From positions 1-58,901 of the forward strand of contig QCIU01000008.1 of assembly GCA_003216465.1 (NCBI GenBank): a DNA stretch of 58,901 nucleotides, read 5' to 3'. This document shows, in pieces, positions 1-58,901 of this stretch. This DNA comes from Prochlorococcus sp. AG-402-N10. GTDB lineage: Bacteria > Cyanobacteriota > Cyanobacteriia > PCC-6307 > Cyanobiaceae. The notes beneath the pieces were generated by a model. It did not search any database. It had not been told where the DNA came from and was given only the letters and a program-made list of their open reading frames with translations. A program made the position numbers and the translations under genes. Positions within the stretch are counted from its first letter, which is position 1. Each line of letters begins with the position of its first letter.

Positions 1-48
1 TAAAAAAAATAAATCTTTTAAGATGGATACATCTTTTTTAGAGAATGA

Positions 49-1212
49 TTAGCCCATTTCATTTATTAGACTAAACATTGGTAAATAAAGAGAGATTACT
101 ATTGTACCTACAATTGCAGCTACTACAAATATAACTGCAGGCTCCATCGCTTTTGTAAGGACAGTAACTGCCTCCTCAACCTCTCGTTTGTAAAAATTTG
201 CAAGATTTTCTAACATAAATGATAAGGCTCCAGTTTCCTCTCCGATCTTAATCATAGATATTAGTAGTCTTGGAATAACTTTAGCTGTCTCTAATGAGGT
301 ACTAAGTTCTTGACCCTGTGTTACGAGAGAAATTGACCTTCTTAAAGCGATTTTAATTATTTCATTGTTAGAAGCATTTATGCATCTTTCTATAGCTTCA
401 ACTATAGAAATACCTGAATTTATTAAGGTGCTTAATGTATCAGACATTGAAGCTAGTTCTGCTTTTAAAATTAAATCTCCAAAAAGAGGCATTTTTAAAA
501 TTAAATTATCGAAAAATTTCCTCCCGGATTGAGTTGAGTAACTAATATTAAAAAGATAGAAACCTATAAATATTACAATTGGAGAAATTATTAGAAAACT
601 TAAAGAGGTTACTATTCTTGATAAGACCAACATAAATGAAGTTAAGGCAGGTAGTTCAGCCCCCATACTTTTAAACATTTCATCAAATGTGGGAACTATA
701 AAAATTAAAAGAGCAAGGCTGATCGTAACGGCTAAAACTAATATTGCTACTGGATAAATTAGTGCCCCAGTTATTTGCCCTTTAATTTTACTTTGAGCTT
801 CAATTAATGCGGCTAATCTCTCCAAGACTTGAGATAATATTCCACCAGCTTCACCAGCTTCTATCAACCCTATCATTATAGGACTAAATATTCTCGGATA
901 ATTACTTAAGCTCGTTGATAATTCTTCACCACCTCCAAGCCTTCTTGATATGTCTAATATATTGGCACCAAACTCTTTGTTAGTCATATTCTCCGCTAAC
1001 AATTCTAATGCTTGTGATAGTGGCACTCCACTTTTTAGCATTACTGCCATTTGCCTAAAAAAGACGAGCAGATCGGATTGAGGTACTTTTAATTTTGAAT
1101 TAGGTGGATAATCTAAATGGGATACTTCTCCAAATGCGATACCAAAGATAATTAGAGGAGGATTTCTCTTTATCTCTTTCTTAACTAAAGTAGATTTACC
1201 ATATTCAACCAT
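49..1212 (-). CDS. pilC: Type IV pilus inner-membrane platform protein PilC
   Basis: PilC/GspF-family polytopic membrane protein that anchors the pilus motor ATPases in the inner membrane. The 387 residues carry two GspF-type repeats (about 47-170 and 245-370) and three strong membrane segments near residues 148-170, 200-223 and 357-380, the usual family layout and length. The start is an ATG two bases after the pilT stop, so it is the last gene of a pilB-pilT-pilC run read on the minus strand. The first 40 residues include a short hydrophobic stretch (PPLIIFGIAFG) that I do not recognise from other PilC proteins. Confidence 0.93.
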   Translation of the reverse strand: MVEYGKSTLVKKEIKRNPPLIIFGIAFGEVSHLDYPPNSKLKVPQSDLLVFFRQMAVMLKSGVPLSQALELLAENMTNKEFGANILDISRRLGGGEELSTSLSNYPRIFSPIMIGLIEAGEAGGILSQVLERLAALIEAQSKIKGQITGALIYPVAILVLAVTISLALLIFIVPTFDEMFKSMGAELPALTSFMLVLSRIVTSLSFLIISPIVIFIGFYLFNISYSTQSGRKFFDNLILKMPLFGDLILKAELASMSDTLSTLINSGISIVEAIERCINASNNEIIKIALRRSISLVTQGQELSTSLETAKVIPRLLISMIKIGEETGALSFMLENLANFYKREVEEAVTVLTKAMEPAVIFVVAAIVGTIVISLYLPMFSLINEMG

Positions 1213-1214
1213 TA

Positions 1215-2258
1215 TTAAACTTTTATTGCTTTTGGGTTTGAAGCTTTTCCTAATGCTTCTTCTTGAGAAATTAAACCCTCAGCGTAAAGATTATTTAAAC
1301 ATTGTTCTAATGTACTCATTCCATATTGGCTCCCCATTTGTAACTGTGAATAAATTTCGCTAACTTTTTTTTCTCTAATCAAATTACCTATAGCAGGGGT
1401 ATTAACCATTAACTCGTATGCGAGTGATCTCTTACCTTTTGTGTTCTTGCACAAAGTTTGAGACATAATACCTGCTAAAGATGTAGAGACTTGTAATCTT
1501 GCTTGTTCCTGTTGATCAGCAGGGAACACATCAACTATTCTTTCTACAGTTTTTGCTGCGGATGAAGTGTGCAAAGTTCCTAATACAAGATGTCCCGTTT
1601 CAGCAGCTGTAATGGCTAGTTGAATAGTTTCTAAATCTCTCATTTCACCAATATAAATCACATCTGGATCTTCTCTAAGGGCTGCTCTTAATGCAACCGA
1701 AAATGAATTTGTATCTCTTTTAACTTCCCTTTGATGAATGATTGAATTTTCAGTATGTTTAAAAATAAACTCTATTGGATCTTCAATTGTTAAAATATGT
1801 CTTTTCTGTGTCTCAAGCATACAATTTATAAATGCAGCTAGGGTTGTTGATTTGCCCGATCCAGTCGGACCTGTGCATAAAACTAAACCTCTATGAAGTT
1901 TTGATAATTCAATAAAAGAATTTGGTAAACCTAAATCTTGCCATTTAGGAAGATCATTAGGAAGAAGTCTAAGGGTAAGGCATCTTTTTTCATTCGCCAT
2001 GTATGCATTAATTCTTAATCTGGATAATCCTTCCAATCCTATGGAACTATCTAAATCTCCAGTTTGATTATATTCATTAAGTTTTTCTTCTCCAAGTAAC
2101 TCTAGTAACAATAGATCCATATCTTCTGATCCTAAGTTCTGTGGACTAACCTTGATATCAGAATTTACTCTTACAGCAATAGGAGAATCTTCTTCGAGGT
2201 GTATATCAGATGATCCAGCCTGCATTGCAAAGCCAACGATCTCTCTAGCTATTGACAT
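1215..2258 (-). CDS. pilT: Type IV pilus retraction ATPase PilT
   Basis: Hexameric AAA-type ATPase that drives pilus disassembly. Walker A GPTGSGKS is at residues 130-137, a Walker-B-like IYIGEMRD near 200 and the HLVLGTLHT segment near 225; the length of 347 residues is normal for PilT. It lacks the tetra-cysteine zinc site found in its neighbour PilB, which separates the retraction from the extension motor. It sits 10 bases after pilB and 2 bases before pilC, consistent with one transcript. Confidence 0.93.
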   Translation of the reverse strand: MSIAREIVGFAMQAGSSDIHLEEDSPIAVRVNSDIKVSPQNLGSEDMDLLLLELLGEEKLNEYNQTGDLDSSIGLEGLSRLRINAYMANEKRCLTLRLLPNDLPKWQDLGLPNSFIELSKLHRGLVLCTGPTGSGKSTTLAAFINCMLETQKRHILTIEDPIEFIFKHTENSIIHQREVKRDTNSFSVALRAALREDPDVIYIGEMRDLETIQLAITAAETGHLVLGTLHTSSAAKTVERIVDVFPADQQEQARLQVSTSLAGIMSQTLCKNTKGKRSLAYELMVNTPAIGNLIREKKVSEIYSQLQMGSQYGMSTLEQCLNNLYAEGLISQEEALGKASNPKAIKV

Positions 2259-2268
2259 ATTCGTAAAC

Positions 2269-3918
2269 TTAGTCTGATTTGCATACTCTTTTTACTTCTG
2301 AAATTGTAGTTAAGTTTTCTTTAACTAACTCTACACCGTATTGAGTAAGTGTCAGCATTGAATTTTCATTAACAGCAATCTGCTCAACCTCCCTATCTGT
2401 TTTCCCATTTGATATGGCAGCCTGAATTTTTCTATCAAGAAGCAAAAGTTCATAAACACCTAATCTACCTTTATATCCTGCACCTAGGCATTGAGGACAA
2501 AGACTATTTTCTTTTTTCCTTTGCGCCTTTTCTTCGCTTGAAAGAGAATTCGCACACATAATTTGTGTATTATTTCTAATACCAAAGTCTCTAGCATCTT
2601 TCTCTGATATTGGTCTTTTAATTCCACATCCTGAGCAGACTCTTCTAACCAGCCTTTGAGCTAAAACACCTCTTACACTTGCATTTAATTTGTATTTTGG
2701 GACCTCCATATCAAGCAATCTGGTTAATGAACTTGTAGATGAATTAGCATGAAGAGTAGTGAAAACCAAATGTCCAGTTTCAGCTGCATCCATAGAAGAT
2801 TCTGCTGTTTCAGGATCTCTTGTCTCACCAATAAGAATAACGTCAGGATCTTGTCTTAAGAAAGTTCTTAAAATCATTGCGAATGTTTGTCCTTTTGCTC
2901 TATTTACTTGAACTTGGTTAATGTCTCCACCCATATCATATTCAATAGGATCTTCAGCAGTCACTATATTAGTATCCCCAGTATCCTTTTCTCTTAAAGC
3001 AGCAGCAAGCGTAGTTGATTTCCCGGATCCTGTCGGACCTGAAACAATTACTATTCCGTTTGTTGCATTCATTATTTTTCTAAAGTCTTTTCTTACACTT
3101 TCAATATGAATCAATTTATCTAAATCTAATGCAGACGAATCACTATTTAAAATTCTAAGAACCATTTTCTCGCCATGTTTACCAGGAACCGTTGAACAAC
3201 GAAATTCAAGTCTATTCCCTTCAAATTTTCTAAGTATCTTTCCGTCTTGACTGGCTCTCCTTTCAGCAATATCCATCGTCGCCATATTTTTTAAACATGC
3301 TACAAGTTGGATTCCAGGCTTCTTAGGCAAGGTCATAAACTTTTGCATTACACCATCTTTCCTTACTCTTATTTTGTAACCTTCTTCTCTAGGTTCTATG
3401 TGAATATCAGATACATTTTCTTTCTTTGAGTAAATTAATACACCTCCTGCAGCTTTTTGAATCTTACTTTCCATCATTTCTGTTGCTAAATCCAAACTAT
3501 CTTCTTCTATATTTTCTTCCCCATCATCATCAAATTCAAATTTAATATTTTCAGTATCAGCATCTGATGTTTCTTTAATAGCTTCTAAGACTGCATCTTC
3601 ATCAAATTGTGATATTTCTATTGACTCTCCAGTTATAAACCTTTCTTCAGAAGCTAAATCTAAAATTTCTTGAATCTCTTCTTGAGATTTTTCTACAAAT
3701 TCACATGTATACCCCGATTGACTTAATCTTTCTTTAATAGGTGTAGCTATAGTCCCCAAATAAGAATAATTTGCAATAGCTATTTTAATAATCCCTTTAC
3801 CCATAGGCAAAGATGTCTCCTCGTAGAGAGGGACTACTAAATTATCTCTGCACCATTTAAGAGAGAAAAAATTATCTACTAATTTTCTTACGCTGGTCGA
3901 AGTGTAATTATTATTCAT
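2269..3918 (-). CDS. pilB: Type IV pilus assembly ATPase PilB
   Basis: Extension motor of the type IV pilus (GspE/PilB family). Walker A GPTGSGKS lies at about residues 294-301 of this reading, with a Walker-B region VILIGETRD and the C-terminal zinc tetra-cysteine (CSGCG then CPQC) typical of PilB. An acidic stretch (about residues 100-145) separates the N-terminal domain from the motor domain. I place the start at the ATG at 3918, where TGATG overlaps the stop of the upstream minor pilin gene; an in-frame GTG four codons earlier (3930) is possible. About 549 residues. Confidence 0.92.
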   Translation of the reverse strand: MNNNYTSTSVRKLVDNFFSLKWCRDNLVVPLYEETSLPMGKGIIKIAIANYSYLGTIATPIKERLSQSGYTCEFVEKSQEEIQEILDLASEERFITGESIEISQFDEDAVLEAIKETSDADTENIKFEFDDDGEENIEEDSLDLATEMMESKIQKAAGGVLIYSKKENVSDIHIEPREEGYKIRVRKDGVMQKFMTLPKKPGIQLVACLKNMATMDIAERRASQDGKILRKFEGNRLEFRCSTVPGKHGEKMVLRILNSDSSALDLDKLIHIESVRKDFRKIMNATNGIVIVSGPTGSGKSTTLAAALREKDTGDTNIVTAEDPIEYDMGGDINQVQVNRAKGQTFAMILRTFLRQDPDVILIGETRDPETAESSMDAAETGHLVFTTLHANSSTSSLTRLLDMEVPKYKLNASVRGVLAQRLVRRVCSGCGIKRPISEKDARDFGIRNNTQIMCANSLSSEEKAQRKKENSLCPQCLGAGYKGRLGVYELLLLDRKIQAAISNGKTDREVEQIAVNENSMLTLTQYGVELVKENLTTISEVKRVCKSD

Positions 3919-5069
3919 CAGAAGGGACACTTACACTTGAAATGTTTTGACCATCTATCTATAATCGTAACACCATCAGCTTCATAGCACCAACTTTCTG
4001 CCTTCCAGTTTTCACAGGGACCAGGGACTGGTTTGGGTATAGGTGCTGCTCCACAACTTGTAATTTTATAATCAGTTAAGGAATTATATTCAACCCCATC
4101 ACATAACCAGACTGTTGTGCCACAGGGAGCTGGACCTGAAGTTGGTCCGTAGGTATATTCTCCAGTTTTTCGTTTTTTCGCATTTATTCTATCTTGTGTG
4201 CATGCTTGTTGTTTTATTAGATTATCGTGGGCAGTCCAGTCTGCTTGAGTAGTATATTCATTTCCAGAATGGAACCAATAGTTCACTCCTCCACATTGAG
4301 GTTCCAATGTTTCTGGATTACCGCCTGGACTAATAGGAATCTCAATAGAGGTTCTCCTTGTTTGTCTCCAATCTGCACAAGCTCTTCCATATTTAGCTTT
4401 TAGTGCTTGATCTACTGCTTCAGCTGAATTTACTGGGATCCCTTCAAAAGCAAATACTCTTCTAGTGCAAGTTTCCCCATTGCTATCCCAACTTACACTT
4501 TCACCACTGCTGCCAGCACCAAGCCAACTACTATAATTTGATAAACATTCTGATTTGGCTTTCGCTATCGCTGCTAAGCGAGCAAATTCTGCCTTTTGAG
4601 CATCAGATAGTCCACAATATTTACCAGCCCATCCTCTACATGAATTTAGAAAACTTGGATTAGAGGAAGGTGTTCCTGTTTTTATAACTCTTCCTTCACT
4701 TGATATACTAAAATCAAAAGCATATAAATTTTTCTCATCATCATTTAAGGGTTTAATTGCTAGATTAGAACATTTATTCTTATCACCATCGATCGTATAC
4801 CCCAAAGTTGAAAGTTTTACATTATCTAAGTCATCTGGAGCTGATTTCTCTATAAATTCTAAAGGATCTGTGGAAATTCTATATTTCGCTAAACAATCTG
4901 CGGCATATCCATTCATTATTGCTTTAGCTTCGTCAATTCTATTTAATCTCATTGAGTTCAAAACACCTGGTATTGAGAAACTTGCTAAAGCTGCCAATCC
5001 CGCAATAACTACAATCAACTCAACTAAAGTAAAGCCGTTATTATTATTTTTATTGTTGGATATTTTCAT
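3918..5069 (-). CDS. Large cysteine-rich minor pilin (type IV prepilin-like)
   Basis: Begins with a prepilin leader (MKISNNKNNNNG) followed by the cleavage/methylation motif G-FTLVELIVV with Glu at +5 and a hydrophobic helix, so PilD should process it. The mature part is about 370 residues, far larger than the major pilin, and has many cysteines in its C-terminal half (for example CRGWAGKYC, CGGVNYWFHSG, CENW, CYEADG, FKCKC), suggesting disulfide-stabilised tip or adhesin repeats. A TTG further upstream (5126) would add residues before the leader; the ATG at 5069 gives a normal leader length. It overlaps pilB by one base. The tip/adhesin role is inference. Confidence 0.8.
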   Translation of the reverse strand: MKISNNKNNNNGFTLVELIVVIAGLAALASFSIPGVLNSMRLNRIDEAKAIMNGYAADCLAKYRISTDPLEFIEKSAPDDLDNVKLSTLGYTIDGDKNKCSNLAIKPLNDDEKNLYAFDFSISSEGRVIKTGTPSSNPSFLNSCRGWAGKYCGLSDAQKAEFARLAAIAKAKSECLSNYSSWLGAGSSGESVSWDSNGETCTRRVFAFEGIPVNSAEAVDQALKAKYGRACADWRQTRRTSIEIPISPGGNPETLEPQCGGVNYWFHSGNEYTTQADWTAHDNLIKQQACTQDRINAKKRKTGEYTYGPTSGPAPCGTTVWLCDGVEYNSLTDYKITSCGAAPIPKPVPGPCENWKAESWCYEADGVTIIDRWSKHFKCKCPF

Positions 5070-5167
5070 GATATATCCAATTTTTTTCAGGATTTTTATT
5101 ATATAATTAATCCTAACTTTGTACAAGTTGATTATTCTATTTGATTAAATTTTTAATAAAATTAGTT

Positions 5168-5662
5168 TTACATCTCAAAAACGAAATTTTTATTCTCAAA
5201 ATAAATTGTTAATTTAAAATTTTCAGGATCAATGCTTATAACTTTTGCTCCATTAGGTAATAAATTAGTATCTATGCCACCAATATCACCTTCTGAAATC
5301 GTGCCTTCATTATTTAGGTAACTCACAAAAACATATTTGTTAGTTTCTGTATTGAGGAAACCTTTTAAATTCAAATTCAAATTATTTGATTGAATTTCTT
5401 TTTCTGAGAAAGGATCTTTTTTCCCGAATTTAACTTTTGACAATATTTCTTGTTTACCTTTTAAAGGAACCAAATCTTTAATAATTAAATTATTTTCAGG
5501 ATTAAATTTATTTTCATTATCTTTATCGTTTAACTCGGTATCTTTTGATTTATTCAAGGGGACAAAACCGACATCAAAATTATCTGCTTTTTTCTTACAA
5601 CTGCCTAACAGAGGCAAAAAAAATAAGATAATAAATAAACTTAGAAAATTAGACTTTATCAT
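5168..5662 (-). CDS. Putative PilP/GspC-like pilus lipoprotein
   Basis: 164 residues with a lipoprotein signal: a hydrophobic stretch and the lipobox LLGSC at about residues 18-22, then KKK. The C-terminal half contains KKDPFSEKE followed by short beta strands and GDIGG, reminiscent of the DPF...L.G...GD pattern of PilP/GspC alignment-complex proteins. It lies between the major pilin and the minor pilin on the same strand. A terminator-like hairpin sits just upstream, so it probably has its own promoter or depends on read-through. The family assignment is by motif and context only. Confidence 0.55.
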   Translation of the reverse strand: MIKSNFLSLFIILFFLPLLGSCKKKADNFDVGFVPLNKSKDTELNDKDNENKFNPENNLIIKDLVPLKGKQEILSKVKFGKKDPFSEKEIQSNNLNLNLKGFLNTETNKYVFVSYLNNEGTISEGDIGGIDTNLLPNGAKVISIDPENFKLTIYFENKNFVFEM

Positions 5663-5663
5663 T

Positions 5664-5698
5664 TAAAAAAAAATCTCAAGATTATTAGTCTTGAGATT
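5664..5698 (-). terminator. Rho-independent terminator after pilA
   Basis: A perfect 10-bp stem (AATCTCAAGA / TCTTGAGATT, arms 5672-5681 and 5689-5698) with a 7-nt loop, followed on the minus strand by a run of T (A-run 5664-5671). It lies 25 bases after the pilA stop and directly before the lipoprotein gene. It would make abundant monocistronic pilA message while limiting read-through into the rest of the pilus genes. Confidence 0.85.
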
Positions 5699-5722
5699 AA
5701 AACTTTATTGAGGTAAATTTAT

Positions 5723-6211
5723 TTACCAAGTACCTGCACCGCCACCAGTTCCATCGCATCCTGCTCTGGCATTTTCAGTACATGTTCTAGTAACTACGCC
5801 TGTTGTTGGGTTCATTAAGATTGAGAATGATGCATTTGCAGCAGCATCAGTAGTAGTAGCAGTAGCAGCATAACAAGTATCTCCGCCTCCGGTACTGCCA
5901 TTTTGACCAACTGTAAAACCTCTAAAGGCTGTGGCGGTTGCAAATGATTGTGCGTCTGTAAAAGTGGTAGTTGAATTGTCTGCAGCTCTTACAACGCATT
6001 CTTTAACTCCATTAACAAGCCCATTTTTTACGGCAGAGGCTCTTGCGTTAGCTTGAACACCCACAAAAGCTGGAATCGCAACTGCTGATAAAATTGCCAA
6101 AACAGCAATTACAACAACTAATTCAACGAGAGAAAATCCTTCCTCTCCTGGTTTTGTGTTTAATGCTTTTTGAACTCTTATACTTTTAAGATAATTTTCT
6201 AGGATAGACAT
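5723..6211 (-). CDS. pilA: Type IV major pilin PilA
   Basis: 162-residue prepilin. A leader of about 24 residues ends in GEEG, then the FSLVELVVVIAVLAIL helix with Glu at +5 and the AIPAF segment typical of cyanobacterial PilA. The mature domain is small, rich in Thr/Ala/Gly, and has two cysteine pairs (KECVV with DTCYA; RTCTEN with AGCDG), the usual disulfide loops. It is followed by a strong terminator. Prepilin peptidase pilD is the divergent neighbour. Confidence 0.93.
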   Translation of the reverse strand: MSILENYLKSIRVQKALNTKPGEEGFSLVELVVVIAVLAILSAVAIPAFVGVQANARASAVKNGLVNGVKECVVRAADNSTTTFTDAQSFATATAFRGFTVGQNGSTGGGDTCYAATATTTDAAANASFSILMNPTTGVVTRTCTENARAGCDGTGGGAGTW

Positions 6212-6295
6212 AGCAATTAAAAAATAAAGTAAATTTTAATATAGATAAAAAAATTATATACATTATGCTAAAAAAGTACAACTTTTTTAAGAATC

Positions 6296-7111
6296 TTGAT
6301 TACATTAAATTACTTTCAGGCATTCTTAATTGGTAGTTGTATTGGAAGTTTTATAAATGTTGTTATATATCGTTTGCCTAATAATTTTTCAATTATAAAA
6401 CCAAGAAGTTTTTGTCCAAAGTGTAAAACTAAATTAACTTGGAGAGAAAATATTCCTCTTATAAGTTGGTTAATACAAAGAGGAAGGTGTATACATTGCG
6501 GTACAACTATTTCATTAAAATATCCCTTAATCGAATTAACAACTGCTATTCTTTTTGTTCTTTTTGTAAATAGTTCTCCATCTTTATATAGCTCATCTTC
6601 AAATTTGTTTTTTAATATATCTTTTAGTTGGTTATTCTTGTCGCTTTTGATTTGTATATCCTTGATTGATTTAGATAGCTTTTGGATTCCTCAGGGCCTA
6701 ATAAATTTTGGATTTCTTTCAGGTTTTTTAGGTTTAATTTTTATTGGTGTATTTAATAATAAATTTATTGATTTCTATTTGTTGGCAAAAGGTCTTAGTT
6801 CATCAGTAATATCTTTTTGTATTTTTGAAACTTTACGGTACTTGGCTAAATTTATTTTTAAAAAAGATGCGATTGGCAAAGGCGACTCTAAATTAGTATC
6901 AATGATTGGATTATGGCTTGGTCCTATAGGGACATTATTTGCCGTTGGTATTTCTTATGTTTTTGCAGCGATATATTGCTTAATAGGCTTATCTATGAAT
7001 AGAGTTAAATTTCGACAAGTTATACCCTTTGCACCTTTCCTTTCTTTAGGTGGTTTGCTCATGTGGTATTTAGGTAATGAGTATATTTTTACAAATATAT
7101 TGCGTATTTAG
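6296..7111 (+). CDS. pilD: Prepilin peptidase / N-methyltransferase PilD
   Basis: Inner-membrane aspartic protease that cleaves and methylates prepilins. It shows the cytoplasmic zinc pair of CxxC motifs (CPKCKTKLTWREN, CIHCG), a first catalytic aspartate in LIDLDSFWIPQ and the second in IGKGDSKLVSM, with multiple membrane helices; 271 residues is normal. The start is a TTG at 6296, and no upstream ATG fits. It is divergent from pilA with about 85 bp between starts, and supplies processing for the two prepilins encoded next to it. Confidence 0.9.
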   Translation: MITLNYFQAFLIGSCIGSFINVVIYRLPNNFSIIKPRSFCPKCKTKLTWRENIPLISWLIQRGRCIHCGTTISLKYPLIELTTAILFVLFVNSSPSLYSSSSNLFFNISFSWLFLSLLICISLIDLDSFWIPQGLINFGFLSGFLGLIFIGVFNNKFIDFYLLAKGLSSSVISFCIFETLRYLAKFIFKKDAIGKGDSKLVSMIGLWLGPIGTLFAVGISYVFAAIYCLIGLSMNRVKFRQVIPFAPFLSLGGLLMWYLGNEYIFTNILRI

Positions 7112-7181
7112 CAAAAAAAACTTAAATCACAACTTATGAGAAACCAAATTTATAAATAATTTCAACTTAATTCCAGGAAGA

Positions 7182-7331
7182 TTATCCAAAATTTATATTT
7201 TCTTGAAATAAACCAAATAAATTATTGCCATATATTGCAGCAACAATTAAAACAATGGCAACAATTGCAAAAAGAACGCTTACATCTTTAATATCGTAAG
7301 GAGCTTTGAATAATGGTTTCTGATCCATCAT
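7182..7331 (-). CDS. Small one-helix membrane protein (49 aa)
   Basis: Reads MMDQKPLFKAPYDIKDVSVL and then a single hydrophobic helix (about residues 19-36) and a short polar tail ending NINFG. ATGATG offers two adjacent starts (7331, 7328); there is no clear Shine-Dalgarno. The clean ATG-to-stop frame, hydrophobic helix and charged N-terminus look like a real thylakoid or plasma-membrane micro-protein, but I do not recognise the family. Confidence 0.6.
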   Translation of the reverse strand: MMDQKPLFKAPYDIKDVSVLFAIVAIVLIVAAIYGNNLFGLFQENINFG

Positions 7332-7396
7332 TTATTTTTTTATTATCTAGTTTATTCTATAACAACTTTATTTAAATAGTTTGAGTAATTTTTCTC

Positions 7397-7426
7397 TTGA
7401 CTTTACTTATAATCTAGTTTTATAAA
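7397..7426 (+). promoter_or_regulatory. Promoter of the 54-aa mini-gene
   Basis: TTGACT at 7397-7402 and TATAAA at 7421-7426 are separated by 18 bp. A start point near 7433 would give a leader of about 16 nt before the ATG at 7449. The pair reads as a sigma-70-type promoter. Confidence 0.5.
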
Positions 7427-7448
7427 AAGTTAGTTATGATCAAAGATT

Positions 7449-7613
7449 ATGAAACTAACAAGACCATTTACCCTCCTAAATAATTCACTAAGTGATGTCT
7501 GGAGGATGCATGATTTTAATTATCAATTACCAAAAAATTATTTTAATGAATATTGGGATGAGGAGTGTACATTGCATCCCACAAATTCTCATTGCAAAAT
7601 TTTTGATAGTTAA
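7449..7613 (+). CDS. Hypothetical 54-aa protein
   Basis: ATG-to-TAA frame giving a 54-residue polar protein that begins MKLTRPFTLLNNSLSDVWRM and ends SHCKIFDS, with two cysteines and several aromatic residues. It is flanked upstream by a -35/-10 pair and downstream by a strong hairpin terminator, so it looks like a stand-alone transcribed gene. No membrane helix and no known domain seen. Confidence 0.55.
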   Translation: MKLTRPFTLLNNSLSDVWRMHDFNYQLPKNYFNEYWDEECTLHPTNSHCKIFDS

Positions 7614-7645
7614 TTAACTACAAAAACTTTTAAATTTGCAAAAAA

Positions 7646-7669
7646 AAAGCCACTTAATAAAGTGGCTTT
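7646..7669. terminator. Bidirectional hairpin terminator
   Basis: A perfect 10-bp stem AAAGCCACTT / AAGTGGCTTT around the loop AATA, flanked by an A-run on the left and a T-run on the right. It can end transcription from the 54-aa gene on the plus strand and from the DUF4278 gene on the minus strand. Confidence 0.88.
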
Positions 7670-7685
7670 TTTGAGAGAACCTAAC

Positions 7686-7787
7686 TTAACTTGTATAAGT
7701 TTTACCTCTATATGTCAGTTCATTATGTTGCTTTTTAGCAGCTGCTTTATTCTGAATGTACTTTTGTCCTCTGTAAATAAGAGTCAT
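7686..7787 (-). CDS. DUF4278-type mini-protein (33 aa)
   Basis: Reads MTLIYRGQKYIQNKAAAKKQ and ends ELTYRGKTYTS. The twice-repeated YRG motif (LIYRGQKY, LTYRGKTY) is the hallmark of the cyanobacterial DUF4278 family. An AGGAGA Shine-Dalgarno seven bases upstream supports this ATG (7787). The frame is open further upstream to an ATG at 7823, which would add a basic extension MERGLRRTRRNQ without a ribosome site. Function unknown. Confidence 0.72.
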   Translation of the reverse strand: MTLIYRGQKYIQNKAAAKKQHNELTYRGKTYTS

Positions 7788-7890
7788 TTGATTTCTCCTA
7801 GTTCGCCTAAGTCCCCGTTCCATGACTTAAGTCGATCTGCGTCTTACATCATGCAAGTTGAACGTTTTGGTAGCGGTTGCTACAAAAAAT
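7788..7890 (-). promoter_or_regulatory. G+C-rich structured leader of the DUF4278 gene
   Basis: About 49% G+C over 7801-7880, well above the surroundings. On the minus strand it starts with a perfect GTAGC-AACC-GCTAC hairpin (7872-7885) and then has TAAGTC/GACTTA arms (7808-7813, 7824-7829) with a 10-nt loop. It also contains the 10-bp palindrome GACTTAAGTC. A TAATCT -10-like box lies just upstream on the minus strand. It reads as a folded 5' leader or small RNA; the function is not known. Confidence 0.4.
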
Positions 7891-8009
7891 AGATTAACAC
7901 ATCAGAAATTCAATTGTCTAGGTTTGCAAAATACATTTTATAGATTTTGATCATAAATTTTATATTTTTAAATATATTAAGCTTTTCCAAATAAAAGAAA
8001 ATGATTTAT

Positions 8010-8062
8010 GCAGGTTACATTTTGTTCAATTAATCGTTTTATTTTTAATAAACCTGCTTTTT
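8010..8062 (+). terminator. Terminator-like hairpin upstream of the 64-aa gene
   Basis: GCAGGTT (8010-8016) pairs with AACCTGC (8051-8057), followed by TTTTT, with a long AT-rich loop of about 34 nt. It could be an attenuator, or the 3' end of a short RNA starting in the gap 7892-8009. In the rest of that gap I see only AT-rich sequence. Confidence 0.35.
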
Positions 8063-8082
8063 AAATGTAAAATTCAAAAGAT

Positions 8083-8088
8083 TATAAC
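8083..8088 (+). promoter_or_regulatory. -10 element implying a near-leaderless transcript
   Basis: TATAAC ends 8 bases before the ATG of the following gene, so a start point at its normal distance would fall on or next to the start codon. No Shine-Dalgarno precedes that ATG. Confidence 0.35.
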
Positions 8089-8096
8089 CTTGTTTT

Positions 8097-8291
8097 ATGT
8101 TCTCAAAAAACAAAAAATCTCCTAGTAAAAGAGCTACCGTTGTTGAAGAAAAACCTTTGTTTGCACAGCTACTTCCATTCGCTAATGTTATGACTGAGAA
8201 GGTTCAGGTTGTAAATGCTTTGGCTTTTACTTTAATAATGGGGGTTTCAATTTTTGGGATAGCTCTTTGGAGGCTTTCTGCCTTAACTTAA
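8097..8291 (+). CDS. Small single-helix membrane protein (64 aa)
   Basis: Basic N-terminus MFSKNKKSPSKRATVVEEK, an amphipathic middle (LFAQLLPFANVMTEKVQVVN) and one C-terminal hydrophobic helix (about residues 41-59) with a short tail. It resembles stromal-in, one-pass thylakoid or envelope proteins of picocyanobacteria but lacks the ExxNGR motif of high-light-inducible proteins. Not recognised. Confidence 0.65.
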   Translation: MFSKNKKSPSKRATVVEEKPLFAQLLPFANVMTEKVQVVNALAFTLIMGVSIFGIALWRLSALT

Positions 8292-8295
8292 TTAT

Positions 8296-8553
8296 CTAAT
8301 TTTTCAGGGTATTAATTTCTGACTCTTTGTTATCGATCATTGTAATAAGCCACTTGGAAGCCAAAGCTCTTGATATAGATCTGTTTTTCAGAAACCTGCA
8401 TATATAAATATGTAGGTTTTTTTCGTTTGTGGAGTTAAATTTTTTTTCAAATTCAATTATCTCCTTTTCCGTATTTTTTTTTCTTAATTCGTCAACTAAC
8501 GCATGAGTTAATGAATCATTAAAAAAATTACCAATATTTAAGCTTAAAGTCAT
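8296..8553 (-). CDS. Hypothetical protein (85 aa)
   Basis: Soluble, helical and Lys/Glu-rich protein beginning MTLSLNIGNFFNDSL. I chose the ATG at 8553 over a TTG two codons upstream (8559). The C-terminal half is basic and hydrophobic in turn (ICRFLKNRSISRALASKWL). Convergent with the 64-aa membrane protein, with 4 bases between stops. No domain recognised. Confidence 0.5.
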   Translation of the reverse strand: MTLSLNIGNFFNDSLTHALVDELRKKNTEKEIIEFEKKFNSTNEKNLHIYICRFLKNRSISRALASKWLITMIDNKESEINTLKN

Positions 8554-8638
8554 AATCAATTTTTGGAGCTACTTAAGATGTAGCTATAAATTGATTTTTT
8601 AAAAACTAAATTTTCTTTTATTTATAATAATTTAATAT

Positions 8639-10972
8639 TTAATTTTCAGGCTTGGCTAGTGGTAGAAGACATTTATCTGAATCACAACCTGCTGGTCCTG
8701 CTTCAGAGAGCTCTCCAACGTCATATTTATTTAGGGCATCAAAGAAATCGTTATTTACTTTCCTTTCAGTTACTTTTTGCTGTAAAGATAAGTATTCCTC
8801 TTTACTTATAGGTTCAAAAGGTAATCTTGGGAATGTAGCATTCGCACTGAATCTAGCTAATAATGCTGCAGATATATAACCTTCGTTATTTTCTATTGCA
8901 TTGTAGATTGCTTTTGCTAAATCTTCGATTTCACTTTCTCTGAATTCAACTGTTGCAGAAGTATTATGTTCTGTATAAAACTTTTGAACTTGCATATAAA
9001 AATCGAATTGTGCAAGGGCAGAGAAATTATTTATATCTATTAAATCTGCTCCTTCTATATTTGCCCAACTTACCTCTGTTGGGATCTCGACTAACCATTC
9101 TGTACATCTTGGGTCAAATGGATTATCTAACAAACAGCCTTTTTCGTCTTTATCAGATTGTGATGGAACAACAGAATAGCCATAATCCATGCAAGCTAAT
9201 GCAATTGGATCATTTTTTCTAAAAGTAATTCTCCTCAAAAACCTTTGTGCTTTAGGGGGGTGCCATCCAGGTGCAGCCCCTGTCAAGAGACTTTTGGTAC
9301 CAGCAGGTTGAACTGTTGTGCATCTATTAGGTCTCCTGAGATTATGTTTGTCACAGTATTCCCAAACAGTCTCTTTTACAGTTTTTCTCCATGAGTCTAA
9401 GAATTTAGCTTCTTTCTTTTTGAAATTCTTACCTTCCTCATTATCTGGTCTACCTGATTCCCACCATTTTAACCATGGTGTTCCAAAAGCATGAACGCAG
9501 AAATCAAATAAGCCTGTAAAGCTTACTCCCACAATAGGATCATACTCCCTGCTTTTTCTATATCTTTCAACTTCAAATTCATGATTGAGCAAGCATGCTA
9601 CTGAAAGAGCTGCAGCTTTAAAAGCTTTTTTTTGCTCTTCAATATTATTAGGGTCAATTTGGTTTAGGTGAACTTCTGCTAAATTACAATGAAAATCATT
9701 TCCTAAGATCTCTCCGCAAGGATTAAGTCCATATCTACTCATTCTATGGTTAAGTTCTTCTTCAGAAAAAGGTCCATAATTAAGATTAATCCAATTTCTA
9801 GCTTCCTCTTTACCTTGTTCTGAATATATTTCTATAAATTCGTTTTTAAGATCTTCACCATTAAGGATATCTGCATTTGATCTTGCGATTGCTTCTGGTG
9901 CAAATTGAATTGCTCCTTCACCTGAATGGAATTGCTTCGTTACAGCTTCTAGAATTGTTTGATAAGAGGGCTTTGTATGATAAACCCTTGTATGATTTGC
10001 CATCCTAAGAGCGTCTTTTTCAGGGTCAATCCTCCAATTGCCATCTTCGTCTTGACTCCATAGATTTTCTTTCGCAGTTGCGGCTTCTTTATCGTCAGAT
10101 GCAAACTGCCTCATTCCAGCGCTTCTTCTTATATTCCCTGCAACTATGGTCACAGCAGCCTCATCAATTAATAAGCAACATTCCACAGTATTTAGTTTTC
10201 TTCCAATAGCTTTTCCTAAAAGAGAAGCAACTCGAGAGTAAAGATCTTTTAGTTTTATAGGATTTGCCATCCCTCCAAAACCTTTTAATGATTCTCCTGC
10301 AGGTCTTATATCTTCTAAATTAATATGTACATTAATTTCTTTTTCAAGACTCTCATTACTTGATGCCTCGAGAAGATATTTATAGCTATCTACCCAGCCT
10401 CTTCTGCTATCCCCTACCTTAATAAAAATATCCTTGCCCTTAATTTTTAAAGATGATTTTTCCTGCCTTTGGTCTTTCGGAGTTATTCCTACTTCGCTAA
10501 CTGACTTTATGGTTATTCTATTAATTACTGTTGGCAGATTATTTATAAAGTGAGGTTCAATTATTGCCCCGGTACCACAACCCATCATTGCTAAATCCAT
10601 CATTAAAGCAAAAGCTTCCCAATCAATCAAATTCGTCGAAGTACAATTGTATGCTCCTGAAAAGTTCTGGTTTTTATTAATCCATGGAGTACCTCCAATC
10701 CATAACCATCTTCCTGATGGCTGAGCTTTTTGATTGCTTTGCATTTCTCTCATTAAGATCATTTCTTGATCGGAGAGTTTTCCTAATTCTCTTAATCCAG
10801 ATAAATTTCTTTCTCCAACTTCACTCCAATTCTCTCTTTTACCGGAAGCTGTCTTTCTGCTATACGACCTAAAGAAGACAGGATAAGCAGCTGGAGCTGT
10901 CTTTGGAAAATCATCTTTTCTGAGATTATTAGAATTGATCTCTGAGGAAGCTTTATTTGGTGTAATTGTCAC
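8639..10972 (-). CDS. nrdJ: Adenosylcobalamin-dependent class II ribonucleotide reductase
   Basis: Monomeric class II RNR (RTPR type) that reduces ribonucleoside triphosphates to deoxy forms with a B12-derived radical. At 777 residues it matches the Lactobacillus-type enzyme. Visible signatures are the N-terminal GTPWINKNQNFSGAYNC region, the NPCGEIL active-site motif near residue 417 with the radical-site cysteine, and the C-terminal redox cysteine pair in AGCDSDKCLLP. The start is GTG at 10972; a 23-codon ORF ends two bases before it. The enzyme makes DNA synthesis dependent on the cell's own (pseudo)cobalamin. Confidence 0.95.
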   Translation of the reverse strand: MTITPNKASSEINSNNLRKDDFPKTAPAAYPVFFRSYSRKTASGKRENWSEVGERNLSGLRELGKLSDQEMILMREMQSNQKAQPSGRWLWIGGTPWINKNQNFSGAYNCTSTNLIDWEAFALMMDLAMMGCGTGAIIEPHFINNLPTVINRITIKSVSEVGITPKDQRQEKSSLKIKGKDIFIKVGDSRRGWVDSYKYLLEASSNESLEKEINVHINLEDIRPAGESLKGFGGMANPIKLKDLYSRVASLLGKAIGRKLNTVECCLLIDEAAVTIVAGNIRRSAGMRQFASDDKEAATAKENLWSQDEDGNWRIDPEKDALRMANHTRVYHTKPSYQTILEAVTKQFHSGEGAIQFAPEAIARSNADILNGEDLKNEFIEIYSEQGKEEARNWINLNYGPFSEEELNHRMSRYGLNPCGEILGNDFHCNLAEVHLNQIDPNNIEEQKKAFKAAALSVACLLNHEFEVERYRKSREYDPIVGVSFTGLFDFCVHAFGTPWLKWWESGRPDNEEGKNFKKKEAKFLDSWRKTVKETVWEYCDKHNLRRPNRCTTVQPAGTKSLLTGAAPGWHPPKAQRFLRRITFRKNDPIALACMDYGYSVVPSQSDKDEKGCLLDNPFDPRCTEWLVEIPTEVSWANIEGADLIDINNFSALAQFDFYMQVQKFYTEHNTSATVEFRESEIEDLAKAIYNAIENNEGYISAALLARFSANATFPRLPFEPISKEEYLSLQQKVTERKVNNDFFDALNKYDVGELSEAGPAGCDSDKCLLPLAKPEN

Positions 10973-10974
10973 AA

Positions 10975-11046
10975 TTAAATAGTATGTAAATTTACCTGTA
11001 AAGGAAGAATAACTCTACCTGTGGCGTCTGCAACTATTCTTACCAC
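10975..11046 (-). CDS. Short upstream ORF of nrdJ (23 codons)
   Basis: GTG-started frame reading MVRIVADATGRVILPLQVNL then HTI. Its TAA lies two bases before the nrdJ GTG (TAATTGTG), the arrangement expected for translational coupling. The peptide looks like real coding sequence (V/I-rich strands, no low complexity), yet is too short for a domain. It could be a leader peptide that controls nrdJ, or chance. There is no obvious Shine-Dalgarno. Confidence 0.35.
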   Translation of the reverse strand: MVRIVADATGRVILPLQVNLHTI

Positions 11047-11103
11047 TATTTAACGGTTTGTGTAAAAATATCTTTATTATGAAATCTTTGTTCATTTAAA
11101 TTT

Positions 11104-11799
11104 ATGGAAAGAACTGTTGAACCTGAATTGATGGAAAGAGAAGATCAGGTTATTTCTTACGCTAAAGCTGACTTTTCAGAGGGTGAGAATAATTTTATTA
11201 ATCAAATAAATGATTATTTGATTAATAATAATATTAACCTGAATGATAGGGAGTTAATTGTTGATTTAGGATGCGGGCCAGGAAATATCTCTGAAAAGTT
11301 AGCAATAAAATGGCATAAAGCTATGGTAGTTGGCATTGATGGCTCCAAAGAGATGATTCGAAAGGCAGAGTTAAATAAAAAAAATTCCTCAAATCGGAAT
11401 CGATTAAAAAATTTGCGTTATTTATGTGGTGACATAAAAAATATTAAATTAAGAGAAATTTCTCTTGAAAAAAATATAAGTTTATTAGTAAGTAATAGTT
11501 TAATTCACCATATTACTTATCTTGATGATTTTTTTAATTGCATCGAAAGATTATCAACTAAACTGACTATAAATTTTCATAAGGATCTAAAAAGACCAAA
11601 AGATGAAAAATTAGCTTTAGAGTTAAAAGAAAAATGTGCAAAGAAATATAATGTTGTTTTGACTAATGATTATTACGCATCATTAAAAGCCTCTTATACT
11701 TTTAAAGAATTAAAAAATTTTATTTTCGAGAATAGATTATCTTCTTTAGAAGTGTTTGAAGAAGGTGATCAGTATTTAGTCATTTATGGTAAGGTTTAA
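11104..11799 (+). CDS. Class I SAM-dependent methyltransferase
   Basis: 231 residues with a Rossmann-type SAM site: IVDLGCGPGNISEKLA (motif I), VVGIDGSKEMI (motif II acidic residue) and YLCGDIKNI (motif III), then SNSLIHHITYLDD where the post-motif loop usually defines the substrate. Substrate unknown. It is divergent from nrdJ and 28 bases upstream of prfC on the same strand. Confidence 0.8.
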   Translation: MERTVEPELMEREDQVISYAKADFSEGENNFINQINDYLINNNINLNDRELIVDLGCGPGNISEKLAIKWHKAMVVGIDGSKEMIRKAELNKKNSSNRNRLKNLRYLCGDIKNIKLREISLEKNISLLVSNSLIHHITYLDDFFNCIERLSTKLTINFHKDLKRPKDEKLALELKEKCAKKYNVVLTNDYYASLKASYTFKELKNFIFENRLSSLEVFEEGDQYLVIYGKV

Positions 11800-11827
11800 A
11801 CTTAGTATGATTGCTAAATAGAGATTA

Positions 11828-13465
11828 ATGAGTTTAAGTATTAAAAATTTAGGTAATAAAAATATTTTAGAGGCGGTAAATAAAAGAAGAAATTTTGCGA
11901 TTATTTCACATCCAGATGCTGGCAAGACAACTCTTACTGAAAAGCTCCTTTTGTATGGAGGGGCTATACAGCAAGCAGGTGCTGTAAAAGCAAGAGGTAA
12001 TCAACGAAAAGCTACTTCTGATTGGATGGAACTTGAGAAGCAAAGAGGGATTTCAATTACTTCAACTGTCTTACAGTTTGAATATGAAAAATCAGTAATA
12101 AATCTTTTGGATACTCCTGGACATAAAGATTTTTCTGAAGATACTTATAGAACTTTAGCTGCTGCTGACAATGCAGTAATGCTTGAAGATGCAGCTAAAG
12201 GATTAGAGCCTCAAACAAGAAAATTATTTGAAGTATGCAGAATGAGAAAAATACCTATATTTACTTTTATTAACAAGATGGATAGACCAGGAAGAGACCC
12301 CTTTTCTTTGCTTGATGAAATCGAATCAGAACTCGGTTTAAATACATTGCCTGTTAATTGGCCTATTGGAATCGGAGAGGAATTTAGAGGAGTTATTGAT
12401 AGGTATACAAGAGAAGTTATTTTGTTTGATAAGGCTGTTAGGGGGAAGCAGTCAAATGAGAAAAGAATGAGTTTAGATGATGAAGAACTTTCAAAATATG
12501 TAGAGAGAGAATTAATTGATATATCCCTTGAAGAGCTCGAGGTAATTGAAGAGGCAGGTGCGAAATTAGAAAAAGAAGAAATATTTAATGGCTCACTTAC
12601 TCCTGTTTTCTTTGGTTCGGCGATGACTAATTTTGGTGTAAGACCTTTTTTAGATAGTTTTTTAAAAATGGCTCAAAAACCAACGTCACGAAATAGTAAC
12701 AAGGGAGATATTGAGCCGGCAAGCGATGATTTTAGTGGTTTTGTATTCAAGTTACAGGCAAATATGGATCCAAAACATAGAGATAGAGTTGCTTTTATAA
12801 GAGTTTGCAGTGGAAAGTTTGAAAAGGATATGTCAGTCAAGCATTCAAGAACAGGAAAAACAATAAGATTATCTCGACCTCAGAAAATATTTGGTCAAGA
12901 ACGAGAAGTAGTTGATGATGCATATCCTGGAGATGTTATTGGACTGAACAACCCTGGAATGTTTTCTATAGGGGATACCCTATATACAGGAACTTATCTC
13001 GAATATGAGGGTATACCTTCCTTTAGTCCTGAAATATTTAGTTGGCTTAGAAATCCAAATCCTTCAGCATTTAAAAATTTCAGGAAAGGAGTAAACGAAC
13101 TTCGTGAAGAAGGAGCTGTTCAAATACTTTATGATTTTGATGAAAGTAAAAGAGACCCTATCCTTGCAGCTGTTGGACAATTACAAATGGAAGTAGTTAT
13201 TCATAGATTAAAAAATGAATATGGCGTTGATGCCAACCTTGAATCAATGCCATACCAATTAGCAAGATGGGTTTCGAACGGTTGGTCAGCTATTGATGAA
13301 TTAGGTAGGATCTTTAATTGCAAAGTAGTTAAGGATTCTTGGAATAGGCCTGTGATTCTTTTTAAAAATCAATGGAATCTTAATCAATTTATTGAAGATA
13401 ATGAAAGTTTAAATTTAAAGAAGGTAGCTCCTGTTGTTAGTGGTGTAGAACCAATTGTTTTATAA
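11828..13465 (+). CDS. prfC: Peptide chain release factor 3
   Basis: GTPase that recycles release factors RF1/RF2 from the ribosome after termination. G1 SHPDAGKTT (residues 27-35), switch region [11 protein letters not shown]3 [16 protein letters not shown] and G4 NKMDR are all present; 545 residues is the expected length. It ends normally (GVEPIVL). It is the second gene after the methyltransferase, with a 28-base gap. Confidence 0.95.
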
Positions 13466-13518
13466 ACTCTTAATGGATAATAAAATTGGTTAATCTATAA
13501 ATATTGTAAAAAAACACA

Positions 13519-14193
13519 TTGGATTCGAATAATAGAAAAAACAAACCTGAAAAAACTCCTTATGAAATATTGGGTATTAATGAAGGTGCAGATTTTGAAG
13601 ATATCCAAAAAGCAAGAGATATTAAAGTTAAGGAGGCTGGTGACGATTTGCTACTTAAGGCAAGAATCGAATCGTCTTTTGATAAATTGTTAATGGGTAG
13701 TTTGAAAGCAAGGAAATCAGGTAATGTTAGTTTTGAAGCGCAAAATGCCTCTAAGAAAGAGAAACAGATTAATAATCTCATTAATAACGATTTCCCCCTT
13801 TTATCAAAAATAAAAAATCTAAATAACAATGATGACAAATCAAAGGAGTATACCTTACCAAAAATAAACCCCCCATCATTAGATAATCTTTCAATAAAAT
13901 TATCTTTTGGATTATTATTTTTTATATTACTTTTAATTAGTCCTGATTCTTATGATAGAATTTTCCTTTCTATTTCAACATTAATACTTACTTATATTCA
14001 AATTAAATCGGGGAAAAAATTTATTAGTTCTTTAGGTTGGAGTGTTACATTCCTTTCCATAGGATTAATATTTGGAGGTTTATTCGAAACTAATTCATTT
14101 ATTCAAGAAATATCCAATAACTCTTTATCAATTCAAAAAATACAAAGTTTGCCAGCAATGATAATTTTGTGGATTGGAGTAATTTTCCTATAA
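13519..14193 (+). CDS. CPP1-like J-domain-related membrane protein (DUF3353)
   Basis: The N-terminal segment TPYEILGINEGADFEDIQKA resembles a J-like fold without a clear HPD triplet. A lysine-rich linker and four hydrophobic segments follow (about residues 128-222). This layout matches the CPP1/DUF3353 family of chloroplasts and cyanobacteria, whose plant member acts as a chaperone for protochlorophyllide oxidoreductase. The start is TTG at 13519. It is convergent with hslO, with stops two bases apart. Confidence 0.78.
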   Translation: MDSNNRKNKPEKTPYEILGINEGADFEDIQKARDIKVKEAGDDLLLKARIESSFDKLLMGSLKARKSGNVSFEAQNASKKEKQINNLINNDFPLLSKIKNLNNNDDKSKEYTLPKINPPSLDNLSIKLSFGLLFFILLLISPDSYDRIFLSISTLILTYIQIKSGKKFISSLGWSVTFLSIGLIFGGLFETNSFIQEISNNSLSIQKIQSLPAMIILWIGVIFL

Positions 14194-14195
14194 AT

Positions 14196-15098
14196 TTAGT
14201 TTTTAATCATCTCTTTAATTTCTTCAAAATTAATCAAATATTTATTTTTGCAAAACTCGCAAACTAATTCAGCTTTTCCTTCTTTTATTAAAATATCTTC
14301 TAATTCATTTTTATCAAGCATTTTCATTGCATTTAAACTTCTTTGTTTAGAGCATCTGCATTCAAATCTAACTTCTTGAGTTCGAGCTTTCTCTGAAATT
14401 GATTTATCGTCAATGTCTGGAAATATATTTTTTATTAATGCAAGAAGATTATCTTTTGATTTATATAAGTCTTCACTAAAAGAATTTATTTCTTTACATC
14501 TTTCTTCAAGCAGTGAAACTAATAAGGGATCAGTTTCTTTCTTTGGCAAAACTTGTGCTAACAATCCTCCGCTACAAATAATATTTTTATTTTTAATCTT
14601 TTCACCAATAAATACAGCAGATGGTGTCTGCTCAGAATGATATAAATAAGAGGCTAAATCTTCTGCAATATTACCATTAACTAACTCAACAGTACTAGTA
14701 AAAGGTTCACCAAATCCATTATCTCGAATAATATTTAAATAGCCTGTCCCTACTGCTTTGCTAAAATCAAAAGAATATTGAGTTGACTTGTTTTTTACTA
14801 AATCTAATTCCAAATTAGGGTTTCCCACATAACCTCTAACTTTCCCATCTCTACCCGCATCAACTAATAATCCCTTTAAAGGGCCATCGGATCTTACTCT
14901 TAAAGTAACTCGGCCATGCATTACTTTCATCGAGCTCGCTAGTAGAAGAGAAGCACTAAAAGCTCTTCCTAGGATAGAAGTGGTTAAATATGAAAGCCCA
15001 TGTCTCTCCTTCGCTTCCATGGAGACATCTGTTGTTAATACCGCGACTAATCTTATTCCACCATTAGCAGCAGTTGCCCGTACGATTTTATCTCCCAT
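14196..15098 (-). CDS. hslO: Redox-regulated molecular chaperone Hsp33
   Basis: Cytosolic holdase activated by oxidation. The 300 residues include the N-terminal Hsp33 domain and the C-terminal zinc switch CRC...CEFC with cysteines at about residues 247, 249, 280 and 283, the CxC-CxxC arrangement of the family. The start overlaps the end of the upstream ABC ATPase gene by 11 bases, so the two are probably co-translated. Confidence 0.95.
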
Positions 15099-15735
15099 TA
15101 GTTTCTTTAGTTAATTTCTTAATCTTTCCTTTTTCAAGTATTAACACTTTAGATGATATACCTTCAAACAAAGAGGGTTCGTGAGTAACGATAATTATTG
15201 TATTTTTATTTTTAAGATTGAGAACTAAATTCTTAACATCATTCTTCATCGACCAATCTAGTCCCGCAGTCGGCTCATCAAGTAAAAGAATGGTTGGACT
15301 TCTCATGAGTTGAACAGCTACTGCTAATCTTCTTTGTTCCCCTCCACTCAATTGTTCAGGAGGTTTGGTTAAATTAATATCTGATAATCCAACTTTTTTT
15401 AAAACTTGCTCTATATTTTTTTCTCTCAATGATTTATGACCTATTCTTAATTCCTCCCCAACTGTTTTGCCTAAAAAGTATCTTTCTGGAAATTGGAATA
15501 CTACTCCGCTTATCCACCTTCTTTGTCTCGCAGAGAGTTTTTTATTTTTCCAAGTAATCGTTCCTTTTTGGGGAATAATTAGTCCACTTATTATTTCTAA
15601 TAAAGTTGTTTTACCTGAACCACTGCTACCGCAAATTAATATTATTTCTTTTTCATTAATAATAAAATCAATATCATCTATTATCTTTTTATTTCCTGTT
15701 TGAGGTTGATAATTTATTTTTTTTAAATCAAGCAT
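15088..15735 (-). CDS. ABC transporter ATP-binding protein (EcfA/CbiO-like)
   Basis: Stand-alone ABC ATPase of about 215 residues. It shows Walker [10 protein letters not shown], signature [11 protein letters not shown], Walker [13 protein letters not shown] and the switch histidine IVTHEP. The SGGEQRR/PTAGLDW pattern resembles ECF- or cobalt-type ATPases. The ATG at 15735 gives a normal N-terminus ([10 protein letters not shown]); the frame opens further upstream but without family similarity. No permease gene lies next to it, so the substrate is unknown. It overlaps hslO. Confidence 0.85.
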
Positions 15736-15821
15736 TATTAATTTAGTTGTATGTATAAATTTTAATCTTTGAATTATCAACTTATAATAATCATATATTA
15801 AATAAAAACTATCAGTAAAAA

Positions 15822-16265
15822 ATGAATATTTTATTTAGGGAAGTGGATCCTTTTAATTGTTGGATTTGGATAAAATTTTTTGAAATTCCAACTGATGCTG
15901 AAAAAAATTATTTAGATGGTGTTTTTGATAGTTGGTATGTCTTAGGAAGGTTAGGTGGTTTTAATTCTGAGAATTTACAAACTCACGAAGAAGGTTCTGA
16001 TCTAAGTTGGATGTCATATGATAATGAGCAAAAAGAATCTTCTCTTCCAGCTTTAATGCATAATTTAGGTGTTATGGAATATCAAAATCTTTGGTCAAGA
16101 TGTTGGGTTGATTTTGGGACTTCAGATTCTCTTTCAATTGATATCTTGATAAATTCCTTAAATGAGATTTCTAATAATTATGTAAAGATTGAAGAATTAA
16201 TTATCGGTGGAGAAAATAGTGATTGGTCTATTGAGGAGCATAAAGATTTGGTTTTTAAAAATTGA
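15822..16265 (+). CDS. DUF3531 family protein
   Basis: 147-residue acidic, Trp-rich soluble protein conserved in cyanobacteria and plastids (DUF3531). Typical stretches are FREVDPFNCWIWIKF, DSWYVLGRLGGFN and NLWSRCWVDFGTSDSL. Function unknown. First gene of a tight run with rsmE (9-base gap) and the DUF92 gene. Confidence 0.8.
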   Translation: MNILFREVDPFNCWIWIKFFEIPTDAEKNYLDGVFDSWYVLGRLGGFNSENLQTHEEGSDLSWMSYDNEQKESSLPALMHNLGVMEYQNLWSRCWVDFGTSDSLSIDILINSLNEISNNYVKIEELIIGGENSDWSIEEHKDLVFKN

Positions 16266-16274
16266 ATTCTTTAT

Positions 16275-17048
16275 ATGGATGATTTAATAAGATTACTTAT
16301 TCATGATGAAAGAATAATTAAAAATAATAATATAAAACTTACAAATGAAGAAGCACATTATGTAAATAAAGTAATGAGAATAAAAATAGGCAAAGAAATT
16401 TTTATAACTAACGGTAAAGGTGCATTATGGAAAGCTATAAACTTAGGGAATAATTTAATAGAAATAAAAAATCCTAGTAATCCTTATTTTTTTCAAGAAA
16501 AAGAAATCTTATTATTAGGAATAGCAGTTGTTATTCCTAAAAATGGTTTTGAAGATATTCTAAAAATGTGTACTGAAATTGGAATTGATTTTATACAACC
16601 TTTATTTTCAGAAAGACAGGTTCAGAAGTATTCCAGCTTTTCTAATAAAATTAATAGATGGAATTCAATTGTTAACGAAGCTGTTGAACAAAGTGAAAGA
16701 TTATGGAGACCATACATATTAAGTGGAGTTAATTTAATAGATTGGATAGATTCTAGAGATTCCAAAGATTTAATTTCTATCTCTGTTACTAGAGATAATA
16801 GTTCCGAAAATTTAAATCAATGGTTAAAAAAAAGGCAAAATTATTTGGATAAAAGCAGTGGCATATTATGGAATGTTATTGGACCAGAGGGGGGGTGGTC
16901 AAAAAGTGAAATTGAATTTTTTATTAAAAATAAAATTCCTTTTGTCAAACTCTCAGAAACTATTTTAAGAACTTCAACGGCCACTGTTAATGCAACTTCA
17001 ATTCTTAATCAATGGCGTAATGATTTTAAATTGATTAATACTTTATAA
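16275..17048 (+). CDS. rsmE: 16S rRNA (uracil-1498-N3)-methyltransferase RsmE
   Basis: SPOUT-class methyltransferase that methylates U1498 in the ribosomal decoding region. The knotted C-terminal domain shows GPEGGWSKSEIE (about residues 203-214) and LSETILRTSTA (about 226-236), diagnostic for the family. The 257 residues are slightly divergent but complete. Between DUF3531 and DUF92 genes in an operon-like run. Confidence 0.92.
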   Translation: MDDLIRLLIHDERIIKNNNIKLTNEEAHYVNKVMRIKIGKEIFITNGKGALWKAINLGNNLIEIKNPSNPYFFQEKEILLLGIAVVIPKNGFEDILKMCTEIGIDFIQPLFSERQVQKYSSFSNKINRWNSIVNEAVEQSERLWRPYILSGVNLIDWIDSRDSKDLISISVTRDNSSENLNQWLKKRQNYLDKSSGILWNVIGPEGGWSKSEIEFFIKNKIPFVKLSETILRTSTATVNATSILNQWRNDFKLINTL

Positions 17049-17051
17049 ATA

Positions 17052-17795
17052 ATGAGTTTATTTTCTAATAGTTTTGTTTTTGGTTTTTTCATTAATTTTG
17101 TTTTAATTTTTTTGTTTCGTAGAGTTCCCTTGATGACAAGAGGGGGATGGATAAGTGCTGGAGTTTTAGGTTCTATCTTGTGGGGATGTTTATCATGGCA
17201 AGGTTGGATATCTGTTGTAATTTATTTATTATTTGGATCTATCGTAACCAAAATAGGTTATAAATTTAAAAGAGAAAAAGGAATAGCTGAAAAGAGAGGC
17301 GGAAGAAGAGGGCCTGAGAATGTTTGGGGATCAGCTGCAACAGGCTTATTCTTTGCGATTATGATCAAATTGAATTTTGCTAATATGCTTTTTTGCAAAA
17401 TTGGTTTCGCTGCAAGTTTCGCTGCAAAGTTGGCAGATACTTTTGGTAGTGAAATAGGAAAAAGATTTGGGAGAAATACATATCTAATTACTTCACTTCG
17501 AAAGGTTGATAAAGGAACAGAAGGAGGAATAAGTTTAGAAGGAACCATAGCAAGTGCAATAGGGTCAATATTTATGGCATTAATAATGCTTGTTTTATCT
17601 ATAATTACAACAAGTAATCAATTTTTTATAGTTTCAATTTCTGGATTCCTAGCAACAATTTCTGAAAGCATTATTGGAGCTAAATTCCAAGAAAAATATA
17701 AATTAAGTAATGAATTAGTAAATTCAATTCAAACAAGTATCTCATCTATAATTGCTATTTTTATTTACATTTCTTATTTAAATCTTACTAATTAA
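17052..17795 (+). CDS. DUF92/VTE6-like integral membrane protein
   Basis: 247-residue membrane protein with about six helices and the DUF92 signatures GWISAGVLGS, RGGRRGPENVWGS, ADTFGSEIGKRFG and KVDKGTEGGISLEGT. The plant member VTE6 phosphorylates phytyl phosphate for tocopherol and chlorophyll salvage, so a polyprenyl/phytyl-phosphate kinase role is plausible here. It follows rsmE by three bases. Confidence 0.8.
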   Translation: MSLFSNSFVFGFFINFVLIFLFRRVPLMTRGGWISAGVLGSILWGCLSWQGWISVVIYLLFGSIVTKIGYKFKREKGIAEKRGGRRGPENVWGSAATGLFFAIMIKLNFANMLFCKIGFAASFAAKLADTFGSEIGKRFGRNTYLITSLRKVDKGTEGGISLEGTIASAIGSIFMALIMLVLSIITTSNQFFIVSISGFLATISESIIGAKFQEKYKLSNELVNSIQTSISSIIAIFIYISYLNLTN

Positions 17796-17812
17796 ACTTC
17801 TTGGTATAAATA

Positions 17813-18457
17813 TTAGGATTCCTTCCATTTTTTGAGAATATCCCAACTTTTAAGACGTTGATAAATCCAAAGATGTCCATTTGAATTTAAGTGTATGCCA
17901 TCTTCTGAGATCCAATTTTTACTTCTAAGATCAGAGTACATTTCTCTAAATGTTGGAAGAAAGGGGACATCTTGATTAATACATACTTCTTCCATTCTCC
18001 TTTCATAAGAATGACAAAAATCATTTGAATACCAAAGACATCCAGCAAAGGGCATTTTATCTTCATCAACGGGTGTTAGACCAATTACAAAAACTTTTGT
18101 TTGGGATTTCATTTCGAAAATTAATCTTTCTAATCCATACTCGAAGCCATTTATCTCTAATTGATGCCTACCATTTTTTTGTCCAATTGTTGGAGTGTCA
18201 TTAAGACCCACATTTAATAAGATGGCCTTAGGTTTATTTCTTCTTGTTTCTCCTCTTGAAGACCATTCTTTTTCCCAACGAAAAGCAACCTTTTCAATTC
18301 CGTCTCCTCTCACCCCAAGTTGATAAATAATTGGAGCATTTTGAATTTTGGACCAATCTTTTCTAAGTCTTTCGCACCACCCTCCCCCCTCAGTATCTCC
18401 CCATCCATATACTGAACTATCTCCAATTACGACTAATTGTTTTGGTAAAACGGGCAC
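17813..18457 (-). CDS. SGNH/GDSL-type hydrolase
   Basis: 214-residue esterase/lipase-like enzyme. Block I is VVIGDSSVYGWGDTEGGGW with the nucleophilic serine, block III NVGLNDTP, and block V DGIHLNSNGH carries the catalytic Asp-His. The start is GTG at 18457. No signal peptide, so probably cytosolic. Substrate unknown. It is convergent with the DUF92 gene. Confidence 0.85.
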   Translation of the reverse strand: MPVLPKQLVVIGDSSVYGWGDTEGGGWCERLRKDWSKIQNAPIIYQLGVRGDGIEKVAFRWEKEWSSRGETRRNKPKAILLNVGLNDTPTIGQKNGRHQLEINGFEYGLERLIFEMKSQTKVFVIGLTPVDEDKMPFAGCLWYSNDFCHSYERRMEEVCINQDVPFLPTFREMYSDLRSKNWISEDGIHLNSNGHLWIYQRLKSWDILKKWKES

Positions 18458-18508
18458 TAAATTCGTCTAAAATTAACTTACTTGATTTAATAAACTTTTA
18501 CTTAATAA

Positions 18509-20011
18509 TCAAGTTAGATTAATTTTGATTTTACCATTTATTAATTCTCCAACTATTGCAATTGAGCTATAAGCAAACAAAATTATTATGACTTCGTCCC
18601 ATGCGAATGAACTCAATGATTCTTGAAGTTGCCAGCCTAAGCCAACACTACCAATTACTCCTAATATAGCTGTTTCTCTTATAATTATGTCAGATCTGTA
18701 AGCACAATAGGCTAAGTAACTCCTTGCTTGTTTAACAAATAATCCTAAAAGCCAACTAGATCTTTTTGAACACCCTAGTGATTTCATGGCAATGTATTCT
18801 TTTTTATCTTGACTATATAAATTTCCCAAAAGTAATTTGCTTGTTATTGCAGCATTATGTAATCCTAATGTTAATGCTGCTAGTGATATTGAAGGATCAT
18901 TAAACATTAAAAGTACTAAGATTATTATAGGTGGTGGTATTAAACGAAATAGAAATGATATTGACCTGATTATTGAAATTCCTATTTTATTATTAAAAAT
19001 TAAGATAAAAAATGGAGGAAAACTTACAGCTATTCCTGTAGATAAAAGACTTAAAACTATTGTTTCAAAAAATAGCTTTAAAAAATTATATGAAATAAAA
19101 TTAGAATTTGATATCAATAGATTATTGATAGAGTTGAAAGGTATTGTATTTTTATTAAAAATAAAATAAACAAAGAAAGATAAAGAAAACAAACTAATAA
19201 AAAATAAAGTTATTACAAAACTGAACAAAAATGTCTTAGGAGTATTAAAGAGGTTAAATTTTTTGAATAATTCTTTTGAGATAATTATTAAAAAAGCTAA
19301 ACCCCATAGATAAGTCCATAGCTCTCTAAAATTAATAGTTTGAAATGATAAAAATATGCTTGTACCTATTCCTCCAATTCCAAACAATCCCAAAACTGCT
19401 GTACTTCTTATCGCACATTCTAAACGGTAAAAACCAAAATTTTTAAAGGTTTCTATAACTGGAGACCACGCTAAAGTTATTAAAGATGAAAATTTATTAC
19501 CATTAATTTGTTTAATAGATTCAATAGTTTTGACATTAATATTTTCAATTTGCTCACTGAAAACTTTTGCATTTATAGCTATATAAGGAACGCAAATAGC
19601 TATTATTCCAATTGAAAAATTAATTCCATATATTTGCATTAATATAAGTCCCCAAATTATTTCATGGATCGATCTTGTAATAGTCAAAAGAAAATTTAAA
19701 AATCTTTTTAAAAATATTGGTAAGCTAAATAATTTATATAAAATTTCTGAGGATAATATTCCAAAAATTATCCCGAATATAATACTTATTAACCAACTAG
19801 AAAATGCAATAAATATCGTTTCATTTAATCTTTGTATTAATGTAATAATAATTTCATTATTAATTTTTGGATTTAAAGCAGAAATAATAAATTCTTTAAA
19901 TATTTCTATTCCTCCAATATGAAAATTAATTAAAAATTCATAAGCTAAAGGAATACAAACTAGTACTGGTAGAAATGTTACTGAAGAAGGATTTAATTTT
20001 AATTTATTCAA
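18509..20011 (-). CDS. phnE: Phosphonate/phosphite ABC transporter permease PhnE, double-length
   Basis: Inner-membrane permease of the PhnCDE importer. The 500 residues are about twice the usual length and contain two homologous halves. The first has YRLECAIRSTAVLGLFGIGG and the second YRSDIIIRETAILGVIGSVG, each at the same place in an EAA-type cytoplasmic loop. The gene is therefore a fused or duplicated permease that supplies both halves of the channel in one chain. The start is TTG at 20011, four bases after phnC. Confidence 0.88.
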   Translation of the reverse strand: MNKLKLNPSSVTFLPVLVCIPLAYEFLINFHIGGIEIFKEFIISALNPKINNEIIITLIQRLNETIFIAFSSWLISIIFGIIFGILSSEILYKLFSLPIFLKRFLNFLLTITRSIHEIIWGLILMQIYGINFSIGIIAICVPYIAINAKVFSEQIENINVKTIESIKQINGNKFSSLITLAWSPVIETFKNFGFYRLECAIRSTAVLGLFGIGGIGTSIFLSFQTINFRELWTYLWGLAFLIIISKELFKKFNLFNTPKTFLFSFVITLFFISLFSLSFFVYFIFNKNTIPFNSINNLLISNSNFISYNFLKLFFETIVLSLLSTGIAVSFPPFFILIFNNKIGISIIRSISFLFRLIPPPIIILVLLMFNDPSISLAALTLGLHNAAITSKLLLGNLYSQDKKEYIAMKSLGCSKRSSWLLGLFVKQARSYLAYCAYRSDIIIRETAILGVIGSVGLGWQLQESLSSFAWDEVIIILFAYSSIAIVGELINGKIKINLT

Positions 20012-20015
20012 TTAG

Positions 20016-20753
20016 CTAATAAATCTTATTTAAATGAAAGTTTTTTAATTTATTTTTCTCTATATCGAATAAGATCTCACCATTTTTCATTCCAATAATT
20101 CTATTAAAACCATCTAATAAATCCAACCTATGTAAAGAGATTAAAATTGTATTAGGTATTCTTACTTTATTTTCATTTTCAGAAATTAATAGTAGATTTT
20201 TAATATTTGAAGTTAGTTTAGGATCTAAATTATTAAAAGGTTCATCAGCTAGTAGGATATCGGATTCTTGAATTAATGATCTTGCAATAGCAACTCTTTG
20301 TTTTTGTCCTCCAGAAATTTTCCTAACATTTTTCGAATAAATAGATTTCTTTAGATTACAAATTTGCATATATTTATGCGCTTTATTAAAAGAACTAATA
20401 TTCAAAAGATTTTTAAAAGCAAATAAAAAACTTTCTTTTCCGAGGAGTCCACAATTAACATTTTGTTCAGCGGATAGATCTTCTATTAATCTTAAATCTT
20501 GCCATATAGTTGACATTTTACTTTTTTGTTCAAAATTTAATTTTTCAAATTCTCTATTGAAGAATTTTGCTTTACCTTTGGTTGGAGTTAATGTTCCATT
20601 TAAAATAGATATAAGTGTAGTTTTACCTGCTCCACTTTTACCCAATAATGCAATTTTATCCCCATAGTTAATTTGTAAATTTATCTTATTAAGGATGAGA
20701 TTATTTTTATATTTATAATTAATTTCTTTTAATTCCAGAAGAATATCAATCAT
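20016..20753 (-). CDS. phnC: Phosphonate/phosphite ABC transporter ATPase PhnC
   Basis: ABC ATPase energising the Phn importer. Walker A GKSGAGKTT, Q-loop region IWQDLRLIEDL, signature ISGGQKQRVAIARSL, Walker B ILLADEPFNNLD and switch ISLHRLD (histidine present) are visible; 245 residues. Its ATG overlaps the phnD stop (ATGA) and phnE follows at once, so all three are co-translated. Confidence 0.9.
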   Translation of the reverse strand: MIDILLELKEINYKYKNNLILNKINLQINYGDKIALLGKSGAGKTTLISILNGTLTPTKGKAKFFNREFEKLNFEQKSKMSTIWQDLRLIEDLSAEQNVNCGLLGKESFLFAFKNLLNISSFNKAHKYMQICNLKKSIYSKNVRKISGGQKQRVAIARSLIQESDILLADEPFNNLDPKLTSNIKNLLLISENENKVRIPNTILISLHRLDLLDGFNRIIGMKNGEILFDIEKNKLKNFHLNKIY

Positions 20754-21658
20754 CTGATTTTTTTTAATTTCCTCCCAATTAATTCAATATTTTTATAATC
20801 TTCAGGTTTTGCTTCTATAAACTTTTTAGCGTTGAACATCTCTAGTATCTTTTTATGTTCTGGTTTTTTAATATCTAAATTAAGGATTGTAGATTTAAGT
20901 TCTTCTGTAAATCCTTTTCTAAATCTATTGTCAAGATTTCCTTGAGCTACCCAATGATAGTCAACATAATCAGGAGTTATCCAAAAAAGGCTAACATTTT
21001 TTGTTCTTTTTGAATTATTTTTAAAATTATTTTCCCATACTTGTTTATTTAAAGCTCCTGCATCATAGGCTCCACTGTTAACTAAAACGATTGTTGCATC
21101 ATGACTACCACTAAAGCCTGCTCTTTTACCTTTAAAGTCTGTAATTTTAATTCCAGCATCATTTAAGAAATATTCTGGCATTAACCTTCCAGAAGTCGAA
21201 TTCTCAGAACCAAAAGTAAATCTTAGATTCTTGAGTTTTCTGAGTCCTTTTTTATTTGAAATTGAATCGAATTTTAATTTTTTGTTCACGATAAAAACGC
21301 TTTTGAATTCTTTATCTATATCTCGTTGAGCAATAATAATTGAACTAGGGTTTTGCAACCTTGCCTGTAGGCCTGATAGACCGCCAAACCATACTAAATC
21401 CAAATCTTTTGTTCTAAATCCAGTAACTGCAGCAACATAATTAGTAACTGGAATATATTTCACCTCTACATCAAGAGTCTTGGATAATTCTTTTGAGAAC
21501 AAATTAAATCGTTTATCTAAAATCTCTTGGTTTTGATCAGGAATCGCACCAACTTTTAAAACTTTTGTGTTGGCATTTGATATTGAAAAAAAACTAGAAA
21601 GAAATAATATTGAAATAAAAAATATGTTCTTTATTTTAACTTCTTTTTTATTTGTCAC
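20750..21658 (-). CDS. phnD: Phosphonate/phosphite-binding periplasmic protein PhnD
   Basis: Solute-binding protein with an N-terminal signal peptide (hydrophobic IFFISILFLSSFFSISNA, cleavage near residue 28) and the PhnD core KVGAIPDQN, PVTNYVAAVTGFRTKDLDLVWFGG in two pieces, and SGSHDATIVLVNSGAYDAG. Prochlorococcus PhnD1 proteins are known to bind phosphite and methylphosphonate, so a phosphite role is possible. GTG start overlaps the aminotransferase stop (GTGA). No C-P lyase or ptxD is present in this window. Confidence 0.9.
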   Translation of the reverse strand: MTNKKEVKIKNIFFISILFLSSFFSISNANTKVLKVGAIPDQNQEILDKRFNLFSKELSKTLDVEVKYIPVTNYVAAVTGFRTKDLDLVWFGGLSGLQARLQNPSSIIIAQRDIDKEFKSVFIVNKKLKFDSISNKKGLRKLKNLRFTFGSENSTSGRLMPEYFLNDAGIKITDFKGKRAGFSGSHDATIVLVNSGAYDAGALNKQVWENNFKNNSKRTKNVSLFWITPDYVDYHWVAQGNLDNRFRKGFTEELKSTILNLDIKKPEHKKILEMFNAKKFIEAKPEDYKNIELIGRKLKKIR

Positions 21659-22836
21659 GAGTAATACTTCAAAATTGCTTTTTTTAGTCTTGATAAACCG
21701 TCAATAATTTTTTCTTTTGAAGATGCACAAGATATTCTAAAGCTTTGATCATCTCCAAAAGGTTTACCTGGGACCACCACTAAACCATAATCATCAAGTA
21801 TTCGGTTGCAAAAGTCAACTGAGGTCATTAAATTATCAGGTAATCTAGGGAATGCATAAAAAGCTCCATTTGGTGGATATACAAATAATCCTTTTATATC
21901 TTTTAAACCTTTATAAAGAATTTCTCTTCTTGAGTCATAATGAGTATTGATTTTTAAGAAAAATTCTTGGTTTATTTTTAAAGCCTCCAAGGCACCTCTT
22001 TGAACAAAAGAACAAACATTACTTGTACTTTGACTTTGTAATGCGGATGATGCTTTGATGACATCCTTTTGTCCTACCAAATAACCTACTCTCCATCCAG
22101 TCATTGCCCAACCTTTTGCAAAACCATTAATTATAAAAATTCTTTCTTTTAGATCAGTTGCTAATGAAGCTAAACTTATATGATGAAATTCTTTTTTTAC
22201 AATTAATTCGTAAATCTCATCTGAAAGTATATTAATATTTTTATGTTCTCTAACTACTTCGGCAATTTGTAATAACTCTTCTTTAGGAATTACCCTACCG
22301 GTTGGGTTGCTAGGAGAATTAATAATTATAAATTTGGTTCTTGAAGATATTTTTGATTTTAAATCTTGAATGTTTATTTTGAATCCATCCTCTGAAGAGG
22401 AATCTATGAAGACAGGTTTACCTCCTGCTAATCTGACGATTTGAGGATAGCTTAGCCAATATGGACTAGGAATAATAACTTCATCACCATCATTCAACAA
22501 AACCTGGAAGAGATTATAAATTGCCTGTTTGGCTCCATTTGTAACCATTATATTTTCAAATTTAACATTTAAATTGTTTTGGATTTGAAGTTTTTTTGCA
22601 ATGGCTTTTCTAAGTTCTAAATCCCCTGCGGCTGGCCCATATTTTGTGTATCCATCAAATATAGCTTCACTTGTTGCGTTTATTATTTCTTTAGGGGCAT
22701 CAAAATCTGGTTCTCCAGCACTTAAATTACATATGTCTTTTCCCTCTGTAGATAGTTGTTTAGCTTTAGCACTGATTTGCAGAGTAAGTGAAGGCTCAAT
22801 TGATAGTACCCTTTTTGAAAAATTTACTTCACTCAT
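21655..22836 (-). CDS. Class I aminotransferase (aspartate aminotransferase type)
   Basis: 393-residue PLP enzyme of fold type I. SNPTGRVIPKEEL, the lysine motif NGFAKGWAMTGWRVGYL (Schiff-base Lys in FAKGW) and the substrate-binding arginine in FRISCASS are all present, giving the aspartate/aromatic aminotransferase Ib subgroup. First gene of a four-gene run with phnD, phnC and phnE, which it overlaps. The metabolic reason for that linkage is not clear. Confidence 0.88.
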   Translation of the reverse strand: MSEVNFSKRVLSIEPSLTLQISAKAKQLSTEGKDICNLSAGEPDFDAPKEIINATSEAIFDGYTKYGPAAGDLELRKAIAKKLQIQNNLNVKFENIMVTNGAKQAIYNLFQVLLNDGDEVIIPSPYWLSYPQIVRLAGGKPVFIDSSSEDGFKINIQDLKSKISSRTKFIIINSPSNPTGRVIPKEELLQIAEVVREHKNINILSDEIYELIVKKEFHHISLASLATDLKERIFIINGFAKGWAMTGWRVGYLVGQKDVIKASSALQSQSTSNVCSFVQRGALEALKINQEFFLKINTHYDSRREILYKGLKDIKGLFVYPPNGAFYAFPRLPDNLMTSVDFCNRILDDYGLVVVPGKPFGDDQSFRISCASSKEKIIDGLSRLKKAILKYYS

Positions 22837-23077
22837 TTGATCTACAGCTTTTTAGATATAACTTTTAAAATTTTTTAATTATAGATTAAGAATAAGTAAA
22901 AATATCACAGATTGGTTTGATTTGGTTCATTTTCTTAATTTAAATTATTTTCATATTGTGTGTTTTTTTGAAAATAAAACATCGATTTATTTCTTATATA
23001 TTTCTCATAAGGTTACTATATATTTTTTTTAAATTTTTAGTTTTAATATTATTAATGAGTATCAATTTAAATTTGCT

Positions 23078-23581
23078 TTGAAAAGGTTAGTTATTAGCAG
23101 AGGTAGTGTATTCGCAAATTTATTAATAATTGGTGAAGCACCTGGAGCTCAAGAAGATCTGGAGGGAGCACCTTATGTTGGTAAATCAGGAAAATTATTA
23201 GATGAATTATTAATAAAAGCAGGAATTGACTTTCAAAAAGATGTATATTTTTGCAATGTAATTAAATGTCGTCCTCCAAATAATAGAAAGCCAACTAATA
23301 AAGAAATTAATATTCATAAACCTTGGTTATTGCAACAAATTAAACTTGTAGATCCGAAATTTATTATTTTAACTGGTTCGACTGCTATGAGATCTGTTCT
23401 GGAAATAAAGAATCCAATTTCTAAATCGAGAGGAATATGGATAAAGAAAGAAGGGCGAGAAATTATATCTATTTTTCACCCATCTTATTTGTTGAGATTC
23501 CCTTCAAAAGAAGTTGGAAAACCTTATGATCTAACTTTAAAAGACCTTAAGAATGTTAGTAGTAAACTATATGCTTTATAA
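23078..23581 (+). CDS. Family-4-type uracil-DNA glycosylase lacking most Fe-S ligands
   Basis: 167 residues matching the family 4 UDG core: LLIIGEAPGAQEDLEG (motif I), VGKSGKLLDELL, FCNVIKCRPPNNRKP and the C-terminal motif HPSYLLR. Family 4 enzymes carry an N-terminal CxxC before this core and two further cysteines to hold a [4Fe-4S] cluster. Here the protein starts directly at the core (TTG at 23078) and the last ligand position reads His (NIHKPWL), so only the Cys in KCRPP is left. A nearby ATG (23055) opens an eight-codon frame in another phase. It may be cluster-free or decayed. Confidence 0.72.
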   Translation: MKRLVISRGSVFANLLIIGEAPGAQEDLEGAPYVGKSGKLLDELLIKAGIDFQKDVYFCNVIKCRPPNNRKPTNKEINIHKPWLLQQIKLVDPKFIILTGSTAMRSVLEIKNPISKSRGIWIKKEGREIISIFHPSYLLRFPSKEVGKPYDLTLKDLKNVSSKLYAL

Positions 23582-23614
23582 TTTAAGAAACCCTTTTTGA
23601 ATTTCTAGAATTTA

Positions 23615-24838
23615 ATGTCATTAACTCAATCAAAAGAGGTGAATAGTCTCTCGAGAAGATATTCGACTCATATTGAGAGAAGGTTAACTAGAACTGTAAT
23701 GGTTGGAGATATTGCAATTGGTAGTGACTATCCAGTAAGAGTTCAATCAATGATAAATGAAGATACCATGGATGTTGAAAATTCTTACTTAGCAATTAAA
23801 AGACTTCATGATGCAGGTTGTGAGTTAGTAAGACTTACGGTTCCTTCTTTAGCTCATGCAAAGGCAGTTAGAGATATTAAAGAAAAATTAATTGAAAATA
23901 ATATAAATACCCCATTAGTTGCAGATGTTCATCACAATGGAATGAAAATTGCAATGGAGGTTGCAAAACATGTTGATAAAGTAAGGATTAATCCAGGATT
24001 ATTTGTTTTTGAGAAATCAGACCCTACAAGAACTGAATATACTAATGCGGAATTTGAAACTATTAAAAATACAATTTTAAAAAGATTTACTCCACTTGTA
24101 AATGTTTTGAAGTCTGAGAATAAAGCCCTAAGAATCGGAGTTAATCATGGTTCATTATCTGAGAGAATGCTTTTTACTTATGGAGATACACCTTTAGGCA
24201 TGACAGAATCTGCAATGGAGTTTGTCAAAATTTGCGATGAGCTTGATTTTCATAACATAATTATTTCTATGAAGGCTTCTAGAGCACCAGTGATGTTAGC
24301 CGCATATAGGATGATTGCAGATAGATTGGATGCAGAAGGATATAAATACCCTTTGCATTTAGGTGTTACTGAAGCAGGAGATGGAGATTATGGAAGGATT
24401 AAAAGTACAGCGGGTATAGGAACACTTCTTGCAGAGGGGCTTGGAGATACTATCAGAGTTTCTTTAACGGAAGCCCCTGAAAAGGAAATTCCAGTGTGCT
24501 ATTCAATTTTGCAATCTTTAGGATTAAGAAAAACCATGGTTGAATATATAAGTTGCCCTAGCTGTGGAAGAACTCTTTTCAATCTGGAGGAAGTTGTTGA
24601 TAAAGTTAGGAAAGCAACTTCGCATTTGACTGGTTTAGATATAGCAATAATGGGATGTATTGTAAATGGCCCTGGAGAAATGGCAGACGCTGACTACGGA
24701 TATGTAGGCAAAGGTAAAGGAACGATCGCTCTTTACAGAAAAAAAGAAGAGATCAAAAGAGTCCCCGAGGATGAAGGGGTTGATGCATTAATTAGTCTTA
24801 TTAAGGATGATGGGAAATGGATTAATCCAAAAAAATAA
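23615..24838 (+). CDS. ispG: 4-hydroxy-3-methylbut-2-en-1-yl diphosphate synthase
   Basis: Penultimate enzyme of the MEP isoprenoid pathway; reduces MEcPP to HMBPP with a [4Fe-4S] cluster. [15 protein letters not shown] opens the TIM-barrel, and the cluster cysteines lie in [12 protein letters not shown] and [11 protein letters not shown]. At 407 residues it is the bacterial/plastid-short form. The start at 23615 adds a polar tail before the conserved [10 protein letters not shown]. Confidence 0.95.
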
Positions 24839-24893
24839 ATTAATATTGATTTTGATTTAAATAATTTATAATTAATAGAAATGGGTTTAATCT

Positions 24894-26225
24894 TTGAAAG
24901 TTAAAAAAACATCTAATAAGAAATACTTTTTTTTATTACCGTTAGCTTTTTCTGGCTTAGCTTTTTTAGAAAGTGTAAAGCCTTTTATTTTAGAAAATAG
25001 TCCTAAAGAAATAATTGATCATGTTTTTAATGTGGTTTTTAGAGAATTCGTTGATCCAGAGGGTAATTTTGATAAATCAAAATGGTGGGAATTAAGAAAT
25101 AAAGTTTTATCAAAAAAAAACCTAGGCTCTCAAGATCCGCATAATACTATTAGGCAAATGTTGGCAAGTTTAAATGATCCCTATACAAGATTTCTTGATC
25201 CATCAGAATTTAATCAAATTAAAATTGATCTTTCTGGAGAATTAATTGGAGTTGGTATACAAATAGCAATAGATTCAAATGATGATTTAATAGTTGTCTC
25301 CCCTATTGAAGGATCTCCTGCAATTGAGGAAGGAATAAAGCCTGAAGATAAAATAATTTCAATTGATAATATTAGTACTAAAGGTATGAATATTGAAAAA
25401 GCTGTTCAATTAATTAGAGGTGAAAAAGGCACAAAAGTTAAATTAGTTATATCTAGAAATGGCATTTTTCTTAATAAATTGCTTCTAAGAAAGACAATAA
25501 ATATTAAATCTGTATCTAGTAAATTAAATTCCACTAAAAATGGATACTTAGTTGGTTATATAAGGATAAACAAATTTGGAAACAAAACATCAGATGAATT
25601 AAGAAAGACATTAATTGATTTTGAAAACAAAAATATTTCGGGATACGTTCTTGATTTGCGATGGAATCCTGGGGGATCTTTAAATTCTAGTATTGAAATC
25701 TCAAGGCAATTTATAGATAAAGGAATCATCGTTAGTACTTTGAAAAAGGATGGATTAAAAAAAATAAGAAAAGCTAAAGGGGTTTCATTAACAAAAAAAC
25801 CATTAATAGTTTTAGTAAATCAAGGTTCAGCAAGCGCCAGCGAAATAGTTTCAGGGGCAATAAAAGATAATAATAGAGGAAAACTCGTTGGTAAAAAGAC
25901 TTTTGGTAAAGGTCTTGTCCAACAAATGTTTCCTTTGAGAGACGGCTCAGCAGTTACTCTTACAATTGCTAAGTATTTAACTCCTAATGGAACAGATATA
26001 AACAAATTTGGGATTACTCCTGACATTGAGGTTAAAATGAATTCTAAGCCAATTCTTCAGAGAGAAATTGGGACTAGAAAAGATAGACAATATAGAGTTG
26101 GTGAGAATGAATTAATAAAGATAATAGAAAGAAACAAGTTATTAAGCTACTTTGACCCAAATGCGTCAAACCTTTTAGCGGTTCTCAATAATAGAAATAG
26201 TAGTTTTGTTTATTCTTTAAATTAG
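24894..26225 (+). CDS. ctp: Carboxyl-terminal processing protease (S41 family)
   Basis: Membrane-anchored Ser/Lys-dyad protease: an N-terminal hydrophobic segment (about residues 10-33), a PDZ domain (GELIGVGIQIAID to about residue 190) and the catalytic core with NQGSASASEIVSGA (Ser near residue 312) and GKKTFGKGLVQ (Lys near 340). 443 residues and a TTG start at 24894. Cyanobacterial members include CtpA, which matures the D1 protein of photosystem II; which paralog this is cannot be told from the sequence alone. Confidence 0.9.
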   Translation: MKVKKTSNKKYFFLLPLAFSGLAFLESVKPFILENSPKEIIDHVFNVVFREFVDPEGNFDKSKWWELRNKVLSKKNLGSQDPHNTIRQMLASLNDPYTRFLDPSEFNQIKIDLSGELIGVGIQIAIDSNDDLIVVSPIEGSPAIEEGIKPEDKIISIDNISTKGMNIEKAVQLIRGEKGTKVKLVISRNGIFLNKLLLRKTINIKSVSSKLNSTKNGYLVGYIRINKFGNKTSDELRKTLIDFENKNISGYVLDLRWNPGGSLNSSIEISRQFIDKGIIVSTLKKDGLKKIRKAKGVSLTKKPLIVLVNQGSASASEIVSGAIKDNNRGKLVGKKTFGKGLVQQMFPLRDGSAVTLTIAKYLTPNGTDINKFGITPDIEVKMNSKPILQREIGTRKDRQYRVGENELIKIIERNKLLSYFDPNASNLLAVLNNRNSSFVYSLN

Positions 26226-27190
26226 ATACTCATGTCTAGCATTCTTTTTATAGGCTTATAAGCTTTTTTAATTATTTCAGGGTCTAATTCAATTGATGGG
26301 GAATTGTTTTTTAAACAATCTAAAATTTTTTCTAATGTGTTTAATTTCATATATGGACATTCATTACATTTGCAGCCATCAATATCTGGGACTTCAATAA
26401 AATTTTTATCAGGCTCTTTTTTTTTCATTTGATGAATTATGCCAGGTTCAGTTAAAACCAAATAAGTTTCAGAATCATCGTTACTAATGAAATTAAGCAA
26501 TTTACTGGTTGAGCCAATAAAATTTGAAAGGAATAATAAATTTTGACTGCATTCGGGATGGGCTATTACCTTTGCCTTTGGATGCTTGTATTTTAATTTT
26601 AATAAAGCTTTTTCACTAAATGTTTCATGTACTATACAGCTACCTGGCCAAAGTTTAAGTTTTCTTCCTGAATTTTTTTGGACCCATCGACCAAGATTTT
26701 TATCTGGTGCAAATATTATCTTTTGATCTCTTGGAATCATTTCTATTAATGAAACTGCATTGCTACTAGTGCATATTAAATCACTTTTAGCCTTTACTTC
26801 TGCTGTGCAGTTTATGTAACTAACAACATAATGATCTGGATTCTCATCTTTAAATTTTTGAAATTCATCTGCAGGACAATCATCTGCCAAAGAACAACCT
26901 GCGTCAATGTCAGGGAGTAAAACTGTTTTATTTGGACTAAGTATTTTTGCAGTTTCTGCCATGAAATGGACTCCACAAAAAATTATTATGTCTGCATCAT
27001 TATTTGCGGCTTTTCTTGAGAGATCTAAAGAATCTCCAATAAAATCAGCGATATCTTGAACTTCTGGTGCTTGGTAATAATGAGCAAGAATTATCGCATT
27101 AGCTTTTAAGCAAAGCTCCTTAATTTCAGAAATTAAATCTTTTTCGTTTTGAATCGATTTCTGTTTTGCAGTAGAAGTTATACTGTTCAG
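26222..27190 (-). CDS. nadA: Quinolinate synthase A
   Basis: [4Fe-4S] enzyme that condenses iminoaspartate with DHAP in NAD synthesis. Cluster cysteines are in CTSSNA, HPECSQN and CNECPYM. The only in-frame ATG is internal (26962) and would remove the conserved N-terminal ILAHYYQAPEVQDIADF. The frame is open upstream to a TAA near 27195 but has no ATG, GTG or TTG, so I place the start at the CTG at 27190 (LNSITSTAKQK...), giving 322 residues, a normal length. ATA or ATT are alternatives. It overlaps the protease stop by four bases, convergently. Confidence 0.85.
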   Translation of the reverse strand: MNSITSTAKQKSIQNEKDLISEIKELCLKANAIILAHYYQAPEVQDIADFIGDSLDLSRKAANNDADIIIFCGVHFMAETAKILSPNKTVLLPDIDAGCSLADDCPADEFQKFKDENPDHYVVSYINCTAEVKAKSDLICTSSNAVSLIEMIPRDQKIIFAPDKNLGRWVQKNSGRKLKLWPGSCIVHETFSEKALLKLKYKHPKAKVIAHPECSQNLLFLSNFIGSTSKLLNFISNDDSETYLVLTEPGIIHQMKKKEPDKNFIEVPDIDGCKCNECPYMKLNTLEKILDCLKNNSPSIELDPEIIKKAYKPIKRMLDMSI

Positions 27191-27212
27191 GATTTAGAAT
27201 GTCTCTTAATAG

Positions 27213-27218
27213 ATTATA
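27213..27218 (-). promoter_or_regulatory. -10 element for nadA
   Basis: A perfect TATAAT on the minus strand, 22 bases upstream of the CTG. The expected transcript start leaves a leader of about 15 nt containing AAGAGA as a weak ribosome site. This supports translation beginning near 27190 rather than at the internal ATG. Confidence 0.5.
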
Positions 27219-27239
27219 TGCCTTTAAATAGAAAAAATT

Positions 27240-28073
27240 CTGACAAATTTAAAAATTGCTATTGTTGGTGACTGTCACGGTCAATGGTCTCAGGCAGATA
27301 TCGGAATTTTATCGCTTATAAAACCTGATATTGTTTTATTTGTTGGAGATATTTCAGATGGGAGTATCAAAATAATAAAGAAGATTAATTTGATAAATAT
27401 ACCTACTTTTGTGTTTTTAGGAAATCATGATCGAGGGAAAGATCCTTCAGGAGAGACTCTCTTAAAACAAATTCGAGTTCTTCAAGAAAAATATTGTGCG
27501 TGGGATTTAAAAATTTTTAATAGTCAATTAAACATTTTAAGTGGCAGACCCTGTAGTTCAGGAGGTGGATATTATCTTTCAAACGAGGTAAAAGCTGTTT
27601 ATGGCCCAATAAGTGAACAGGATTCAGTTAATAAAATTCTTGAATGTTCACAAAAAATCATTCAAGATTTACCTCTTATTTTTATTTCTCATGCAGGCCC
27701 TTCTGGCTTAGGATCAGATCCAAATAGTATTTGTGGTAAAGACTGGAAAGAGCCATCATGTGATTGGGGCGATAGAGATTTGGCTATTGCTATTTCTGAA
27801 ATACAAAAAAATAAAAAAATAGATCTTGTTATCTTTGGGCATATGCATAATCGTTTGAAAAGAAATCAAGGGTTTAGGAAAATGTTCGAAATTGATAAAA
27901 AAGGTACTGCTTATTTAAATTCTGCGATTGTACCAAGATATAAAACCAATACTAAGGGCGATCTATATATAAACTTTTCATGGGTTGAGTTTGTAGAAAA
28001 TAAACTTACACATATTTCTCACAGGTGGTATTCAGAGTTAGGAGAGATATGTGAAGAAGAAATTCTTTTTTGA
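27240..28073 (+). CDS. Metallophosphoesterase (TIGR04168-like)
   Basis: Calcineurin-like phosphoesterase of cyanobacteria and plants. Metal-binding motifs in order are IVGDCHGQW, LFVGDISDG, LGNHDRG, ISHAGPSG and FGHMHNRL. A TTG at 27390 would omit the first two motifs, so the real start is upstream. There the frame (open from a TAA at 27225) contains no ATG, GTG or TTG; the CTG at 27240 (LTNLKIAIVGD) is the best candidate and gives 277 residues. Divergent from nadA, with 49 bases between the two CTG codons. Confidence 0.8.
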   Translation: MTNLKIAIVGDCHGQWSQADIGILSLIKPDIVLFVGDISDGSIKIIKKINLINIPTFVFLGNHDRGKDPSGETLLKQIRVLQEKYCAWDLKIFNSQLNILSGRPCSSGGGYYLSNEVKAVYGPISEQDSVNKILECSQKIIQDLPLIFISHAGPSGLGSDPNSICGKDWKEPSCDWGDRDLAIAISEIQKNKKIDLVIFGHMHNRLKRNQGFRKMFEIDKKGTAYLNSAIVPRYKTNTKGDLYINFSWVEFVENKLTHISHRWYSELGEICEEEILF

Positions 28074-28098
28074 AATTTAAATGTTACTTCAAAGATTC

Positions 28099-28896
28099 TT
28101 AGCTTTTTTTTGGCTTTTCATATTTAGAGAAAACTGTTTGAGATAAAAGGTATCCTGCAATTGCTGCGGCAGTAAAGGCAAGCCCATTCTTTATTAAAGG
28201 TATTATTTCATTCGTTCTAGAAATTATGGGTGCTAGACCAAAAATGCCAAATAGCATTCCCCATAAAGGAGAAAGAAGAGCTAAAAATCCAATTGATATT
28301 ATCTGGCCTTCCTTTCTTGGAGCAGCAGCAAAACCTGCAACTAATCCTCCCAAAATAGAAGTGCATAAAGTCAATAAATATTGTTCTTTAGGTATTCCAG
28401 GAACTACTTGGCATCCGCCTCTCTCAAGACAAATTTTTACTGAATTAATTGCATCTAATACTGCCCCATCTTCTCCATGATCTTTCACATAATATTGATT
28501 TCCGAATCTTGTTTGAAGTTCTACCCAAAATAATCTTGGCATGAAAGAAAAATATGCTTCACCAACATTAAAATTCAATAAATTTCCGCCCCTAGGATCT
28601 GCAATTACTAATAAACTTGTATCATCTAATTTCCAATAATCTTTTATTGCAATTCCTGGTACACTTTCGAATTGAGATAAGTATCTTATCTTCCAACCAC
28701 TTTCCTTTTCTAAATTATTAAGATTTTCCTCTAAAGATTCTTTTTGCTTAGGACTTAATGTCTTGGCTAAATCGATAACAGGTGTTTTTTCCTGAGGTAA
28801 AAGATTTGGATTATTAATAGCAAAAGAAGGTTCGTTAAAAATTAAGATTAATAGAGATAGAAATATTCCTAAGAAATAGTTAATCTTTGAATGCAT
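28099..28896 (-). CDS. TPM-domain membrane protein (Psb32/TLP18.3-like)
   Basis: 265 residues: signal or anchor sequence at the N-terminus, a TPM domain (VIDLAKTLSPKQKESLEE to LDAINSVKICL, about residues 38-165) and two to three C-terminal helices. TPM proteins such as Psb32 and plant TLP18.3 help photosystem II repair; most have a single C-terminal helix, so this one has a longer membrane part. Divergent from the MidA-type gene with 32 bp between starts. Confidence 0.78.
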   Translation of the reverse strand: MHSKINYFLGIFLSLLILIFNEPSFAINNPNLLPQEKTPVIDLAKTLSPKQKESLEENLNNLEKESGWKIRYLSQFESVPGIAIKDYWKLDDTSLLVIADPRGGNLLNFNVGEAYFSFMPRLFWVELQTRFGNQYYVKDHGEDGAVLDAINSVKICLERGGCQVVPGIPKEQYLLTLCTSILGGLVAGFAAAPRKEGQIISIGFLALLSPLWGMLFGIFGLAPIISRTNEIIPLIKNGLAFTAAAIAGYLLSQTVFSKYEKPKKS

Positions 28897-28928
28897 GAAA
28901 GTTTTTTTATCTTTATATATTTTCGCCG

Positions 28929-30119
28929 ATGAACATCCTACCCGCGAATAATCAAGAGTGGTTAATAAAAAAAATAATAAGAAAGGGAGGAACTATAAGT
29001 TTTTATGACTATATGAACTTTGTTTTGAATGATCCAAATAATGGATATTACGGCTGTGGTAGAGCTAATTTAGGTTCTAAGGGTGATTTTGTGACTTCAC
29101 CTTCAATGTCTAATGACTTTGCTTTATTGTTATCGAAACAAATTCTTGAATGGTTGATTCAGGTAAAAAGCAAATTGATTTGTGATGATAAGTTATCTGT
29201 CCTTGAGTTTGGAGCAGGAGACGGCAGTCTTATGAGTGGCCTTCTTGAGTATTTCTTTATTTATAATAAAAAAATATTAAAAAATGTATGTTTTATCATC
29301 ATTGAGCCTAATAAAGGAATGATAGAAAAACAGCAAAAGAAATTAGAAAAATATTTAAAATTGGGTTTTGATATTGTATGGAGAAGTTTAGAGGAGTTAG
29401 AAGATAGAAGTTTAAATGGTGTTGTATTAGCTAATGAAGTACTTGATGCTCTGCCTGTAGAAAGAATAATAAATTTGAAAGGTAAAATGCATCGGCAAGG
29501 AGTTTCTACAGATAAGGAATCAGGAAGGTTATTCTTTGAGGAAATTTTAATCACAAAAGAATTAGAAAAAAGTATAGCTTCTGCTCATAAGAAATTAGGC
29601 ATTAGTATTCCTCCTAAGGAGGCACCAGAAGGATGGACTACGGAATGGCATGTAGATGATAAAAAATGGCTAAAGGCTATTTATGCAAAAATCAATAATG
29701 GAATTTTATTAGTAATTGATTATGCCAAAGAAGCTAAAAGATATTATTCATTGAGTAATAGTAATGGGACATTAATTTCCTATAGAAACCAAAAAATTAT
29801 TAAAGATGTTTTAGAGTCCCCAGGTTATTGTGATTTGACTTCTCATATTTGTATTGAAAGTTTAATTTATGATTCGGAAACCACAGGTTTTGAAACTATT
29901 GGATTAGTCAAACAGGGAGAGGCATTACTAGCACTTGGCTTGGCAGAACGACTTTTTAAAATTCAGAATGAATTAAAGAATGATATCTCCAAGGCTCTTT
30001 CTAGAAGAGAAGCCTTGTTAAGATTAGTTGATCCAATTTGTTTAGGAGATTTTAAATGGTTTATTTTTAGTAAATTAAAGAATAAAAAAACTAAGATAAA
30101 TTCGAGTTGTATTCGCTAA
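28929..30119 (+). CDS. MidA/NDUFAF7-type SAM-dependent methyltransferase
   Basis: 396 residues of the DUF185 family. Signatures are the [20 protein letters not shown] opening, the SAM motif [12 protein letters not shown], and [12 protein letters not shown]. The mitochondrial homolog NDUFAF7 dimethylates an arginine of complex I, so a role in NDH-1 assembly is a reasonable inference. Its end overlaps the convergent aroB by four bases. Confidence 0.85.
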
Positions 30120-31207
30120 TCGAAATACTTAAGAAATTGTGACTCCTCGATATCATTAAATATATCAACTTTTCCAATCTCTTTAGGTAAAATAAATCTC
30201 ATTTTCCCGTCACGCACTTTTTTATCACCCATAAGTATAGTTATTACTTCATTCTTTTTAATTTTTGGAGTTTGCGTTGGTAGACCATAGCTTTCAATAA
30301 GATTGTTTTGCCTTAAAGAATCCTCTTTTAACCATAAATTTTTTTCAGTAGCAATATCTCCGGCAATTTTCATCCCAATTGATATTGCTTCACCATGAAG
30401 ATACTCTCCATATCCACACAAATTTTCTATTACGTGGCCAAATGAATGGCCATAATTTAATATTGCTCGAACCCCATTTTCTTTCTCGTCTTGAGAAACT
30501 ATAATGGCCTTTGTTCGAATTGAATTATTGATTATTTGTATTAAAGATTCGTTCTCAAGGTTAAGAATTTTATTTCTATTTTTCTCACTTTCTAAGTACT
30601 CAAAAAGTACTTTATCTTTTATAATCCCATATTTGATAACTTCTGCCATGCCTGCCTTAAATTCTCTGGAGGGTAAAGTTGCAAGAGTTTCGGGGTCTAT
30701 TAAAACTGCTTTTGGCTGATAAAAAGCTCCTATTAGATTTTTACCTTTAGGATGATTGACAGCTGTTTTCCCTCCTACCGAGGAATCAACCATAGATAAT
30801 AAGGTTGTAGGAATTTGAATATATTCAATACCTCTTAACCATGTGGCGGCAGCAAAACCAGCAACATCTCCAACAATCCCTCCACCAAGAGCAATTATTA
30901 AGGAATTCCTGTCTAAACCGATCTCGAAAGCTGCATTATAAATATCACTTAAAGTAGCTAAGTTTTTATAGGACTCTCCTGCTTTAATATTAAATATTTC
31001 GGCATAGAAATTATTTTTTTTTAAATTTCTAAGAATTTTTTCACCAAATAAATTTGAAATTTCTTGATTAGAAACTATAAGTATTTTTCTATCTTTATTA
31101 ATCCCAATTCTATTTAATTCTTCTCCAATACTATTAACTAATCCTTGTTTTATTGTAACTTCATATGAATTATTATTTAACGGGACTAGTATTTGGTTCT
31201 TATTCAC
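30116..31207 (-). CDS. aroB: 3-dehydroquinate synthase
   Basis: Second step of the shikimate pathway (DAHP to 3-dehydroquinate, NAD and metal dependent). The NAD-binding [13 protein letters not shown], the [20 protein letters not shown] loop and metal ligands in MAEVIKYG and HGEAISIGM are visible; 363 residues. The start is GTG at 31207. Divergent from purK with 132 bp between. Confidence 0.95.
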
Positions 31208-31339
31208 AATAAATTTCCAAGAAGAGTTTTTTTATTAATATGTAAATCTTTATTTTATTTATTCTAACCCTATCTTGACTTAAAAATTAGACTTAAATAA
31301 TCAGTTGTTAAGAATTAAAAATCATAATAAGATCATCAT

Positions 31340-32533
31340 ATGAATCTAAAAAGAAATATAGAAAACATAAAGAAAAATTATTCACTAGGAATAATTGGAG
31401 GTGGTCAATTAGCTTTAATGCTCGCTGAAGCTGCAAACAATAGAGGTATTAAAGTATGCGTTCAAACTAAATCCTCTAGCGATCCCGCATGTTCAAAAGC
31501 TGATTATGTAATTGAAGCTGACCCTTTAAAGGTAAGAGGAAATAAAGAGTTAATTAATGAATGCGAAAAAATAATTTTTGAAAATGAATGGATAAAAATT
31601 GAAAAATTAAATTTAATTGACGCAAAAAATATTTTTGTGCCAAGTCTTGAATCAATCCATCCTTTGGTGGATCGAATTTCTCAAAAAAAACTAATAGAGA
31701 GAATGAACCTTCCATTACCTAGATGGATATCATTAAAGGAATTTAAAAGTCTTGATGATGAAGAAATTGAAGATTGGCATTTCCCTCTAATGGTTAAATC
31801 ATATAAAGGAGGATATGACGGTAAAGGAAATAAAAAAATTAATAGCAAAGAAGAGTTAAATTCTTTTTCAGTTGAAGCTAATTCAGATGAATGGTTAATT
31901 GAAGAATGGGTAGATTATAAAAATGAGCTTGCTTTGGTTGGATCAAGAGATTTTGATGGGACTATAAGGTTCTTCCCCATTGTTGAGACATATCAAAAAA
32001 ATAATGTTTGTGATTGGGTTTTTTCTCCTGCTGAAATTAATTACGATTTGAAAACTTTCGCAACTAATATTTTCTCCTCAATAGTAAATGAACTTAATTA
32101 TGTGGGGGTAATGGCAATCGAATTCTTTTATGGTGATACCGGACTACTAATTAATGAAATAGCCCCTAGGACTCACAATTCAGCTCATTTCTCTATAGAA
32201 GCTTGTTCCTCAAGTCAGTTCGATCAATATATTTGCATATCTTCAGGTATCAAACCTCCAGAAATAAATATGCATTCCAAAGGATCTCTAATGATAAATT
32301 TACTAGGTTTGAAAAAAAGATACCCTTTGTCAATGAAAAAAAGGATAGAACTTTTATCTAAAATTAAAGGTTCTAATCTTCACTGGTATGGCAAATCTAA
32401 AGAAAGTCTTGGACGAAAAATGGCTCACATAACTTTTTTGCTTAATGAAAATAATCATTTAAAAAGAGCTGAAAAATCAAAAGAAATATTAACTAAAGTA
32501 AGAGAGATTTGGCCATCTCCAAATGATTTATGA
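31340..32533 (+). CDS. purK: 5-(carboxyamino)imidazole ribonucleotide synthase
   Basis: ATP-grasp enzyme of purine synthesis converting AIR and bicarbonate to N5-CAIR. The N-terminal LGIIGGGQLALMLAEAA, VKSYKGGYDGKGN and the C-terminal NEIAPRTHNSAH are diagnostic; 397 residues. Directly upstream of 6S RNA, an arrangement known in picocyanobacteria. Confidence 0.95.
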   Translation: MNLKRNIENIKKNYSLGIIGGGQLALMLAEAANNRGIKVCVQTKSSSDPACSKADYVIEADPLKVRGNKELINECEKIIFENEWIKIEKLNLIDAKNIFVPSLESIHPLVDRISQKKLIERMNLPLPRWISLKEFKSLDDEEIEDWHFPLMVKSYKGGYDGKGNKKINSKEELNSFSVEANSDEWLIEEWVDYKNELALVGSRDFDGTIRFFPIVETYQKNNVCDWVFSPAEINYDLKTFATNIFSSIVNELNYVGVMAIEFFYGDTGLLINEIAPRTHNSAHFSIEACSSSQFDQYICISSGIKPPEINMHSKGSLMINLLGLKKRYPLSMKKRIELLSKIKGSNLHWYGKSKESLGRKMAHITFLLNENNHLKRAEKSKEILTKVREIWPSPNDL

Positions 32534-32550
32534 AATAAGTTAGTATTTAT

Positions 32551-32735
32551 ATACTGGCTCTTTGGTCAAGTTCTTCTTTATGTGCTCTGATCTGACTCTT
32601 TTTCGACTTGAGGAGACTGTCGTGACGTGGACGTAAACCAATCATGCAATTGGAAACGAAAGCCCACTTTGACTCCTCTTCTGGCTTTTCCAGGTCGATG
32701 CATCAGAGAACTGGCGGGGATTCGGTGTTACCTAT
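32551..32735 (+). ncRNA. ssrS: 6S RNA
   Basis: A G+C-richer stretch immediately 3' of purK, where cyanobacterial 6S RNA is located. It begins about ATACTGGCTCTTTGG and can fold into a long rod: for example GAGGAG (about 32610-32616) faces CTCCTC (about 32672-32677), leaving an open central part as 6S requires. It has no coding frame. It ends at a strong hairpin. 6S binds RNA polymerase by mimicking an open promoter. The boundaries are approximate; the call rests on position and fold, not on an alignment. Confidence 0.7.
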
Positions 32736-32774
32736 CAAACTGCTTGCTAGCACTTGCATTTGGTAGGTAATTTT
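32728..32774 (+). terminator. Terminator behind 6S RNA
   Basis: TTACCTATCAAA (32728-32739) pairs with TTTGGTAGGTAA (32759-32770) over 12 positions with one T-G pair, closed by a 19-nt loop and followed by TTTTATTTT. It may form the 3' end of the 6S primary transcript. Confidence 0.7.
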
Positions 32775-32791
32775 ATTTTCATAATTAAGCG

Positions 32792-32839
32792 TGCAGGACC
32801 AGTGTGCAGGACCAATTTGCAGTACCAAATGCAGGACCA
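32792..32839. repeat. Four-copy iteron TGCAGGACCA
   Basis: Copies start at 32792, 32805, 32818 and 32830 (spacing 13, 13, 12). Copies 1, 2 and 4 are identical; copy 3 has one change (TGCAGTACCA). Spacers are 3, 3 and 2 bases. This is non-coding sequence just behind 6S RNA. The spacing is slightly more than one helical turn per copy, so all four lie near the same face, as for a cooperative protein-binding array. Confidence 0.85.
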
Positions 32840-32928
32840 TATCAGGGATTGCTAACATAATTAAGTTTTAGCTTGAGAAACAGATCACGAAAAATAAAAA
32901 TTTTAAAAGGCGAAATGATATATACATC

Positions 32929-33059
32929 TATAATCTAATGACTTTTAGATTAGAGTTGTTTAATGCATGAGTCTTCATGATTAAACAGAAGAGAGGATGG
33001 TTAACTACTCCTTCCTCTCTGGTACCTAAGTCAATATTAAATCGCCTTAAGGGTGCTTT
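32929..33059 (+). ncRNA. Candidate small RNA made of successive hairpins
   Basis: TATAAT at 32929-32934 would start an RNA near 32941. It then holds a 12-bp hairpin with one bulge (GTTTAAT..ATTAAAC enclosing CATGA-GTCT-TCATG, 32958-32986) and an 8-bp stem AGAGAGGA/TCCTCTCT (32990-32997, 33013-33020). A weak GCC/GGG stem before TTTTTT (33042-33063) could end it. The -10 box itself sits in a third inverted repeat (TAATCTAA / TTAGATTA). No coding frame fits. Strand and boundaries are inferred. Confidence 0.45.
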
Positions 33060-33269
33060 TTTAATGTGCCAGCTTTTAACGACTTCAGGGTTTGGTCTTA
33101 TTTAATAGTTGGTATTAATAGTGTTATTAATATATGATCGCGGCTAATAATATCACTACTATCCTCATCTTTAAATTAGTGTGGTAATGCTTGATGATAT
33201 CCATTTACCCGCTCGACTTCGTCTCACTGAGGATATCAGTAAAGGTATTTATTGTTGTCTATTAATCTC

Positions 33270-33326
33270 CTCTGTACACATAAGGGTACCCTCAATTACT
33301 CTTTCTCTGTACACATATGGGTACCC
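33270..33326. repeat. Two tandem 22-bp operator-like repeats
   Basis: CTCTGTACACATAAGGGTAC(CC) at 33270-33291 and the same with one change at 33305-33326, 35 bp apart. Each contains the palindromes TGTACA and GGGTACCC and a GTA-N10-TAC spacing that resembles, but is two bases wider than, the NtcA consensus GTA-N8-TAC. The second copy ends 24 bases before a TACAAT box, the spacing typical of NtcA-activated promoters. The remaining sequence between 33064 and 33399 is non-coding with one more inverted repeat (TGATATCC/GGATATCA, 33195-33238). Confidence 0.7.
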
Positions 33327-33348
33327 CTTTTTAGAAGGAATAATCATT

Positions 33349-33354
33349 TACAAT
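33349..33354 (+). promoter_or_regulatory. -10 element of the mini-gene cluster
   Basis: TACAAT lies 24 bases after the second 22-bp repeat and about 45 bases before the first ATG of the 33400 gene cluster. No -35 hexamer is obvious, which fits an activator-dependent promoter. Confidence 0.4.
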
Positions 33355-33399
33355 TACTTAGGAGTATAGGAAAAGTTTTGATGTTTAATATTAGTGTGA

Positions 33400-33585
33400 A
33401 TGAATAATTTAATTAACCCTTTGGCACTTGGAAAGGCTTTAAAGAAGTACAATTTAACCCCTAAGAACAAACAGCAAGTGGTTTTATTGTCTAAAAGGAA
33501 AACCGCGACATGGTCAGCTATTCATAGACTTGCAAGAAAACTAGAATTTAAGCAGTCAGTAGTTGATCAACAGCAACAAGAGTAA
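33400..33585 (+). CDS. Hypothetical basic protein (61 aa)
   Basis: Basic, Gln-rich 61-residue protein starting MNNLINPLALGKALKKYN, with a central KSKRKTATW-like basic stretch (LLSKRKTATWSAIHRLARKL) and a QQQQE tail. First of three closely packed mini-genes; its TAA overlaps the next ATG (TAATG). It could be a small nucleic-acid-binding protein, but nothing specific is recognised. Confidence 0.6.
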   Translation: MNNLINPLALGKALKKYNLTPKNKQQVVLLSKRKTATWSAIHRLARKLEFKQSVVDQQQQE

Positions 33586-33737
33586 TGGCACTTTCAGACT
33601 ACAGAAAACAGCGAATAATGCTTTTAGCAAGAATGAATCTTGGTTTAGCTAGTGAAGACCAACAAGAAATTGATCTATACAATCACTATCAAAAAAATAT
33701 TTATTCAGAACAAAATCAACAACACCAACAAAAGTAA
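33585..33737 (+). CDS. Hypothetical Gln-rich protein (50 aa)
   Basis: Reads MALSDYRKQRIMLLARMNLG, then an acidic segment and a Gln-rich tail (EQNQQHQQK). It starts inside the stop of the previous gene (TAATG), implying translational coupling, and the next gene follows six bases later. The Gln-rich tails of this and the preceding protein suggest a related pair. Function unknown. Confidence 0.6.
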   Translation: MALSDYRKQRIMLLARMNLGLASEDQQEIDLYNHYQKNIYSEQNQQHQQK

Positions 33738-33743
33738 AATCTC

Positions 33744-33941
33744 ATGAATAAAGAAGAAAGAAGAAAAAGATTCAAGTCAATGACTAGCCAACAAAGGCAA
33801 GAGTTGATCCTGGAGAAAATGAAAGCTAAAGGAATAGAAGTAGGAAGTGGAGTTCCAAATAGAAAATATGATAGTGAGGAGATTTATGAGTTAATCCATA
33901 TTGCTAATTGCTTTCCAGAATTAAGAGAAAAAGGTAAATAA
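33744..33941 (+). CDS. Hypothetical charged protein (65 aa)
   Basis: Starts MNKEERRKRFKSMTSQQRQE and continues with a KAKGIEVGSGVPNRKYDSEE stretch and an acidic helical C-terminus. Last of the three-gene run at 33400-33941. No membrane segment and no known domain. Confidence 0.6.
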   Translation: MNKEERRKRFKSMTSQQRQELILEKMKAKGIEVGSGVPNRKYDSEEIYELIHIANCFPELREKGK

Positions 33942-33953
33942 AAAATTTAATAC

Positions 33954-33983
33954 TTGACGATCTATATTCAATGCACTTATAGT
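33954..33983 (+). promoter_or_regulatory. Promoter of the DUF1651 gene with overlapping palindrome
   Basis: TTGACG (33954-33959) and TATAGT (33978-33983) with an 18-bp spacer. The perfect 10-bp palindrome GTACTAGTAC (33982-33991) overlaps the end of the -10 box and the expected start point, a position suited to repression. Confidence 0.5.
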
Positions 33984-34008
33984 ACTAGTACACCTGTATT
34001 ACTTAATA

Positions 34009-34308
34009 ATGACTCTAGGAGGAGCAAATGTTTGGACTAATTTTTCTTACGGTTATCGTAATGAGTCCCCAAGTGGTTGGTTACTTAACCCTGAACGCAG
34101 CAGACTAATTTTATTTACAAGAAATAAAAAGTCAGCAAGAAACAATATCAGGATTTTTGCTTATTTATATTATGCAAATGATCTTGGTGAACCATCTACA
34201 ATTAAATCTGCAAGTCAGATGCCGTTGGATGATGCCTGGGATAAATGGCATGATCTCCAATTAGAAGGTTGGACTTTTGAAGAGCTTGAATTACCTGAAT
34301 CAATATGA
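34009..34308 (+). CDS. DUF1651 family protein (99 aa)
   Basis: Contains the DUF1651 pattern of marine picocyanobacteria: SPSGWLLNPERSRLILF at the front, then MPLDDAWDKWHDLQLEGW at the back. Soluble, aromatic-rich. DUF1651 genes are numerous and often in variable regions of Prochlorococcus and Synechococcus; the function is unknown. Its TGA overlaps the next ATG (ATGA). Confidence 0.75.
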   Translation: MTLGGANVWTNFSYGYRNESPSGWLLNPERSRLILFTRNKKSARNNIRIFAYLYYANDLGEPSTIKSASQMPLDDAWDKWHDLQLEGWTFEELELPESI

Positions 34309-34427
34309 AAAACATAAATTTAGTTAAAAAGAAAATTCAAAAAGAACAGAGACAAGGATCTGTTCGAGATTCTTCAAAGCTATTAGCAGAATTTTTTAAT
34401 GGTGTGGTGATTAAACTCGATGAATAA
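34305..34427 (+). CDS. Hypothetical basic protein (40 aa)
   Basis: Starts in ATGA overlap with the DUF1651 gene and reads MKNINLVKKKIQKEQRQGSV, ending FFNGVVIKLDE. The overlap suggests it is translated with DUF1651. The gap after it (34428-34669) holds only AT-rich sequence with a weak GACTAA/TTAGTC hairpin. Confidence 0.5.
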   Translation: MKNINLVKKKIQKEQRQGSVRDSSKLLAEFFNGVVIKLDE

Positions 34428-34669
34428 TAAATCAAGGACTAATGAAAAATATTTAGTCATAGAGTTATTTTGAGCATATTTAGAACAGAAACTAAAGAGG
34501 AAAAAAATTGTGAATTATTGATTTATTACAGATCTAGCTTTTAGATTCTTGTGTGAATTTGCATTCTCTCTAGATTTGTTGCAATTTCAGAAAGATTATT
34601 TACTTCTAACAATATTAATAAAGAAACATTTCAAGAAATGATTTTTATAAGTTTATAACAAATATTTAA

Positions 34670-34924
34670 TTAAATAAATCCAGGAATTATCCATCCAAAA
34701 AAACCATAATTGATTACTAACGCTAACAATCCCACCATAGCTAATCTTCCGTTTGTTAATTCAGCATTTTTCCAATATCTTTTTCTTGTAACATTAATGT
34801 TCAGATTTGTTTGGTCATCTGATGAGTTTGGCTCTAATGGCTCTTGCATCCTTTTTATTGCATATAAAGTAAACTGAAAAGTTATGACTATTAGAACAAT
34901 AATGAAGCCAGTAAGTGGATCCAT
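34670..34924 (-). CDS. hli: High-light-inducible protein (84 aa)
   Basis: One-helix chlorophyll-binding-like stress protein. The signature AELTNGRLAMVGLLALVINY (ExxNGRxAM) is followed by GWIIPGF. Unusually it has an additional N-terminal hydrophobic helix (GFIIVLIVITFQFTLYAI) ahead of the hli domain, so it may span the membrane twice. It lies four bases after a second hli gene on the same strand. Confidence 0.9.
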   Translation of the reverse strand: MDPLTGFIIVLIVITFQFTLYAIKRMQEPLEPNSSDDQTNLNINVTRKRYWKNAELTNGRLAMVGLLALVINYGFFGWIIPGFI

Positions 34925-34928
34925 TAGA

Positions 34929-35063
34929 CTAAACTATTCCAGGAATAATTTGACCAGTTGTTAAATAAGCTCCAACTGCAGCTATAAAACCAAGCATAGC
35001 GAATCTGCCGTTAAGTTGTTCAGCTACAATTTTTTCTTTTTCTATCTGTTTAGAATTCTTCAT
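34929..35063 (-). CDS. hli: High-light-inducible protein (44 aa)
   Basis: Minimal hli protein: basic N-terminus MKNSKQIEKEKIVAEQ, then the EQLNGRFAMLGFIAAVGAYL helix with the conserved NGRxAM and the tail GQIIPGIV. It binds chlorophyll/carotenoid and protects photosystems under stress in the family. Paired with the 84-aa hli gene downstream. Confidence 0.88.
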   Translation of the reverse strand: MKNSKQIEKEKIVAEQLNGRFAMLGFIAAVGAYLTTGQIIPGIV

Positions 35064-35246
35064 TTGAAATAAAAGTAATTGTTAATTAATGTAACATAAA
35101 TATTAATTTTTGTAAATAAAAAAACTTTTATGTACCTAAATGCTGTTAATCATTTACATTTTTGTATCATAATTGTTTAATTTATATATAGATATTAATT
35201 GCAACAAGAAAATTTTAATTAGTTCTTTAATGGTTGATTTGAATGC

Positions 35247-35363
35247 TTATTTCTTATTTGCTTCAGGAAGATAGAACTTGTTTCCTAGCGTGTAACCTAT
35301 TGACATTAATACTAATCCTAAGAGTTGTGGGAGATGTGCATTTGCTAAAGAAATTTTATCCAT
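35247..35363 (-). CDS. Small one-helix protein (38 aa)
   Basis: Reads MDKISLANAHLPQLLGLVLM, then SIGYTLGNKFYLPEANKK. Single hydrophobic segment and short charged tail, upstream of the hli pair on the same strand. Not an hli protein (no NGR). Unknown. Confidence 0.6.
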   Translation of the reverse strand: MDKISLANAHLPQLLGLVLMSIGYTLGNKFYLPEANKK

Positions 35364-35449
35364 TTTTTATTTAAGGTAAAAAATTATAATAAGTAATTAT
35401 TATTTATTCTGTCGGCTTTTATGAGATTTATCAGAAATTATTTGCTTAA

Positions 35450-35608
35450 TTAATCGATTTCACCAGATTTCTTTAACGAATTAACAATTCTATCCTTTTC
35501 AGTTTTTAAATTTTCTAATGCAGATTTAGTAAATTGTTCTTTTGCTTCAAATTTAGCTGATTTTATTATTTTTTTATTAGGTAATTTCTTTCTCTGTTCT
35601 GACTTCAT
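35450..35608 (-). CDS. Hypothetical lysine-rich protein (52 aa)
   Basis: Starts MKSEQRKKLPNKKIIKSAKF and forms one long charged helix ending LKKSGEID. Soluble. No known family. Confidence 0.55.
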   Translation of the reverse strand: MKSEQRKKLPNKKIIKSAKFEAKEQFTKSALENLKTEKDRIVNSLKKSGEID

Positions 35609-35804
35609 TTTAGATTTATTTCTTTCGTGGATATTAAAAGATTAAAATTTTTTTTAAAGTATGAATTTTTACAAAAAATTAGTTCATAATATTTATTTAC
35701 AAAAAAGATTAATAGAATTATCTAATTAGTTAATTTAGGTGTTGAGATTAAATTACTGAAAATAAAATAATTTTATAAAAATTTATTTTGGGTATTTTGG
35801 ATGA

Positions 35805-36020
35805 TTATTTAGATCCTTCTTTTGGTAGTCTCAACCAACCGCTTGTCCAATTAGTTTTTAGAGTTGTCCAAGAAATCCTTATGATGTCTTTTTTATTTTT
35901 TGTAGGGAAAAGATCTACCCATCTTTTATCATTTTTACCTCCATAAGTCTTTACTTGAAAATGACGATTACCATTTATTGTTTTTGGTGCTGTCCAGCAA
36001 TTTGTAGGAGGCCATTTCAT
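35805..36020 (-). CDS. TIGR02450 family Trp-rich protein (71 aa)
   Basis: Six tryptophans in 71 residues: MKWPPTNCWTAP, then RHFQVKTYG, RWVDLFP, ISWTTLKTNWTSGWLRLP. This pattern matches the conserved Trp-rich TIGR02450 family of cyanobacteria and proteobacteria. Function unknown. Confidence 0.8.
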   Translation of the reverse strand: MKWPPTNCWTAPKTINGNRHFQVKTYGGKNDKRWVDLFPTKNKKDIIRISWTTLKTNWTSGWLRLPKEGSK

Positions 36021-36047
36021 ATGAGAATTTTTAGCTGAATTAAAGAT

Positions 36048-36134
36048 TTATAGACTGCTGTTGCCAGTAAAAACTAAACTGTAGTATGCAATAGTTCCAA
36101 GAATCAATACTATGCCCAAAACGCGAATAACCAT
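36048..36134 (-). CDS. Membrane micro-protein (28 aa)
   Basis: MVIRVLGIVLILGTIAYYSL followed by VFTGNSSL: a single transmembrane helix with a positive N-terminal flank, like the small subunits of photosynthetic complexes, though it matches none I know (not PetN, PsbT or PsaI). Confidence 0.5.
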   Translation of the reverse strand: MVIRVLGIVLILGTIAYYSLVFTGNSSL

Positions 36135-36198
36135 TTTCTAATTAATATTTAATGTTTTGAATAATATTAAAAAAAAATCAATGAGTAAAATAATTGTA

Positions 36199-36450
36199 TT
36201 AATTTTTAATTAGATTTTGAAACCCTTCTTCGTTATTAATATTATTTTTGTTATTTCTTGCCAATGAATGGCAAGATTCTGGATGCCACTCATTTTGAAT
36301 TCTCCCAATAAAGTCATAAATAAAAGTATCAGGACATTCTGTTTCTTCTTGAAGTTCAGAAAGTTCTTCTTTAATAAATTCATAAACACTTGAAATTATT
36401 CCAATATTTTGTTCATTAGTTGGTTCCCAAGTCTTGTTTACTTTTTTCAT
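36199..36450 (-). CDS. Hypothetical acidic protein (83 aa)
   Basis: Soluble, Glu/Asn-rich protein beginning MKKVNKTWEPTNEQNIG, with two cysteines (TECPDTF, ESCHSL). No family recognised. Confidence 0.55.
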   Translation of the reverse strand: MKKVNKTWEPTNEQNIGIISSVYEFIKEELSELQEETECPDTFIYDFIGRIQNEWHPESCHSLARNNKNNINNEEGFQNLIKN

Positions 36451-36468
36451 GTATTTTTTAGCTTGTTT

Positions 36469-36636
36469 CTAGTTTTCTACAATATCGTAATAAGTAATAT
36501 CTTCATAATCAGCATCTGAACAGCATATATCACCATATATTTTATCTAATAAGTCATATGCCTCTGCATAATTAGAAAAAGTTTGTGAAGTAAGATCATC
36601 TTCTTTTCCGTCAATTCTTACAATTTTATAAATCAT
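36469..36636 (-). CDS. Hypothetical acidic protein (55 aa)
   Basis: MIYKIVRIDGKEDDLTSQTF followed by an acidic helix and a Cys-Cys pair (GDICCSDADYED). Looks like a small alpha/beta protein; it resembles no family I can name. ATG start, TAG stop. Confidence 0.55.
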   Translation of the reverse strand: MIYKIVRIDGKEDDLTSQTFSNYAEAYDLLDKIYGDICCSDADYEDITYYDIVEN

Positions 36637-36691
36637 GAATAATCAAATCTCTAAAACTAATCTAATAAATTTACTCTAAAGATTATGTTTT

Positions 36692-36895
36692 TTATTTTAG
36701 AATTTTTGGATAAAGCTTTCCAATTTTGTCTTTTTGTTTTTCTAATTTCTTTATCTTGTAATTTTCTGACAAAATTTTACTAATTATCAATTGTGGAATT
36801 AGCCATATTAATGCTATGGCTATTGCCATAAAAGCAGGATTTCTCCATGTAAGTCTAATAACTTCTTGAATTACTTCTTGATTTAATATCTCCAT
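36692..36895 (-). CDS. Small membrane protein (67 aa)
   Basis: One transmembrane helix (about residues 19-40, AFMAIAIALIWLIPQLIIS) and a lysine-rich cytoplasmic tail. Three bases after the stop of the following 87-aa gene upstream in transcription, so the two are likely one unit. Confidence 0.6.
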   Translation of the reverse strand: MEILNQEVIQEVIRLTWRNPAFMAIAIALIWLIPQLIISKILSENYKIKKLEKQKDKIGKLYPKILK

Positions 36896-36898
36896 AAA

Positions 36899-37162
36899 TT
36901 AATCTTCAGTAAGTAATTCATTGTTGGGAAATTTTTCTTTTATTTTTAATAGATATTCTTGTAAATTTTCTTTGTTATCTGAACACATCTTCTCTAATGA
37001 CCTTTCCATAAATTGGTGTAAACCTTTACCTTCTAATCCTAATGACTTTGTACCTGATGCGTACATCATTACTAATAAAACTTTTGCTTCACTCTCAGTC
37101 ATCCAAGCATGAGATGCTATTAATCTATAAATTCTATCTAGTGGACTTTTGCTTTCTGACAT
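36899..37162 (-). CDS. Hypothetical protein (87 aa)
   Basis: Soluble helical protein MSESKSPLDRIYRLIASHAW..., with MTESEAKVLLVMMYASGTKS in the middle. I prefer the ATG at 37162 over the TTG two codons upstream (37168). Conserved-looking but unassigned. Divergent from the SDR gene. Confidence 0.65.
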   Translation of the reverse strand: MSESKSPLDRIYRLIASHAWMTESEAKVLLVMMYASGTKSLGLEGKGLHQFMERSLEKMCSDNKENLQEYLLKIKEKFPNNELLTED

Positions 37163-37267
37163 CTTCAAATTATAGCTAAAAACTTTTCCATTATCCTTGA
37201 TAAATTTGTTATTTATTTTTTATTTTTAAAGCTTTTGAAATTAGAATGTAATAAATTTTCTTAAAAT

Positions 37268-37933
37268 ATGTCTACTTACCTTATTACGGGATCAAACAGA
37301 GGTATTGGATTGGAATTATGTAAACAAATCTATGCCAGAGGAGATGAAGTAATAGCAACTTGTAGAAAGGCTTCAATTGAATTAAAAAATTTAGGTGTAA
37401 GAGTTGTAGAGGAAGTAGATATCTCTTCAGAAGCATCAATAACTAGTCTGAGAAATAAATTATCAGGTGTCAAATTAGATTGTTTGATTCATAATGCAGG
37501 TATTTATGAATTTAATTCGATTGAAGATTTGGATCAGAAAAGTATCATTCGTCAATTTGTCGTAAATGCTTTAAGTCCACTCTTTATGACTAAATCTCTT
37601 AAAAGTCTTTTAAAAAAATCATCAAGGATTGGTTTTGTTACAAGTCGAATGGGTTCTATTGGTGATAATTCATCAGGTAGTTCCTATGGTTATAGGATGT
37701 CCAAAGTCGCTTTATCTATGGCAGCTAAGTCACTCTCAAGAGATTTATTAAAAGATGAAATTTATGTTGCTATTTTGCATCCAGGATTAGTAAGTACACG
37801 TATGACTGGATTTACAAAAAACGGTATATCTACCAAAGAATCCGTTAATGGACTTTTAAAACGCATTGACTCTCTTAACAAAAATAATACAGGTACATTT
37901 TGGCATGCTAATGGAGAGATTTTGCCATGGTAG
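37268..37933 (+). CDS. Short-chain dehydrogenase/reductase
   Basis: Classical SDR of 221 residues: cofactor motif ITGSNRGIGLELCKQIYARG (TGxxxGIG), HNAGIYEF, and the catalytic YRMSK (YxxxK) in SSYGYRMSKVALSMA preceded by a serine-containing strand. The C-terminal HPGLVSTRMTG is typical. Resembles the C-factor/sniffer subgroup; NAD(P)-dependent, substrate unknown. Confidence 0.88.
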   Translation: MSTYLITGSNRGIGLELCKQIYARGDEVIATCRKASIELKNLGVRVVEEVDISSEASITSLRNKLSGVKLDCLIHNAGIYEFNSIEDLDQKSIIRQFVVNALSPLFMTKSLKSLLKKSSRIGFVTSRMGSIGDNSSGSSYGYRMSKVALSMAAKSLSRDLLKDEIYVAILHPGLVSTRMTGFTKNGISTKESVNGLLKRIDSLNKNNTGTFWHANGEILPW

Positions 37934-38055
37934 ATAACCTAAATGCTCTTACTTGAATTTTTTATAAATATTTGATTTGTTAAAAAAGCTTTAAATTTTA
38001 ATTAATTTAGTTTCTTTATTTTATCGTTTTAGTTATGTTAAGAAAAATATTAGTA

Positions 38056-38192
38056 AAGGAGGTGATTCATTGTCGTATCTACCGAAAATTACGGTTACAA
38101 AAGAGGCCGTGAAATCAGTATCTACAACCTGCTCATTGGTCTCTTATTCTTTAATTAAAAAGAAAGGTTTTATTATTAACAGATTTATATAG
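38056..38192 (+). CDS. Mini-gene with an extended 16S-complementary ribosome site
   Basis: AAAGGAGGTGAT (38055-38066) is complementary over 12 bases to the canonical 16S rRNA 3' end, far stronger than any other site in this window. Seven bases after AAGGAGG lies TTG (38070), opening a 40-codon frame MSYLPKITVTKEAVKSVSTT... to TAG at 38192. Two other frames are also open for 17 to 28 codons, one (GTG inside the site) giving MIHCRIYRKLRLQKRP. A strong terminator follows. It could be a mini-gene or a ribosome-binding small RNA. Coordinates include the ribosome site. Confidence 0.45.
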
Positions 38193-38210
38193 AAAAATCT
38201 AAAAAAATTT

Positions 38211-38247
38211 AAAGCTCTGTTTCTTCATGAAGTAACAGAGCTTTTTT
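38211..38247. terminator. Strong hairpin terminator
   Basis: A perfect 11-bp stem AAAGCTCTGTT (38211-38221) / AACAGAGCTTT (38234-38244) with T-run on the plus side and A/T-rich sequence on the other. It ends the mini-gene on the plus strand and probably also the convergent amidotransferase gene. Confidence 0.88.
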
Positions 38248-38977
38248 AATGCTTGCTTATTAAATTAAAAAGTTTATTTATTAATAGTTTTCTTTTTAAG
38301 ATTGTGTTTTCTCCAAATTCTTTATTTTCCTTCTTTAATATTGACTGACCGTTTGGTCCTAATCCTTTGTTTATAAATGATTTGTCTTCTTTTATCCATT
38401 TTTCGGTCATTTCCTTATTTGACTCGATGTGGAATTGTAATCCGTAGGCTAAATCCCCAATCTTAAAAAATTGCTCTTTACAACGCATACTACTAGCAAT
38501 GAGTTCTGCATTTTTCGGTAATAAAATTCTATCGCCATGCCAATGCAGAACATGAAAAGGATCATCACAAAATTTGTAAAAGTCTTTGTTTGATTGATTA
38601 AAAAAAACTTGAGACCATCCAATTTCTGGCAAAGCTTTAGGAGGTGATCCATATTTTAAAATTTCAACATCTCCGCCTGCTGCGTTCGCCAATAATTGTG
38701 CTCCTAAACAAACTCCGATAATACGTGTCTTTTTATTTAATTCTGATATTATGAAATCTCTTTCAGGCTTTAGCCATGGATATTTTTTGCTCCCAATGTC
38801 TTTGACGCCCATTGGCCCACCCATTATTAATAGTAAATCGTCTTTATATGTTTTAGGAAGGCTATTTCCAATATCTGGACGAATAATTTCTATATCCATC
38901 TTTCTCTCTTTAGCTATCTGATAGAAAAGCCCTGGTCCTTCGATTTCTAAATGCTGTAATACTAAAAGACGATTCAT
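38246..38977 (-). CDS. Class I glutamine amidotransferase
   Basis: GMP-synthase-like amidotransferase domain of 243 residues. GGPMGVKDIGS forms the oxyanion region, the nucleophile elbow is IGVCLGAQLLANAAGG (Cys), and the His-Glu dyad is in GLQFHIESNKEM. Stand-alone members may act on small molecules such as gamma-glutamyl compounds; the acceptor here is unknown. Confidence 0.88.
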   Translation of the reverse strand: MNRLLVLQHLEIEGPGLFYQIAKERKMDIEIIRPDIGNSLPKTYKDDLLLIMGGPMGVKDIGSKKYPWLKPERDFIISELNKKTRIIGVCLGAQLLANAAGGDVEILKYGSPPKALPEIGWSQVFFNQSNKDFYKFCDDPFHVLHWHGDRILLPKNAELIASSMRCKEQFFKIGDLAYGLQFHIESNKEMTEKWIKEDKSFINKGLGPNGQSILKKENKEFGENTILKRKLLINKLFNLISKH

Positions 38978-39047
38978 TTTGATTTTTATTTAGACCTTAT
39001 TCAGTAAATTTTTATTTTGAACATAAAGATAAGTAAATTAAAAATAG

Positions 39048-39146
39048 TTAATGTTTTCCAAAATATATCAAAGCCAAAAATGAAATTGTACTTACTATTG
39101 CGATTAGATACCAACATGATGATGAGTTGCTCGAAATTTCTGACAT
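39048..39146 (-). CDS. Membrane micro-protein (32 aa)
   Basis: MSEISSNSSSCWYLIAIVST then a short helix ending YFGKH. One transmembrane segment. Its start abuts the stop of the preceding 30-aa frame (39147), so both belong to a chain of micro-genes on the minus strand. Confidence 0.5.
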   Translation of the reverse strand: MSEISSNSSSCWYLIAIVSTISFLALIYFGKH

Positions 39147-39239
39147 CTATTTAGGAGATTTATCTGAAGACTTAATGATTTTCGAAAAAATTAATAATGA
39201 GGCTAATAAAAAGATCAAAAGGATGTACGTGATATTCAT
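39147..39239 (-). CDS. Membrane micro-protein (30 aa)
   Basis: MNITYILLIFLLASLLIFSK followed by a charged tail IIKSSDKSPK. One helix. Overlaps the end of the 85-aa gene by four bases (ATGA-type) and is followed immediately by the 32-aa gene. Confidence 0.5.
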   Translation of the reverse strand: MNITYILLIFLLASLLIFSKIIKSSDKSPK

Positions 39240-39493
39240 TTTAAAAATATACTGACTATAAGAAAAATAATTCCAATAACTACTGCAATTATTGCCCCAT
39301 CAACTAATAAGTCTCTCCATGTGTAACTATTGAGCATCTTCATTTTATCTTCTTCGCTCATTAAATTTTTTAACCATGACCAATCTAAAAGTTGTGTCAA
39401 AGCTATAGCAAATATTAAATGCCCTAATAAAATACCAATTAAATCAATACGAGAAATTTCTCTAGTAAAACTAGTGATACCAAGATACTCCAC
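39236..39493 (-). CDS. Two-helix membrane protein (85 aa)
   Basis: GTG start overlapping the stop of the gene before it (TAGTG). Two hydrophobic segments (LIGILLGHLIFAIALTQLL and LLVDGAIIAVVIGIIFLIVS) separated by an acidic/charged loop. No family recognised. Confidence 0.6.
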   Translation of the reverse strand: MEYLGITSFTREISRIDLIGILLGHLIFAIALTQLLDWSWLKNLMSEEDKMKMLNSYTWRDLLVDGAIIAVVIGIIFLIVSIFLK

Positions 39494-39720
39494 TATTTTT
39501 TATCTTTATTAGAGAGGGCACCACCTTCCTTCTTATATTTTTCCCAAGCTTCACTTATCTTTGCTTTTGAAAAAATCTGTTTATTTTCCTGAAATTTGTT
39601 TTTAAGGCTGTTAAAACTATTTGAAAGTTCTTTTTTTGTTGGCTCATCGAGAAATTTTGATGTTAATTTCCATAGATACCAACTACTTGCCGCAAGTAAA
39701 ATTAAACCTAATAACTGCAT
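39493..39720 (-). CDS. Small membrane-anchored protein (75 aa)
   Basis: N-terminal helix MQLLGLILLAASSWYLWKL, then a soluble Lys/Asn-rich tail. First of a four-gene overlapping run (39048-39720) of tiny membrane proteins. Unknown. Confidence 0.6.
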   Translation of the reverse strand: MQLLGLILLAASSWYLWKLTSKFLDEPTKKELSNSFNSLKNKFQENKQIFSKAKISEAWEKYKKEGGALSNKDKK

Positions 39721-39819
39721 ATGCTAAATTTTTTAACATCCTACAACTTTTTAAATAGAATCGATATAAGTAAACTAATTAAAAAATAAGAATTTATTAA
39801 AAAATATTTGAAATCTACT

Positions 39820-39975
39820 TTAAAACTTTAACCAGTGAAAAAATATTCTTTCTAAAAGCCATATGGTTAACCCCCCTTCGATAAAAGCTAGCCAATACAT
39901 TCCATAATCTGAAAATCCCATCTGCTCTTTAACTGTACTAATCAATTTTTTATGAGCTTGAATGAGATCCTTCAT
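39820..39975 (-). CDS. Hypothetical small protein (51 aa)
   Basis: MKDLIQAHKKLISTVKEQMG then a hydrophobic C-terminal segment (YWLAFIEGGLTIWLLERIFF). Probably membrane-associated. No known family. Confidence 0.5.
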   Translation of the reverse strand: MKDLIQAHKKLISTVKEQMGFSDYGMYWLAFIEGGLTIWLLERIFFHWLKF

Positions 39976-39996
39976 TTTTAAATTAATATTTCAAAA

Positions 39997-40248
39997 CTAA
40001 AATCTTTGAATCTCTTTAATCATGAAACCTTTCCCGTAACAGCAGAGACAAGTCCTAGCTTCGTCTAATGAGATCCTTAAGTAACCTACGCCATTGCATT
40101 TGATGCAATTAGTTTTGTTTTTTAAAAAGATTTTAGATTTGATTTTAGCAGCTCTATTCAAATATGAAACGGTCTCTTTACGACCACTTGCTTTATCTGC
40201 TTCGTTTAAAAGCTTTTTGTAATTTACTTTTAATTCTTTTATAGACAT
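39997..40248 (-). CDS. Zinc-finger-like protein (83 aa)
   Basis: Helical N-terminus, then CIKCNGVGYLR and CLCCYGKGF: two CxxC-type knuckles each followed by GxG, as in one half of the DnaJ zinc-binding domain. Likely a small zinc-binding protein. No J domain. Confidence 0.65.
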   Translation of the reverse strand: MSIKELKVNYKKLLNEADKASGRKETVSYLNRAAKIKSKIFLKNKTNCIKCNGVGYLRISLDEARTCLCCYGKGFMIKEIQRF

Positions 40249-40565
40249 AGAATTGTAGTGATAATTGAACTTAGTTAGATTGATGAGTTTTAGAAAATGT
40301 TTAATATTTCTTTAAATTTTTCAAAAAAGATATTTTTCTGATCTTGATCTAAACTTTAATAATATAACGAGGATTATTAGCTACCGTTATGATTAAGCCC
40401 AAGATATTCTATGTTTTAACATAAAATTTATATTTTTAATTTCAATCTACTTAATTTAATCTGGGAAAAAATAATGAATATATTTATATTTAGTTTTTAT
40501 CAGGGTTAATTATTTACATTCAATTTCAGTTATTTGAAATTATTATTTGTTTTGAATTATCGAAG
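40249..40565. other. Gene-free stretch
   Basis: About 317 bases of AT-rich sequence. I see only a 7-bp hairpin AATTTCA/TGAAATT near 40520-40540 and no convincing small frame on either strand. Confidence 0.5.
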
Positions 40566-40709
40566 TTAAGCAGCTCTATATGAACCGCCTGGTCTTTTTA
40601 GATTTTTTAATAAACGATCATTTTCCTCAGTAAGAATATCAAGATTTGATTTCTTAAAATCTTTATAAGAGTCAGGTGATAGATTTTTTTGAATTATTTT
40701 ATCAGTCAT
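40566..40709 (-). CDS. Hypothetical protein (47 aa)
   Basis: MTDKIIQKNLSPDSYKDFKK..., ending LKRPGGSYRAA. Charged and helical. The RPGGSYRAA end looks conserved-type rather than random. ATG start, TAA stop. Confidence 0.5.
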   Translation of the reverse strand: MTDKIIQKNLSPDSYKDFKKSNLDILTEENDRLLKNLKRPGGSYRAA

Positions 40710-40836
40710 GAAAATTTAAATTCTACAAAAATCGAACTCTGATGCTATCGTTCCAAAAATAAATCCGCGTGACATTTTTTACAAAAAATACTTATATTTT
40801 ATTTCGCACATAGAAAATTGAATTTAATCTACAAGC

Positions 40837-40876
40837 TGTGGAAAAACCTGTTGAAAAAGCGTTAAAAAGTGGATAA
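40837..40876. promoter_or_regulatory. Cluster of three DnaA-box-like 9-mers
   Basis: TGTGGAAAA (40837-40845, reverse of TTTTCCACA), TGTTGAAAA (40849-40857, one change) and AGTGGATAA (40868-40876, one change from TGTGGATAA) lie in the same orientation within 40 bp. The surrounding gene-free stretch 40710-41223 (514 bases) is otherwise AT-rich with no convincing gene. Tiny frames such as MVQTRFFGLFSKY at 40890 are present but weak. Confidence 0.45.
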
Positions 40877-41223
40877 CTCGTCGGGATCATGGTTCAAACT
40901 AGGTTTTTTGGCTTATTTTCTAAGTATTAATACTTCATCAATAAATGGTTAAATATAGTTTAATAATCAATAAAACGTACTGAAATAACAATGGGATCGT
41001 TACTTTTCTATAAAAAAAATATTTATTTAAACCAAACAATTTGGTGTGAATTAAAAATATTTATTAATTCGGAACATGTTTCAAAATAAAAAATTTTAGT
41101 AATAAAAAATTTTACAAATTTAATTTATATGAAAAATTTTTTTTAATTTTTAAGAAAATAAAAAGATTAATTCGGTTTTCTCTCTGGTTTATTTTTTCAT
41201 TTAGAAAATCAATCGAATAGATT

Positions 41224-41481
41224 ATGCAAATTAGAAGATTTAAAATGCCAGAAGAAAAAAAAGAATTCAAAAAATGTAGCAGAAAGAAAAAAATCATGGT
41301 GGCTTATGGTTTTATTCAACTTGGTTCTAGTTTCGTATCTGCAATAGCTTTAGCTGCGATTGCATTTGGATTTTGCTCTATAAAAAAGGAATCTAAAGTT
41401 TTTAATAGTTGTGTTGCTGAAATTGTAGAAAATGGCAGTACTAATCCCGAGGCAGTTAGATACTGCAATGGGGGGAATTGA
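41224..41481 (+). CDS. Hypothetical membrane protein (85 aa)
   Basis: Basic N-terminus with EEKKEFKKCSRKKKIMVAYG, one hydrophobic helix (FIQLGSSFVSAIALAAIAFG) and a C-terminal part with three cysteines (FCSIKK, NSCVAE, YCNGGN). A second ATG seven codons in (MPEEKK) is an alternative start. Unassigned. Confidence 0.6.
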   Translation: MQIRRFKMPEEKKEFKKCSRKKKIMVAYGFIQLGSSFVSAIALAAIAFGFCSIKKESKVFNSCVAEIVENGSTNPEAVRYCNGGN

Positions 41482-41496
41482 TTAAATTCAATTAAA

Positions 41497-41739
41497 ATGA
41501 ATCCTACTCATGGTTTTATACTTGACTCTTTAAAAGATCAACCAATAGGTGAGACAAGACATTTTGTTTGGTTCATAACAGATATCGGTATAGCAGCGCT
41601 TTTTAAGGGGGATGAAAATTTTAAACTTTATAATTTAAATGCTGAAAAAGAGGCCAAAATTATAAGTCTTGATATTAGTAAGGAAGAGAAGGAATATTGT
41701 GAAATTAAAGGCAAAAAACTATTCCTCTTCTATTCTTAA
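41497..41739 (+). CDS. Hypothetical protein (80 aa)
   Basis: MNPTHGFILDSLKDQPIGET..., alternating strands and charged loops, soluble, 15 bases after the 85-aa gene. No family recognised. Confidence 0.55.
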   Translation: MNPTHGFILDSLKDQPIGETRHFVWFITDIGIAALFKGDENFKLYNLNAEKEAKIISLDISKEEKEYCEIKGKKLFLFYS

Positions 41740-41756
41740 ATTTTTATTAATTTACT

Positions 41757-41951
41757 TTAATAAGATGGTTCTAAATTATGAACTGTTTCTTTTAAATTAC
41801 TTTCACGAATTATCTCAAAAGTAAGTTCGTCATGTAGAGCATTTATGTAAGAAGTGTAAAGTTTACCCCATACAAAATCAAAGTCATCTTTACTTAGATT
41901 TTTGAAAAGAATTTCTCCTTTATAATAAATGTGATAAGAATCAAACATCAT
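41757..41951 (-). CDS. Hypothetical protein (64 aa)
   Basis: MMFDSYHIYYKGEILFKNLS..., acidic, with FDFVWGKLYTSYINA. Two adjacent ATG codons. Reads like a small alpha/beta protein; unassigned. Confidence 0.55.
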   Translation of the reverse strand: MMFDSYHIYYKGEILFKNLSKDDFDFVWGKLYTSYINALHDELTFEIIRESNLKETVHNLEPSY

Positions 41952-42044
41952 AGAAAATTATTCTTGACCTTTTTTAACGCAGCTATACATCCTTGGCGTA
42001 TTCATAGCTACTAAAATTAAATTTAAAAAAGTCCTGAAACTTCC

Positions 42045-42356
42045 TTAAACCATACGAGTATTCATTTTTTGCTTTTTAAATAAAGATACAGTCTCATCAA
42101 GATCCAAACAAGGTTGAATATTAATATCCATTAGCCTCCTCCAGGGATGCCACTGTTTCCAAATTGTTTCTAAGGAATCTGCACTCACAACGGAATGACC
42201 AATTCCATTTTGAACCATGAAAATCCAAGAATGAACTTCGTAATTTTCAGGTCTATTTTGAGGCCCTCCTGATTCATACCAATTAATAAGCATTTCCCCA
42301 CCTTCATCTTGATCTTCTCCATCTGTGAATTCGTAGGAGATTAAATACCTTTGCAT
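42045..42356 (-). CDS. DUF3303-like protein (103 aa)
   Basis: Acidic, Trp-rich: MQRYLISYEFTDGEDQDEGG, VHSWIFMVQNGIGHSVVSAD, WKQWHPWRRLMDINIQPCLD. The SWIF..G.GHSVVEAD-type strand and the W..L.D..I.P.L end resemble DUF3303. Function unknown. Confidence 0.6.
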   Translation of the reverse strand: MQRYLISYEFTDGEDQDEGGEMLINWYESGGPQNRPENYEVHSWIFMVQNGIGHSVVSADSLETIWKQWHPWRRLMDINIQPCLDLDETVSLFKKQKMNTRMV

Positions 42357-42600
42357 AAAATTTAAAATTTTAATTATCCTAGCTCGATAATAAGATATTG
42401 CCTTTCAATTCATTAATTGCTAAAAATCTAACAGAAGTAACTTTTAACATTGATCGTAAGAATTGAAAAAATAAAAAAGAAAATTTTAGGTAATTTTTCA
42501 GTAATAAACAAAACAATTTTTGAGTATTTTCAAAAACATGATCTTTTTGTATGATATTAAGCATGTAAAAATTTGACGTAAATTTTTTCTTACATAGATT

Positions 42601-42606
42601 TATAAT
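42601..42606 (+). promoter_or_regulatory. -10 element of the 125-aa gene
   Basis: TATAAT, 34 bases before the ATG at 42641; no good -35 hexamer is visible. Confidence 0.4.
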
Positions 42607-42640
42607 ATTCAGTAGATAACTATATTTAATAAGTAAGTTT

Positions 42641-43018
42641 ATGAGTAAAGAAAATAATTCAACTCCAACAAGTAAACTTGATTATGAGGAGATTCTTGAG
42701 GAAGAAATAATTAATTCATACCAAAATAAGTTTGAAGCTGATTCTTATGTTAATAAAAAAGATAATAGATATTACAGGCTAAAAAGGACCTCTCTTGAAA
42801 TAATAAATAGATTACTTTTCTTTTCCTTTATAGGAAGTTTTATCTTCTCATTCTTTTTAGCTTATGCAGAAAATAAAATTTGGTTCCTTCTTTATGTAGT
42901 TAGTTCCTTTTCATGTATTTTTTATACTCCAAACAGAAAAGCACTTAAAGAATTAATAGCAGCTTGGCCTAATATAGAGGACTTGATTAAAGGTAGGAGC
43001 TTGTGGAGAAAAGATTAA
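42641..43018 (+). CDS. Two-helix membrane protein (125 aa)
   Basis: Acidic N-terminal 60 residues, two transmembrane segments (about 65-85 LLFFSFIGSFIFSFFLAYA and 88-106) and a conserved-looking C-terminus AAWPNIEDLIKGRSLWRKD. Unassigned. The next 45-aa gene starts six bases later. Confidence 0.65.
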   Translation: MSKENNSTPTSKLDYEEILEEEIINSYQNKFEADSYVNKKDNRYYRLKRTSLEIINRLLFFSFIGSFIFSFFLAYAENKIWFLLYVVSSFSCIFYTPNRKALKELIAAWPNIEDLIKGRSLWRKD

Positions 43019-43024
43019 TAAATA

Positions 43025-43162
43025 ATGAATTTAATAGGAATTGGAATAATTATTGAACTCGTTTTATTAATTGGAGTTTTATTTTGGATAAGAAATTTGA
43101 AGAATCAATCAAATAGACAACCCTCGTTGTCAAAAAAAATAATCAAAAATCTAAAATTTTAA
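43025..43162 (+). CDS. Membrane micro-protein (45 aa)
   Basis: MNLIGIGIIIELVLLIGVLF then a basic tail WIRNLKNQSNRQ...KNLKF. Single N-terminal helix. Six bases after the 125-aa membrane protein, so likely co-transcribed. Confidence 0.55.
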   Translation: MNLIGIGIIIELVLLIGVLFWIRNLKNQSNRQPSLSKKIIKNLKF

Positions 43163-43281
43163 AAATTTCTTTTAAAATTATATTCTTTTTGCAAATATTC
43201 TTAAGATCAACAAATTAAATTCCTTTTTCCTCTCACTTTGTATTGAAAATCAGTTAGAACATTTAAATAGTATTTAATATA

Positions 43282-43635
43282 ATGACTTTTACAGTTCAAG
43301 GCCTTGCTCCAATAACAAATCCCTTAAATAGTGTTTTAATGGAAAAGAAACTAATAAATGTTGATCAAAAATTTATTCAACTTGTTTCTTTAGCAGAAAA
43401 TTTACCTAGAACTGAAGTTATTGAGAGTGGTAAAAACTACTGGAGAGGTATTTGTAGAAGCGCAATCTTCAGGTTCCCAGATGATCTTGAGATATTAAAA
43501 CTTGATGTGAGAAGTTATGTTGATAGATCAAAAGGAATAATTCAAATTAGGTCAGCGGCAAGATTAGGCCAATCAGATTTAGGAGTAAATTTGAGAAGAG
43601 TGGAATATTTGTTTAATAACTTAGAAAAATTTTAA
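43282..43635 (+). CDS. DUF1499 family protein (117 aa)
   Basis: Soluble protein with the DUF1499 core: LPRTEVIESGKNYWRGICRS, AIFRFPDDLEI and the ending IQIRSAARLGQSDLGVNLRR. Conserved in cyanobacteria and plastids; function unknown. Confidence 0.8.
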   Translation: MTFTVQGLAPITNPLNSVLMEKKLINVDQKFIQLVSLAENLPRTEVIESGKNYWRGICRSAIFRFPDDLEILKLDVRSYVDRSKGIIQIRSAARLGQSDLGVNLRRVEYLFNNLEKF

Positions 43636-43720
43636 TTAGGTAATTAGTCTGATTTTTATCTAGTGAAGCTTCTTTTTGCTAAATAGATGTGCTTTAATTC
43701 AAAAGGATATTTCAAAAGTT

Positions 43721-43855
43721 ATGGTAAAAATAATTTTAGTGGCAGTTATTGTTGCATTGGTATATTCGCAACCTGATCTTCGTTTGACTGTAGCCGATTG
43801 GTTAAGATCAGCTTCTGAATTTTTAATTGAATCGGTGAAAGTTGAACCAAAATAA
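43721..43855 (+). CDS. Small membrane protein (44 aa)
   Basis: MVKIILVAVIVALVYSQPDL then RLTVADWLRSASEFLIESVK...: one helix and an amphipathic tail. An AAAGGAT sequence lies about 12 bases upstream. Not recognised. Confidence 0.6.
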   Translation: MVKIILVAVIVALVYSQPDLRLTVADWLRSASEFLIESVKVEPK

Positions 43856-43870
43856 ATAAAAGAGAATAAC

Positions 43871-43984
43871 TTAAATTACACCTGAAACAGAAAGCATTTG
43901 TTTAATGCAAAATGCTACAAAAATAAATATTAATATCCGACTAAATATGTATTTCACAAAATTAATAAATTCTTTTAGATACAT
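43871..43984 (-). CDS. Small membrane protein (37 aa)
   Basis: MYLKEFINFVKYIFSRILIF followed by IFVAFCIKQMLSVSGVI; one helix with basic flanks. ATG start and TAA stop; it fills the gap between two plus-strand genes. Plausible but unconfirmed. Confidence 0.45.
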   Translation of the reverse strand: MYLKEFINFVKYIFSRILIFIFVAFCIKQMLSVSGVI

Positions 43985-44033
43985 AATAGAAAAATATTGT
44001 GAAATTTTTGAATAGTTAACGATAATAAGAGAT

Positions 44034-45089
44034 ATGAAGCTTAGATTATTTGAGTTCTACTTTATTAAAGACTACTTAAGGCCTTGGTTTGGTCTTATTT
44101 ATTCTTTATTCTTTCTGTTTTTTTTAGGTGCTATTGGGTATCGAATTACAGAGGGATGGGATTGGGGTGATTGCTTATGGATGGTTCTGATTACAATAAC
44201 CACTATTGGTTTTGGAGAAGTTCAAACTTTAAGTCCTGAAGGAAGAATTATCACTGTTCTAATAATCGTCGGTGGATTAATTTTTATTCAATTTACCTTT
44301 CAAAAAGCTGTTAGATTATTTGAATCCGGCTATTTTCAAAGAGTAAATGAATTACGTTTTAAAAGAATTCTTAGAAAAATGGAAAATCATGTAATTTTGT
44401 GCGGATATGGGAGGGTTGGTCAGGAAATATCTAACCAAATAAAAACGCAAAATATTCCAATAATAGTTGTAGAAAGCGATGAAGATAGAAAAAAAATAGC
44501 TGAAGATAATGGTTTAGAAGTCCTTTGCGCAGATGCCACCCTTGATGAAACTTTAAAGTTAGCTGGATTAGATAAATGTAAAAGTTTGGTTGTTACCTTG
44601 CCTAATGATGCGGCTAATTTGTACGTCGTTTTAAGTGCTAAAGGGATAAGAAGTTCAATAAGAGTGATTGCTAGAGCAGGAACCGAAGAAGCAGCTAATA
44701 AATTGAGATTAGCTGGTGCAAGTATTGTTGTTAGCCCTTATATTGCAGCAGGTAGGGCTATGGCATCAATGGCCTTAAGACCAATAGCCATTGACTTTCT
44801 TGATCTCTTGGCAGGAAGTGAATGTGAAATTGAAGAATTTGAATTAAGTAATGATATTAGCCTTTTTGAAACTGCAGAAAAGATAACTCTTTTAGAGCTT
44901 GGAATAGGTAAAAAGAGCGGTGCAAAAATATTGGCAATAAAAGAAGATGAAAAGTTGATAACAAATCCTGGGGGTGATTTTTTACTTCAGCCAGGTCAGG
45001 TATTAATAGCATTTGGCAGTAAAGAACAGCTGAATATTTTGAATGGTTTGTTGGGTAATCTTGTTGTAGCAGTAGAGCTATTAAAGTAG
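44034..45089 (+). CDS. Potassium channel with TrkA-type RCK domains
   Basis: 351 residues: two transmembrane helices around a pore loop with the filter TTIGFGEVQ (near residue 57), then an NAD-binding RCK_N domain (ILCGYGRVGQEISNQI, VVESDEDR, CADATLDETL) and an RCK_C domain. Two helices plus pore make a KcsA/MthK-type K+ channel gated by a cytoplasmic ring. The filter has GFG rather than GYG. Confidence 0.88.
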   Translation: MKLRLFEFYFIKDYLRPWFGLIYSLFFLFFLGAIGYRITEGWDWGDCLWMVLITITTIGFGEVQTLSPEGRIITVLIIVGGLIFIQFTFQKAVRLFESGYFQRVNELRFKRILRKMENHVILCGYGRVGQEISNQIKTQNIPIIVVESDEDRKKIAEDNGLEVLCADATLDETLKLAGLDKCKSLVVTLPNDAANLYVVLSAKGIRSSIRVIARAGTEEAANKLRLAGASIVVSPYIAAGRAMASMALRPIAIDFLDLLAGSECEIEEFELSNDISLFETAEKITLLELGIGKKSGAKILAIKEDEKLITNPGGDFLLQPGQVLIAFGSKEQLNILNGLLGNLVVAVELLK

Positions 45090-45113
45090 ATATATCAAAA
45101 TTATTTGATATAT
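45090..45113. terminator. Perfect inverted repeat after the channel gene
   Basis: ATATATCAAA / TTTGATATAT, 10 bp with a 4-nt loop, directly after the channel stop. There is no immediate T-run (TTTTTT begins 12 bases later), so it may be a weak terminator or a protein-binding palindrome. Confidence 0.4.
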
Positions 45114-45135
45114 AAGTCTTTCAATTTTTTAATTT

Positions 45136-45160
45136 CTTAAAGACTTTAAGTTAAATTTAA
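45136..45160 (+). promoter_or_regulatory. Possible degenerate Pho box upstream of pstS
   Basis: CTTAAAGA, TTAAGTTA and TTAAATAA-like units (TTAA at 45137, 45146 and 45157; the last two 11 bp apart) lie 25-50 bases before the pstS start. Cyanobacterial Pho boxes are CTTAACC-type repeats at 11-bp spacing, so this is at best a degenerate PhoB site in AT-rich sequence. Confidence 0.25.
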
Positions 45161-45184
45161 ATAAGCAAACTTAGTTCTCATTAC

Positions 45185-46159
45185 ATGATGAGTATTTTCA
45201 AAAAAACTCTCATTTTATCTTCTGCAATTTCATTAATACTTTCTCCATCTGCGATGGCTTCAAAGAGATTGAGTGGAGCTGGTGCTTCATTTCCAGCAAA
45301 AATCTACACTCGTTGGTTTTCTGATTTAGCAAAATCAGGTGGGCCAAGAGTTAATTACCAAGCAGTGGGTTCTGGTTCTGGAAGAAAAGCATTTATTGAT
45401 CAAACTGTTAACTTTGGTGCATCAGATGATCCAATGAAAGATAAGGATATTGCAAAGGTTACTAGAGGTCTAGTTCAAATTCCTATGGTTGGTGGAACTA
45501 TTGCTTTCGGATATAATTATGATTGCGATTTAAAACTTACTCAAGAGCAAGCAGTACAAGTTGCAATGGGTATGGTTAAAAACTGGAAAGAATTAGGTTG
45601 TAAAGCCGGTAAACTAACTTGGGCACATCGTTCTGATGGATCAGGAACTACTAAGGCTTTCACAAATTCTATGGCAGCATTTTCACCAACTTGGACTTTA
45701 GGAACTGGTAAATCAGTTAAATGGCCAGCAGGTGTTGGAGCAAAAGGAAATTCAGGTGTTGCCGGTGTTATTCAAAATACTCCAGGTGCAATTGGTTATG
45801 TTAACCAGTCATACATAAGAGGGAAAGTTAAAGCAGCAGCACTTCAAAATCTTTCTGGTGAATTCGTTACCCCCAATACTGAATCAGGCGCAATAGCTTT
45901 AAATGGAATAAATCTTGATGAAAACTTGGCTGGTAAAAATCCGAATCCTACTGCTAAAGGAGCTTATCCAATAGCAACTTTGACTTGGATACTTGCTTAC
46001 GAAACAGGTAACGGAAGAAATACTAAGGCAATTCAAGATACATTCTATAAATTACTCAGTGTTGAAAATCAAGATAAAGCTCCTGCCTTAGGTTTCGTTC
46101 CCTTGAAAGGTGAAATCCTTGAGAAATCAAGAGCCGCCGTTAAAAAAATAGGTAGATAA
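45185..46159 (+). CDS. pstS: Phosphate ABC transporter substrate-binding protein
   Basis: Periplasmic phosphate-binding protein of 324 residues. Signal peptide of about 26 residues ends SPSAMA; the mature start SGAGASFPAKIYTRWF and the phosphate-binding HRSDGSGTTKAF are diagnostic. ATG at 45185 or 45188. First gene of a complete pst operon, normally induced by phosphate starvation. Confidence 0.96.
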   Translation: MMSIFKKTLILSSAISLILSPSAMASKRLSGAGASFPAKIYTRWFSDLAKSGGPRVNYQAVGSGSGRKAFIDQTVNFGASDDPMKDKDIAKVTRGLVQIPMVGGTIAFGYNYDCDLKLTQEQAVQVAMGMVKNWKELGCKAGKLTWAHRSDGSGTTKAFTNSMAAFSPTWTLGTGKSVKWPAGVGAKGNSGVAGVIQNTPGAIGYVNQSYIRGKVKAAALQNLSGEFVTPNTESGAIALNGINLDENLAGKNPNPTAKGAYPIATLTWILAYETGNGRNTKAIQDTFYKLLSVENQDKAPALGFVPLKGEILEKSRAAVKKIGR

Positions 46160-46264
46160 ATTTTTCAATACATGTCAAATTATCATGACTTTCATATACC
46201 TTTAACCCCTCTTAAAGTCTTTTAAACCATTTAGTAGTAGATTTATAAAGATATTCTTTTTTTA

Positions 46265-47212
46265 ATGGAAGAGAAATTAGCTCTTTTCAAGAATCGAAAA
46301 AGATTCGGAATTGAAAAAAATATAGATATTATTTTTAAGAATTCTGCTCTAGTCTTGTCTAGTTTTGTCGCGATCATACTTTTAGGAATTGTTTTAGTAG
46401 TCTTTTTTCAGTCATTTGAATCATTCTCAAGGTACGGTCTAAAGTTTCTTGTAACCTCTGAATGGAATCCAGTAAAAGATGAATATGGAGCATTTACTGC
46501 AATATATGGAACATTAATAACCTCTTTTCTTTCATTATTGATAACTATTCCATTGGGGGTAGGAACCGCAATATTTATTACTGAAGATTTTGTTCCTAAA
46601 GTCTTTAGAGAAATAATAGGATCTTTTGTTGAACTTTTAGCTGCTATACCTTCAGTCGTATTGGGATTATGGGCAATATTTGTGATGGAACCTTTTTTTA
46701 GATCCTTTTTTGTCTTTTTACATAATTTCTTTGGCTGGGTTCCTTTATTTAGTTCAGAGCCTACTGGCAGGAATTCCTTGCTGGCGATATTGATTTTAGT
46801 TGTAATGCTTTTACCAATCGTGACCTCTATTGCTAGAGATTCTCTTAATCAAGTCCCTAAAAAGCTTAGAAATGCATCTTATGGAATTGGAGCCAGTAGG
46901 TGGAAAACTATTTTCTCGGTAATTTTGCCAGCTGCATTGTCAGGTATTATGGCTGGAGTTTTATTGGCTTTAGGTCGGGCGATGGGAGAAACTATGGCGG
47001 TCACAATGATTATCGGAAACTCTAATGCATTTAGTTGGTCACTATTATCTCCTGGATATACTATCTCCTCTATGCTCGCAAATCAATTTGGAGAAGCTGA
47101 TGGAAGTCAAGTTTCCTCATTGTTTTACGCAGCATTTGTTCTGATGATTTTATCTTTGGTAGTTAATATCTTTGCTCAGTGGCTAGTTAAGAAATTTAGT
47201 CTCAAATATTAG
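46265..47212 (+). CDS. pstC: Phosphate ABC transporter permease PstC
   Basis: Inner-membrane permease with six helices, 315 residues. The EAA-type loop reads NASYGIGASRWKTIFSVILP followed by LGRAMGETMAVTM, typical of PstC. An aqueous N-terminal cytosolic tail precedes the first helix. It lies 105 bases after pstS. Confidence 0.95.
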   Translation: MEEKLALFKNRKRFGIEKNIDIIFKNSALVLSSFVAIILLGIVLVVFFQSFESFSRYGLKFLVTSEWNPVKDEYGAFTAIYGTLITSFLSLLITIPLGVGTAIFITEDFVPKVFREIIGSFVELLAAIPSVVLGLWAIFVMEPFFRSFFVFLHNFFGWVPLFSSEPTGRNSLLAILILVVMLLPIVTSIARDSLNQVPKKLRNASYGIGASRWKTIFSVILPAALSGIMAGVLLALGRAMGETMAVTMIIGNSNAFSWSLLSPGYTISSMLANQFGEADGSQVSSLFYAAFVLMILSLVVNIFAQWLVKKFSLKY

Positions 47213-47217
47213 ATATT

Positions 47218-48111
47218 ATGAATTCACTTTTTTACCAGAAAAATTCCTCTCGAAATATAGGAGATAAAGTTTTTACTTCTTTGTCTTTAATTTGTGTAGT
47301 TATAGCGATACTTCCTTTGATATTTTTGGTAACTTATATTCTTATAAAAGGTGGAGCTCAGATAACTCCTGAGCTATTTACTTTAGAACCCAACCCTCCT
47401 GGAGACGATTTAGATGCAGGTGGAATTAACCCTGCTTTGATCGGGACTTTAATAATCACTACCATTGCTTCAATTATTGCGATACCAGTAGGTGTTGGTG
47501 GTGGTATATATTTAGCTGAATATTCAAAAGGAGGACCTTTTTCAAGATTTATTAGATTTGGAGTTAACGTTTTAGCGGGTGTTCCTTCAATTATTGCAGG
47601 TGTATTTATATATGCCTTAATAGTTTCTACTAAAATCTTATTTGGAAGTATGTATAGTGGCTTGGCTGGAGGGATGGCACTCTCGATATTGATGTTGCCT
47701 ACGGTTATAAAAACAACTGATGAAGGTTTGAAGTTAGTTCCAAACGAATTAAGGTATGCTTCATTAGGAGTTGGAGCGAGTATGTATACAACAATATTAA
47801 AAATAACCTTACCTTCTGCCTTTCGCTCCATAGCAACTGGAGTAGTACTTGGAATAGCTAGAGCTGCGGGAGAAACAGCTCCATTAATATTTACAGCTTT
47901 ATTTTCTTACTACTACATAACGGGATTTGGTGATTTGTTCTATGAAATGGGATCTCTTGCAGTTTTAATTTATAATTTTGCTTTAGAACCATATGATGCT
48001 CAAAATAAACTTGCATGGGCGGCATCATTCATCCTTGTTTTGTCTATTCTTTCTGTAAATATATTTTCAAGGATTTTAGCCGCATTTACAGAGAAGACTA
48101 AGAGGGCATGA
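47218..48111 (+). CDS. pstA: Phosphate ABC transporter permease PstA
   Basis: Second permease half, 297 residues. The EAA loop [21 protein letters not shown] and [13 protein letters not shown] are the PstA signatures. It follows pstC by five bases and precedes pstB by one base. Confidence 0.95.
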
Positions 48112-48112
48112 A

Positions 48113-48922
48113 ATGATTAAAAATACTAAAAAGGCGCAAAAGAATAATATTTTATCTCTTGAAGATGTTTCTATTAGCTATGGAAAATTTGAAGCGGTAA
48201 AAAATATTTTTTGTAATTTCAAGAAAGGAGATATAACTTCTCTGATTGGACCTTCTGGATGCGGAAAATCGACTGTTTTAAGGTCTTTAAATAGGATGAA
48301 TGATCTTATTCCTAATTGTTCTTTAAAAGGTACGGTTCTTTTTGATGGGACGAATATTTATGATAAGAGAGTAGATCCTGTGGAAGTCAGAAGAAGAATA
48401 GGAATGGTTTTTCAGCAACCAAATCCTTTTCCTAAATCTATCTACGAAAATATTGCATTTGGAGCAAGAATTAATGGATATGTTGGAGATATGGACGATT
48501 TAGTGGAACTTTCGCTTAAAAAGGCTGCTTTATGGAGTGAATGTAAGGATAAATTAAATGATAGTGGTTATTCCTTATCCGGAGGGCAACAACAAAGACT
48601 ATGTATAGCAAGAACAATAGCAATTGAACCTGAAATAATACTTATGGACGAGCCTTGTTCAGCATTAGATCCTATCTCAACTTTAAAGATAGAAGAAACA
48701 ATGCACGAACTTAAGAGGAATTACACAATAGTAATAGTTACTCACAATATGCAACAGGCTCTAAGAGTTAGTGATATGACTGCTTTCTTTAATGCAGTAG
48801 AATACGAAGAAGGAGATGGAGGTAAGGTTGGTTATCTTGCAGAATTTAATTCTACAAAGAAAATTTTTAGCTCTCCTAAAGAAAAAACTACTCAAGAATA
48901 TATTTCAGGAAAATTCGGATAA
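48113..48922 (+). CDS. pstB: Phosphate ABC transporter ATPase PstB
   Basis: ATPase of the Pst importer. Walker [25 protein letters not shown] (PstB-specific Q-loop stretch), signature [14 protein letters not shown], Walker [14 protein letters not shown] and switch VTHNMQQA. 269 residues. No phoU follows in this window. Confidence 0.96.
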
Positions 48923-49009
48923 CTATTGTTTTTTACATTTTTAAGGATGATTTTGATCTTTAATTGGATTTAAGGGGTAGACAAACAGTATAAATACCTA
49001 TATAGTATT

Positions 49010-49120
49010 TTGGAATTAGAAAAGCTTAATTTGAAAAATTTCCCTTATCTTCCTTTCTTAATCTTTGCAGGAGCGTTAATTACAACTGCAACAATTGGTC
49101 TTCCAGTCTTTACCTCATAA
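49010..49120 (+). CDS. Membrane micro-protein (29-36 aa)
   Basis: TTG-started frame MELEKLNLKNFPYLPFLIFA, then GALITTATIGLPVFTS. An internal TTG (49031) would give 29 residues. One helix with a proline-rich entry, like small photosystem subunits, but no match I know. Confidence 0.45.
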   Translation: MELEKLNLKNFPYLPFLIFAGALITTATIGLPVFTS

Positions 49121-49159
49121 CCCAGAATATATACTTTTTAAATTTAAAGATCTAATTTT

Positions 49160-49315
49160 ATGATTTTGTTTAAAAATAAAGTTTTAATAGGAAGTCCTCA
49201 TAAAACATCAAATAAAAGTAATTTATTTGACTTTATGAAAAATAGAGTGAATATAAGTTTGTGTGTGAGTGAAAAATTTGTTTTAAAACCATCATCGCAA
49301 GTGGTGTATTTCTAA
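49160..49315 (+). CDS. Possible hypothetical protein (51 aa)
   Basis: ATG-to-TAA frame beginning MILFKNKVLIGSPHKTSNKS. No ribosome site, no domain, unremarkable composition. May be spurious. Confidence 0.25.
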   Translation: MILFKNKVLIGSPHKTSNKSNLFDFMKNRVNISLCVSEKFVLKPSSQVVYF

Positions 49316-49325
49316 CTTATTAATT

Positions 49326-49475
49326 ATGAATAAAACTCAAGAACAATTGGAAAAACTTAGAGAAGTAGCTGAGGCATCTTTAACTAAGACAGAGGAACTT
49401 CATAAAGTTCTAGCTCAAATAGAAGCGCTTATGTCTAGAGAAGAAATGCAAAAAGTTTCCAAAAAAAATAAATAA
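49326..49475 (+). CDS. Coiled-coil protein (49 aa)
   Basis: MNKTQEQLEKLREVAEASLT then KTEELHKVLAQIEALMSREE...: a single amphipathic heptad-type helix with a basic end. Likely dimeric. No family recognised. Confidence 0.55.
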   Translation: MNKTQEQLEKLREVAEASLTKTEELHKVLAQIEALMSREEMQKVSKKNK

Positions 49476-49587
49476 TTGAACATTTAGATATATTTTAATA
49501 ATTGTACTTTTTATTACATCTGAACATTATTTACTTGGTTATTAATGAAATAAGCAGAACCCGTTCCAAAGTTTTCTGTTAGGTCTC

Positions 49588-49631
49588 GAGGTCTTACCTT
49601 CTCTATGTAAAAGACCTCTTTAAATTTTTAT
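49588..49631 (+). terminator. Hairpin terminator of a short transcript
   Basis: GAGGTCTT (49588-49595) and AAGACCTC (49611-49618) form an 8-bp stem, extended by AC/GT, followed by TTTAAATTTTT. No gene ends directly upstream: the 49-aa gene stops 112 bases before, so this may close a small RNA covering about 49540-49626. Confidence 0.6.
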
Positions 49632-49679
49632 ATGTATTAAAAAATATTATTTTAAATATATTTTTCGTCTGAAATTAGT

Positions 49680-49982
49680 TTATAATTTTGTTATTTCTTT
49701 CTTGCAAACATTTACATCAAATGATTCAGTGCCGACAATTTCTAGGCCTGTTTTTTCAGTAACTTTAACAGTCGCATTACATTCATCTTGTTTAAGAGCC
49801 ATATAGCTAGGCTTTTTACTATTTAGTTCTATCTCGGTTTCAGTTTTAACATCAATATCTCTCTCATATTGCTCCATTACGAGCGTAAGTGCTTCAATCT
49901 CTACAGAAAAGTTTTCATTGGCAATTAACCCAAACGGAACTAACAATACTTGAAATATTAGGGCAGTTATTAATTTTTTCAT
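49680..49982 (-). CDS. Secreted hypothetical protein (100 aa)
   Basis: Signal peptide MKKLITALIFQVLLVPFGLI with cleavage near residue 22, then an acidic mature part with two cysteines (DECNATVKV and NVCKKE) probably in a disulfide. Periplasmic. Function unknown. Confidence 0.65.
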   Translation of the reverse strand: MKKLITALIFQVLLVPFGLIANENFSVEIEALTLVMEQYERDIDVKTETEIELNSKKPSYMALKQDECNATVKVTEKTGLEIVGTESFDVNVCKKEITKL

Positions 49983-50202
49983 TATTAAAAATCAAGTCTA
50001 TTTTTTTTATAACGTACTTATCAAGTTAAGGAAAGGGTTATAAAGTTTATATTCTTTTCCTAGAGAAGTTATTTTTATCATAAACTTATCAAAATTCAAA
50101 ACTTAAGAATAATAAATAAAAGATACTAATGCGATATCTATGTATCAATTAATATATTCATATGATAAATATAATTATTATTAAATATTGCTTTTGAGTA
50201 AT

Positions 50203-50847
50203 TTAAATTTCAAGAATTTCTTTTTCAGAAATAATTGCCCATTTTCTAAAGGAACTTTTGCATGGGTAACCCCCTGTTAGATCGCCAAATGCTGGTAAAT
50301 ATAATATTTTATTTTTTTCATCCATAGCAAAACATTTAAAGTATAATTTATCCTTTGCATTTTTTAAAAATGTTTTTGGATGATAATGTCCACAAATATT
50401 TAAAATATTATTATCAAAATTACCTATTGGCTCATGACTAAATAAAAAATTACTTGATTTTTTAAAATTTAGAAAGGTTATATTTTTGACTTTGCAGCCA
50501 ATATCATGATTGCCAACTATTAATTCAATTTTTATATTTAATGATTCAGAAAGATTTTCTACTTTACTTCTTAAAGGATCACTTATTGAATATTTACTAT
50601 GAAATAAATCTCCTAAAATAATTAATTTATGAGGGTTATATTTTTTTACAATATTTTTTATTCTTAATAAGTTTTGTTCATCTGAATTATTAGTAAGAGG
50701 AATTCCATTCTGCTGGAAATATTCTCCTTTCCCAAGGTGAATATCGCATATTAAAAGTTCGTTGGTTTGAGGTAAAAGTAATGCTCTTGATGGAAGCATT
50801 TCAAGAGAGGAATCCCCCCAATGGAAAACAGAAGAGTTTTTTTTCAT
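50203..50847 (-). CDS. pdeM: Ligase-associated DNA damage response phosphoesterase PdeM
   Basis: Calcineurin-like phosphoesterase of 214 residues. Metal motifs: CDIHLGKGEYFQQNG, ILGDLFHSKYS, VGNHDIGC, LFSHEPIG and CGHYHPK. The CDIHLGK opening and position directly after the Lhr-type helicase (stop and start adjacent) identify the ligase-associated PdeM group (TIGR04123). Last gene of a four-gene repair operon. Confidence 0.88.
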   Translation of the reverse strand: MKKNSSVFHWGDSSLEMLPSRALLLPQTNELLICDIHLGKGEYFQQNGIPLTNNSDEQNLLRIKNIVKKYNPHKLIILGDLFHSKYSISDPLRSKVENLSESLNIKIELIVGNHDIGCKVKNITFLNFKKSSNFLFSHEPIGNFDNNILNICGHYHPKTFLKNAKDKLYFKCFAMDEKNKILYLPAFGDLTGGYPCKSSFRKWAIISEKEILEI

Positions 50848-53325
50848 CTAAAGATTATATTTTTTAATTAGTTTTTCAACTCTTTTTTCTATTGATTCGT
50901 TGCTTAATGTATTTTTAAGTCTTTCAACTAATAAGGGGAATGCAAATGGGCTTGGAGTTTCAGTCTTATTTAATATAATTTTTAAATTAGATAATCTTTC
51001 TAGTGAATTAGTTATTCGTTTATTTTCTAATTGATATTCTTTTACTTCTTTATGTGCTTGTTTGATTAACAAGTGATCTTCTTCATATTTTGTAAATACA
51101 TCATAAAAAAGACTTGAACTTATTTGAAGTTGATAAGAACTTTTTGTTTTAGTTGGATTATTCTGATTAACTAATCCGCTAATTTGAGCAATATTCTTAA
51201 ATCTTCTCTTTGTTAATTCTGAAAAATTGATCGCATTTTCTAAATCTTCTTCCAAATTTTTGTTTTTTATTAAATAAGAAAATTGTTCTTCAAGCATTGA
51301 AAAGTCATAATCTTCAGATGTTGTTAAGCTGAATCCAAAATCGTTTGCAGTAATACTAAATGTTGATTGTTTTTTCTTCGCAAGTCTTAATGCCCATAAA
51401 AAAGCAATTCCCTCATTAACAAATTTTCCATCCAGTGTAAATACAAAAAGATTCGTTAAATCTTTAGTTTTATATATTTCAATAAGAAGTTGATTACTTT
51501 TTGGTATATCAGAAATAGCGTTCTGTTTTTTTAAGATTGGAAGTAGTGAATTTAATTCTTTATTAATGTAATCACCACTATGATCTAAGTCCTTACAAAT
51601 ATCTATCTCTTTCCTCAAACTATCACTAAGAAGATCAGAGATGGCCATTTGCCCTCCTACCCAGGCCGGAATTAAAGAACTTTTTTTTGAAGATTTTTTA
51701 ACATACAGTGTCATATCTCTTATTTTTACAAACTGGAGCATCTTGCCAGCAAAGTAAAAAGTATCACCTGTTTTTAATTTTGTTGCAAAATTTTCTTCTA
51801 AATTACCTAATGATTTCCCTCTTATGTATTTTACATTAATAAATTTATCGCTTGTTATAGTTCCAATATTAAATTTATGCATCCTTACTAAAGATTTATC
51901 TTTTACAAAATAATTAAAGTTAGTTTCGTCATCTTTTGATTTTTCTCTTTCTATTTTTTTATATTTTGGATATGCTTTTAAACACTTTCCTCCATATTCT
52001 AAAAATTCAATACACCAATCCCAATCTTTATCATTTAAATTTCTGTAACTCCAACAATCTTTAATCCTTTCCTTTTCAATAATTGGATTAAAACCTGGCC
52101 CGCAAGCTAAACTTACAAGATGCTGAAGAAGTACATCAAAAGATAATTCAGGAAGGTTAATTTTCTCAGTTATTCCACTTTTTATTATTCTCCTCATTGC
52201 ACTAATTTCAAATAATTCTAATGAGTTTGTAGGCATAAAAATTATGTTTGACTTTCCTCCAGGCCTATGAGCACTCCTTCCAGCCCTTTGTATAAGTCGA
52301 GCCAGATTTTTTGCACTGCCGATCTGAACAATTTGATCAACAGGTTGAAAGTCTATTCCTAAATCTAGGGAGCTTGTGCAAACTACCCATTTTATTAATC
52401 CGTTTTTTACTCCATCCTCAACTATCTTTCTTTCTTCTTTATCTAGTGACCCATGGTGTAAAGCAATCTTACCTTCCATTTCTGGTAGACAGAATTTAAG
52501 ACATTGGTACCATCTTTCAGATTGATTTCTTGTATTTGTGAATAATAATGTACTTTTATTTTTATCTAATTTTTTTAAAAGTGAAGAATAGCTTCTAATA
52601 CCTAAATGTCCACTCCATGGAAAGGTTGTTTCTTCTTCTGGTAAAACACTAGTTATTTCTATTTCTTTTTGTATATTTGTACTAATTATTTTTGGCGTCT
52701 TTGCCTTAATCCCAATAATTGCTCTCCCAGCTTCTTCAATATTTCCTATGGTCGCAGACATTGCCCAAATTTGAAATTTTTTTTTATTTCCTCTTAGCCA
52801 ACTTAAAGATAATTCGCATTGATTACCCCTTTTACTTCCCATTAACTCATGCCATTCATCAATAATAATTGAAAATAAATTATTAAAAATATTTTTAGAT
52901 TCTTTATTAGACAATAAAAGAGAAAGGGATTCAGGCGTTGTAATTAGAATATTTGGAGGATTAAGTATTTGTTTTTTCTTCTCATATGGACTAGTGTCTC
53001 CATTTCTAATTCCAACAGTTATTTGTTCATCAAAATATTTTGCAGCTGAATTTATTGAATTTTTTAGATCTCTACTCAATGCTTTTAATGGTGTGATTAA
53101 TAAAATGCTTAGACAGGATTTTTTTCTACAATCTTTTAATTTTGAAAGAGGTCCCATTAATGCTGCATATGTTTTGCCACAACCAGTAGGAACTTGTATA
53201 ATCCCATTTTCTCCATTCAAAAAAGCCTCCCATGATTCAAGTTGAAAAGATAGTGGTTCCCAGTCATTTTTATCAAAGTATTTTTTAATTTGTTCTAAGG
53301 ATGTTTTATTAGTAGTTTTTTTCAT
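50848..53325 (-). CDS. lhr: Ligase-associated DEXH-box helicase (Lhr-type)
   Basis: 825-residue superfamily 2 DNA helicase. Walker A QVPTGCGKT (residues 45-52), motif II IIDEWHEL near 155, SATIGN (motif III) and motif VI RLIQRAGRSAHRPGG are present, followed by the Lhr winged-helix and C-terminal domains. Length matches the ligase-associated helicase family (TIGR04121). Starts in a four-base overlap with the ligase stop. Confidence 0.92.
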   Translation of the reverse strand: MKKTTNKTSLEQIKKYFDKNDWEPLSFQLESWEAFLNGENGIIQVPTGCGKTYAALMGPLSKLKDCRKKSCLSILLITPLKALSRDLKNSINSAAKYFDEQITVGIRNGDTSPYEKKKQILNPPNILITTPESLSLLLSNKESKNIFNNLFSIIIDEWHELMGSKRGNQCELSLSWLRGNKKKFQIWAMSATIGNIEEAGRAIIGIKAKTPKIISTNIQKEIEITSVLPEEETTFPWSGHLGIRSYSSLLKKLDKNKSTLLFTNTRNQSERWYQCLKFCLPEMEGKIALHHGSLDKEERKIVEDGVKNGLIKWVVCTSSLDLGIDFQPVDQIVQIGSAKNLARLIQRAGRSAHRPGGKSNIIFMPTNSLELFEISAMRRIIKSGITEKINLPELSFDVLLQHLVSLACGPGFNPIIEKERIKDCWSYRNLNDKDWDWCIEFLEYGGKCLKAYPKYKKIEREKSKDDETNFNYFVKDKSLVRMHKFNIGTITSDKFINVKYIRGKSLGNLEENFATKLKTGDTFYFAGKMLQFVKIRDMTLYVKKSSKKSSLIPAWVGGQMAISDLLSDSLRKEIDICKDLDHSGDYINKELNSLLPILKKQNAISDIPKSNQLLIEIYKTKDLTNLFVFTLDGKFVNEGIAFLWALRLAKKKQSTFSITANDFGFSLTTSEDYDFSMLEEQFSYLIKNKNLEEDLENAINFSELTKRRFKNIAQISGLVNQNNPTKTKSSYQLQISSSLFYDVFTKYEEDHLLIKQAHKEVKEYQLENKRITNSLERLSNLKIILNKTETPSPFAFPLLVERLKNTLSNESIEKRVEKLIKKYNL

Positions 53326-54962
53326 AATTTATTCATCATTAATTTGTGAGCAGTTGCTAAGGTATCAGCATCTTTAAAATTTTTGTCTTTTCTCCATTTT
53401 GATATTCTTGGAAATCTGACTGAAATTCCAGATTTATGGCGATTTGAAACTTGAATATTTTCAAAAGATATTTCAAAAACCATTTCTGGTTTTACTGACC
53501 TTACTGGACCAAATTTTTCAATTGTATTTTTTCTTATCCATTTATCAAGGTCTTTAATCTCTGCATTATTTAAACCAGAATAAGCACTTGCAAATTTTAT
53601 TAATTGTCCATCTTTCCATAAAGCAAAACTATAGTCAGTATATAAACCAGCTCTTTTACCGCTTCCTCCTTTGGCATATATAAGAACAGCATCAAGTTGC
53701 ATTGGATCAACTTTGTACTTCCACCAAATACCTTTTTTTCGACCTGAAGAATATATAGAATTTTTATTTTTTATAACTAAACCCTCTGTTCCATTTTCTC
53801 TAGAATTATTTTTTAAGTTTTCAGCCTCTTCCCAATTTTTTGGAAATAATAAATTACTTATTTTAAAAATATTAGAAATATCTTTTTCACTTTCATTTAT
53901 CCATTTATGGAAATTCTTTTCTAGATTAATTCTTCTATTTCCTAAATTTAATTCTCTTTTATCTTCACCTTTTAGTTCTAAAAGATCATAGGCTATAAAA
54001 ATAATTGGCAGATTATTTTGTATTGATTTTGACGGAGCTTTTCTATTAATTCTTTTTTGAAGAAAAGAGAAATTCATGGGCAGTTCGTCTTCAAAATTCC
54101 AAACCAATAATTCACCATCGACTACAAAGTCATCTTTTATATATAAAGTATTCTCTACTAATTCTGGGAAAGATCTATTAACTAAATCTTGGCCTCTTGT
54201 CCAAATAGAAACTTTGCCTGATCTTTTTATTAATTGAATTCTTATGCCGTCCCATTTCCATTCATATTGAAAATTATTTATTGATTCTTCTGTAATTTTT
54301 TTTTCAAATGTATTGGCAAGAAGAAAAGGGTACGGTTTATAATTTAATTCTTCTAAATCTATCTTATTATTTATTAAAAATTTATATGATTTAGCAGATG
54401 GCTCAAAATCTCCCATTAATCTATGAGAAATTATTGCCTCATCTAAATTAATAAGCTTTGCGATAGATTTTGTTATTAATCCAATTGAGACTCCAACTCT
54501 AAATGTACCAGTTAATATTTTGTTAAAAATTAGCAAATTTTCTTTTGCTAATTCCGCCCATATTTCTTTTACTCTCAATTTCTTTTCATCTTGTTTAAGA
54601 ATTGCTAATTCAGGTAATGTTTTGCTTAATAATTCATCTAATGAAATATCCTTATTAACTTTATTTTTTCCAATATTTTTACTATTCAGTAATAAAGTTA
54701 TTACTTCAGCTGAATCTCCAACTCTTAAATAACAAGTGTCAATTAGCCATAAAGGAAATTCATAAATATCTGAAAAAAAACTTTTAAGTAATTTCCCACT
54801 TATAAATCTTTTATTCTTTTTCCCAGTGAGTAAATATATTGACCAGGAATTTTCTAAATAATCATTTGTAGCAAAATAATTTTTTAAAATATCCAGCTTT
54901 TTATTAATACTATTGCTTGAATCTAAATTTAGAAATAATTCTGAAAATTTATTTAAGCTCAT
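53322..54962 (-). CDS. ATP-dependent DNA ligase (ligase-associated cluster)
   Basis: 546-residue ATP-dependent ligase. N-terminal DNA-binding domain, then the adenylation motif I YEWKWDGIRIQ (Lys near residue 236), DGELLVW (motif III), GTEGLVIKN (motif IV) and WWKYK (motif V), followed by an OB fold. The cell also needs an NAD ligase, not seen here. It overlaps the helicase start by four bases and, in the restored frame, the exonuclease stop by four bases. Confidence 0.93.
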   Translation of the reverse strand: MSLNKFSELFLNLDSSNSINKKLDILKNYFATNDYLENSWSIYLLTGKKNKRFISGKLLKSFFSDIYEFPLWLIDTCYLRVGDSAEVITLLLNSKNIGKNKVNKDISLDELLSKTLPELAILKQDEKKLRVKEIWAELAKENLLIFNKILTGTFRVGVSIGLITKSIAKLINLDEAIISHRLMGDFEPSAKSYKFLINNKIDLEELNYKPYPFLLANTFEKKITEESINNFQYEWKWDGIRIQLIKRSGKVSIWTRGQDLVNRSFPELVENTLYIKDDFVVDGELLVWNFEDELPMNFSFLQKRINRKAPSKSIQNNLPIIFIAYDLLELKGEDKRELNLGNRRINLEKNFHKWINESEKDISNIFKISNLLFPKNWEEAENLKNNSRENGTEGLVIKNKNSIYSSGRKKGIWWKYKVDPMQLDAVLIYAKGGSGKRAGLYTDYSFALWKDGQLIKFASAYSGLNNAEIKDLDKWIRKNTIEKFGPVRSVKPEMVFEISFENIQVSNRHKSGISVRFPRISKWRKDKNFKDADTLATAHKLMMNKL

Positions 54963-55950
54963 TTATTAGACTCAAAATTAAGAACATTTATAGAGTTGGT
55001 TTCATTTAAATATCTATTTAAAGCTTCACTATCTCCATGATGAAAAAAACATTTTTAGCTTCGGATTCTGTTATTGTTTTTAAAATATCCTCCCAATCTG
55101 CATGGTCAGAAATGGCAAACCCTTTATCATAGCCAGATCTTTTTCTTAGGGCTCTTATTGACATCCATCCACTTGCAAAACCAGTTTGAATTTCTTTAAA
55201 TTTTTTAAGAAAAGATCTTTTATATAATGTTGGTGGAAGTAAAACAAGACCTCCTTTAAATTCATCTATATCTTGTGTTTTATCAAATTTATTTGTATCA
55301 CAAATATCAATTCCTAATTTCTTATAACATTTATTCATCTTATAAATAGTAGTGTGAGTAAAAATATTATTTTTAAAATTTGTTTTACTAAGTTCATTCA
55401 ATAATCTTTGGGCTTTTCCTAAGGAATAACAAAATAATAGAGAAGTTTTATTAGGGGCTGAATTTATCCATTTTGAAATATCAAAAGCAGTTTTTTGAGT
55501 TTCTTCCCATTTAAATATTGGCAATCCAAAAGTTGATTCACTTATTAGATAATCGGTTTTTACTTTCTCAAATTCTTTGCAAGTCTCATCTTTTTGACGT
55601 TTAAAATCTCCTGTTATTAACCATCTTTCTTCTGCAAATTTGAATTTGATTTGACTCGATCCAAGTATATGACCTGAAGGATGGAAAGAAATATTGATAC
55701 CATTTATTTTAAATTCTTTTCCATACTCGCAGGTTTTAATATTTATTTCGCTACCTATTCTTTCTTTTAATATCATAGCGGTCTCGTATGTGGAAATATA
55801 TTCATTACATCCAAAAGTAAAATGATCCATATGAGCATGTGTAATAAGCGCTCTGTTTACTGGTTTATGTGGATCAATCCAAGTATCTGCAAGTTCGCAA
55901 TACAAACCTTTATCGGTATATTTTATTAAATTTGAACTATCTTTTATCAA
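54959..55950 (-). CDS. Ligase-associated MBL-fold exonuclease, frameshifted near its end
   Basis: Metallo-beta-lactamase-fold nuclease (TIGR04122 type): ITHAHMDHFTFG (residues 37-48), HPSGHILGSSQ, ITGDFKRQ and SDHADW. The frame as read stops at 55018 after VFFIMEIVKL. Adding one T to the T7 run (55043-55049) yields NVFFHHGDSEALNRYLNE... and a TGA at 54959-54961 that overlaps the ligase ATG by four bases, like the next junction. Start TTG at 55950. Either a homopolymer error, a slippage site or a real mutation. Confidence 0.85.
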
Positions 55951-55985
55951 AAATAAAAAAGGTGTAGTAAGTTTAATTTAGCTAA

Positions 55986-56399
55986 CTATGCCCAAGCCTG
56001 TTTAGTTAAAGCTATTGCTGATATTACTAAAAGAGAAATAAATACAAATTTATTACTCCATTTCATCATGAATAAACCTATATTAAATGATTTGTATGCT
56101 TCAGTCTGCATAAGGCTTTCTTGAAATGTTTCTCTTGTTAATGAATCAGTTTTAGTAAGACTATAATTTTTAATCTTATTTATTATTTTTGATTCAATCT
56201 TTGATAAATTCTCTATTTCACCTAAAAGAATTTTATCTTTTGTGTTAATGAAATTAGTAAGAGTTTCTATCTCTTGTTGTTTATTATTAAAAAAATCATT
56301 TACAATTTTTTCTGAATCTTCTCCATTTTTAATTTTTATTAGAACATCTTCTCTTGACCAAGAATTATCAAGAGATTTTAAGGCCTCAGCGATTTTCAT
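55986..56399 (-). CDS. Tail-anchored helical protein (137 aa)
   Basis: Long charged coiled-coil-like body (NKQQEIETLTNFINTKDKIL...) and one C-terminal helix (FVFISLLVISAIALTKQAWA). N-terminal MKIAEALKSLDNSWSREDVL looks conserved. It lies just upstream of the repair operon on the same strand, with a 35-base gap; link not proven. Confidence 0.65.
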   Translation of the reverse strand: MKIAEALKSLDNSWSREDVLIKIKNGEDSEKIVNDFFNNKQQEIETLTNFINTKDKILLGEIENLSKIESKIINKIKNYSLTKTDSLTRETFQESLMQTEAYKSFNIGLFMMKWSNKFVFISLLVISAIALTKQAWA

Positions 56400-56491
56400 T
56401 TAAGTATTATTACTCATTGAATTTATTTTAATTAATTGAATATTTATTCTGTGGTTTTCCTTACTTTAAATAAGGAAAAAATTTGTTTTAT

Positions 56492-56779
56492 TTAAGATTT
56501 GCCAATAAGTCTATTTGGGAAATAGTTTATTTTTGCTGCTCTTTTCATTTCTGAATTTTTCTCCCTTTTTTTAGTAACATTTTTATTTATTTCAACAACT
56601 TCTTCGGAAACGTTTTTACCTGTTTCAAAATAATTTTTTACTTTCTCTAACTCGTCTTCATTTAAGCGTTTTGTTGCTCCTTTCGCATTAATACCAATTT
56701 TTTTGCAAGCTAGTAAAACTCTACTACTATCAATATCAAGTTCTTTTGCAATGGTATAAATAGGTCTGTTGGGAGACAT
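56492..56779 (-). CDS. Stand-alone IF2 N-terminal (IF2_N) domain protein
   Basis: 95 residues with the IF2_N module IYTIAKELDIDSSRVLLACK...GINAKGATKRLNEDELEKV at residues 7-53, then a lysine/glutamate-rich tail. In translation initiation factor IF-2 this module is repeated before the G domain; here it is alone, with no GTPase following. May bind ribosomal or other RNA. Confidence 0.8.
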   Translation of the reverse strand: MSPNRPIYTIAKELDIDSSRVLLACKKIGINAKGATKRLNEDELEKVKNYFETGKNVSEEVVEINKNVTKKREKNSEMKRAAKINYFPNRLIGKS

Positions 56780-56886
56780 TATTTTTTCATAAAATTATTA
56801 TTAATATTATATCTCGATTAATTATTAAAATATAAATTATGAAATCTTTATCAACTTTATGTAGTTGAATTAAATTACTTTAAGTC

Positions 56887-58191
56887 TCATTCATTTTTTA
56901 AATCATCAAATTTATTCTTCATAGTGGGATTGTTTTTAGTTAACTTTTTAACTGTTAAATCTTGTGACTTACTATCAGCAGATAAAAGATGTTTTTTAGA
57001 TATAAGTAAAGCTTCTTTTGTTTTTTGCAAATGACTTATCGATTTTTCTATTTCCAAAATCGCGTCATTAAATCTGTCTTGAGCTAAAGAGACATTTTTT
57101 CCTACTGCATTTTTGAATTGATCAAGGGTACTTTCGAAATTTGTTATGTCATAATTTTCTCGTTTCATTAGATCTATTTGAGTTTTATATTTTAAAGTTT
57201 CTAAAGATGCATTTCTAAGAAGAGAAATAATAGGCAAAAAGAACTGAGGCCTTATTACAAACATCTTTTCATATTTATAAGAAACATCAACAATACCAGA
57301 ATTATATAATTCACTTTCTGGTTCTAATAATGAAACTAATACTGCATATTCGCATGATTTCTGATTTCTATCTTTATCAAGTTCTTTAAAGAAGTCTTCA
57401 TTCTTGCGCTTGTTATATCCTCCTTCACTTTCGTTTTTCATCTCGAACATAATCGAGACGATCTCAGTTTTGTTAGCATCAAATTCTCTGAAAATATAAT
57501 CGCCTTTGCTTCCTGAACTGGCATCATTATCTTTTTCAAAATATGAGTTTTTAAATGCTGTTGCTCGATTTAGATTAAATTGATTTTCACAATGTATTTC
57601 TAATGTTTCCCCAACCATCTTTGTAGATAGTTTAGATTTCATATCTCTAAGCTCTTGAATGGTTAAATCCCGTTCTGTTATTTTATTCTTAAATTTCTCT
57701 TCAATTAATTTTTCATTAATAGACTGCTCTAATTTCAATTTTTCAATAGAATTTACTAATGATGTTTTTTCTTTCTCTAAATTATTTACAGCTTCACTTA
57801 CTTTATTTTTTAAAGATAAATCACTAATTATAGATTGTCTTTCAATATCCTCCTTTAATTTAATTACTTCATTATTTAGTAAATTTATTTTGCTTGAAGC
57901 TTTGTTCCTAAGATCATTTAATTCATTTGTTTTCTTTTCTTCAGCGATATTTAACTTAGATTCTAGGGCTTGTATTTTCGATTCTTTTATTTGCCTTTCC
58001 TCCATTAGCTTTAATCTTAATTCTTGCTTAGCTATCTCTATTCCTTTTTTTTTATCTTCTTCAATCAATTGAAGTCTTTCATTTATTTGTTTGTCAAATT
58101 CTTCATCTTTAATTTGAAGAAGTATTTCTTGAAAACTGCTAGGATCTATTCTGAAGGTTTTTCCACATGATGGACATTTTATATCTTTCAT
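56887..58191 (-). CDS. DUF2130 protein with N-terminal zinc motif and coiled coil
   Basis: 434 residues: CPSCGKTFRI at residues 5-14 (half zinc ribbon), a coiled coil of about 170 residues (repeated EEKK/LKLE stretches), then the DUF2130 domain with MVGETLEIHCENQFNL, KGDYIFREFD, VSIMFEMKNE and LDKDRNQKSCEYAVLVSL. The D..F..E.K-type strand resembles a nuclease-like fold; function unknown. Confidence 0.85.
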   Translation of the reverse strand: MKDIKCPSCGKTFRIDPSSFQEILLQIKDEEFDKQINERLQLIEEDKKKGIEIAKQELRLKLMEERQIKESKIQALESKLNIAEEKKTNELNDLRNKASSKINLLNNEVIKLKEDIERQSIISDLSLKNKVSEAVNNLEKEKTSLVNSIEKLKLEQSINEKLIEEKFKNKITERDLTIQELRDMKSKLSTKMVGETLEIHCENQFNLNRATAFKNSYFEKDNDASSGSKGDYIFREFDANKTEIVSIMFEMKNESEGGYNKRKNEDFFKELDKDRNQKSCEYAVLVSLLEPESELYNSGIVDVSYKYEKMFVIRPQFFLPIISLLRNASLETLKYKTQIDLMKRENYDITNFESTLDQFKNAVGKNVSLAQDRFNDAILEIEKSISHLQKTKEALLISKKHLLSADSKSQDLTVKKLTKNNPTMKNKFDDLKNE

Positions 58192-58340
58192 CTTTTCTTT
58201 ATAGAAAAATTCATATTAGAAATTACTTAATATTCCAATTAACTAGGAAAAAGAGAATATTATGTTGAATATAGGATAAACAAAGATTTAATTTTATGCA
58301 CTAAATAATCCTAATAAAGTAAATAATATTTCCTTTAAAA

Positions 58341-58730
58341 TTAAATTAGTCCAGATTCTTTAAGAATATTTATTTTGTTTGCTAGTTCAATATCCGCAGA
58401 AGATATTGATCTATCTAGTGTTTTATGAGAAGAAATTGTATACCCAGTATCATCAACAAACTCATCTTCTGAATCGTTTATATTTTCTTTTTCTCTTTTT
58501 TTATCAGAATAATTTTCAGATTTGAACGATTTAGATTTTTCTATATTACTATAGCCAAAATTTGCTATTCCTCTAGCATCCAAGGCTTCCTCTACTAATA
58601 TTCCGACGGCTTTTGATCTGCTTATTGATTCACTTTTTGATATTTGATCTATTATTTCTAGGACTCTTTTCCTTGGTAAATAACCTATTCTCTTTACATT
58701 ACTTTCCATTTTTTGATAATTAGTTATCAT
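58341..58730 (-). CDS. Ribbon-helix-helix-like protein (129 aa)
   Basis: The N-terminal half VKRIGYLPRKRVLEIIDQIS then KSESISRSKAVGILVEEALD fits a strand-helix-helix DNA-binding fold (RHH/CopG-like); the C-terminal half is acidic and low-complexity, ending LANKINILKESGLI. A second ATG eight codons in (MESNVKR) is possible. Possible small transcription regulator. Confidence 0.6.
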   Translation of the reverse strand: MITNYQKMESNVKRIGYLPRKRVLEIIDQISKSESISRSKAVGILVEEALDARGIANFGYSNIEKSKSFKSENYSDKKREKENINDSEDEFVDDTGYTISSHKTLDRSISSADIELANKINILKESGLI

Positions 58731-58797
58731 TATTGTAACACTTCTGTCAATGTTGGCAAAAACTAACTTGCGGCTAAAGATGTATAACTTTATATTG

Positions 58798-58829
58798 GAA
58801 TTAATTTAAAACCTTTTTTAAATTAATTC
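58798..58829. repeat. Perfect 13-bp AT-only inverted repeat
   Basis: GAATTAATTTAAA (58798-58810) and its exact complement (58817-58829) around a 6-nt loop ACCTTT. It lies in the gene-free end of the window (58731-58901). It may be a terminator for a gene beyond the edge or a cruciform; no G-C-rich stem or clear T-run supports a strong terminator. Confidence 0.5.
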
Positions 58830-58901
58830 TAATAAATTAGACTTTTAAAGTAATTATTTTCTAAATTTAATCTTTGATTTTAATTGCCATAACTTTTAAA
58901 T

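Follow-up and report, generated by a model that had tools for sequence, protein, structure and literature searches.

Lambda-type integrases bind arm-type sites with an N-terminal domain and act at a core site with a catalytic domain. In Prochlorococcus, the mobile elements to be compared with the locus described here are the tycheposons, whose original study is reportedly Hackl 2023. According to an excerpt of PMC10872708, tycheposons are bordered by one of seven tRNA genes. The attP of mycobacteriophage Pixie is predicted, in the excerpted text of PMC3203893, to consist of a pair of repeats on one side and of three direct repeats plus one inverted repeat on the other side. The same excerpt indicates that in Cluster K1 phages the arm repeat changes along with N-terminal residues of the integrase. 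For intS of KplE1, negative autoregulation is documented, and the att region overlaps the integrase promoter (PMC2951348, in part).

The DNA analyzed here, hereafter the window, is the whole of a stretch of 58,901 bases from Prochlorococcus sp. AG-402-N10. An array of four 10-bp repeats lies behind the 6S RNA gene (ssrS) of the window. Judged from related loci, this array very probably belongs to an integrative element with the 6S RNA gene as its insertion site, and forms the proximal left arm of the element's attachment site. The best reading of the repeats is as putative arm-type sites for an integrase that is lambda-like and directed at 6S.

The layout of Pixie attP matches best among those described (PMC3203893, in part), in that short direct repeats flank a core beside int. 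Unlike Pixie, however, the core here belongs to the 6S RNA gene, the repeats are 10-mers with a 13-bp period that number up to four to six per arm, and those of the right arm overlap or adjoin the start of int. The repeat sequence here also varies widely between relatives at constant geometry. The islands at ssrS resemble tycheposons in containing a tyrosine recombinase gene and variable cargo, which in two islands includes a phosphonate-type ABC transporter. In contrast to tycheposons as these are described, they are bordered by the 6S RNA gene. Because tycheposons are described as tRNA-bordered, we do not class the ssrS islands among them. The arrangement of putative integrase sites over the int start region is like that of intS of KplE1 and is suggestive of autoregulation, although intS has a tRNA target, other sites and an Escherichia coli host (PMC2951348, in part).

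In the open-licence PMC literature, we found no paper on 6S or ssrS as an integration site in these bacteria, which is a weak absence, and none on a 6S-targeting family with re-coded arms. PMC2518516 names 6S RNA as Yfr7, and its excerpt contains no integrase. PMC3339403 came up as a possible report of an ssrS hotspot and was rejected, as its excerpt concerns SSR and not ssrS. The class of mechanism is known; the target is new, and the series of re-coded arms is unusually clear.

The array and its surroundings

The repeats found in Prochlorococcus are of three types, namely A (TGCAGGACCA), B (TGCCTTACCA) and C (TGTCCTACCA, in the genomes G096 and G114). The window has a type-A array (Table 1), whose copies follow each other at 13, 13 and 12 bp and which begins on the same strand as the Rfam 6S match, 60 bases past its end. 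The four copies, their positions and their spacing had been given correctly to the base in a preliminary description of this DNA, as had their location behind 6S RNA. The array is the sole run of at least four like-spaced, near-identical 10-mers within the 58,901 bases, and none of 40 first-order Markov controls yielded such a run with at least three different letters per unit. With up to one mismatch allowed, the window contains six matches on its two strands, compared with a mean of 1.29 in shuffled sequences, none of which (0/100) reached six. All open reading frames (ORFs) that cross the array are of 51 amino acids or fewer, in a listing from 25 amino acids up.

Table 1. Features of the ssrS locus in the window (offsets are from the start of the core)
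Feature	Coordinates	Strand	Comment
6S RNA gene (ssrS), attachment gene	32548..32732	+	Rfam RF00013, 87.2 bits, model 1-187/187
Putative att core, 3' half of 6S	32691..32735	+	Starts CAGGTCGATGCATCAGAGAACTGG; in relatives, islands have a second copy of it at their far end
Arm-type site 1 (predicted)	32792..32801	+	TGCAGGACCA; offset +101
Arm-type site 2 (predicted)	32805..32814	+	TGCAGGACCA; offset +114
Arm-type site 3 (predicted)	32818..32827	+	TGCAGTACCA; offset +127; one change, G6 to T
Arm-type site 4 (predicted)	32830..32839	+	TGCAGGACCA; offset +139
Relic cargo, remaining island DNA	32840..33941	+	Small ORFs 33400-33585, 33585-33737, 33744-33941
ACAGATC motif	32880..32886	+	Conserved in most arrays of types A and B and in G096 (type C), ~40-55 bp inside the array
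Fifth-repeat position	32964..32973	+	Window reads TGCATGAGTC; offset +273; forward repeat at +274 to +276 in relatives
Sixth-repeat position	33020..33029	-	Window reads TGGTACCTAA; offset +329; reverse repeat at +333 to +335 in relatives
Conserved host flank, first gene	34009..34308	+	ORF of 99 aa; directly after 6S in uninterrupted relatives

The ACAGATC motif recurs at about +189 or +201 from the core in the left ends of relatives, G394 included, and is a candidate site for a second protein, for example an excision factor or a DNA-bending protein. The distal two repeats of the window, when compared by eye, apparently have decayed, although the signs of this are slight.

The att core is present in a single copy in the window, where a search for a second core found none. 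A search of the window's own genome found no match to the integrase, and within the window there is no credible integrase: the best match (E 0.003) covers 48 residues at 5900-6043, far from ssrS, and a 10-residue match across the array (E about 8) is the repeat itself. The cargo amounts to ~1.1 kb, and its three small ORFs are without a PHROG match. Positions 33512-33941 are 91% identical to DNA behind a B-type array beside the 6S core of another genome (G121, locus L230). The window copy is a relic that has kept the left arm, the 6S junction and a small cargo, and from which the integrase and the right junction are gone. We infer the probable role of its array from relatives.

Several further features were observed in the window. 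The non-coding segment 33096-33290, which contains TGATATCC...GGATATCA, is similar to sequence within or beside other islands and remnants of integrases; pieces of it are 71-90% identical to sequences in G149, G026, G067, G258, G096, G158 and others. This segment is possibly a structured RNA or a regulatory region. The near-identical 20-mers CTGTACACATAAGGGTACCC (33272-33291) and CTGTACACATATGGGTACCC (33307-33326) lie 35 bp apart. A Yfr17 RNA is found at 40729-40993 on the forward strand (Rfam, 257.8 bits), and a glutamine-II riboswitch at 7806-7867 on the reverse strand (Rfam, 59.3 bits).

Islands at ssrS

In genomes without the array, the conserved flank that in the window starts at about 33945, with its gene at 34009, commonly comes directly after 6S. 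Array-bearing genomes have extra DNA between 6S and this flank. Model RF00013 matched 208 of 266 genomes of the genus; 150 places were listed, of which 146 were analyzed (G016, G028, G081 and G286 were excluded), and seven loci that carry arrays, the window among them, were added to give a total of 153. An array was defined for this survey as at least two repeats of type A or B, 11-14 bp apart and with no more than one mismatch, with type C excluded. The flank lies no more than 330 bp from the core (171-292 bp) in 100 of the 146 loci, and just one of these 100 (G143) has an array, which is degenerate. Among the other 46, an array is present in 27, and 19 have no A- or B-type array; the sequence is cut before a flank in 15 of these 46 (11 with an array and 4 without). 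In eight of the 53 non-empty loci, the flank is just 344-482 bp away, so that these may hold little or no island. Many of the genomes compared are incomplete.

The islands of relatives run in the order 6S, array, cargo, tyrosine integrase gene and a duplicated 3' piece of 6S. The second copy of the 6S core is located at a distance of 15.3 kb in G026, 9.9 kb in G067, 7.7 kb in G149, 8.0 kb in G258 and 2.9 kb in G084, and second copies also occur in G156 (4.7 kb) and G243 (0.3 kb). The far-end core can be read in nine of ten lineages, where 32-40 of 40 bases are identical to the lineage's own 6S; in the tenth (G394), it is off the contig. By eye, the 3' half of 6S on the array side differs from the type seen in uninterrupted genomes, and the far copies of, for example, G067 and G034 have the uninterrupted-type 3' half joined to the flank. 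Both are as expected if the element brings its own 3' end. In G149, G160 and G114, other sequence follows the far 6S copy, and in G114 this includes a further array.

These observations are suggestive of a mechanism in which the tyrosine integrase of the element would use its catalytic domain for DNA cutting and joining at the core in the 3' half of ssrS. The N-terminal domain would hold the 10-bp repeats that flank the core, as in lambda-type integrases, with two to six arm sites beside 6S and one to five by the int start codon. The RNA gene would stay whole because the incoming element would supply a 6S 3' end of its own, and the displaced original end of 6S would mark the far junction. From these comparisons, we infer binding of the repeats by the integrase and mobility of the element, and the binding may in addition repress int.

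The integrase is the only gene family present in all 12 elements compared, the runner-up being found in 3 of 12; these elements were picked via int, which biases the count, and two of them reach the end of a contig or stretch. The cargo is otherwise varied. A phosphonate-type ABC transporter cassette occurs in the ssrS islands of G026 (L172) and G067 (L171), where the binding protein of G026 has a Pfam match of 1.7e-60 and the ATPase and two permeases were named by eye. G542, from another genus, has a gene for a single-subunit (T7-like) RNA polymerase (L406, 6787-9237, reverse strand; Pfam RNA_pol, E 4.4e-41), with a relative in the island of G438 (L407), which represents another genus. Further cargo includes a TPR-sulfotransferase protein (G308) and a PrsW-type protease (G394). 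No tRNA was detected at the 6S-site loci that were scanned.

B-type arrays are also found behind a gene other than 6S, which encodes a small membrane protein (ending ...GWWTPADSL), at L354 (G180), L355 (G115) and L356 (G116). All three genomes have a tRNA-Gln on the inward side of the array, 2.4-6.0 kb from it. The membrane-protein gene could be a second attachment site with the same arm code, with tRNA-Gln as the other border. The presence of B-type arrays behind this protein gene means that the arm code is not tied to 6S.

Two loci contain more than one set of ends. In G114, a type-A right end and its core are followed by a type-C left array at +100. In G428, a right end with GGTCCTACCA is followed by a left array with TGCAGAACCA at 101, 114, 127 and 139. 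The best reading of both arrangements is that two elements probably lie in a row at one site.

Putative arm repeats and their geometry

The pattern TGCAGKACCAN{1,4}TGCAGKACCA, which represents two type-A repeats, is present in 19 of the 266 genomes of the genus, in some of them at the far end of the island only. The preliminary description had proposed to look for such arrays near ssrS in other Prochlorococcus, and the array proves to be conserved there. The corresponding B-type pattern occurs in 14 of the 266 genomes, in three of these behind a protein gene. Among named genomes, the A-type pattern matches 89 stretches, of which 19 are from Prochlorococcus (MIT 9314 and AG-388-F11 are examples) and 70 are from other bacteria. 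Nearly all of the 70 span 21-22 bases, with three of 23-24, whereas the Prochlorococcus pairs mostly span 23. Because of this shorter spacer, the 70 stretches are taken as probable chance matches. Twelve stretches in viral contigs fit the two-repeat pattern, all with a span of 22 bases, that is, with a two-base spacer.

Conservation was measured in 12 distinct four-copy TGCAGGACCA arrays from 13 genomes, including the window, chosen for a start at +101. Pairwise identity is 98.4% in the repeat columns compared with 57% in the spacer columns. Outside the array, it is 81% in 36 upstream columns and 69% in 40 downstream columns. The phased array resembling a set of protein sites that had been described from the window is real. 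The changed third copy, TGCAGTACCA, is found in 10 of the 12 arrays, and G394 and G428 likewise have an altered third copy, on other repeat sequences.

The distance from the core is nearly fixed. The first repeat starts at +101 in 21 of 35 arrays, at +100 in 10, and at +98 and +99 in one each, so that 33 of the 35 lie 98-101 bp from the core. In the two outliers (+127 and +139), the earlier copies are degenerate. Copy number, which along with spacing had been singled out for comparison in the preliminary description, is more variable, with 2 to 6 copies in the left arrays of relatives. Left arms at +101, +114, +127 and +139 are shared by the full A-type arrays, G372, G394 and G428, which represent three genera, and the B and C left arms are at +100, +113, +126 and +139. 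The left arm begins at about +80 in G542, G438 and G378, and at +64 in G310. The core-proximal repeat of the right arm begins at -73 in types A and B and at -69 to -74 in nine other lineages, a register that depends on how the repeat unit is drawn. There are one (G233, G308), two, three (G438, G378) or five (G162) right-arm copies.

Additional repeats are observed farther from the core. Many A and B elements, for example those of G026, G084, G114, G149, G160 and G187, have a distal forward repeat at +274 to +276, and several A and B relatives have an inverted one at +333 to +335. A stretch reading GGCTTTTCC...GAAAAAG, which could fold, precedes the distal forward repeat.

Other genera use other repeats, which are GTCCCAACCA in G394, GGTCCTACCA in G372 and G308, GGTTCCAAC in G542, GGTACCCACA in G438, TGTCAGAnCC in G310 and TGACTGAC in G378. 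The repeats at the two ends of an element nevertheless match each other. In the ten lineages with both arms readable, the match of a left arm to its own right arm, scored over 11-mers, is unbeaten by any cross-pairing in 10 of 10, a row-maximum count that covers rows only, and none of 20,000 permutations reached the observed sum. The match to the own arm is 11 of 11 bases in nine lineages and 10 of 11 in G477, a weak case in which the repeats at the two ends look different by eye. G394, whose right core is past the end of the contig, was scored on arm sequence alone. The B type, G372 and G308 match one another as well as themselves on this score, and thus the ten lineages are not ten independent codes. 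No array was found in the near ends of G386, G450 and G494. These genomes are no test of the pairing, because the integrase match is far from ssrS in G386 and on other contigs in G450 and G494.

Comparison of the relatives thereby establishes a duplicated core, a fixed geometry and matched end repeats, with the integrase as the sole gene common to the compared elements.

The integrase and competing explanations

The gene at the far end of the islands encodes a tyrosine recombinase of 432 amino acids (Pfam Phage_integrase 3.4e-7, SAM-like 4.7e-7; PHROG integrase 2e-37). Matches to it are found in 15 of the 266 genus genomes, several of them fragments or with stops, and in 20 of 400 genomes of the family, in 9 of 59 genera including its own. 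The int gene of the G067 island seems to be truncated. In viral contigs, a search with the integrase alignment gave 63 pattern stretches and no relatives. The expected catalytic residues are widely retained among 18 aligned integrases (R270 in 18, K317 in 18, H377 in 17, R380 in 18, H403 in 17 and Y415 in 16). All six (R, K, H, R, H, Y) are kept in each of the six full-length Prochlorococcus integrases aligned, and the exceptions are confined to distant members of the alignment. The relatives thus have a recombinase with catalytic residues, a duplicated core, and arm repeats on both sides at a fixed distance, as is characteristic of the lambda class.

A structure model built from seven sequences had a pLDDT of 44, and one built from 18 sequences (pLDDT 85.3) was used. 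Its predicted N-terminal domain (residues 12-70) is arranged as strand-strand-helix-strand-helix, with a block pLDDT of 74-85. DUF6538 matches 10 of the 18 integrases at E up to 1 (best 2e-6), and the A-type integrase is unmatched. The best matches of the model among solved structures are Tn1549 Int (E 1.5e-9) and lambda Int (8.2e-7). Since the Tn1549 chains comprise amino acids 82-397, that match says nothing on the N-terminal domain. Compared with Int of Tn1549 (Tn916-type), identity is 18-19%, and the target here is an RNA gene.

If the repeats were re-coded along with their reader, the putative arm-binding domain might be expected to diverge. Its identity to type A, compared with that of the catalytic domain, is 54% versus 81% in G150, 44% versus 65% in G428 and 44% versus 64% in G394. 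The values are 63% versus 66% in B-type G233, 58% versus 60% in G372 and 47% versus 35% in G438. The domain comparison thus appears to support a change of recognition in the putative arm-binding domain only partly.

The far repeats are on the strand opposite to int, whose start overlaps or adjoins them; in some lineages, they are just upstream of the first likely start. In G026, the start of int reads ATGTTGGTCCTGCATAATGGTCCTGCA, and the repeats are the reverse of the first codons. With the far-end repeat placed at the start of int, a fixed distance away from the duplicated piece of 6S, the layout is that of arm-type sites. The preliminary description had favored a role in replication, partition or repression, which is not the best reading of a repeat that also occurs at the far end. 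Repression of int may accompany the role of the repeats as arm sites.

It is possible that the repeats are instead operators by which the integrase or another regulator of the element represses int, and that recombination is independent of them. The position of the right-end repeats at the int start would fit this explanation, as would the precedent of intS of KplE1. However, it leaves unexplained the four repeats at the opposite end, which lie as much as 15 kb away from int and whose distance to the 6S core is fixed. Operators as the whole explanation are therefore unlikely, and an operator function is compatible with arm sites rather than exclusive of them.

Alternatively, the repeats might be iterons at which a replication protein acts on the excised circle. 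Multiple short direct repeats are typical of such a site, and joining of the circle would presumably bring both sets together. This explanation is very improbable: the repeats keep phase with the recombination core on either side of it, the two ends of an element change repeat type together, and no common Rep candidate was found, the integrase being the sole family in 12 of 12 elements (which were int-selected, and in which an element-specific Rep is possible).

A role at the RNA level, by lengthening 6S at its 3' end or as a small-RNA decoy, is suggested by an array that starts 60 bases past the 6S match on the same strand, but it is scarcely credible given that the same repeats are at the int start on the opposite strand to int, that arrays also lie behind a protein gene, and that an array is present in just 1 of 100 uninterrupted ssrS loci. 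The chance microsatellite that the preliminary description named as the alternative in case the array were absent from relatives or unphased, would account for copy numbers of 2 to 6 and has a negligible likelihood in view of repeats far better conserved than their spacers, a near-fixed offset from the core and a matching second set at the far end. Iterons, an RNA-level role and a microsatellite or slippage product were all rejected on these grounds.

Read as arm-type sites, the otherwise puzzling repeats become one end of a system of mobile elements, and this reading points to ssrS as a hotspot of integration in photosynthetic cells that are among the most abundant. The repeats also provide a simple probe for relic and intact elements. 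With a phosphonate-type ABC transporter in two of them, the islands are a candidate path by which genes are exchanged in the ocean. Moreover, the natural series of arms, in which the geometry is near-constant and the integrases match, allows arm-site recognition and the way it drifts to be tested directly.

We suggest tentatively, at somewhat less than an even chance, that these islands belong to a family-wide class of 6S-targeting elements in marine picocyanobacteria, in which core and geometry are kept and arms and their reader have repeatedly been re-coded. In such a class, TGCAGGACCA, TGCCTTACCA, TGTCCTACCA, GTCCCAACCA, GGTACCCACA and others might represent orthogonal types, a proposal that is equally tentative. 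If true, several elements of orthogonal type could accumulate at a single ssrS with no mutual excision, and the abutting arms of different sequence in G114 and G428 would be examples of this. 6S RNA is elsewhere a global regulator of RNA polymerase, and, if the proposal is true, each insertion would give this RNA a new 3' end.
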